Source: an uncultured Geobacteraceae bacterium
GTDB taxonomy: Bacteria > Desulfobacterota > Desulfuromonadia > Geobacterales > Pseudopelobacteraceae
Assembly: GCA_903862245.1 (NCBI GenBank)
Contig: CAIOXL010000013.1
Span: forward strand, 1-34,281
Direction of reading: 5' to 3'
DNA length: 34,281 nt
Each line of letters begins with the position of its first letter. The first letter of the stretch is position 1. The notes under the pieces are model-generated. The model searched no databases, was not told where the DNA came from, and saw only the letters and a list, made by a program, of their open reading frames with translations. The translations under genes were made by a program, and so were the position numbers. Shown here piece by piece: positions 1 through 34,281 of this stretch.

Positions 1-84
1 GTTGCAGTGGCCTGCTTCCTACTCTACTGTTGAACAGTTTTTTAGGAATATTTTGAAATCCACCAGAAGGATACCCACTCAATA

Positions 85-2388
85 ATGTCGCAAAACCTTG
101 TCATCGTCGAATCCCCCGCCAAAGGGAAGACTATAGAAAAATTTCTGGGCCCCGATTATAAGGTGCTGGCCTCGTTCGGTCATGTTCGCGCCCTGCCGAG
201 CAAGCAGGGGTCGGTGGATATCGAGAAGGGCTTTGAGCCGAAGTACCATGTGCTGCCGGAAAGCAAAAAACATCTCGATGCCATCAAAGCCGCGCTCAAG
301 GGGGCAGATCGGCTGCTGCTGGCAACTGACCCCGACCGCGAAGGGGAAGCGATCTCCTGGCATCTGCTGGCGGCCCTCGGTCTCGACAAGAAGAACCCCG
401 GCATCAAAATCCAGCGGGTTGAGTTTCACGAGATCACCAAAGAGGCGATCCTCCACGCGGTGAAAAATCCCCGCGATATCGCGCTTGATCTGGTGAATGC
501 CCAGCAGGCCCGTTCGATTCTGGACTATCTGGTCGGTTTCAACCTGTCACCGTTTCTCTGGAAAAAAATCCGCTACGGCCTTTCTGCCGGACGTGTCCAA
601 TCGGTGGCGCTCCGGCTGGTCTGCGAGCGTGAGAAGGAAATTCTCGCCTTCAATGAACAGGAATACTGGACCATTGCCGCCCGTCTGGGTGTTACGGCGG
701 GGCAGGAGTTCAGGGCCGGACTTGTGGATGTGGGCGGAAAAAAACTCGGCAAGTTTGACATCCCGGGCGAATCCGTGGCGGCCGCTCTGAAAACAGCGCT
801 GCAATCGGGGAGTTACACGGTTGCCAAAATCACCAAAACAGAGAAAAAACGTAACCCTTCACCGCCATTCACCACTTCGACCCTGCAGCAGGAGGCATCG
901 CGCAAGCTCGGCTTTTCAGCCAAGAAAACCATGTCAACCGCGCAGAAACTCTATGAAGGGATCGATATCGGAGCTGAAGGAACGGTCGGTCTGATTACCT
1001 ACATGCGTACGGACAGCGTGAATTTATCCACCCTTGCACTGAAAGATGCCCACGACGTTATCTCCGCCGCATACGGCAGAGAGTATGCGCTTGCCAAACC
1101 ACGCATCTTCAAAACCAAATCAAAAAATGCCCAGGAAGCCCATGAGGCGGTCCGGCCGACGTACATCGCCAAGACGCCCATTGAACTGAAAAAATATCTG
1201 ACGCCGGACCTGTACAAGCTGTATGAGCTGATCTGGAAACGGACCGTTGCCTGCCAGATGGCGGAAGCGCTGCTGGACCAGACATCGGTGGATATCACCG
1301 CCGAGCTGGCTGTTCCGCCAACCGCCGGACCGTTTGCCGGAGCCCGCCGGGCCGGACTCCGCGCCGCCGGTACGGTTATCCGCTTTCCCGGCTTTATGAA
1401 GCTGTATATCGAGGGGCTCGACGATCAGGACGAGGAAAAAGAGGGGCTGCTGCCGGCCATGACGGAAGGGGGGGCGCTCAAGCTCCACGAAGTCCTGCCG
1501 GAACAGCATTTCACCCAGCCGCCGCCCCGCTATACCGAGGCGACGCTGGTCAAGACGCTGGAGGAGTACGGCATCGGCCGCCCGTCCACCTTCGCCTCCA
1601 TCATGAATACGCTGGTGGAAAGAAAATATGCCCGTCTCGACAAGAAGCGTTTCTTTCCGGAGGATGTGGGGATGGTGGTCAGCGATCTGCTGACGGCCCA
1701 TTTCCAGAAGTACGTGGATTACAACTTCACCGCCGGACTGGAAGAAGAGCTGGATCAGGTTTCCCGGGGAGAAAAAGAGTGGCAGCCGCTTCTGAAAGAG
1801 TTTTGGGAGCCGTTCATTGCGCTGCTGAAACAGAAGGAGGGGGAGGTCAACAAGGCGGACCTGACGACCGAGGCGACTGACGAACTTTGTCCCGAGTGCA
1901 GCAAGCCGCTGGTGGTAAAACTGGGCAAGCGGGGCAAATTCATTGCCTGCTCCGGTTTTCAGGAAGGGTGTAAATATACCCGCAACGTGGATCAGGAGGG
2001 GGGGGAGGTCGCCGAGCCGATACTCTCCGATGAAAAATGCGAAAAATGCGGACTGCCGATGCTGATTAAGGACGGCCGTTTCGGAAAATATCTGGCCTGT
2101 TCCGGCTATCCGGCCTGTAAAAATATCCAGCCGCTGATCAAGCCGGTCAGCACCGGTGTGATCTGTCCGGAATGTAAAGAGGGGGAGCTGACGGAGAAAA
2201 AATCCCGCTTCGGCAAGCTCTTTTATTCCTGCAATCACTATCCGAAGTGCAAATTCGCCCTGTGGGATCTGCCGGTGGAAAGCCCCTGTCCAAAGTGCGG
2301 CTTCCCGCTGCTGGTGAAGAAGATCTACAAACGGAAAGGTGAATTTCTGAAGTGCCCCAAAGAGGGCTGTGATTATACCAGCGAGTAA
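85..2388 (+). CDS. topA: DNA topoisomerase I (type IA)
   Basis: A 767-residue type IA topoisomerase that relaxes negatively supercoiled DNA by passing one strand through a transient single-strand break. The N-terminal Toprim domain begins at once (VIVESPAKGKTIEKFLG) and carries the DPDREGE metal-binding motif near residue 80. The catalytic tyrosine is Tyr306 in the motif GLITYMRTDS. The C-terminus, from about residue 602, carries four consecutive Cys4 zinc ribbons (CPEC, CEKC, CPEC and CPKC starts), a complete set for a long bacterial TopA. The ATG at 85 lies 13 nt after an AGAAGG ribosome binding site, slightly far. The gene ends in a large stem-loop before trmFO, an adjacency seen in many bacteria. 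Nothing in the protein looks damaged. Confidence 0.97.
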   Translation: MSQNLVIVESPAKGKTIEKFLGPDYKVLASFGHVRALPSKQGSVDIEKGFEPKYHVLPESKKHLDAIKAALKGADRLLLATDPDREGEAISWHLLAALGLDKKNPGIKIQRVEFHEITKEAILHAVKNPRDIALDLVNAQQARSILDYLVGFNLSPFLWKKIRYGLSAGRVQSVALRLVCEREKEILAFNEQEYWTIAARLGVTAGQEFRAGLVDVGGKKLGKFDIPGESVAAALKTALQSGSYTVAKITKTEKKRNPSPPFTTSTLQQEASRKLGFSAKKTMSTAQKLYEGIDIGAEGTVGLITYMRTDSVNLSTLALKDAHDVISAAYGREYALAKPRIFKTKSKNAQEAHEAVRPTYIAKTPIELKKYLTPDLYKLYELIWKRTVACQMAEALLDQTSVDITAELAVPPTAGPFAGARRAGLRAAGTVIRFPGFMKLYIEGLDDQDEEKEGLLPAMTEGGALKLHEVLPEQHFTQPPPRYTEATLVKTLEEYGIGRPSTFASIMNTLVERKYARLDKKRFFPEDVGMVVSDLLTAHFQKYVDYNFTAGLEEELDQVSRGEKEWQPLLKEFWEPFIALLKQKEGEVNKADLTTEATDELCPECSKPLVVKLGKRGKFIACSGFQEGCKYTRNVDQEGGEVAEPILSDEKCEKCGLPMLIKDGRFGKYLACSGYPACKNIQPLIKPVSTGVICPECKEGELTEKKSRFGKLFYSCNHYPKCKFALWDLPVESPCPKCGFPLLVKKIYKRKGEFLKCPKEGCDYTSE

Positions 2389-2399
2389 TCTGAAAGTTG

Positions 2400-2476
2400 A
2401 AAGCGGAGAGGCGTAGAAACAGAGGAAATGATTTTACTCAGGAAAATCTTCTCTGCTTCTGCGCCTCTCTGCTTTT
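2400..2476 (+). terminator. Long stem-loop with T-run after topA
   Basis: A 25-nt left arm (2400-2424) pairs with 2451-2475. The stem has one A-C mismatch and two G-T wobbles and closes over a loop of about 26 nt. It ends in TTTTTT (2473-2478), so it can serve as a rho-independent terminator for topA. The stem is far longer than a normal terminator and its arms are built of GAG/CTC-rich repeats, so it may also be a dispersed repeat element. The trmFO ribosome binding site AAGGA (about 2479-2483) starts immediately after it. Confidence 0.65.
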
Positions 2477-2491
2477 TTAAGGAACCTATCA

Positions 2492-3799
2492 ATGCCTGAA
2501 AACAATATCACCATCATCGGCGGCGGTCTGGCCGGCTGCGAAGCCGCCTGGCAGGCGGCGGAACGCGGCATCCCGGTTGTCCTCCACGAAATGAAGCCGA
2601 CAAAGTTCTCACCGGCCCACGAGCTGTCCGGCCTGGCGGAACTGGTCTGCTCCAACTCCCTGCGCGGTATTTCGCTTGATAACGCCGTGGGGCTCCTCAA
2701 GGAGGAACTGCGCCGCTGCGGATCGTTGACGATGGAGGCTGCCGGGGCGACGAGTGTCCCCGCCGGGGGCGCTCTGGCGGTCGATCGCCAGCTGTTCTCT
2801 GACTATGTTACCGCCAAAGTGGAAGCCCACCCGCTGATCCGCATCGAGCGGGGTGAAGCAACAGCCATTCCAGCCGAAGGGATCGTCATCGTCGCCTCCG
2901 GTCCCCTGACCAGCGATGCCCTGGCGCTCTCCCTGGCGGACCTGACCGGTGATCGCCTCTACTTCTACGACGCCATTGCGCCGATTGTCACCGCTGAATC
3001 CATGGATATGACAAAGGTGTTTGCCGCTTCGCGGTACGGTAAGGGGGATGGCGATGATTATCTCAACTGTCCGCTCAATGAAGAAGAGTACCTGGCGTTC
3101 ATCGATGAATTGAACCGTGGCGAGAAGGTGCCGGCCCGTGACTTTGAGAAGGTGGTTCACTTTGAAGGGTGCATGCCGGTGGAGGAGCTTGCGGCGCGCG
3201 GTGTGGAAACGCTCCGTTTCGGTCCCATGAAACCGGTCGGTCTGCTCAATCCGCACACCGGGTACGAGGCTCACGCAGTCATTCAGCTGCGTGCCGAAAA
3301 CCGGGAGAAAACCATGTACAATCTGGTCGGTTTCCAGACCAAGCTGACCTGGCCGGAACAGCGCCGGATCTTCATCACCATTCCGGGGCTGGAGCGGGCT
3401 GAATTTGTCCGCCTCGGTTCGATGCACCGCAATACGTTCATCAACTCCCCGGCACTGCTGGAGGCAACGCAGCAGCTAAAGAGCGATCCGCGTATCTTCT
3501 TCGCCGGCCAGATCACCGGGGTGGAGGGGTATGTGGAATCTGCCGCCAGCGGTTTCCTTGCCGGCGTGGCCGCCGCCGCTCTGGTACAGGGCCAGCCGAT
3601 TCCGGTGCCGTCACCGGAAACCGCCCTGGGTGCCTTGATGCACCACATCACCAATGCGGACGTCAAACATTTTCAGCCGATGAATGTGAACTACGGACTC
3701 TTCCCGGAGCTGCCGGGGAGGATCAAAAAGAAGGAACGGCGACAGAAACTGGCGGAGCGGGCGCTGGCGGCGCTGGAAGAGTGGCAGGGGAAGCTGTAA
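2492..3799 (+). CDS. trmFO: tRNA (m5U54) methyltransferase, folate/FAD-dependent
   Basis: A 435-residue TrmFO (formerly Gid), which makes 5-methyluridine at position 54 of tRNA using methylenetetrahydrofolate and FADH2 instead of S-adenosylmethionine. The FAD-binding dinucleotide fold is at the start ([13 protein letters not shown], residues 8-20). The two functionally important cysteines known from the Bacillus enzyme are present at Cys53 (VCSNSLRG) and Cys227 (FEGCMPVEE). The C-terminal motif [19 protein letters not shown] is typical of the family, and the length matches it. The ATG at 2492 follows AAGGA by about 9 nt. The gene lies downstream of topA but is separated from it by a terminator-like hairpin, so it may have its own promoter inside or after that structure. 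Confidence 0.96.
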
Positions 3800-3810
3800 A
3801 TATATTAGTT

Positions 3811-3931
3811 CAGTTCACCACGGAAAAAACCGTGAAACCGGACTAAAATGGTTGTGAACTATTTGGATTATGTTTACTATCAAGAGAAGGTATTTGCCGT
3901 TCTCCGTGTCTCAATGCCTCAGTGTTGAGCA
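3811..3931. repeat. Hairpin-rich intergenic sequence, possible eroded repeat element
   Basis: The gap between trmFO and the next gene holds nested inverted repeats: AGTTCAC (3812-3818) with GTGAACT (3854-3860), and inside it CACGG (3819-3823) with CCGTG (3830-3834) around an A6 loop. A second block, TTCTCCGTGTCTC (about 3900-3912), is followed by a CTCA-GTGT-TGAG hairpin (3918-3929). That block sits directly before the AAAGG ribosome binding site of the next gene. The CTCCGTG wording recalls the inverted repeats at 13100-13539. No open reading frame is present. Confidence 0.4.
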
Positions 3932-3946
3932 AAGAAAGGTTCCTCA

Positions 3947-5227
3947 ATGTCAGATCACCTACAGGATCCGCTCAAGCGGGTTGAAGATCAGTTGAAAAAA
4001 TGTGTCAAGTGTGGTGCCTGCCGCCAGAACTGCCCTGCGTTTACCGCTTTCCAGCGGGAACCGGCGGTGGCGCGCGGCAAGGTGGCGCTGGCCCAGCATA
4101 TTCTGAGTGATGATATTGAGCTGGATGACCAGACCTATGAGGCCATGTCGAAATGTCTGCTCTGCGGCAGCTGCGTTGATAAATGTCCCAACGATGTGCC
4201 GACCGATGAAATTGTCATTGCGGCCCGTGAGTCCCTGGCCCGGAGACGCGGCCTGACGACGTTCCATGCCGCCGTCGGCCAGGTTATCAAGAGCCGGACC
4301 CGCATGAAGATGGGAGCCTCCGTGGCCGCGCTGCTCGGCCCGCTCTTCTTCAAGAAAGTTCCCGAAACATCCGGTTTGCGCCTCCGTTTTCCGGCTCCGT
4401 TCATTGGCAATACGCGCTTCATTCCGGAGATCGCTAAAAAAAGTTTTATGGATCAGCATCCGGAGGTTATTCCGGGTGAGCCGGGGAAGCCGCGCATCGC
4501 TTTTTTTGTCGGTTGCATGACCAACTTTGTCTATACCGATGTGGGCGAGGCCGCGCTGGCCCTGTTCCGCCATCTGGGCTGCACGATCATCATCCCCAAA
4601 GGGCAGCAGTGTTGCGGTTTGCCCGGCATGTCGGGGGGGGATATCAAAACGGTGCGGGATCTGGCTGAAAAGAATCTGGCGGAATTCGAAAAATATGAAG
4701 TGGATTACGTCATGACGGCCTGCGCTACCTGCGGCGGCGCTCTGCACCGCCTCTATCCGCTGGTTGTGGGTAAGCGCAATCCGGAGCTGCGTGCGCGCCT
4801 GGATGCCCTGGCAGCAAAAACCATGGATGCGTCACAGCTGTTGCGGCAGCTGGGCCTTGATCCGTCCGAGACCGGGAGCGGCGAAGAGCTTCGTGTGACC
4901 TATCACGACCCGTGCCATCTTCGTACCCACGGCATCTCCAAGCAGCCGCGTGATCTGCTGAAAGGCACGCCGGGCGTCGAGCTGGTGGAGATGGACGGCG
5001 CCGACCGCTGCTGCGGCCTGGGCGGAACGTTCAACGTGTATCACTATGATTCATCCATGGCGATCAATAACGGGAAAAGCGAAGCGATTGCTGCCACCGG
5101 TGCCCAGGTTGTGGCAACCGGCTGTCCCGGCTGCATGATGCAGCTTGCCGACGGTTTAAAACAACACGGTTCGAAAGTGGATGTGGTTCACACGCTGCAG
5201 CTGTTGGCTCGCCGGCTTAAACGGTAA
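3947..5227 (+). CDS. GlcF/LldE-type iron-sulfur oxidoreductase subunit
   Basis: A 426-residue cytoplasmic electron-transfer subunit. The N-terminus carries two 4Fe-4S ferredoxin motifs: CVKCGACRQNCP (Cys19, 22, 25, 29) and KCLLCGSCVDKCP about 50 residues later. The C-terminal half carries two CCG (cysteine-rich) domains with QQCCGLPG and DRCCGLGG cores, plus the CATCGG and CPGCMMQ motifs. This layout is that of GlcF of glycolate oxidase and of the iron-sulfur subunit of D-lactate or other 2-hydroxyacid dehydrogenases, which pass electrons from a FAD subunit to the quinone pool. No FAD subunit (GlcD) lies beside it here, so its substrate cannot be assigned. ATG at 3947 follows AAAGG by 7 nt. 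Confidence 0.85.
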   Translation: MSDHLQDPLKRVEDQLKKCVKCGACRQNCPAFTAFQREPAVARGKVALAQHILSDDIELDDQTYEAMSKCLLCGSCVDKCPNDVPTDEIVIAARESLARRRGLTTFHAAVGQVIKSRTRMKMGASVAALLGPLFFKKVPETSGLRLRFPAPFIGNTRFIPEIAKKSFMDQHPEVIPGEPGKPRIAFFVGCMTNFVYTDVGEAALALFRHLGCTIIIPKGQQCCGLPGMSGGDIKTVRDLAEKNLAEFEKYEVDYVMTACATCGGALHRLYPLVVGKRNPELRARLDALAAKTMDASQLLRQLGLDPSETGSGEELRVTYHDPCHLRTHGISKQPRDLLKGTPGVELVEMDGADRCCGLGGTFNVYHYDSSMAINNGKSEAIAATGAQVVATGCPGCMMQLADGLKQHGSKVDVVHTLQLLARRLKR

Positions 5228-5293
5228 ATTTTGACCATAATATATTTCCTTTATTCAAGAGGTCGTATTTTAGTCGCTGGCGAAGGAATTTTA

Positions 5294-5321
5294 TTGACAT
5301 TATAAAGCAAATTGTATACAA
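5294..5321 (+). promoter_or_regulatory. Promoter and palindromic operator before the XRE gene
   Basis: TTGACA (5294-5299) and TATACA (5315-5320) form a sigma-70-like promoter with a short 15-nt spacer. The -10 box lies inside a perfect 10-bp palindrome, TTGTATACAA (5312-5321). A palindrome over the -10 box is what an autorepressor site would look like, so the XRE-cupin protein encoded 45 nt downstream may bind it. The short spacer lowers certainty about the promoter itself. Confidence 0.5.
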
Positions 5322-5365
5322 ACCCGCACGAATGCTGAGTTTCACTTTTATTGTCAGGGGTTTGA

Positions 5366-5929
5366 ATGCGCGAATTCAACATCGGGGCTAAAATTAAGAA
5401 ACTCCGCCTCTCAAAAAAACTGACCCTCCAGGCTGTTGCCAGGGAGACCGGTTTCTCCCCTGCGCTCATTTCCCAGATTGAAAATAATAACGTTTCTCCT
5501 CCGATTGCCACCCTCTCCAGAATCGCAAAATTCTTTGATGTGAAGATTGGTCTTTTCTTCAATGAAGACGAAGAAGAGTGCCGCTTTGAAGTTGTCCGCG
5601 CCCACGAACGCAAAACAATCCACCGGGTTATTTCCAAGGCCGGCACCAATCAGGGCTACTCCTACGAATCACTTTCCTTTCACAAGCAAAACAAGAAGAT
5701 GGAGCCGTTTCTGCTGTCCATCACCCAGAAGGCTCTTGAAGAGAACACCTACAGCCACGATGGAGAGGAATTTCTCTTCATTATGAAGGGGACTGCAGAA
5801 CTGATTCTCGATGAAAAACGGATTATTCTGGAGGAGGGGGATTGCGTGTATTTCGATTCATCACTGAAGCATCGTCTTCTTTCCAGGGATGACAGTGAAG
5901 TCAAGGTGTTGGCGGTCGTCACCCGCTGA
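5366..5929 (+). CDS. XRE-family regulator with C-terminal cupin domain
   Basis: A 187-residue transcription factor. Residues about 7-62 are a lambda-repressor-like helix-turn-helix (IGAKIKKLRLSKKLTLQAVA, then SPALISQIENN). Residues about 110-187 are a cupin beta-barrel (YSHDGEEFLFIMKGTAELIL, then EEGDCVYFDSSLKH) that normally senses a small ligand. This architecture is common among local regulators of catabolic operons. It sits 70 nt upstream of the acyl-CoA carboxylase genes in the same direction, so control of the methylmalonyl-CoA module is the natural guess. The ATG at 5366 follows AGGGG by 5 nt. The ligand is unknown. Confidence 0.88.
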   Translation: MREFNIGAKIKKLRLSKKLTLQAVARETGFSPALISQIENNNVSPPIATLSRIAKFFDVKIGLFFNEDEEECRFEVVRAHERKTIHRVISKAGTNQGYSYESLSFHKQNKKMEPFLLSITQKALEENTYSHDGEEFLFIMKGTAELILDEKRIILEEGDCVYFDSSLKHRLLSRDDSEVKVLAVVTR

Positions 5930-5999
5930 CGGAAGTAGTGAAGGGCAGCTCATCTCGCATCTGCAATTGTAGATAAAATCACAATAAAGGACGGTACCA

Positions 6000-7724
6000 A
6001 TGTCAAGTACAACGCCCAAGCCAGTTTTAAAAAACCCGTTTGACCCGCCCGAAACGGTGGAATTCACCATCCCGGGTGAAATCTCCAAAACGACCGGCGG
6101 CTATGAAGAAGCGATGAAAGAAGGGTACGAACTGATCCAGCGTCCGATCAAATCGGTCAAAATCGATCAGATCGAAAAACAGCACTTCAAAAAAAGAATG
6201 ACGGTGTGGGAGCGCTTGAATGTGCTCTCCGACAAAGCACCCAACGTGCTGTTCCAAAACTGGGGCAAAAATCTTGACGGGGCGTCACTGGTAACGGCGG
6301 TGCTCAATATCAGCGGCCGTGATGTGGCGGTGTATGGTCACGACTTTACGGTGCGCGCCGGTTCCATTGACGCCACCAACGGCAGCAAGCTTGCCAAACT
6401 TTTCAATATGGCCGGCGAAAAGGGCATTCCGGTTATCGGCATGAACGACTCGGCCGGTGCCTTTGTGCCGGCGGGGGTCGGCGGTCTGGACGGGTACGCC
6501 GAGGCGTTCACCGCCCTGCGCCGGATCAGCGGCGTTGTCCCTTCGATTATGTGCATGTTCGGCTTCAATGCCGGCGGCGGTTCCTACCTCCCCCGTCAGG
6601 GCAGCTTCGTCATTCAGCCCAATGACACATTTTTTGGTCTGACCGGGCCGGGTGTTGTCAAGTCGGTTCTGGGCGAAGATGTCACTCCGGAAGAGCTGGG
6701 GGGACCAAAAGTCCACGGCAAAACCGGTGTCGCTGACATTACGGTGACCGACGAGGTTGCTGCCCTGCGTACGGCGGTCCGCCTGTTGTCATATATTCCG
6801 GACAACAACAGCATTCTGGCGCCTTTCCAGGAAACCAGTGACCCGCTGGATCGCAAAACCTGGGAAATCAATACGCTGCTCAAGAAAGCCTTCAACTCGC
6901 CGACCGGATTCAATACTCCGTTCGATGTGTCCATCATTATTCAGCAGATCTGTGACCATGGTGATTACTTTGAACTGCAGCCGGAACGCGCCCGTGAAGT
7001 TGTCACCGCCTTTGGCCGCCTCGGTGGTCAGGTGGTCGGCTTTGTTGCCAACAACTCGGCGGTTTCCTCCGGTCAGATCGATTGTGATTCTGCAGTCAAG
7101 ATTGCCCGTTTTGTACGGTTCTGCAATATCTACAATATTCCACTCATCTTCATGGAAGACACCACCGGATTCCTGCCGGGACGGGAGCAGGAAGCACGCG
7201 GCATCGTTCAGGCCGGGCGCTCCATGCTCGATTCCATCGTTGATGTGCGTACACCGCGCATTCTGCTGATTCTGCGCAACGCCTACGGCGGTGCCTACGC
7301 TTCATACAACAACTATCCGACCGGCGCCGATCTGGTTCTGGCGCTGCCCACCACCCGTCTGGCGGTTATGGGACCTGCCGGTAAAGAATTTGTTTACAAG
7401 GACGAAGTCCGCAAAATGCGCGCCGGCGCGGCTGAGATGATCAGGAAGGGGACGGAAGAGCGCATCAATGCCGGTGAAAACGGTGCTGCGGCGAAGAAGG
7501 ACGCTGAAAAAGAAGCGGCTGATTGGCTGAAGGGTCAGGAAGCTGCCCTGAATCAGCGCTATGAGAAAGAGCTGATGAATCCCAAAGAGGGGCTGTCGCT
7601 CGGTTCCATTTCATCCATCGTCATGCCGACCGATTTACGGAAGGTGCTGGGTGAAAATATCTCGTTCCTGATGCGTCACTACCGCCCGGGGCCAATGATG
7701 GCGCCTCAGCGGGAGTTCCACTGA
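6000..7724 (+). CDS. Acyl-CoA carboxylase, carboxyltransferase subunit (probably propionyl/methylmalonyl-CoA)
   Basis: A 574-residue biotin-dependent carboxyltransferase with both halves of the crotonase-like fold. The acyl-CoA oxyanion segment [15 protein letters not shown] lies near residues 188-202 and the carboxybiotin-side segment [12 protein letters not shown] near 426-437. PccB proteins are about 510 residues. The excess is an N-terminal extension of about 60 residues and a charged helical insert rich in Lys, Glu and Ala near residues 480-520. The biotin carboxylase/carrier fusion follows 40 nt later, and mutase and epimerase follow further on. This points to propionyl-CoA carboxylation or, in a propionate-forming fermenter, the reverse or a transcarboxylation. 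Glutaconyl-CoA or acetyl-CoA substrates cannot be excluded from sequence. The ribosome binding site AAAGGACGG precedes ATG 6000. Confidence 0.85.
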
Positions 7725-7764
7725 TACACGATTTTCCCTATTTCAATTTATTGGAGATAGAAAT

Positions 7765-10644
7765 ATGAACGACCACTACATGAATAACCCTCTTACTCAC
7801 CGCGACCGTCGTCTTGGAGCATCTTCTTCCGAGTGGGTCCGCTCGTTTGCGAGTGAAGACCTGAAGCCGCTTATAGTATGCCGTGGCCCGATCCGCAAGG
7901 AAGCTATGGATGTTTTTGAGGAAATGGGGATTACCCACTACGGCATTCTGCTTTCCGAAAAAGACTCCATTGTCTATGCGAATGCCCTGGCTCCTGAACT
8001 GCGTCAGCTTACGGATTCCAGCCGTGTACACCGCGTGCCTGACTACAGCGGTGCCAGCAAGGAAGAGCGCGTCGAGCGTATCGGCCAGATAATCAAGATA
8101 GCCAAAGACAACGGCTACGGTGCGGTATTCGCCGGCTACGGTTTTATGGCTGAAGATGAAGAATTTGTTGCGGCCATTGAAAACGCCGGATTGTCGTTTA
8201 TGGGGCCCAACTCCCGTACTCAGGCAGATGCGGGCAAAAAGGATGAGGCCAAACGTACGGCGCTTTCTGTCGGCGTAAGCGTCACCCCCGGCATAAACAA
8301 CGCGACCGCCCGTACACTGGTGAAAAAATACGGCACACGGGAAAAACTGCTGGCACTGGTCAAAACCCACGGCATTAAAGTGGCGGCGGCAACGCTGAAT
8401 GACAAAAAACTGTCGCTGGAAGATCTGGCCGATCAGATTTTGTATGCGTCATATGAAAAAGGGCTCGACCTCTATACCATTGATGAGCTGTCGGCACAGG
8501 TCAAGATTGAAGTAGAAGCGATGTTTAAAGAGTACCCCGCCAGCCGTATCCGCCTGAAAGCGATCGGCGGCGGTGGCGGTAAAGGGCAGCGTATTCTCGG
8601 CGCGTCACTGCTCGGGATAAAAAAACCGACGGACAAGCAGATCAAGGAAGCGTCCGCAGAAACAGCGACCCTTGTCCGGGAAGTGCTGAATGAAGTTAAA
8701 GCCAATGGTGTCGGCGACAACAAAAACGTTCTGGTTGAGCTGAATATTGAGCAGACCCGTCACAATGAAATACAGCTGATCGGCAACGGAGAGTGGTGCG
8801 TTTCTCTTGGCGGGCGCGATTGTTCGCTGCAGATGCACGAGCAGAAACTGCTGGAAATATCAGTAACCCAGGAAGCCCTGACCCTTGCCATTGAAGCAGC
8901 AAAGAAAGCCGGAAAAAAGGCGGAGCAGAAAGCACTGGAAAGCGACCTGAATGTACTCAAGCGGATGGAGGACGATTCCACCAAGTTCGGCGTTGCTGTT
9001 GGTCTTGATTCCGCATCGACCTTTGAATGTATCGTCGACCGTGACCGCTATTATTTCATGGAAGTCAACACCCGCATTCAGGTTGAGCACCGTGTTTCCG
9101 AGCTCTGCTACAGCCTCAAATTTACCAACCCGAAAGACAAGAAAGACTTCTTTGTTGTGGAGTCGCTTGTTGAAATGATGGCTCTGCTGGTGCTCCACAA
9201 AAAACGTCTGCCCAAGCCCGAGCGTATTCCCCGCTTCGCAGCTGCTGCCGAGGCCCGGCTGAACGCGACCGACAGTTCACTTTCGCCCCACGCAGGTGGC
9301 ATGATCCGCTACTGGTCGGCGCCGATTGATGGTGAGATCCGCGATGATCAGGGGATATGCATGGTGAATCCCGATACCGGCATGTTCATGCGCTACAAGG
9401 TTGCCGGAGCATACGACTCGAATATTGCGCTTCTGCTCACCAAGGGTGAAGACCGCCTGGCAAGCTACCAGCATCTGTCGAAAGTACTGGGGAAAACAAC
9501 GCTGCGCGGTTCGGATCTGGGAACCAACCTGGAGTTCCATTACGGCCTGGTCAACTGGTTCCTCGGTCAGAACGTCATGGCAAAGCCGACCACCCGGTTT
9601 GTTGTCCCCTATCTGACGCTTATGGGGCTGCTGAAACAGGAAGCAAGCAAGCTGGACACGGTTTTCGCTTTTATCCAGATGAAAAAAGCGTACGCGAAGA
9701 AAATGGCGGAACAGTTCCCTGATGATCCGAAAGTTGCCAAGGATATGGCGGCGATTCTTGATCGCAAGGGGACTCTGGTCACCCGCCCCATGGATAAGCT
9801 GCTGGAAGATCCGCACCTCCTTTCCGGCTGGTGCTCAATCAACCGGTCGAACTTCACCCTCGTTAAGGGGAAAGTGGTCTGGCACGGCAATCCGTTTATC
9901 CTGCTGGCCGATACCTATGAATACCTCAATATGTCATGGGATCCGAAAGCTCCGGCTGCAGAGGTTATCTGGGGGCATGACAACGACCTGCTGCAGAAAG
10001 GGATCCGCTTCTATCGCACCCTGTCGGAGCGGTTCAAGCTGGGTATGCACGAATTCGACAAGTTGTCCGCCCTGGTTGCCAAAGAAAAGCCGCAGGCCGG
10101 ATTCAGCGCCGGCGAGTGGGAACAGATCCGTTCGGCTCACACCGGGTTTGAAGCCGGTCTGGAACTGCTCGGCATGTTGTTTGTCGTGGCAGAAAATGTC
10201 AAATTCTGGGAATTCAAAATTGAGGAAGATCTGGAAGTCACCATTCCGGAATATCTCCATGATACGGAACTGCAGGCGCGCATGAAGAAGGTTCTGGTAC
10301 CGCCGCCGACCACCAAAGCGGATGAGATCGTTGCCATCTGCGGCGGTATGTACTACGGCCAGGAAGCACCCGGCCTGCCCACCTTTGCCCATGAAGGGAT
10401 GCATTTTGAAAAAGGCCAGGCGCTGTACATCATCGAAGTTATGAAAATGTTCAACACCGTGCGTGCGACGTTCTCCGGTACAATAGACAAAATTATCATG
10501 CAGGGGAGTGACGGTTCAATTGTTCAGAAAGGGCAGCCGCTTTTCAAAATCACTCCGGACGAAAAATTTGTCGATGTAGATCCCAAAGAGCTGGAGCTTG
10601 AAAAACGGTCGTGCACAACTGAATATCTGCATCAGGTGCTGTAA
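7765..10644 (+). CDS. Large biotin carboxylase-biotin carrier fusion of acyl-CoA carboxylase
   Basis: A 959-residue fusion that carboxylates its own biotin with ATP and bicarbonate and delivers it to the carboxyltransferase encoded upstream. The N-terminal biotin carboxylase fold shows the GPNSRTQAD segment (about residue 145), the glycine-rich ATP loop IGGGGGKGQ (about 266-274) and the catalytic EVNTRIQVEH (from residue 433). The biotin site is EVMKM, with Lys894 the biotinylated residue. The protein is unusual. About 70 extra residues lie between the first two motifs compared with E. coli AccC, roughly 40 more lie before EVNTRIQVEH, a linker region of several hundred residues precedes the carrier domain, and a 65-residue tail follows the biotin lysine where about 35 is normal. 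Two ATGs (7765 and 7780) are possible. The first has TTGGAGAT 6 nt upstream. Confidence 0.88.
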   Translation: MNDHYMNNPLTHRDRRLGASSSEWVRSFASEDLKPLIVCRGPIRKEAMDVFEEMGITHYGILLSEKDSIVYANALAPELRQLTDSSRVHRVPDYSGASKEERVERIGQIIKIAKDNGYGAVFAGYGFMAEDEEFVAAIENAGLSFMGPNSRTQADAGKKDEAKRTALSVGVSVTPGINNATARTLVKKYGTREKLLALVKTHGIKVAAATLNDKKLSLEDLADQILYASYEKGLDLYTIDELSAQVKIEVEAMFKEYPASRIRLKAIGGGGGKGQRILGASLLGIKKPTDKQIKEASAETATLVREVLNEVKANGVGDNKNVLVELNIEQTRHNEIQLIGNGEWCVSLGGRDCSLQMHEQKLLEISVTQEALTLAIEAAKKAGKKAEQKALESDLNVLKRMEDDSTKFGVAVGLDSASTFECIVDRDRYYFMEVNTRIQVEHRVSELCYSLKFTNPKDKKDFFVVESLVEMMALLVLHKKRLPKPERIPRFAAAAEARLNATDSSLSPHAGGMIRYWSAPIDGEIRDDQGICMVNPDTGMFMRYKVAGAYDSNIALLLTKGEDRLASYQHLSKVLGKTTLRGSDLGTNLEFHYGLVNWFLGQNVMAKPTTRFVVPYLTLMGLLKQEASKLDTVFAFIQMKKAYAKKMAEQFPDDPKVAKDMAAILDRKGTLVTRPMDKLLEDPHLLSGWCSINRSNFTLVKGKVVWHGNPFILLADTYEYLNMSWDPKAPAAEVIWGHDNDLLQKGIRFYRTLSERFKLGMHEFDKLSALVAKEKPQAGFSAGEWEQIRSAHTGFEAGLELLGMLFVVAENVKFWEFKIEEDLEVTIPEYLHDTELQARMKKVLVPPPTTKADEIVAICGGMYYGQEAPGLPTFAHEGMHFEKGQALYIIEVMKMFNTVRATFSGTIDKIIMQGSDGSIVQKGQPLFKITPDEKFVDVDPKELELEKRSCTTEYLHQVL

Positions 10645-10664
10645 AAAACAGAAGGAGGGTTATC

Positions 10665-11300
10665 GTGAGAAAAGGAAAATTTATTGTTCTTGAAGGTATC
10701 AGCGGTTCCGGCCAGCAGGTTAAAGGGGCAATCGTTGCGTTACATAAAGCATTGACCGAAAGTAATCATGAGGTCGTCGAGTGCGCCAATCCTGATTCGG
10801 GACGGGTAAAAGAGCTTGGCATAGAAAGCCTTCTCAACTGGTCGTTTGGTGCTGATCCCCGCGCTGATTTTCTGTTTGAATGTGCGGTCCGCTCGCAGAT
10901 CTTTACCAATGTTGTCCGCCCGTGCCTGGAGCAGAACAAAGTGGTTCTGTGCAAACAATCCAGTATTTCATCTCTTGCCAATGCTCATGTCGGCGGGACG
11001 ACGCAGAATTTTGACGTGTTGCGCCTTCTTGAGAAAATCTCCCGCGGCCATCTGTTTAATGATGAGATCTACCCGGACCTGACCATATTCATGGATGTAC
11101 CGCCGGAAGAAGCGTGTGAGCGGATAGAAGACGTCATGCAGATCCATCATGATGGTGGGATTGAGTATTACCGGCATATGCAGTCGTTTTATCTCAGGGA
11201 GATGAAACGCTGGCGCGGTGTCAGAGTAGACGCGTCATTCTCCCGAAGTCAGGAAGATATTCAGGCCGATGTACTCGCAGCAGTACAGGCCATTCTGTAA
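10665..11300 (+). CDS. Thymidylate-kinase-like protein with lost catalytic motifs
   Basis: A 211-residue protein of the nucleoside monophosphate kinase fold. The start [12 protein letters not shown] aligns with the thymidylate kinase P-loop (GxxGxGKS/T), but the lysine and the Ser/Thr are replaced by Gln17 and Gln18. The DRY motif that holds the substrate appears as KQS ([13 protein letters not shown]). The later strand [14 protein letters not shown] still matches LDVPPEVALERI of true Tmk. It is therefore probably not an active kinase. The GTG start at 10665 has a strong AAGGAGGG 5 nt upstream and lies 20 nt after the carboxylase, so it belongs to that operon, and a terminator follows it. A structural, regulatory or CoA/nucleotide-binding role is possible; the function is unknown. 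Confidence 0.75.
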
Positions 11301-11310
11301 ATTACATACG

Positions 11311-11340
11311 CCCCCTTCGTCACGAAGGGGGACTTTTTTT
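11311..11340 (+). terminator. Rho-independent terminator after the carboxylase operon
   Basis: A 9-bp GC-rich stem (CCCCCTTCG at 11311-11319 with CGAAGGGGG at 11323-11331) with a 3-nt loop is followed by ACTTTTTTT. It separates the carboxylase and pseudo-kinase genes from the mutase gene, whose start is about 100 nt further on. I see no clear promoter in that 100 nt, so termination may be partial. Confidence 0.85.
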
Positions 11341-11440
11341 GTCAGCGCACGATACCAAACCAACTTTCAGCGCAGCGCAGGGAGATACTGGTCATGGCCG
11401 GTTCTCAGCTGCCATTGGAACAGACGAAAAGGAGTCCGCT

Positions 11441-13093
11441 ATGGGCATCAACGACAGTAAGCAGAAATGGAACGAGAAGGTTGCCAAAAGCCTCACCAAA
11501 TCACCCGAGCGGATGGACCCGTTTCTGACAAGCTCCAACATAGAGATGGAACGCTGCTTCACTCCCGATTTTGAATATCCCGGATATGAGGAAACTCTTG
11601 GTCTTCCGGGTGAATACCCCTATACCCGCGGCGTACAGCCGACCATGTATCGCGGCCGCTTCTGGACCATGCGTCAGTATGCCGGGTTCGGTACCGCCAA
11701 GGAGTCCAACGAGCGCTACAAATATCTGCTTTCAGCCGGACAGACCGGGCTTTCCATCGCCTTTGACCTGCCGACCCAGATGGGGTATGACTCCGACGCC
11801 GGCATGAGCCTCGGCGAAGTCGGCAAGGTCGGCGTGGCCATTGATTCCCTGGCGGATATGGAAATCCTCTTCGACGGAATACCTCTCGACAAGGTATCCA
11901 CCTCCATGACCATCAACTCTACCGCTGCCATCCTGCTCTGCATGTATATCGCCGTGGCAGAAAAACAGGGGGTTTCCGCCGACAAAATTTCCGGTACGAT
12001 TCAGAACGACATCCTCAAGGAGTACATGGCCAGAGGCACCTACATCTATCCGCCCAAAGAGTCCATGCGGATCATCACCGACATCTTCGCCTACTGTAAA
12101 GACAACGTGCCCAAGTGGAACACCATCTCCATCTCCGGCTACCATATCCGCGAAGCCGGTTCCAGCGCGGTGCAGGAAGTAGCCTTCACCCTGGCCGACG
12201 GCATCGCCTACGTTGATGCCGCCATCAAGGTCGGCATGGATGTTGATGAGTTTGCCCCGCGCCTGGCGTTTTTCTTCAATGCCCACAACAACCTGTTTGA
12301 AGAGGTCGCCAAGTTCCGCGCCGCCCGCCGCATCTGGGCAAAAATCATGAAGGAACGCTTCGGCGCCAAAGACCCCAAATCCCAGATGCTCCGCTTCCAT
12401 ACCCAGACCGCCGGTTGTACCCTGACCGCCCAGCAGCCGGACAACAACATCATGCGCGTCACCATACAGGCACTCTCCGCAGTGCTTGGCGGCACCCAGT
12501 CGCTGCACACCAACTCCCGCGACGAAGCGCTGGCTCTGCCGACGGAGGATTCGGTCCGTATCGCCCTCCGCACCCAGCAGGTCATCGCCTATGAGTCGGG
12601 CGCTGCCGACAGCATCGACCCGCTGGCCGGATCATTTCTGGTGGAGTCTCTGACCGATCAGATTGAAAAAGCGGCATTGGAGTACATCGACAAGATCGAC
12701 AAGCTGGGGGGGGCGGTTGAAGCCATCTCGCGCGGCTTCCAGCAGAAAGAGATCCAGGATTCGGCCTACGCCTATCAGAAGGCGATCGAGAAGGATCAGC
12801 TGATTATTGTCGGCGTAAACAAGTTCACCGTCAAAGAAGCTGCGCCGACCGGTCTGCTGCGGGTCAAGGAAGAGGTTGAAATCTCCCAGAAAGCATCACT
12901 GGCCGCCATGAAGGGGGGGCGTGACAACAGTGCGGTTGCCGCAGCACTGGCACAACTGGAAACAGCCGCCAAAAGCACAGACAATCTGATGCCGTACATT
13001 CTGACTGCGGTTAAAACATACGCAACACTGGGCGAAATCGCGGATGTCTTCCGTGGGGTGTTTGGTAAGCATACGGAGACGGTTGTGTTGTAA
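11441..13093 (+). CDS. Methylmalonyl-CoA mutase, catalytic (large) subunit of split type
   Basis: A 550-residue B12-dependent mutase TIM-barrel domain that interconverts succinyl-CoA and methylmalonyl-CoA. Tyr80 (in [14 protein letters not shown]) and Arg198 (in ARGTYIYPP) match Tyr89 and Arg207 of the Propionibacterium enzyme, which grip the substrate carboxylate. Isobutyryl-CoA mutase has Phe and Gln there, so methylmalonyl-CoA is the better call. The C-terminal cobalamin-binding domain of one-chain mutases is absent: the protein ends after the catalytic domain. A separate B12-binding subunit must be encoded elsewhere. I chose ATG 11441 because GGAG lies 6 nt upstream; the frame is open further upstream only from a TTG inside the terminator. 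The stop overlaps the next start (TAATG). Confidence 0.93.
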
Positions 13094-13506
13094 TGTCTGG
13101 AATAACACGGAGCAACGGAGCAACGGAGAAAAAGCTCTTTGAATCAGAGATTACCGAATTGATAATCGGTAGTGCAATGATCGTTCATAGTACGCTTGGC
13201 CCTGGCTTGCTTGAATCCGTGTATGAAACATGTCTGGAGTATGAATTGATCTCTGCCGGATTGGTGGTAGAGCGGCAGAAACAACTGCCAATTAGCTACA
13301 AAGGTATCAATCTTGATGATGGTCTCCGGATGGATATGGTCGTAAACGGGCTAGTTGTTATTGAACTTAAATGTGTTGAAAAGCTACAGCCGGTTCATGA
13401 TGCCCAGTTGTACACGTATTTGAAACTATCTGGCATACGGACTGGCTTGCTGATTAATTTTTATACGAAGCTCCTGAAAGACGGAATCAAAAGAATTGTC
13501 TGTTGA
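13093..13506 (+). CDS. GxxExxY protein, PD-(D/E)XK nuclease-like
   Basis: A 137-residue protein of the GxxExxY family (PDDEXK_3-like). The name-giving motif is GLLESVY (residues 38-44) after IVHSTLGPG. The nuclease-like core is RMDMVVNGLVVIELK, with Asp81, Glu91 and Lys93 placed as in PD-(D/E)XK enzymes, followed by the HDAQLYTYLKL helix. The biological role of the family is unsettled. The ATG overlaps the mutase stop codon and no closer Met lies before residue 29. Codon use is more AT-rich than in its neighbours. A perfect 30-nt inverted repeat brackets it: the left arm starts 7 nt after the A of the ATG and is translated as residues 3-12, and the right arm starts 3 nt after the stop. It interrupts an otherwise natural mutase-epimerase pair. 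Confidence 0.85.
   Translation: MSGITRSNGATEKKLFESEITELIIGSAMIVHSTLGPGLLESVYETCLEYELISAGLVVERQKQLPISYKGINLDDGLRMDMVVNGLVVIELKCVEKLQPVHDAQLYTYLKLSGIRTGLLINFYTKLLKDGIKRIVC
13100..13129 (+). repeat. Left arm of 30-nt perfect inverted repeat
   Basis: This arm is the exact reverse complement of 13510-13539 over 30 nt. It begins GAATAACACGG and continues with a tandem GGAGCAAC unit. It overlaps the start of the GxxExxY gene. In RNA the two arms could pair to form a stem that encloses almost the whole open reading frame. Confidence 0.95.
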
Positions 13507-13509
13507 CTC

Positions 13510-13539
13510 TCTCCGTTGCTCCGTTGCTCCGTGTTATTC
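13510..13539 (-). repeat. Right arm of 30-nt perfect inverted repeat
   Basis: This arm is the exact reverse complement of 13100-13129. It contains CTCCGTTG units in tandem and ends GTGTTATTC. It starts 3 nt after the GxxExxY stop codon and ends 22 nt before the epimerase start codon, just upstream of the epimerase ribosome binding site (AGAAGGG, about 13549-13555). Confidence 0.95.
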
Positions 13540-13561
13540 AAAAGATTCAGAAGGGTACTAA

Positions 13562-13972
13562 ATGCTCACGAAAATCAACCACATCGGCATCGCCGTAAAA
13601 TCACTGGACGAAACTGTGCCGTTTTACCGGGACAGCCTTGGTATGGCCTTAGCCGGGATCGAGGAGGTTGCCGAGCAGAAGGTGCGGGTTGCCATGCTGC
13701 GGGTCGGCGAGTCTTTGATCGAACTGCTGGAACCGACGTCAGAAGATAGTCCGGTTGCCAAATTCATCGAGAAAAACGGTGCCGGCATTCATCACATCGC
13801 CTACGAGGTTGCGGATATTGAGGCGGCGATTGCCAAGCTGTGTGCCGAAGGTGCCCGCATGATCGATGAAAAACCGCGTAACGGGGCTCACGGCACGCGC
13901 ATAGCCTTTGTTCATCCGAAGAGCAGTCACGGGGTGCTGACGGAATTATGTCAGGTGGCTCATCACCACTGA
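13562..13972 (+). CDS. mce: Methylmalonyl-CoA epimerase
   Basis: A 136-residue glyoxalase/vicinal-oxygen-chelate fold enzyme that interconverts the (R) and (S) forms of methylmalonyl-CoA, linking carboxylase and mutase. Both beta-alpha-beta-beta-beta repeats are visible. The metal ligands expected for the family are present: His in KINHIGIAV, Glu in SLIELLEP, His in GIHHIAYEV and Glu in VLTELCQ. The length is normal. ATG 13562 follows AGAAGGG by 6 nt. It would form one unit with the mutase if the GxxExxY cassette were removed. A small CACCAC/GTGGTG hairpin overlaps its stop codon without a T-run. Confidence 0.95.
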   Translation: MLTKINHIGIAVKSLDETVPFYRDSLGMALAGIEEVAEQKVRVAMLRVGESLIELLEPTSEDSPVAKFIEKNGAGIHHIAYEVADIEAAIAKLCAEGARMIDEKPRNGAHGTRIAFVHPKSSHGVLTELCQVAHHH

Positions 13973-14464
13973 ACTATGTGGTGGGCGGATGGGAATGGAG
14001 TGGTAAACCGGCGGAAACTAAAAAAAATAAACGGCATATTATCTCGTCTAAACAGATGGTTAGCAGTTAAATAACAGTTTTATGTTGACAAATGTTTGAT
14101 TTGTTGTATATTCCGGCCAACTAAATAGAACAAGCCTGAAACAAACGAACCGAAAAAGTAGCTAACCGATTATTATCACTGCGAACCAGCATCTGCTGGG
14201 AGCAACAACCGGGAGCGAAACACACTGTGAACGTTTCAGAAAAAATTACAAGCGTAGGCGTTATTATACCTTTAGGTGTCCGTTTCTAAACTGGACGCTT
14301 AGAGGTGTTTGTGTATAAAGGCCTCATGTTTTTCGATGGCGAAGTCGTTTGAAAGGTTCAGGCCAAATTTACTGCGAAAGGTGGTGAGCAACGGCAACAA
14401 ACTAATCTGACCGTATTTTTACCGCAGCATCAACGAGCAACTATCATACAAATGGGAGGAACAC
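13973..14464 (+). other. 492-nt gene-free region with a long untranslated leader
   Basis: No coding region is convincing here. After the promoter at 14085, the leader contains a short hairpin (CCAGCA-TC-TGCTGG, 14186-14199). About 70 nt later there is an imperfect stem around GTCCGTTTCTAAACTGGAC, itself lying between CCTTTA and TAAAGG segments that can pair. I could not match the region to a known riboswitch; in particular it lacks an obvious GEMM-type core. The SD GGGAGGA (14454-14460) ends it. The region could hold a regulatory leader or a small RNA. Confidence 0.5.
14085..14112 (+). promoter_or_regulatory. Strong sigma-70-type promoter of the porin gene
   Basis: A consensus TTGACA (14085-14090) and TATATT (14107-14112) are separated by 16 nt. 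This is the best-looking promoter in the window and fits a highly expressed outer-membrane protein. Transcription from about 14119 would give a leader of roughly 345 nt before the porin start codon. Confidence 0.75.
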
Positions 14465-15505
14465 ATGGATTTTAAAAAAGTAGCAGCAATCGTAGCAGCA
14501 GCAGGCGCACTGACCGCATTGGCTATTCCGGCAATGGCAGAAATCACTCCTTACGGCTCTGCACGTATGGCAACGTTCTATAACTTTCAAGATATCAAGA
14601 CCGGAACTGGCCAGACTGCCGGCTTTGATGAGCATCTTCAGAGCAACAGCCGTTTTGGTGTTGATTATACTGGTGGCGTAGTTACCGGTAAAGTTGAGCT
14701 TGGCACTGGCGTTAACGTCCGTCTGCTGTACGGAACATGGGATTTCGGCGCTGGCACACTGGTTGTCGGTCAGGATTACAACAACTACTACCTTGGTTCT
14801 GCACAGACACATCTCGATGATAACGGCAACAATGGCTACGGCGCATTGTGGGATACCCGTCAGCCACAGGTCAAGGTTAACCTGAAAAACGGTCTTTATT
14901 TGTCTTTAATTCAGGCCACCGGTAATGTTAATGGCGACCAGTTCGGTGCCAACGCTGAGGCAACATCAGGTCTCAAAATGTACATGCCCAAGCTGAATGT
15001 TGGTTACAAAGGCAAGGCCGGTGCAGTAGATTATAACGCAGGTGTTGTTGGTACCACATTCAAAAACGTGGCTGCAGGTAAGGATGTTTTTGCGTATCTC
15101 GGTTATGCTAGTGGTACCGCAACGTTTGGTGCTACGTCACTTGTAGCAAACATCAGCGGTTCGCAGAATGCCGGTAACTTGGGTTTTCTGAATCGTGTAT
15201 CGTACGATGCAACAAATAAGAAAGATTCCATCGGTTTCGAGGGTTATGTTCAGGTTACCCAGAAACTGTCCGACATGTTCAGTGCTAACCTTGGTTTTGG
15301 CTACCTGGGTGACAAAGTTGACGTAACTAACAAAGACAAATTTGATGACAGAATGTTGATCTTTGTCAATGCTCCGATCACACTGGCAAAAAATGTTGTT
15401 GTAACACCTGAAGTTTCTTACTACGACCAGCTGAAAGACAACACAGGCGCAAATGAGAATAAAAAAGCCTATGCAGTTGGCGCACAGTGGAAAATCAGCT
15501 TCTAA
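14465..15505 (+). CDS. Outer-membrane beta-barrel protein (porin-like)
   Basis: A 346-residue exported protein. A lysine-bearing start and an alanine-rich hydrophobic segment end at the AMA|EI site (cleavage after residue 25), a normal Sec signal peptide. The mature part opens with EITPYGSARMATFY and alternates short polar and aromatic stretches typical of beta-strands, such as NVRLLYGTWDFGAGTLVVGQ. The last residue is Phe in AVGAQWKISF, the usual C-terminal signal for outer-membrane insertion. It is most likely a general or substrate-selective porin of about 14-18 strands. The family is variable, so no substrate is assigned. It has its own strong promoter and a strong terminator, so it is transcribed alone. 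Confidence 0.82.
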   Translation: MDFKKVAAIVAAAGALTALAIPAMAEITPYGSARMATFYNFQDIKTGTGQTAGFDEHLQSNSRFGVDYTGGVVTGKVELGTGVNVRLLYGTWDFGAGTLVVGQDYNNYYLGSAQTHLDDNGNNGYGALWDTRQPQVKVNLKNGLYLSLIQATGNVNGDQFGANAEATSGLKMYMPKLNVGYKGKAGAVDYNAGVVGTTFKNVAAGKDVFAYLGYASGTATFGATSLVANISGSQNAGNLGFLNRVSYDATNKKDSIGFEGYVQVTQKLSDMFSANLGFGYLGDKVDVTNKDKFDDRMLIFVNAPITLAKNVVVTPEVSYYDQLKDNTGANENKKAYAVGAQWKISF

Positions 15506-15536
15506 TCTGTTGCTGATGTGACACACCGTTAGTCCG

Positions 15537-15569
15537 AAAAGGGCGGGAGAAATCCCGCCCTTTTTTTTT
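15537..15569 (+). terminator. Rho-independent terminator after the porin gene
   Basis: An 8-bp stem, GGGCGGGA (15541-15548) with TCCCGCCC (15553-15560), with a GAAA loop is flanked by AAAA upstream and a run of nine T downstream. It is a textbook intrinsic terminator. Confidence 0.95.
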
Positions 15570-15596
15570 GACCACGGGCAATGATTATGCAATACT
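15568..15596 (+). promoter_or_regulatory. Probable promoter of the secreted-protein gene
   Basis: TTGACC (15568-15573) and AATACT (15591-15596) lie 17 nt apart, directly after the porin terminator and about 30 nt before the next start codon. The -10 box is a weak match, so this is tentative. Confidence 0.45.
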
Positions 15597-15626
15597 CCGA
15601 CATCTGATTTAGTGCCGGGAGGGGTT

Positions 15627-17099
15627 ATGAAAAAAATAATAGTGCTGTGCCTGACTGTTTTGACCGTTGCGCACGCGGCGCTGGTAGGTGCCGCACCGCT
15701 CAAGGTCTTTGTTGCGGAGATAACGGTGATTGGTGCCTCTAACCGCGACGAGACACAAGTAACCATAAAAACGCTGCTGACCTCCCGCCTTAACAGGGGA
15801 ACGGTGACGACCGTGGCTACGGCTGCGGAGGCTGATGCGGTGGTCAGTGGAAGCTACATCGCTGCGGGAAAAATGTTCAGTCTGGATGCGGTGGCTACGG
15901 CAGGCGGCCGGACTCTGACCAGAGCCTTTGTCGAGGGAGACCTTGACAGTGGCTTGATCCCCGCCATCAACAAGCTTGCGGAAAAACTTGCTGGTGAAAT
16001 GGGGAGCGTGCCGGCTGTGGCTCCGGCTGTAGCGGCTATGCCGGTTGCACCGGTTATTGCGGCTACCGAGGTGATTGTTGCTGAAAAGGGTGCTCCTGGC
16101 GGAGAAATAGTTCCGATCATAGAAAAAACCAAGGGGAATCTTTCAAGCTGGCGCAGTCAGCCGATTGCAGGTGTTTTAAATCTTGTTGCTGCCGGTGGTA
16201 TCAATGTTGACGGCAGCAGAGATGTTTTTCTGGCTGAGAGCCACCGGTTGCTGCATTATCGTCATGGCACTGCTTTTCAGCTTGTCTCCGAAATGGATCT
16301 GAAGGTTTACGAAAATATTATTTCACTTGATGTGCTCGATTCCGGCGACGGGACGTATGAGCTGTATGAAACTGTGGTAGCTAATGAACAGCCGGCTTCC
16401 AAAATCTGGCGGGTTACCGGCAACACCATGCAATTGCTCGCAGAAAATGTACCGTATTATTTCCGGGTTATGGCTCTGTCCGGCTCTGCAAAAAAACTGT
16501 ATGTCCAGAAATCGGGGGGTGACCAGTTTTTCGCGGGCGACCTGTTCGAGGCGGTTCGCCAGGGGGCTGAAATAAAGCTGAAAACCCAGGTGGCGCTGCC
16601 GCGCTTTGCTTCTATTTATACGTTCAACCAGTTTACTGATACAGGTGGCAAGCTCTACACAGTGACATTCTCGCCTGAAAACAAGTTGGTTGTGTATGAC
16701 AGCGCTTTGGCTGAAATATGGCGCAGCAGCGATACGTATGGCGGTTCGGAGCAGTTTCTGGAGAAAAAGACGCTGGTGGGAGGCGGTGCAGGTGATCCGC
16801 TGCAGGTGTTCATGAATCAGCGGATACTGGTGACGCCTGAAGGCAATGTGCTGGTCGGGAAAAACGAGGCGTTCTGGCTGTTGGGTAAGAAAGGGTATTA
16901 CAGCAGTGGCTCAGTATATTGCCTTTCCTGGAATGGCGACCATTTGGAGGGGAAATGGCACACCAGGGTCGCTGACAACTACATGCCCGGGTACGCATAC
17001 GACGAAAAGGCGAGGGTGCTTTTACAGCTGGAAATGGTCGCCCGACCACATGTTTTTTCCCGTGGTTCTTCGGTGCTGACAGTACGGAAGATTGATTAA
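15627..17099 (+). CDS. Secreted protein of unknown function, two-domain
   Basis: A 490-residue exported protein I cannot assign. ATG 15627 has GGGAGGGG 3-9 nt upstream and opens a signal peptide (MKKIIVLCLTVLT, cleavage near GAA|PL at residue 23). Residues about 25-115 look like the alpha/beta domain of the TolB-N/FlgO type: a strand KVFVAEITVIG, a helix TIKTLLTSRL, and the ADAVVSGSYIAAG strand. A low-complexity Ala/Pro/Val linker follows (about 118-150). Residues about 155-490 are beta-rich, with blade-like repeats such as DVFLAESHRLLHYR and GNVLVGKNEAFWLLG, suggesting a propeller related to VCBS/FG-GAP proteins. It probably works in the periplasm or on the outer membrane. The domain calls are impressions from sequence pattern only. 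Confidence 0.7.
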   Translation: MKKIIVLCLTVLTVAHAALVGAAPLKVFVAEITVIGASNRDETQVTIKTLLTSRLNRGTVTTVATAAEADAVVSGSYIAAGKMFSLDAVATAGGRTLTRAFVEGDLDSGLIPAINKLAEKLAGEMGSVPAVAPAVAAMPVAPVIAATEVIVAEKGAPGGEIVPIIEKTKGNLSSWRSQPIAGVLNLVAAGGINVDGSRDVFLAESHRLLHYRHGTAFQLVSEMDLKVYENIISLDVLDSGDGTYELYETVVANEQPASKIWRVTGNTMQLLAENVPYYFRVMALSGSAKKLYVQKSGGDQFFAGDLFEAVRQGAEIKLKTQVALPRFASIYTFNQFTDTGGKLYTVTFSPENKLVVYDSALAEIWRSSDTYGGSEQFLEKKTLVGGGAGDPLQVFMNQRILVTPEGNVLVGKNEAFWLLGKKGYYSSGSVYCLSWNGDHLEGKWHTRVADNYMPGYAYDEKARVLLQLEMVARPHVFSRGSSVLTVRKID

Positions 17100-17526
17100 T
17101 CAGGCCTGCTGATAAGGTTTCACCCGGGCATTGGCGGGAGCAAATACGTCATTGCCGGGTGTGCCCTGCGGGGCAGTTTGTTCTGGTGGCAGTAGCCGCT
17201 AAAAGTTGTGTTGGGAAGTGGTGTGGAGTAGCGTCTCGCTGAAAAAAATATGGAGATTGACGTGCAGGATTATCAGCACAGTTATGTCGGACCAGGACTG
17301 GGCGAGCAATTATGTTTTCTCAGTCTTGCAGTGCGACAGACCATGAAGAAAATAGTCGCTTGCTTTCCTGCGGGTGGGAATACGACACTGCAGTGCGATC
17401 TCATGTTTCCGCCCCCACTCAAGCAGCTATCTCCGTTACGCAGTTTTTGGTCCAACAACGCGCCGTATGTTCAACGGCATCACCATACGCCTTGCCGTCT
17501 TGATTCCGGCCATATTGTTCTGGCAA
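17100..17526. other. 427-nt stretch without a recognisable gene
   Basis: The reading frames here lack ribosome binding sites and family-like sequence. A short hairpin (TGCCC-TGCG-GGGCA, near 17160-17175) could end transcription of the preceding gene. The frame of the downstream transporter stays open back to 17374, but that extension does not look like transporter sequence. I found no convincing promoter. Confidence 0.5.
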
Positions 17527-18789
17527 ATGAATAACTTTCGCGCCTCCGCAGCAGTTACTTCCGACTCTCTGTCCGCGAATTGTCGCCGTACTCCTGCCTT
17601 CATGTATTTGGTATTTTCCCTCCTTGCCGGTCATATGATGATTTCCATGGCAATTCTTGTCGTGCCTGCAGTTGCCCCCCTGGTGGCACGTGACTTTGGT
17701 ATCGACCCCTCGCTTATCGGTTACCAGAGCAGCTTTGTGAGTGCGGGTTTGCTAACTTCGCTGCTTTTCATGGGTAACATGGGGCGCAGGTTCGGTGCGT
17801 GTCGAACCAATCAGTTGGGTCTTGGGTTGTCCTCCTCCGGAATGTTGCTGATGCTCTTCCCGTATGCGTTATTACTGATTTCTGGCTCGTATATGATGGG
17901 TATAGGCTATGGTCTTATGGCGCCGACGGCTTCCACATTACTAATGCGTTTTTCATCGGCAGAGCGGCGTAACTTTGTCTTTTCCTTTCAACAAACAGGT
18001 GTGCCGTTGGGCGGTATGCTCGCTGCACTATTGGCTCCGATTATCGCCGTACTGTTGGGGTGGCGCTGGGCGGTGATTTTTTCGGCCCTGCTTCTGTTCT
18101 GTGTGCTGCTACTCATGCAGAGGGGGCGCAAATATTGGGACGATGACCGAAACTCTGCCGCGCCCGCTATTTCATCCAATCCCTTCTCAAATTTCATAAT
18201 GGTGTGGCGTAACCGGCACATGCGGTTGATAGCGCTCATGGGCGGTCTGTTTTGCTGGGGACAGGTAGTTGTGGCATCATACACCGTTGTTGCAGCGGTA
18301 ACATTGTTCCATATGAGCCTCGTGGTTGCGGGGATACTTCTCACCGTTGTTCAGTTGGGTAATGTCGTCGGCAGAATCATTGTCGGTCTGCTCGCTGACC
18401 GGATTGGCAGCAGCACCCGTGTTCTCATATGGAGTGCGGGGATGATGATCGTTACCAGTGTCGCTTCCCTCTGGATGGATCCTTCATGGCCAATGGTATG
18501 GTTGTGCGTATTGTTTGCGCTGTACGGCATCACCACGGGCACCTGGGGTGGGCTTATGCTGGCTGACATCGGGCGTCTTGCTCCCCCGGGATACGTGGGC
18601 GCCGCTATCAGTGGAGCCTTGGTGTTTGTGAACAGTGGGAAATTTCTAGGCCCAATCGTGTTTGCCAATGTGTATGCAGTTACAAAAAACTACCAAATCG
18701 CCTTCGCATCACTCGCTGTGCCGGCTGTAATGGCGCTGTACTGCCTGCTTCAGACAGAAAAAATGAGCATTGATAAACCCCCGTTATGA
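17527..18789 (+). CDS. MFS transporter
   Basis: A 420-residue integral membrane protein of the major facilitator superfamily. About twelve hydrophobic segments are visible, starting with FMYLVFSLLAGHMMISMAIL, and the half-way cytoplasmic loop is the charged stretch QRGRKYWDDDRN. The loop after the second segment, MGNMGRRFG, is a variant of the MFS loop-2 motif, and LADRIGSSTR is its echo in the second half. Substrate is unknown; the general look is of an anion or cyanate/nitrate-type (CynX-like) permease, a weak guess. The start is uncertain: no candidate has a good ribosome binding site. ATG 17527 leaves a short cytoplasmic N-terminus, while 17467 and 17602 are alternatives. A strong hairpin follows, so it is probably not in one operon with the regulator downstream. 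Confidence 0.82.
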   Translation: MNNFRASAAVTSDSLSANCRRTPAFMYLVFSLLAGHMMISMAILVVPAVAPLVARDFGIDPSLIGYQSSFVSAGLLTSLLFMGNMGRRFGACRTNQLGLGLSSSGMLLMLFPYALLLISGSYMMGIGYGLMAPTASTLLMRFSSAERRNFVFSFQQTGVPLGGMLAALLAPIIAVLLGWRWAVIFSALLLFCVLLLMQRGRKYWDDDRNSAAPAISSNPFSNFIMVWRNRHMRLIALMGGLFCWGQVVVASYTVVAAVTLFHMSLVVAGILLTVVQLGNVVGRIIVGLLADRIGSSTRVLIWSAGMMIVTSVASLWMDPSWPMVWLCVLFALYGITTGTWGGLMLADIGRLAPPGYVGAAISGALVFVNSGKFLGPIVFANVYAVTKNYQIAFASLAVPAVMALYCLLQTEKMSIDKPPL

Positions 18790-18818
18790 ATCAGGGCGCA
18801 GGTAGATAGCCAGATCAG

Positions 18819-18846
18819 AACCGGGCAGAGGGACCTCTGCCCGGTT
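18819..18846 (+). terminator. 13-bp perfect stem-loop after the MFS gene
   Basis: AACCGGGCAGAGG (18819-18831) pairs perfectly with CCTCTGCCCGGTT (18834-18846). There is no T-run straight after it, although a T9 run appears about 40 nt later. It may end or stabilise the MFS transcript. Confidence 0.55.
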
Positions 18847-18912
18847 ACTGCCTATGTTTCTAAACGCCCGATACATACGCATCGAATTTTTTTTTGGTGC
18901 GTTATTTTTTTA

Positions 18913-18948
18913 TTGACGCGGATCATATATGATATATAATCCGCGTCA
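18913..18948 (+). promoter_or_regulatory. Promoter and operator of the GntR gene
   Basis: TTGACG (18913-18918) and TATAAT (18935-18940) are 16 nt apart. A perfect 10-nt inverted repeat, TGACGCGGAT (18914-18923) and ATCCGCGTCA (18939-18948), covers both boxes. In the spacer lies a second, perfect 12-bp palindrome, ATCATATATGAT (18922-18933). Either could bind a GntR dimer and shut off the promoter. The start codon at 18962 is 14 nt downstream of the repeat. Confidence 0.75.
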
Positions 18949-18961
18949 CAAGGGGGTAGTC

Positions 18962-19639
18962 ATGACGCTTGGTCCTATAGAACATTATGATACAAAATCC
19001 AGTTTGGCTTATGATGCCATCAAGACGAGCATCAATGAGGGGCACCACATGCCCGGTCAAAAGATCGGCATCTCCCAGATGGCCAAGCTGCTCAACACCA
19101 GCGATATTCCGGTACGCGAAGCCATGCACAGGCTCAGCTCCGAGGGATTGCTGGAATATGCCCCACATGTAGGGTTCAGGGTCACCCTTCCCGAGTTTGA
19201 AAACTATACCGATGTATATGAAGTGCGGCAATTGCTGGAAGGTGAAGCGGTGGGAAGGGCTGCAGCAAACATTTCTCCCTCCTCGCTTGCAGAAATAAAA
19301 CAGTTGCATATGGATATGCTGGCTGACGTGCAACGCGGGGACACCGTTTCGTTTTCGGCTTTAAATTACCGTTTTCACTCCCTCCTGTTCACCTTATCCG
19401 GGAATCCATTTCTGGTGCGTCAGATCGAGCAGGCCGCCGCAGTCTATCCCCGCACTCGAGCCATTTTTGCCATGTATCCCGGACGGATTGTCTCCGCCTC
19501 GCAGGAACATGAAGAAATTATCAGATGCCTTGAACAGAAAGATTCCACAGGCACAAGAAAAGCGTATCTGGAACATATGGTCACGGCCTATGCCCTTCTG
19601 TTGAAATATCGAAAGTCTCTGGATGAAGCTGCACGCTGA
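18962..19639 (+). CDS. GntR-family transcriptional regulator, FCD subfamily
   Basis: A 225-residue regulator. The N-terminal winged helix-turn-helix reads ISQMAKLLNTSDIPVREAMHRL followed by the wing GLLEYAPHVGFRVT. The C-terminal all-helical FCD effector domain shows the NYRFH motif and later histidines in QEHEEII and LEHM that normally hold a metal for ligand binding. Such proteins usually sense an organic acid and repress a neighbouring catabolic operon. I chose ATG 18962 because AAGGGGGT lies 4 nt upstream. An ATG at 18929 falls inside the promoter and cannot be the start. The next gene begins 200 nt later, a gap that could hold a second promoter for the catabolic genes. Confidence 0.9.
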   Translation: MTLGPIEHYDTKSSLAYDAIKTSINEGHHMPGQKIGISQMAKLLNTSDIPVREAMHRLSSEGLLEYAPHVGFRVTLPEFENYTDVYEVRQLLEGEAVGRAAANISPSSLAEIKQLHMDMLADVQRGDTVSFSALNYRFHSLLFTLSGNPFLVRQIEQAAAVYPRTRAIFAMYPGRIVSASQEHEEIIRCLEQKDSTGTRKAYLEHMVTAYALLLKYRKSLDEAAR

Positions 19640-19838
19640 TTAATTAGGCACGGCTCATTGTATGAAACGTCTATTTCCGCATGAAATAGCTACGGGTGAA
19701 AAATCCCAGGATTTCAAAAGGCTGGATTTTAGTATAGGCAACTATGAAGCAGATGATTGCGACGGGGGCGAACCAAAAGCCCGGCAATCTTACATACCAC
19801 CGGCCCTGGCCGGACACTTACAGGGAGGAGACTAGGAT

Positions 19839-21083
19839 ATGGATTTCGCAATTGATTGGACAAGAAGGATTGATTTCGACCTACTTCGCAGTGAGAGAAC
19901 AAAAAGCTTGAACGAACAGATCAAAAAGCATGATCTGGATGCAGTGTTGTGCTTTAAAGCAGAGAACCTACGCTACATGACAGGATATCGTCCCCTGTGG
20001 TGGCCAATTTCCTTTTTGACTAGAAACGCGGGCATTATGGTAGCCGACAAAGAGCCGATTCTGTTTCCCACGAGCGGTTGCTATGAGCGGTGCCGGGACA
20101 GCATGTACTGGATGAACAAGGATAATATCCGTCCCCTTGCAACCATGGAAGACCCGGGAATCGTCGAAGAGGAGATCAAGAAAAAATTTATCCCAGCCTT
20201 TGATGAACTGGGAATTACCGAGGGAAAGATCGGTATTGATCACGTTTCCATGCTGACGCTGATGAAGCTTAAAGAGGCCTTTCCGAAAGCTGACTTTGTC
20301 AACGGGGATCATTGTGTTCTGGACGCACAGGTCATCAAGAACAGCGAAGAGATCAAGTGCATGCGTGCCTCAAGCCAGATGGCCTCAATTGCCATGGATC
20401 GGGCCATGCGGAAGATCAACGTCGGCGTGCGGGAGTGCGAAATTCTTGCCGAGGCGATGCACTCCCTGTACAGCAACGGAATGGAAGTTCCCCAGTGCAG
20501 TCTGATCGTTACCTCGGGGGACGGAACGGCTCCGCTTCGGCGTTTCGCCACTGACAAAAAAATTCAATGGAACGAGCTGGTCTTTATGGATATCGGCGGC
20601 TGCTTTAACGGATATTTCTCCGACTTTACCCGCACGGTCATCTTCGGAAAACCGAGTGAACTGCATAAGAAAATATACCGTGCAGTCTACGAGATGATGA
20701 ACGAGATCAAGCGGACGCTGGTGCCGGGCAATACCAACGCGGATGTAAACAGAGCGGCACGCAAGGTGGTTATCGATCATGGTTTCAAAGGGCATGACTA
20801 CCTTGGGCTGCTTGGACACAGCATCGGCGTGTCAGGGTTGACGTACCCGATCATTGGCGAGATAGCGGCCAACAACGAGAGGGAAGTCGTTCTGAAGCCG
20901 GGCATGATCTTCAGTCTGGAACCCGGAATATTTATCCCGGGTACTCCCGGTGGTGGCGGAATTCGTTTGGAGGATACCATACTGGTGACTGAAGGCGGCA
21001 ACGAGGTGCTGACAACAACCCCATACTGCAACTGCCTCCTGGGTGGAAGCAGTGCGGGCGGTGGCCATGGTTGCAGGTGCTGA
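19839..21083 (+). CDS. M24-family (creatinase/Xaa-Pro-type) metallohydrolase
   Basis: A 414-residue pita-bread-fold enzyme. The N-terminal domain shows LDAVLCFKAENLRYMTGY, typical of creatinase and prolidase relatives. The five metal ligands of M24 enzymes are all present at the usual spacing: Asp251 and Asp262 (DIGGCFNGYFSDFTRT), His327 (LGHSIGV), Glu361 (SLEPGIF) and Glu378 (RLEDT). It should therefore be a functional two-metal enzyme. Substrate is open: besides dipeptides, the fold serves creatinase, ectoine hydrolase and the DMSP lyase DddP. In this cluster it probably cleaves a small imported molecule. The C-terminus is odd, with a glycine/serine-rich tail ending in cysteines (GGGHGCRC). 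ATG 19839 has a strong GGGAGGAG 8 nt upstream. The 200-nt gap before it contains small inverted repeats (AAATCC/GGATTT; CCGGCC/GGCCGG). Confidence 0.85.
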   Translation: MDFAIDWTRRIDFDLLRSERTKSLNEQIKKHDLDAVLCFKAENLRYMTGYRPLWWPISFLTRNAGIMVADKEPILFPTSGCYERCRDSMYWMNKDNIRPLATMEDPGIVEEEIKKKFIPAFDELGITEGKIGIDHVSMLTLMKLKEAFPKADFVNGDHCVLDAQVIKNSEEIKCMRASSQMASIAMDRAMRKINVGVRECEILAEAMHSLYSNGMEVPQCSLIVTSGDGTAPLRRFATDKKIQWNELVFMDIGGCFNGYFSDFTRTVIFGKPSELHKKIYRAVYEMMNEIKRTLVPGNTNADVNRAARKVVIDHGFKGHDYLGLLGHSIGVSGLTYPIIGEIAANNEREVVLKPGMIFSLEPGIFIPGTPGGGGIRLEDTILVTEGGNEVLTTTPYCNCLLGGSSAGGGHGCRC

Positions 21084-21248
21084 CAACCTTGGCACTCCAA
21101 CAGTCGGATGATTTGAACATTATAGAGTTGGTGCAGTCAACAAGGTATACATACACTTTGCAAACCGACTGATTTCAAGGTGATAGCCGAATCGCAGGCA
21201 ATTATATCAACAGAAGTGCCAGTCTGCTGAACCGAGGGGGAAAGCCAC

Positions 21249-22214
21249 ATGAAGAAGATCGTCGTTGTTCAACCCGTTCACTCTATAGGTATGGGTATCT
21301 TGCAGACGGGCGGACAGGTGGTAATTCCTTCCGGGACTTCCGATCAGGAAATAATCGCGGTTGCAGGTGATGCGGAGGCATTGGTTGTGAGGCTTACCAA
21401 TGTATCCGCCAGCCTTATTGATGCCATGCCGTCGCTTAAGGTGATTGGCCGCAACGGGGTCGGTGTGGATAACATTGATATCGGCGCTGCAACAAAGCGG
21501 CGCATAGCGGTAATCAACACTCCCGGGACAAATTCCAACAGTGTTGCAGAATATGTGATTGCTGCCTTTATGGCCCTTCACAAAAAACTGGTACCGCTGG
21601 ACCGGCATGTACGAAACGGAGAATGGCATTTCCGTGATCATTGCAGGGGCGTTGACCTTCAGGAAAAGACCATCGGAATTATCGGAATGGGCCAGATAGG
21701 TACTATTCTGGCGACCAAATGCAAGGTCGGCCTCGGTATGAATGTTCTTGTATATGACCCGTTCATGTCAGCAGAATATATTACAAGTCATGGCGCCATG
21801 GTGGCTGAGAGTATGGATGCATTGTTGCGGGTCTCTGACGTTGTCTCACTTCACATCCCGTTAACCCAGAGCACCAGAAATCTCTTTGATGGCCAGACGC
21901 TGCGATCCATGAAGCGGGGCGCAGTATTGGTCAATGCTTCGCGTGGCGGTATCATAGACGAGCAGGCTCTGGTTCAGGTGCTGACGGAAGGGCATTTGAG
22001 CGGTGCTGCGCTGGATGTGTTCGGAGAAGAACCTCCTGTCGGAGATAGCCTACTTTGGAATGCTCCCAATCTCCTTGTTACACCTCACATAGCCGGGTTG
22101 ACTGAAGACGCCGCTGCAAGAACTTCAGAGGTTATGGCCAAGGATGTGGTAGCTGTTTTACGCGGTGAGAACCCTGTCAACTTATATAATGAAGAAATAC
22201 TGTGTGAGGTGTAG
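21249..22214 (+). CDS. D-isomer-specific 2-hydroxyacid dehydrogenase
   Basis: A 321-residue NAD-dependent dehydrogenase that interconverts a 2-hydroxyacid and a 2-oxoacid. The Rossmann motif is GIIGMGQIGTI with the acidic NAD-selecting residue in VYDPF. The catalytic triad is Arg232 (NASRGG), Glu261 (FGEEPP) and His280 (TPHIAG). The N-terminal substrate domain includes RNGVGVDNIDI. It resembles the SerA/hydroxypyruvate reductase group, but no ACT domain is attached, so a catabolic role is more likely than serine synthesis. ATG 21249 follows GAGGGGG by about 8 nt. The permease gene starts 3 nt after its stop, so it is in one operon with the ABC importer. Confidence 0.9.
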   Translation: MKKIVVVQPVHSIGMGILQTGGQVVIPSGTSDQEIIAVAGDAEALVVRLTNVSASLIDAMPSLKVIGRNGVGVDNIDIGAATKRRIAVINTPGTNSNSVAEYVIAAFMALHKKLVPLDRHVRNGEWHFRDHCRGVDLQEKTIGIIGMGQIGTILATKCKVGLGMNVLVYDPFMSAEYITSHGAMVAESMDALLRVSDVVSLHIPLTQSTRNLFDGQTLRSMKRGAVLVNASRGGIIDEQALVQVLTEGHLSGAALDVFGEEPPVGDSLLWNAPNLLVTPHIAGLTEDAAARTSEVMAKDVVAVLRGENPVNLYNEEILCEV

Positions 22215-22217
22215 CGG

Positions 22218-23222
22218 ATGGCGAGCGATAATCCAAAAGTGCCCAATAGTGAGGCAGTCGGCAGTCAAAACCCGGTGAAGGCAAGAAGGCAGGTCGATGT
22301 CGTGGGTTTTGTCAGAAAGTATGGCATGGTTCTGGCCCTGGTCATTCTGGTCGTTCTGGGTAGTTTCCTGTCGGAGGCCTTTTTAACTCCTCGAAATCTG
22401 CTGAATGTGGCTCGACAGGTTTCTGTGATAGGTCTCCTGGCGGCGGGTGAAACATTTGTCATTCTGGCTGGAGGGATAGACCTCTCTGTCGGGGGTGTTT
22501 TATCGGCATCGGCAATTTTTGCAGCGTACAATCAGAACCTCCCCTTCCCTATGCTCGTGCTGTCAACAGTTCTGTTTGGCATGCTTTTCGGTCTCACGAC
22601 CGGAACGCTTGTGTCAAGAGCTGGAATCACGCCCTTCATTGCAACATTGGGCATGGGAACCATCGGTGAAGGTGTCGCGATGCTCCTTTCAGAAGGGCAG
22701 CCGATCTTCATTGAAAATAACGCCTCCATATTTACTACCCTGGGCAACGGCACCTTTGCGTTTATTCCGATTCCGGTGATCGTGCTGGTCGGGAGCATTC
22801 TGATCGGTCAACTTTTCCTTTCCGGCACCACCGGGGGAGTGTATTTAAAAGCTTTGGGCGGTAATGAGGAGGCCACTTTTTGGTCCGGCATCAATACCCG
22901 CAAATACCGGACACTCTCCTTTATCCTTTCGGGGGCTTTTGTTGGTGTAGCGGCAATTCTGGCGGTTGCCAGGACTTCCGTGGGAGATCCGGTGGTTGGC
23001 CAGGGAACGACTCTGGATGCAATAAGTGCGGTGGTTATCGGCGGCACCTATCTGGGTGGCGGTGGGGTCGGAAGTGTCGTCGGCACGCTGTTGGGTGCCT
23101 TTATTATGGGGAGTATTAATAATTTATTCAACCTGCTCAATGTGAATGCCTACTGGCAGATGGTTGCTAAAGGTGTAATCATTATTTCCGCTGTCTATAT
23201 AGGAACGAGAAAGAAGCGTTAA
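22218..23222 (+). CDS. RbsC-type ABC transporter permease
   Basis: A 334-residue inner-membrane permease of the carbohydrate-uptake CUT2 class. It begins with a hydrophilic stretch of about 33 residues, then about nine hydrophobic segments. The family landmarks are clear: ETFVILAGGIDLSVGGVL, PFIATLGMGTIGEGVA and AISAVVIGGTYLGGGGVGSVVGTLLGAF. The ligand is probably a sugar, polyol or related small molecule, but CUT2 systems vary. The ATG at 22218 has GAGGTG about 6 nt upstream, inside the end of the dehydrogenase gene. The ATPase starts 1 nt after its stop. Confidence 0.92.
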   Translation: MASDNPKVPNSEAVGSQNPVKARRQVDVVGFVRKYGMVLALVILVVLGSFLSEAFLTPRNLLNVARQVSVIGLLAAGETFVILAGGIDLSVGGVLSASAIFAAYNQNLPFPMLVLSTVLFGMLFGLTTGTLVSRAGITPFIATLGMGTIGEGVAMLLSEGQPIFIENNASIFTTLGNGTFAFIPIPVIVLVGSILIGQLFLSGTTGGVYLKALGGNEEATFWSGINTRKYRTLSFILSGAFVGVAAILAVARTSVGDPVVGQGTTLDAISAVVIGGTYLGGGGVGSVVGTLLGAFIMGSINNLFNLLNVNAYWQMVAKGVIIISAVYIGTRKKR

Positions 23223-23223
23223 C

Positions 23224-24750
23224 ATGGACACTTTGCTGAAAGCCACCGGAATATCGAAGAGCTTTGGGGGAATCCAGGCACTTGACCGAGTTAATTTCGA
23301 GGTCGCCAAGGGTGAAGTTCATGCTGTGGTGGGTGAGAATGGCGCCGGAAAATCCACCCTGATGAAAATTCTGACCGGGGTTTACCAAAGGGATGAAGGG
23401 CAGATCTGGTTTGACGGTGCGGAACTGTCGGCCAAAAGCCCGTCTCAGTGCAGACGCAGCGGTATCGGCATCGTATTTCAGGAGCCTACGCTGATTCGAT
23501 CACTGGATGTCAAGACCAATATATTCCTGGGAAACTATCCGTACAGAAAGGTGCCCGGGTTTGTTAATTGGCAGAAGCTGCGGGAGGATACCTGCTCCGT
23601 GCTGGAAGAACTGGGTGTTACCATTGATCCCGACACCATTGTGAGTGACCTGACGTTTGGCAAGCGGCAGATGATCGAAATTGCCAAAGTCATTGCACAC
23701 CGGGCCAAGCTGATTATTCTGGACGAACCCACGTCAGCCCTTTCGGATGAAGAAAAGGACTGTCTCTTCGGAGTGATTGCACGTTTAAAGGAGAGGGGGA
23801 CCTCGATAATATACATCAGTCACCGGCTACCCGAAATTTTTGAAATTACGGACCGTGTCACGGTAATGCGGGATGGGAGATACATCGGTACAGAATCTAC
23901 TGCGAACTTAAACGCAGATTCCCTGATAAAGATGATGGTTGGCAAGGCTCTGGAGGCGAATCTTCACCGGGGGAGCGTTGTCGCGGATGAGGACATTCTC
24001 AAGGTGAAGGGCCTTGGACGCGGGAAGGTGCTCAGCGACATAAGCTTTAACCTCCGGAAAGGTGAAATTCTGGGTGTCTTTGGTTTGGTCGGTTCCGGGC
24101 GGACGGAAATGGCCAGAGCGCTATTTGGTATCGACAAGATTGACTGTGGCGAAATCTGGCTGGACGACAAAAAGGTTGCCATCCGCTCACCGGTGGAAGC
24201 GGTCGCACTTGGACTGGGTTTTGTGCCGGAAAGCCGTAAGGAACATGGAATTATACCACTGATGGCTAGTGGAATGAATATAACGCTGTCGGCACTGGGC
24301 AAATGCTCTGCCGCTTCAGTTGTTAACTGGAACAGTCAGGATGGAATAGCCCGAGGGTTCATCAAAAAAATGGGGATAAAGGTATCAAGCCCCAAGCAGG
24401 CGGTTGTCAACCTGTCGGGAGGCAATCAGCAAAAGGTTGTTGTCTCTAAATGGCTCGCCAATAATCCCAGGATACTGATACTGGACGAACCGACCAGGGG
24501 TGTGGATGTTGGCGCCAAGGCCGAGATCCACAACTTGATAGTCCAACTGATCAAGGAGGGCTTATCAGTTATCATGATTTCCTCGGAGATGGAGGAGATC
24601 ATGCGGCTGGCCGACCGTGTGCTGGTCCTATACGAAGGCAGGGTTTCTGGTGTCCTGGACCTGGAAGAGCTGAACGAGGAAAATTTATTAAAGAGTATCC
24701 ACGGGCATTTTTGGCGGCCTGATCAAAATACAAAGGGGGTAATGGAATGA
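23224..24750 (+). CDS. RbsA-type ABC transporter ATPase (two nucleotide-binding domains)
   Basis: A 508-residue double ATPase that drives the CUT2 importer. The first domain has Walker A GENGAGKST (Lys43) and Walker B LIILDEPTSALS with a relaxed signature LTFGKRQ. The second domain has a degenerate Walker A, GSGRTEM (Arg293 in place of Lys), a strict signature LSGGNQQK and Walker B ILILDEPTRGVD. A one-good, one-degenerate pair is normal in RbsA, MglA and XylG. The gene overlaps the binding-protein gene by 4 nt (ATGA), consistent with translational coupling. Confidence 0.94.
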   Translation: MDTLLKATGISKSFGGIQALDRVNFEVAKGEVHAVVGENGAGKSTLMKILTGVYQRDEGQIWFDGAELSAKSPSQCRRSGIGIVFQEPTLIRSLDVKTNIFLGNYPYRKVPGFVNWQKLREDTCSVLEELGVTIDPDTIVSDLTFGKRQMIEIAKVIAHRAKLIILDEPTSALSDEEKDCLFGVIARLKERGTSIIYISHRLPEIFEITDRVTVMRDGRYIGTESTANLNADSLIKMMVGKALEANLHRGSVVADEDILKVKGLGRGKVLSDISFNLRKGEILGVFGLVGSGRTEMARALFGIDKIDCGEIWLDDKKVAIRSPVEAVALGLGFVPESRKEHGIIPLMASGMNITLSALGKCSAASVVNWNSQDGIARGFIKKMGIKVSSPKQAVVNLSGGNQQKVVVSKWLANNPRILILDEPTRGVDVGAKAEIHNLIVQLIKEGLSVIMISSEMEEIMRLADRVLVLYEGRVSGVLDLEELNEENLLKSIHGHFWRPDQNTKGVME

Positions 24751-25718
24751 TGAAAACCAGAATGAGAAAAGTGTTTACCGTGGCGGTACTGGGCCTCAGC
24801 GTGTTGTTGTTGACAGCTGTTCAGGGGCCGGCAAAGAAGACTTTCAAGGTTGGGTATTCGATTGACACCACTTCGTCTCCATACAATGCCAAGGCCTATA
24901 AACAAATGGCTCTGGAGTGGAAAAAATACCCGGAAGTCACGTTATTTGCAACTGAGGCCGGTGGCCAATCCATGAAGCAGGTTTCCGACATTGAGGACCT
25001 CATCAGTAAAGGCGTGGATCTGCTTATCGTGAAACCGAGAGACGAGAAGACGCTCGCGGCAACATTGAGCAGAGCGTATAAACAGGGAATCAAGATTGTG
25101 CTTCTTGAGCGGGTTGTCAGCGGCAATGATTTTTCGGCGGCTGTTGTTACCGATGATACCGAAGCCGGACGGGTATCGGCAGAGTATATGGCAAAAGTAT
25201 TAAACGGCACCGGTAATGTGCTTGTCGCTCAGGGGACTCCTGGTGCCAGCTCGTATTTGGCAAGAACGCGATCATTTGTGGAGACGCTGAAAAAGTACCC
25301 CGGCATAAAAATTCTTGCCCAGCAGCCGTCCAGCGCTAAGCGGGATGAAGGCAAAACGCTGATGGAAAACTGGTTGCAGGCATACGGTAACAAAATTGAC
25401 GGGGTTCACTCCAATGCCGACGAGATCACCATGGGCATAATTCAGGCGATAAAGCAGGGGGGGAAAACCGGCAAGATTAAGGTGACCTCAATCACCGGTC
25501 TGCAGGAAGCGGTTAAGGCGGTACAGGGTGGGCAGATGGATCAGGTCGCGACAATAACCAACGGGGTCCGCAAAGGCGTAGACATATCTATGAAACTGCT
25601 CAGGGGAGAACAGGTGCCGAAGATGATAGTTGTCCCGACGACGCTTATTAATAAGAGCAATGCCGATAAGTACTATGATCCCAGTAAATATCTTGCAGAC
25701 GAACTCTTGAATTATTAG
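24747..25718 (+). CDS. RbsB-type periplasmic substrate-binding protein
   Basis: A 323-residue periplasmic binding protein of the type I (ribose/galactose) fold. A positively charged start and a hydrophobic segment (VAVLGLSVLLLTAV) form a Sec signal peptide with no lipobox cysteine; the cleavage site is unclear. The mature part starts FKVGYSIDTTSSPYNAK and keeps the family landmarks DIEDLISKGVDLLIVKP, VVTDDTEAGRVSAEYM and HSNADEITMGIIQAI. Ligand-contact positions are not close to any sugar-binding protein I can name, so ligand is unknown. The start is 24747, with AAGGGGG 7 nt upstream; a second ATG follows at 24750. The gene order permease-ATPase-binding protein differs from rbsACB. Confidence 0.9.
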   Translation: MMKTRMRKVFTVAVLGLSVLLLTAVQGPAKKTFKVGYSIDTTSSPYNAKAYKQMALEWKKYPEVTLFATEAGGQSMKQVSDIEDLISKGVDLLIVKPRDEKTLAATLSRAYKQGIKIVLLERVVSGNDFSAAVVTDDTEAGRVSAEYMAKVLNGTGNVLVAQGTPGASSYLARTRSFVETLKKYPGIKILAQQPSSAKRDEGKTLMENWLQAYGNKIDGVHSNADEITMGIIQAIKQGGKTGKIKVTSITGLQEAVKAVQGGQMDQVATITNGVRKGVDISMKLLRGEQVPKMIVVPTTLINKSNADKYYDPSKYLADELLNY

Positions 25719-25761
25719 GCTGCAATTGGAAGCTTTACGGAGTTGCGCAAGGACGGTATGG

Positions 25762-25777
25762 GTGTGTTTGTACACAC
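25762..25777. promoter_or_regulatory. Perfect inverted repeat before the alcohol dehydrogenase gene
   Basis: GTGTGT-TTGT-ACACAC is a perfect 6-bp inverted repeat with a 4-nt centre in the 84-nt gap between the binding-protein gene and the dehydrogenase gene. It lies 13 nt before the GGAGGT ribosome binding site. It could be an operator or a small RNA hairpin. Confidence 0.35.
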
Positions 25778-25802
25778 TATCCGGTAAACTGGAGGTAACG
25801 CA

Positions 25803-26822
25803 GTGAAAGCAATTCAGCTCTTGAGTCCCAATGTACTTGCGGTGCGGGATATCCCCATTCCGGAACCGGGTGCGGGAGAGGTCCTTATCAAAGTCAGGGC
25901 GGTGGGAATATGCGGCACTGACATTAGTATCTATAAGGGAATAAGTCCGGCTCCGTACCCGGTTGTACTGGGACATGAATTTTGCGGTGACATTGTTGCG
26001 ATGGGAGCAGGCGTTGAAAATGTCCGGCTTGGTGATTACGTCATTTCAGAGGCCAGTTGGGGCTGCGGGACCTGTCATTTCTGCCAGCGGGGGCTGCCTT
26101 CGTACTGCATGAAACCGTTCATGTACGGCAGAACATGTGACGGAGCCTTGGCTGAATACGTCCGGGCGCCAGCCCGGATTGTCCATTCTGTTTCCAGAGC
26201 TGTCGACCCTGTCGAGGCCCAAGGGGTTACTGCCGTGGCAACTACCTTGCGAGCTATCCGCCGTTCTGGTCTTAGTGTCGGTCAGAGTGCTGCTGTTCTT
26301 GGGCCTGGGTACACCGGTCTGCTGTTAATGCAGTTGGCAAAACTGAGTGGCGCAGGGCCAGTTGTGGTGACAGGGACTAATGAGGAGCGGCTGCAACTAG
26401 CCAGAACTTTCGGCGCAGACATTACGGTCAACATTCGTCAGGATGGATGGGCTGACAAGCTCATCGAGGCCACGGACGGATTCGGGCCGGATGTGGTATT
26501 TGAGGCCAGTGGCAGGCCTGATGCGCTGGCGCAGGGGGTGGCAGTGGTTAAAAAGGGGGGAACGATTGTGGCCTTTGGAATCACTGGTTCACCCGTAGAA
26601 AATTTTGATGCCGGGCAGCTTTATAAAAAGGATATATCCATAGTGGGGAGCAAGGGCGGGTATTTTGAGTACGGAAATGCGGTCAGGGCTCTTGAAAACC
26701 AGAGGTTGCATACGCGTGAACTGGTCACCAACATATTCCAGCTGGAAGAAACCCCCGAAGCATTCAGGTTTATAACAAGCAACTCACGCTCAGTGATCAG
26801 GGCTGTAGTCCTTGTGAGCTAA
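25803..26822 (+). CDS. Zinc-dependent alcohol/polyol dehydrogenase (MDR family)
   Basis: A 339-residue medium-chain dehydrogenase. Catalytic zinc ligands are Cys37 (GICGTD), His58 and Glu59 (GHE). The structural zinc site has all four cysteines: Cys88, Cys91, Cys94 and Cys102 (WGCGTCHFCQRGLPSYC). The coenzyme loop is LGPGYTGLLLMQ. It belongs with sorbitol, L-idonate and threonine dehydrogenases, which oxidise a secondary alcohol next to a hydroxyl or amino group using NAD(P)+. The exact substrate is not predictable. Translation starts at GTG 25803, which has GGAGGT 7 nt upstream. It probably oxidises the imported compound or an intermediate. Confidence 0.92.
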   Translation: MKAIQLLSPNVLAVRDIPIPEPGAGEVLIKVRAVGICGTDISIYKGISPAPYPVVLGHEFCGDIVAMGAGVENVRLGDYVISEASWGCGTCHFCQRGLPSYCMKPFMYGRTCDGALAEYVRAPARIVHSVSRAVDPVEAQGVTAVATTLRAIRRSGLSVGQSAAVLGPGYTGLLLMQLAKLSGAGPVVVTGTNEERLQLARTFGADITVNIRQDGWADKLIEATDGFGPDVVFEASGRPDALAQGVAVVKKGGTIVAFGITGSPVENFDAGQLYKKDISIVGSKGGYFEYGNAVRALENQRLHTRELVTNIFQLEETPEAFRFITSNSRSVIRAVVLVS

Positions 26823-26948
26823 CGGGGATAAACGTCCCGTCTCTCCTGCCGCTGTGGCCGGATGTCTGAGTAGCTGGCATGAGAAAAGTGCCGACAGCTT
26901 TTAAAAAATGCATAACAATAAATTCCACTATAAAAAGGAGAGCTTTAC

Positions 26949-28130
26949 ATGGATAGCTCGTATTTATGGATTTCACATTTTAACTCTGATCCGGCGGTAA
27001 GTCAGGAACCGCTTCCTCAAACAGTGGAGATTTACGACACCACGTTGCGCGATGGGGAACAAACCATTGGTGTATGCTTCGATGCTCAAGACAAGGTGAG
27101 AATAGCCACGCTTCTTGACCGCATTGGTGTCAAGCGGATTGAAGCCGGAATGCCGATTGTCTCCGAAGCTGATAAACAGGCGGTCGCCGAGGTTGTAAAG
27201 GCGGTGAAAAATGCTGAAGTATGGACTCTCTGCCGGTGTGCGCGGGAGGATGTTGACGCATCTCACGAGGCGGGGGTGAAAAACGTCATCTGCGAGGTGG
27301 CCACAAGCCCGTACAAAATGAAAGCATATGGCTATACGGAAGAGGATGTACTGCACAAGATCGTTGATACGCTGCAGTACGCAAAAAGCAAAGGTATGAA
27401 AACGGCTTTTTTTGCAGTGGACGCAACCAGAGCTGACGTGGGGTTTCTTGAAAAAGCCTATAAAGCCGCGGTTTTCGAGGGGGGAGCTAGTGAAGTGGTG
27501 CTGGTGGATACACTGGGTGTGGCCACGCCGGAGACCATGTACTACCTTACCAAAAAGGTAAAAAGCTGGGTTCCTGTCCCTCTTGCTGTACACTGCCACA
27601 ACGATTTTGGTATGGGTGTAGCCTGCACTGTTGCTGCAGTACGTGCTGGGGCTGCAACAGTGCATGTTACGGTTAACGGACTGGGAGAAAAAACCGGCAA
27701 CGCTGACATTGCAGAAGTTGTGTTTGCTTTGGAAGGACTGTATGGCATAAGCACAAATATCGACTTGAAAGGTTTGCTCGGATTGTCCAAGGCAGTGGAG
27801 GAAATAACCAGCGTGATGATGTCACCGTTAAAACCCGTAGTCGGCAAAAATGTTTTTCAGCGGGAAAGTGGCGTTACCGTAGCGCAGTTGGTTGCCTATC
27901 CGCCTGCTGTCGAGGGGTACGCACCTGAGTTGATCGGGAGCCAGAGGGAAATAGTTCTGTCAAAAAAATCCGGGAAAGGCTCTATCGAGCATTTTCTGAA
28001 AAAGGCTGGTGTTTCTGCCAAGTCGGACCAGGTTTCCGAAATTCTGAAGCGGGTTAAAAATTTGGGAATAGCCAAGAAGGGTCTGGTGAGTCAGGAAGAG
28101 TTCGACGTGATTGTTTCCGAGGTTTTATAG
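26949..28130 (+). CDS. DRE-TIM metallolyase, homocitrate/isopropylmalate synthase-like
   Basis: A 393-residue HMGL-like enzyme that should join or split a carbon-carbon bond between a 2-oxoacid and an acyl group. The barrel starts with IYDTTLRDGEQT (Arg34, Asp35), and the divalent-metal histidines are His215 and His217 (AVHCHNDFGMG). The loop VNGLGEKTGNAD matches GxGERxGN of the synthases. The length equals NifV/AksA-type enzymes without a LeuA regulatory domain. Two conserved features of those synthases are changed: the HESGIH segment reads FQRESGVTV (residues 303-311), and the GKHSG segment reads SKKSG. The substrate therefore probably differs. ATG 26949 follows AGGAG by about 8 nt. A 126-nt gap separates it from the dehydrogenase gene. 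Confidence 0.82.
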   Translation: MDSSYLWISHFNSDPAVSQEPLPQTVEIYDTTLRDGEQTIGVCFDAQDKVRIATLLDRIGVKRIEAGMPIVSEADKQAVAEVVKAVKNAEVWTLCRCAREDVDASHEAGVKNVICEVATSPYKMKAYGYTEEDVLHKIVDTLQYAKSKGMKTAFFAVDATRADVGFLEKAYKAAVFEGGASEVVLVDTLGVATPETMYYLTKKVKSWVPVPLAVHCHNDFGMGVACTVAAVRAGAATVHVTVNGLGEKTGNADIAEVVFALEGLYGISTNIDLKGLLGLSKAVEEITSVMMSPLKPVVGKNVFQRESGVTVAQLVAYPPAVEGYAPELIGSQREIVLSKKSGKGSIEHFLKKAGVSAKSDQVSEILKRVKNLGIAKKGLVSQEEFDVIVSEVL

Positions 28131-28238
28131 ATGTATGTAGTGGCTCTGCTGAACCCCCGATCTGTGTGGTCTCAGCAGCGTTATGTATATAGATTGGGCG
28201 TATCGACGGAAACCCTAATTATGGGGGGGAATTCAACC

Positions 28239-29114
28239 ATGTTCAAGGGAAGTATTGTAGCCATAGTGACACCATTTGCGAAAGATGGCGCGGTGGATCT
28301 TGCCAAATTGCAGGATCTGGTTGAATTTCAGATCGAAAACGGTACTGATGGCATAGTACCGTGCGGCACCACCGGCGAGGCCTCTACGCTTACTTATGAT
28401 GAACATCTAGCTGTTATCAAAACTGTTGTTGATCGCGTTGCCGGCCGCGTCCCCGTTATAGCGGGTACCGGATCCAACAGTACCGCCGAGGCCATTGAAA
28501 TGACCAGGAGGGCCAAGGATGTGGGGGCTGACGGTGCCTTGCTGGTCACCCCATACTATAATAAGCCGTCGCAGGAGGGTCTCTACCGCCACTATATGGA
28601 AGTAGCTGACGCTGTGGCGCTGCCTCTGATTCTCTATAACGTACCGGGGCGTACCGGTGTCAATCTGCTCCCCGAGACCGTAGCCCGTTTGGCCCTGCAT
28701 GCCAATATCGTGGCTATCAAAGAGGCTACCGGTTCACTTCAGCAAGGCTCCGAAGTCATCGCCCTGTGCGGTGACCAGATTGACGTCCTTTCGGGCGATG
28801 ATTTCGTCACGTTCCCGTTGATGGCCTGTGGCGCCAAAGGTGTCATTTCGGTGTTGGCAAACATCATGCCGAGAATCGTGGCCGGTCTGGTGGACGCCTT
28901 CTTTGCCGGTGACTTTGAGACAGCCCGTCGACTGCATCTTCAAACGTTGAAGATCAGCAGCGTCATGTTCATCGAGAGCAATCCGGTGCCGGTCAAGGCG
29001 GCCCTGGAACTGATGGGCAAGGCTCCTGCCGACGTACGGCTGCCGCTCTGTCCCCTTGGGGAAGCGAACAAGGCCAGGCTAACAGGGATAATGAAAGAAT
29101 ATAATCTGATATAG
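28239..29114 (+). CDS. dapA: 4-hydroxy-tetrahydrodipicolinate synthase
   Basis: A 291-residue class I aldolase that condenses pyruvate with aspartate semialdehyde at the entry to diaminopimelate and lysine synthesis. With ATG 28239 as start, the numbering equals that of E. coli DapA: Schiff-base Lys161 (IKEATG), Tyr133 (YNVPGRTG) and Arg138, which marks true DapA rather than sialic-acid or keto-sugar aldolases. CGTTGEAST and PYYNKPSQEGLY also match. The frame is open for 36 more codons upstream, but that part shows no family sequence. It is the last gene of the accessory cluster or a stand-alone core gene just before parA. A weak promoter-like pair (TTGGGC at 28194, TAATTA at 28216) precedes it. 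Confidence 0.93.
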   Translation: MFKGSIVAIVTPFAKDGAVDLAKLQDLVEFQIENGTDGIVPCGTTGEASTLTYDEHLAVIKTVVDRVAGRVPVIAGTGSNSTAEAIEMTRRAKDVGADGALLVTPYYNKPSQEGLYRHYMEVADAVALPLILYNVPGRTGVNLLPETVARLALHANIVAIKEATGSLQQGSEVIALCGDQIDVLSGDDFVTFPLMACGAKGVISVLANIMPRIVAGLVDAFFAGDFETARRLHLQTLKISSVMFIESNPVPVKAALELMGKAPADVRLPLCPLGEANKARLTGIMKEYNLI

Positions 29115-29141
29115 TTTTGGTGTTTAGCTGAGTAAAGCTGT

Positions 29142-29165
29142 AGCGGGACCGCCTTTGGTACCGCT
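29142..29165 (+). terminator. Imperfect hairpin after dapA
   Basis: AGCGG-G-ACC pairs with GGT-A-CCGCT around a 6-nt loop, with one mismatch and no T-run. It is a weak terminator candidate located 28 nt after the dapA stop. Confidence 0.3.
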
Positions 29166-29258
29166 TCAGCCGGGATAAAAGTGGCGATGATATGCCCACC
29201 GTGCAGCCACATTTAACATCGGCAGACAAACTGTTGCTTGAAGCCCCCTCGCCTTTTT

Positions 29259-29310
29259 AGTCTTTCCTTTTGGTCTTTCCTTTGACGATTGCATAGAGCT
29301 GTGTTACATT
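29259..29310 (+). promoter_or_regulatory. Promoter of parAB preceded by a 13-nt tandem repeat
   Basis: TTGACG (29282-29287) and TACATT (29305-29310) lie 17 nt apart, giving a leader of about 65-70 nt before parA. Just upstream, and reaching into the -35 box, a 13-nt unit occurs twice in tandem with small changes: AGTCTTTCCTTTT then GGTCTTTCCTTTG (29259-29284). Confidence 0.55.
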
Positions 29311-29383
29311 CTCGCCACTAAAAATCGAGGGGTGCTTTTCCCCGTAGATTATCCGGAACAACCAGTGAAACGAGCGTAAACCT

Positions 29384-30166
29384 TTGAAACCACTTGCCAA
29401 AATAATATGCATCGCCAACCAGAAGGGGGGCGTCGGCAAGACGACCACTGCCGTGAATCTTGCCGCTTCCCTGGCGGCTGCGGAGCGGCCGACGCTGCTG
29501 GTGGATATCGATCCGCAGGGGAACGCAACCAGCGGAGTCGGTCTGGACAAGGCGACGCTGCGGCGGACCATCTACGATGCCATGATTAATGACGCTGATG
29601 TTCGGGGGCTGATTGTGGATACCGGTCAGCCGTTCCTGCATGTCCTCCCCGCCAATTCCGATCTGGCCGGTGCGGACCTGGAGCTGGCAAGCATGGCCGG
29701 TCGGGAGCAAAAACTTAAATATACTCTGGCTTCCCTGTCAGAGGAGTACCGGTACATTATCATTGATTGCCCCCCCTCTCTTAACCTGTTGACCGTCAAT
29801 GCGCTGACCGCTGCTGATTCGGTTCTGATCCCGCTCCAGTGTGAATACTATGCGATGGAAGGACTATCACAAATTCTCCAGACAATCGGTCTGATCCAGA
29901 AAAACCTCAACCCGTTTCTGCTGATCGAAGGCATTCTGCTGACAATGTTTGATGCACGGGGCAATCTGGGTAAAGAGGTGGCTACCGAGGTGCGGACGCA
30001 TTTCCCCGGCCAGGTGTTTGAGTCGGTCATCCCGCGCAATGTCCGTCTGGCGGAAGCGCCGAGTCACGGGAAGCCGGTCATTTATTACGATATAACATCG
30101 CGCGGGGCCGCCAGCTATCTGCAGCTGGCACGCGAGATCATCCAGAGGGAGAAGATACATGGCTAG
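29384..30166 (+). CDS. parA: Chromosome-partitioning ATPase ParA (Soj)
   Basis: A 260-residue ParA ATPase that works with ParB to segregate the replicated chromosome origin. The deviant Walker A motif is ANQKGGVGKTTT (Lys14 and Lys19), followed by LLVDIDPQGNATSG and the Walker B-like strand YIIIDCPPSL. The start is the TTG at 29384. An in-frame stop at 29366 and the lack of any ATG or GTG before the Walker motif leave no other choice. There is no clear ribosome binding site, so initiation may be weak. It overlaps parB by 8 nt. Confidence 0.95.
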   Translation: MKPLAKIICIANQKGGVGKTTTAVNLAASLAAAERPTLLVDIDPQGNATSGVGLDKATLRRTIYDAMINDADVRGLIVDTGQPFLHVLPANSDLAGADLELASMAGREQKLKYTLASLSEEYRYIIIDCPPSLNLLTVNALTAADSVLIPLQCEYYAMEGLSQILQTIGLIQKNLNPFLLIEGILLTMFDARGNLGKEVATEVRTHFPGQVFESVIPRNVRLAEAPSHGKPVIYYDITSRGAASYLQLAREIIQREKIHG

Positions 30167-31013
30167 AATAGGGGGCCTCGGCAAAGGGATGGCTGCCCTG
30201 CTGCAGGTGACGGAAACGGTTGACGAGTCAAAAAACTATTTTATCTGCCCGGTGGAGAAGATTCGTCCCAACCGCAACCAGCCGCGCAAGCATTTTGCCC
30301 CGGACAAGCTGGAGGAGCTGGCCGCTTCTATTCGTGAACAGGGGATTATCCAACCACTGGTGGTTACCCGTAAAGATGATCACTACGAGATCATTGCCGG
30401 TGAACGACGCTGGCGCGCGGCGCAAAAAGCCGGACTGCACGAGATTCCGGTGGTTATCCGTGAAGCGACGCCGGATGCGATCATGGAGCTGGCTCTGATT
30501 GAGAATATCCAGCGCCAGGATCTGAACGCCATCGAAGAGGCGCATGCGTACCGATCCCTGGTGGAGCATTTCAGTATTTCGCAGGATGATGTGGCGCGCA
30601 GGGTCGGGAAAAACCGTACGACGGTTACCAACTCGCTGCGCCTGCTCAGGCTGCCGGAGGAGATCCAGAAGGATATCGTGGAGGAACGGCTCAGCATGGG
30701 ACATGCCCGTGCCCTGTTAGCACTTGAAAGCGGCGAACTGGTCGAGAAAGCACGTCACGAAATTCTGCACCGACAGTTAAGTGTGCGGGCGACAGAAGAT
30801 CTGGTGCGCCGGCTGAAGGTGAACCCCCATCCGGTTCCGGCCAAGCGGCTACAGCAGCCGGACCTGCTCATGTCGTCGCTGGAGGAACAGCTCCAAAAAC
30901 GCTTTCAGTCCCGGGTGGCAATCCGCAAGGTCGGGACCAAAGGGGGGCGGTTGGAAATCCATTTCAGCGATTCGGACGAGCTGACCAGAATTATAGATCT
31001 GCTGGACATCTAG
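30159..31013 (+). CDS. parB: Chromosome-partitioning protein ParB (Spo0J)
   Basis: A 284-residue CTP-dependent DNA clamp that loads at parS sites near the replication origin. The start GGLGKGMAALL is the usual ParA-contact segment. The CTP-binding box is GERRWRAAQ followed by ENIQRQDLNAIEEA. The parS-reading helix-turn-helix is VARRVGKNRTTVTNSLRLLRLP. The C-terminal dimer domain ends the protein. ATG 30159 lies inside the end of parA and has a GAGGGAGAAG ribosome binding site. I saw no consensus parS in the window. Confidence 0.96.
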   Translation: MARIGGLGKGMAALLQVTETVDESKNYFICPVEKIRPNRNQPRKHFAPDKLEELAASIREQGIIQPLVVTRKDDHYEIIAGERRWRAAQKAGLHEIPVVIREATPDAIMELALIENIQRQDLNAIEEAHAYRSLVEHFSISQDDVARRVGKNRTTVTNSLRLLRLPEEIQKDIVEERLSMGHARALLALESGELVEKARHEILHRQLSVRATEDLVRRLKVNPHPVPAKRLQQPDLLMSSLEEQLQKRFQSRVAIRKVGTKGGRLEIHFSDSDELTRIIDLLDI

Positions 31014-31049
31014 ACGTTGTAAAAAACAGACGCTTTTCTGTTAAATATC

Positions 31050-31079
31050 TTGACATCTGTTCGCGTATCATGGTAGTTA
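31050..31079 (+). promoter_or_regulatory. Probable promoter of the ATP synthase operon
   Basis: TTGACA (31050-31055) is a consensus -35 box. TAGTTA (31074-31079), 18 nt on, is a weaker -10 box preceded by TGG. It lies in the 131-nt gap after parB, about 66 nt before the first ATP synthase gene. The nearby AACAGA/TCTGTT hairpin (31025-31042) may belong to the end of the parB transcript. Confidence 0.5.
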
Positions 31080-31144
31080 GCCTCTGTTTTACGCCCGTAT
31101 ATGGGATACAGTATACAACTCAGCATACCTGCAAGGGGTAGGAC

Positions 31145-31570
31145 GTGATTGAATTAAATTTGTCATTCGTAATCCAGTTGATCAATTTCGGCATCCTTGT
31201 CCTCGTTCTCAACGTGTTCCTGTTCAAGCCGCTCCGCAAGGTGCTGGCCGACCGGCGTCAGGTGATCGACTCGGCTCGCGAAAAGACCGTTTCCGTTGAT
31301 GCGGAAGTGCAGGCTAAAATGGCCCAGTATGAATCCCGTCTCCATGTTGCCAAGGCTGAAGCAGGTGCCCAGCGCGCAGAGGCATTGAAGGCAGCACAGG
31401 CTGAAGAATCTGCGGTTCTGGATAAAGCCCGCAAGCAGGCTGCTGAATCACTCGGTTCAATCCGGGAAAGAGTTGCCAAAGAAGCTGGAGAGGCCCGTGA
31501 ACTGCTGAAGAAGCAGGCTGAGATTCTGTCCGGTGAAATCTGCGAAAAAATTCTCGGGAGGAGCCTGTAG
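31145..31570 (+). CDS. atpX: ATP synthase F0 subunit b'
   Basis: A 141-residue peripheral-stalk subunit. One membrane helix (SFVIQLINFGILVLVLNVFLF, about residues 7-27) is followed by a long charged coiled coil rich in Ala, Glu and Lys. Together with the next gene it gives a b/b' heterodimer, as in cyanobacteria and many Proteobacteria outside the gamma class, instead of two identical b chains. The start is GTG 31145, preceded by AAGGGGT. It opens the atp operon after parAB. Confidence 0.88.
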   Translation: MIELNLSFVIQLINFGILVLVLNVFLFKPLRKVLADRRQVIDSAREKTVSVDAEVQAKMAQYESRLHVAKAEAGAQRAEALKAAQAEESAVLDKARKQAAESLGSIRERVAKEAGEARELLKKQAEILSGEICEKILGRSL

Positions 31571-31572
31571 TT

Positions 31573-32181
31573 ATGAGTATGGTATCCGATCGCACGAAAA
31601 AAATTATCAGTACCGTTCTATACATTGCTGCGATCATTCTGGTTGCATCCGTCGGCTTTGCTTCAGAAGGGGGCGGTGCCCACCATCCTGACAGTGGTGC
31701 CCAGATGAAGGATTTCGGCTGGAGGGTTCTCAACTTTGCGGTGCTGGTCGGTATAATCGTCTGGGCGCTTAAAAAGGCAGATGTTAAGGGGACGCTGGCA
31801 GCCCGTCAGGTGGAAATCGAGAAAAACCTGAAAGATGCTGAGGAAGCACGTGACGCCGCCGAAGCAAAACTCCGTGAATACGGGGTAAAGCTTGATCAGG
31901 CAGCGAAAGAAATTGATGAACTCCACGCGGCGATTGTGCGCGAAGGTGAGCAGGAAAAAAGCCGCATTATTGCTGAAGCCAACAGCGCTGCAGAGAAAAT
32001 CGTCGCCCAGGCAGCACTGTCTGCGGAGCAGGAAACGGTGAAGGCTCGTAATGAACTGCGTGCCGAAGCGGCACGGCTTGCGGTTGACCTCGCATCCGGC
32101 AAGCTGGGCGGAGCCATCCAGAAGAACGACCACGACCGATTTGTCGGCGAATATCTTGACAAGGTGGTACAGATCCAGTGA
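31573..32181 (+). CDS. atpF: ATP synthase F0 subunit b
   Basis: A 202-residue second stalk subunit. Two hydrophobic segments are present where E. coli b has one: residues about 11-29 (IISTVLYIAAIILVASVGF) and about 49-64 (VLNFAVLVGIIVWALKK). The first ends in a signal-peptidase-like FAS and is followed by a glycine/histidine stretch (EGGGAHHPDSG), so it may be a cleaved signal peptide. The rest is coiled coil, and the end [13 protein letters not shown] is where delta binds. ATG 31573 has GGGAGGAG 8 nt upstream, inside atpX. It overlaps atpH by 4 nt. Confidence 0.92.
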   Translation: MSMVSDRTKKIISTVLYIAAIILVASVGFASEGGGAHHPDSGAQMKDFGWRVLNFAVLVGIIVWALKKADVKGTLAARQVEIEKNLKDAEEARDAAEAKLREYGVKLDQAAKEIDELHAAIVREGEQEKSRIIAEANSAAEKIVAQAALSAEQETVKARNELRAEAARLAVDLASGKLGGAIQKNDHDRFVGEYLDKVVQIQ

Positions 32182-32720
32182 TCAATAACGCGATTGCGAG
32201 ACGATACGCCAAAGCACTTGTACAGCTTGGCTCGGAGGGGGGGCTGATTGACCGTTTCCGTGAAGAGTTGACGCTTGTTGACAACCTGTTTAAGACAAAC
32301 GGTGAGCTGCGCGCCGCTTTTGCGAATCCTGCTCTTACCCTGGTGCAAAAAAAATCCATCATGGCGGAGCTGGTTGCCAAAATGTCCTGTTCAGAGCTGG
32401 TGGGGAACTTTCTCATGCTGCTGGTGGATAAGAACCGTGTTGCCTTTCTCGGCCAGATCATCCAAACCTATGAAAAACTGGCCGATGAGTTCACCGGTGT
32501 GATCCGCCCGGTTATCAGAACCGCTTTCCCGCTGGACAGCGTTCAGGTTGGTGCAATTCAGAGTGCGCTTGAAAAGAAGACCGGCAAGAAAGTTGTGCCG
32601 CAGATGATTGTTGATTCATCGCTGCTGGGTGGTGTCATAACCCAGATCGGCGATATTGCATACGATAACAGTGTGAAGACTCAGCTTAAACAGATTAAAG
32701 ATATATTACAGAAGGGGTAG
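32178..32720 (+). CDS. atpH: ATP synthase F1 subunit delta
   Basis: A 180-residue subunit that ties the peripheral stalk to the top of the alpha/beta ring. The N-terminal helical bundle starts [15 protein letters not shown], a family hallmark. The C-terminal part contains [31 protein letters not shown], the usual ending motif. The start is GTG 32178, overlapping the atpF stop (GTGA), with AAGGTGG upstream; this indicates coupled translation. The length is normal. Confidence 0.95.
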
Positions 32721-32728
32721 GAGCATCC

Positions 32729-34237
32729 ATGGAAATCAGAGCCGAAGAGATCAGCGAGATTATCAGGAAACAGATCAAGGAGTATGGCAAAGAGGTTGAG
32801 GTGTCGGAAACCGGCACAATCATCTCCATCGGTGACGGTATTGCCCGTATCCACGGCCTGGCTGGCGCCATGGCCGGTGAGTTGCTGGAGTTCCCCGGCG
32901 GCGTAACCGGTATGGTTCTCAACCTTGAAGAAGATAACGTCGGTGCCGCTATTCTTGGAGAATTCTCCGAGATTAAAGAAGGCGACACGGTCAAGCGTAC
33001 CGGCCGTATTACCGAGGTTCCGGTTGGCGATGCCCTGATTGGTCGTGTTGTTAACGCCATTGGGCAACCGATTGACGGTAAAGGCGCCATCAACACCAGC
33101 AGCTTCAGCAAGGTGGAGATCAAAGCCCCCGGCATTGTTGACCGTAAATCGGTTCATCAGCCGATGGCCACCGGCCTCAAGGCGATCGATTCCATGGTTC
33201 CAATCGGGCGAGGTCAGCGCGAGCTGATCATCGGTGACCGTCAGACCGGCAAAACTGCCGTTGCCATCGACACGATCATCAACCAGAAGGGTGGCGACGT
33301 TGTCTGTATTTATGTTGCTATCGGCCAGAAGCGTTCCACCGTTGCCCAGGTCGTTTCAAAACTGACCGAGCACGGCGCCATGGATTACACCATCGTCGTT
33401 GCCGCAACCGCTTCCGAGTCTGCACCTCTACAGTTCATCGCTCCATACACCGGCGTTACCATGGGTGAATTCTTCCGCGACAGCGGCAGACATGCCCTGA
33501 TCATCTATGACGATCTTTCCAAGCAGGCCGTTGCCTATCGTCAGCTGTCACTGCTGCTTCGCCGTCCGCCAGGACGTGAGGCCTATCCGGGTGACGTTTT
33601 CTATCTGCACAGCCGTCTTCTGGAGCGCGCCTGTAAACTTTCCGACGATCGTGGCGCAGGGTCACTGACCGCGCTGCCGATTATCGAAACCCAGGCGGGT
33701 GACGTTTCCGCATACATCCCGACCAACGTTATTTCCATTACCGACGGCCAGATCTATCTGGAGTCCGACCTGTTCTTCTCCGGCGTTCGTCCGGCCATCA
33801 ACGTCGGCCTTTCGGTGTCGCGTGTTGGTGGTTCCGCCCAGACCAAGTCCATGAAACAGGTTGCCGGTACACTGCGTCTTGACCTGGCCCAGTACCGTGA
33901 AATGGCCGCATTTGCCCAGTTTGGGTCCGATCTGGACAGAGCAACTCAGATGCAGCTGGAGCGTGGTGTCCGTCTGGTCGAGATCCTCAAGCAGCCGCAG
34001 TATCGTCCGATTCCGAACGAAAAGCAGGTTCTGGTTATCTTTGCAGCCAATAACGGCTTTCTTGATGAATACCCGGTATCGGCTCTCAGAAAGTACGAAG
34101 TCGAGCTGTATGCATTCTTCGACAACCGTCAGGCTGAACTTCTTGCCGAACTTCGCGACAAGAAAGCCATTGATGACGATATGAAAGGGCGCATCATTGC
34201 TGCTCTGGGGCAGTTGAAGAAGGAATTTACCGCGTAA
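32729..34237 (+). CDS. atpA: ATP synthase F1 subunit alpha
   Basis: A 502-residue non-catalytic nucleotide-binding subunit of F1. The P-loop is GDRQTGKT with Lys175, the same number as in E. coli. [13 protein letters not shown] (beta-barrel domain), the [40 protein letters not shown] block (split as [12 protein letters not shown] and [16 protein letters not shown]) and the arginine-finger segment [13 protein letters not shown] are all intact. ATG 32729 follows TAGGAG by 6 nt. No unusual features. Confidence 0.98.
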
Positions 34238-34255
34238 ACAAGGACGGTTTGAGAT

Positions 34256-34281
34256 ATGGCAAGCCTTAAAAGCATTAAAAA
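34256..34281 (+). CDS. atpG: ATP synthase F1 subunit gamma, first codons only
   Basis: Only the first eight codons (MASLKSIK) are in the window. The start has AAGGACGG about 8 nt upstream and follows atpA by 18 nt. Both the sequence and the position after alpha fit gamma. Confidence 0.85.

Follow-up and report, generated by a model that had tools for sequence, protein, structure and literature searches.

A GxxExxY nuclease-like gene within inverted arms between methylmalonyl-CoA mutase and epimerase genes, and its relation to short gene-less elements with the same arms

In this study, we describe a small cassette in an uncultured Geobacteraceae bacterium, located in a stretch of 34,281 nucleotides that was analysed as a whole and is referred to below as the window. 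The cassette consists of two arms at 13100-13129 and 13510-13539, which are exact 30-nt reverse complements, and of a 137-aa open reading frame at 13093-13506, the sole candidate gene between them. The upstream neighbour encodes methylmalonyl-CoA mutase (TIGR00641) and the downstream neighbour its epimerase (TIGR03081). The features are as follows.

11339..13093, + strand: methylmalonyl-CoA mutase, open reading frame as listed, start codon provisional
13092..13547, no strand assigned: full cassette with the outer imperfect arm extension (92% over 38 nt)
13093..13506, + strand: GxxExxY (PDDEXK_3) nuclease-like gene, 137 aa
13100..13129, + strand: left arm, 30 nt, translated; model confidence low for residues 1-6
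13204..13224, + strand: GxxExxY motif, residues 38-44
13333..13419, + strand: catalytic core D81, E91-x-K93, Q105-x3-Y109; D, E, K and Q in 130/130 loci
13510..13539, - strand: right arm, exact reverse complement of the left arm
13562..13972, + strand: methylmalonyl-CoA epimerase, downstream

Both arms are composed of GGAGCAAC repeats, and their pairing can be stretched to 13092-13129/13510-13547 (38 nt, 92% match, 380 nt apart). The left arm is contained in the first 13 codons of the GxxExxY reading frame and the right arm begins 3 nt past its TGA; the ATG, which shares one base with the mutase stop (TAATG), lies outside the arm stem. The original prediction had claimed exact 30-nt inverted arms around a single GxxExxY gene at these coordinates, between the mutase and epimerase genes; the arms are confirmed, and the profile matches of the two neighbours bear out their identity. 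Further upstream of the mutase and on the same strand, the region 7765-11300 holds a 959-aa biotin-carboxylase-like reading frame with a C-terminal biotinyl-like match, as well as a dTMP-kinase-like reading frame that scores under its family cut-off.

The encoded protein matches TIGR04256 GxxExxY (E 1.4e-43, score 148 against a cut-off of 35) and PF13366 PDDEXK_3 (E 3.4e-42, score 143.9 against a cut-off of 22); these were its sole matches in the NCBIfam and Pfam searches, with none to a Y1/HUH transposase. In the alignment of 130 loci, the window protein carries the GxxExxY motif and the D...ExK...QxxxY residues, and E41, D81, E91, K93 and Q105 are present in 130/130 loci; we take the D81, E91-x-K93, Q105-x3-Y109 core to be of the RecB/Cas4-type QxxxY kind. 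The predicted structure has a mean pLDDT of 90.8. Among solved structures its closest folds are Cas4 SSO0001, LHK-Exo and lambda exonuclease (4ic1, E 8.9e-4; 3syy; 1avq), at moderate similarity (TM about 0.46, a single match at E <= 0.001, and high rmsd in several of the top matches). PADLOC returned a weak Cas4 profile match (E 1.7e-4), a sequence search of solved structures with the window protein gave nothing relevant, and a PHROGs search gave no match. The dN/dS ratio, computable for three of six pairs, was low in these three (0.04-0.07, a rough estimate with dS at 1.1-3.1). As judged from the alignment and these rates, the predicted nuclease active site is intact and under purifying selection. 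Moreover, between genomes the identity of the left arm is 90-100% and that of the remainder of the gene 68-81%, which suggests a constraint at the DNA or RNA level, or homogenisation, beyond the coding role of the arm.

Of the 117 genomes searched in the order, 98 have a GxxExxY match. Close relatives of the window protein are rare on phages and plasmids: a single-query tblastn search (E <= 1e-5), which more distant relatives may escape, matched 0/50,697 phage records and 8/72,556 plasmid records. An annotated GxxExxY gene does appear in the genome table of the algal virus CpV-BQ1, in the part of that source available to us (PMC12085832). In the literature searched, we found no biochemistry of the GxxExxY family; most subscription papers and preprints lay outside the search, which also returned nothing on inverted-arm cassettes in the GxxExxY texts accessible to it and no match to six arm sequences used as strings. 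The cassette could in principle serve defence or act as a toxin-antitoxin unit, with the nuclease as effector and the repeats as control element, as the weak PADLOC Cas4 match and the position of a nuclease beside short repeats might be taken to indicate. However, there is no partner gene in the cassette, gene-less copies of it are numerous (see below) and the phage and plasmid counts run against such a role, to which we give hardly any credence.

The arms are not a peculiarity of this locus. From 170 GxxExxY matches, 130 distinct loci were used for the arm scan (32 duplicates, 6 partial matches and 2 that were too short were dropped); an earlier scan, blind to arms within the aligned N-terminus, was superseded. 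An inverted repeat score of at least 14 was reached at 82/130 loci, as against 4/130 when the left side was reversed and 2/152 for other open reading frames, and a score of at least 18 at 64 loci, as against none of the reversed-left controls and one other open reading frame. Such a simple inverted pair was absent at 48/130 loci. Arms were found at 50/85 loci of the window's order and at 32/45 loci in 20 other genomes, which belong to Planctomycetota, Saprospiraceae, Prolixibacteraceae, a cyanobacterium, Gamma- and Alphaproteobacteria, Bipolaricaulota, Ignavibacteria, Rhodocyclaceae and one more Desulfuromonadales. GxxExxY genes elsewhere do not, therefore, consistently lack the repeats, a finding that would have told against the original prediction; most carry them. 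Arm pairs belonging to the same locus scored 22.2 on average, versus 9.0 when arms were swapped between loci. At 99/130 loci tandem arm units occurred no farther than 250 nt away, and at 70 they did so on both sides; control reading frames gave 7/53 and 1/53.

The arms are typically built of two or three units of 8-10 nt that fit CRCNNA[G/T/A], spaced mostly at 8, 9 or 10 nt; at least two such units occur in 49 of the 71 arms from loci scoring at least 16, to which the arm comparisons were limited. At most arm-bearing loci the two arms are complementary despite sequence change between loci. Over these 71 loci the similarity of arms tracks that of proteins (Mantel rho 0.37, p 0.001), and at equal protein identity arms from the same and from different genomes were about equally similar (0.27/0.27, 0.34/0.28, 0.35/0.35 and 0.49/0.49, with 30 same-genome pairs). 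The arms and the GxxExxY protein are thus associated over several phyla and change together. This means that arms and gene travel together; recognition of one by the other is not thereby implied, and joint inheritance alone would give such co-variation.

Several loci show local rearrangement. At L051 (G013:C51) the left arm, to the left of the GxxExxY gene and beside an N run, is expanded to at least seven CACGGAGA-type repeats. At L254 (G059:C3:168000-173800) three GxxExxY cassettes that are 96-97% identical lie inside 3 kb, and by eye two of them are followed by repeated fragments resembling the 3' end of a PIN-domain gene. The repeating unit there is 480 nt long, the outer flanks differ in one copy, the surroundings form a local duplication array and no target duplication was seen at the copy ends inspected. 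At L255 a larger tandem duplication has lost one right arm. Neither of these sets of near-identical cassettes, being local or tandem duplications, proves transposition.

Short relatives of the cassette that carry no gene are scattered through the genome of origin, which comprises 2.92 Mb in 204 contigs (92.65% complete). The 13-mer CGGAGCAACGGAG occurs there 33 times at 15 places and the same letters read backwards not once, so its recurrence is not due to chance. The 15 places are the window cassette and 14 short gene-less elements that have their arms in common with it. All 14 align over about 165 nt as copies of non-autonomous type with shared ends; their consensus has both arms, a conserved outer end and a palindrome, TTCACCGATACGGTGA, between the arms, and one copy is without much of the interior. 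Besides the gene of the window cassette, the genome has one GxxExxY gene on contig C132 and one on contig C72. Arms were not detectable at these two (inverted repeat scores 10 and 8), and the gene on C72 matches the profile only to position 90 of 116. In another genome (G032) the inner part of a gene-less element can be aligned to the spacer on the 3' side of one of that genome's cassettes (score 50, against a best of 35 in 200 shuffles), which suggests that the gene-less and gene-bearing forms are one family.

The mutase-epimerase region was recognised in 57 of 58 genomes, the genome of origin included, and the junction was surveyed in the best 30 of these 57, a choice that may favour gene-bearing sites. 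At 18 of the 30 junctions (including that of the window) a GxxExxY gene was present in the same orientation, and from 12 it was missing; its presence at this site in all relatives would have told against the original prediction. In six of the 12 gene-free junctions the gap is 21-28 nt long, in five it measures 68-194 nt and shows no visible arms, and in the last (L058, in G032) it holds a gene-less element whose arms are CACCACGGAGACACGGAG.../...CTCCGTGTCTCCGTGGT. Every gene-bearing junction has a left arm that can be recognised by eye; the arm sequence varies among species, and in most of them the two arms still match. Some copies at the junction, such as L037, L047 and L089, are broken by stops. 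In a tree of 130 proteins, the 23 epimerase-adjacent copies require 7 label changes as compared with 21.5 in shuffles, and at least 3 of the 7 are forced by supported branches; the forks of this tree are rough, with few columns, and the changes may be gains or losses (the three could be one gain and two losses). The strict order mutase-GxxExxY-epimerase holds for 19 of the 23. On this tree, the GxxExxY copies at the mutase-epimerase site evidently are not one clade.

In a relative, G007, both neighbours have about 90% DNA identity to the window, yet the GxxExxY protein between them has only 68%. This locus (L041, G007:C97) combines a window-type left arm with a divergent GxxExxY body. Its right arm has decayed, and the gap after the gene also holds a distinct gene-less element, whose arms are ACACAGAGGCACAGAGACACAGAG, so that two classes stand together. 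It is possible that the cassettes are passive, with arms that act as homology patches for recombination or gene conversion and a nuclease whose role is unrelated. The combination seen in G007, of a window-type left arm and another gene body, is what such exchange would produce, and the near-identical neighbouring cassettes of L254 and L255 and the likeness of the arms among the 14 gene-less copies also agree with it. However, a passive cassette would leave unexplained the frequent bracketing of GxxExxY genes, and of S23p genes by another unit, and the fact that none of the 19 genomes of the order without GxxExxY has a high copy number of the motifs (both described below). We consider this explanation unlikely.

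Six of the gene-less elements were sought in eight relatives, and all six could be aligned in G007, where two are kept and four are missing. Three of the four missing elements left their outer end and part of one arm, with breakpoints at or within the arms; these sites look like deletions rather than an uninserted state, and since they are remnants they give no insertion boundaries. The breakpoints fit cutting at the arms and simple deletion of a palindrome equally well. Neither a target-site duplication nor a clean pair of empty and filled sites was found for the six elements or the L254 copies. In addition, a third class of gene-less element, CTCACTAAGCTCACAAAGTGCACCAAG, is represented at L175 (G002:C240), downstream of what by eye is an amidase-like gene; at this site the genome of origin and G007 have a CGGAGCAAC element instead, and no element was seen within about 330 nt at L176, L177, L178, L180, L183 and L191.

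At the level of the order, CGGAGCAACGGAG and a second arm motif, CGCAAAGNCGCAAAG, were counted over 117 genomes, with CGCAAAGNCGCAAAG reaching 115 copies per genome; among the places listed, many motifs stand in inverted pairs about 100 nt apart. Of the 98 genomes with GxxExxY, 37 had ten or more copies of the two motifs together, and of the 19 without it none had (Fisher 3e-4); the motif counts include the arms of the GxxExxY genes themselves. With one expanded genus removed, which is the only way in which phylogeny was handled here, the figures were 22/79 versus 0/19 (p 0.004), and at a threshold of 20 copies they were 25/98 versus 0/19 (p 0.007). The presence of S23p, scored positive at E < 1e-15 (49/77 genomes, with weak above-cut-off matches in 3 more), did not predict motif abundance (15/49 versus 10/28). 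One genome, G043, argues against a strict matching of motif and gene: it has 23 CGGAGCAAC motifs, yet its single GxxExxY gene has arms of another class. Taken together, the recurrent arms and gene-less copies suggest that a family of small mobile DNA elements has been overlooked.

S23p (PF05635) genes are a second family with arms of this construction. Inverted arms were found at 17/24 S23p loci of the order as against 0/24 controls (6 of 30 loci were dropped for want of a recognisable reading frame), and the arm unit differs from that of GxxExxY, being for example GTGACTGG or GGGGCTA. By nearest neighbour, the arm alone assigned the correct gene family to 71/71 GxxExxY arms and 13/17 S23p arms; in 2,000 label shuffles the number of correct S23p assignments had a mean of 3.2 and a maximum of 11. 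The S23p-type motif occurs in 18/117 genomes, frequently in plain tandem arrays, and has little value as a marker, since several genomes contain its reversed control too. One genome (G087) has 48 S23p-type heptamer motifs and no S23p match, and two others (G079 and G055) have such motifs with only weak, partial S23p matches.

S23p is also the product of the small reading frame in intervening sequences (IVS) of 23S rRNA. In the available part of one account, the Coxiella element is 428 nt long, with a 28-bp terminal stem, one small open reading frame and excision by RNase III; the S23p product has 14.2 kDa, and mobility was proposed in papers of 1990 and 1993 cited there (PMC4990558). By analogy, the arms of the present cassette could act in the transcript, forming a stem of about 30 bp cut by RNase III, with the protein as passenger or helper. 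The nearness in size and anatomy to the Coxiella element, as far as that account describes it, the similarly built arms of the S23p genes and the full 30-bp stem made by the folded cassette all speak for action in RNA. Both neighbours are co-oriented with the GxxExxY gene at 71 of 116 loci (orientation was scored at 121/130, of which 116 have both neighbours), although RNA- and DNA-level models cannot be told apart by orientation. However, the window cassette sits between protein genes, its start codon is outside the stem, and no rRNA or other family reached the Rfam gathering score at the 8 loci searched. Excision from RNA, moreover, would explain neither the dispersal of numerous gene-less copies over unrelated sites nor the conserved active site, and we find this explanation decidedly unlikely.

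Motifs like those of the arms have been described before. The accessible text of the 2009 genome paper on Geobacter metallireducens describes paired tandem octamers, in classes 1-3, as predicted binding sites of a global regulator: class 1 is GTTGCTYN x4 with 24 pairs and class 2 is TCTCCGTS[Y] x3 with 21 paired sites on opposite strands, attributed to IHF/HU or an unknown regulator (PMC2700814). So far as given there, the class 1 and class 2 octamers equal cassette arm units, and class 3 (MTYCTGA) by eye resembles some S23p arms, as at L237; the words GxxExxY, PDDEXK and S23 are absent from the main text of that paper. This identity of motifs would fit octamer pairs that bind a nucleoid or global regulator of the IHF/HU kind, the GxxExxY gene being adjacent by chance or itself the regulator. 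Sites of one host regulator would not be expected to change from cassette to cassette with the adjacent gene, as the arms do, or to differ in presence and absence among relatives, and the accessible text names no identified regulator. We regard a regulatory origin as very improbable.

In our preferred reading, short elements with inverted arms form a family whose gene-bearing member is the cassette, and we infer that the cassette spreads in a nuclease-driven, homing-like manner; we put the probability of this at roughly 0.58. The GxxExxY nuclease, related to Cas4 and lambda exonuclease, would recognise its own arms, either as a duplex or as a folded-out hairpin, and would cut or trim at them. 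Repair could then copy or exchange cassettes into arm-bearing sites, as in homing, and the gene-less elements would be empty or non-autonomous copies moved in trans. The original prediction of a minimal element without transposase gains from the bare and gene-less junctions, the arms at 82/130 loci and the dispersed gene-less copies; it holds for the form of the element, whereas movement by the nuclease itself and a cut of the RNA duplex by RNase III stay hypothetical. A single window could not have revealed the protein-linked variation of the arms, the many gene-less relatives or the fact that the genes at the junction in relatives are not one lineage.

It is tempting to go further and to see here an undescribed class of self-spreading bacterial DNA elements, in which a Cas4-like nuclease homes or transposes into its own arms, gene-less pairs spread in trans, arms and protein have changed together many times, and S23p with the 23S IVS is a parallel lineage; we rate this somewhat short of an even chance. 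If true, the S23p parallel would also explain the origin of the 23S intervening sequences. A nuclease acting on the arms would mean that short DNA can spread in chromosomes without a transposase. A common gene family without known function gains a testable role, and the paired tandem-octamer sites of 2009, and perhaps the mobility of the 23S IVS, would receive one common explanation.

Among known systems, the 23S rRNA IVS is close in anatomy: at about 430 nt, with a terminal inverted stem of about 28 bp and one small reading frame in the account available to us, it is much like the window cassette. Unlike it, the window cassette encodes a PDDEXK nuclease, has a different arm unit, lies between protein genes and has multi-copy gene-less relatives. 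23S IVSs without an open reading frame do exist. REP/REPIN sequences are repeats of a short, palindromic and non-autonomous kind that flank a RAYT nuclease gene and are abundant where this gene is present, and the RAYTs (TnpA-REP) are HUH/Y1 enzymes acting on REP hairpins. The abundance of the arm motifs likewise goes with the presence of GxxExxY, but here the protein is of the PDDEXK type and the arms are tandem units of 8-10 nt. The protein itself resembles the Cas4, lambda-exonuclease and RecB-type PDDEXK nucleases in its nearest solved folds and in its D, ExK and QxxxY residues. Cas4, however, has the four conserved cysteines of an Fe-S cluster, and the invariant or nearly invariant columns of 27 aligned GxxExxY sequences include no cysteine; the 137-aa protein also differs from it in having the GxxExxY motif, and there are no cas genes among the identified neighbours in the window. 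Finally, as in homing endonuclease genes, a nuclease gene lies within what may be its own recognition site and empty sites are found elsewhere; we know of no homing system, though, that combines an inverted two-arm site with many gene-less copies and a nuclease of the GxxExxY family.
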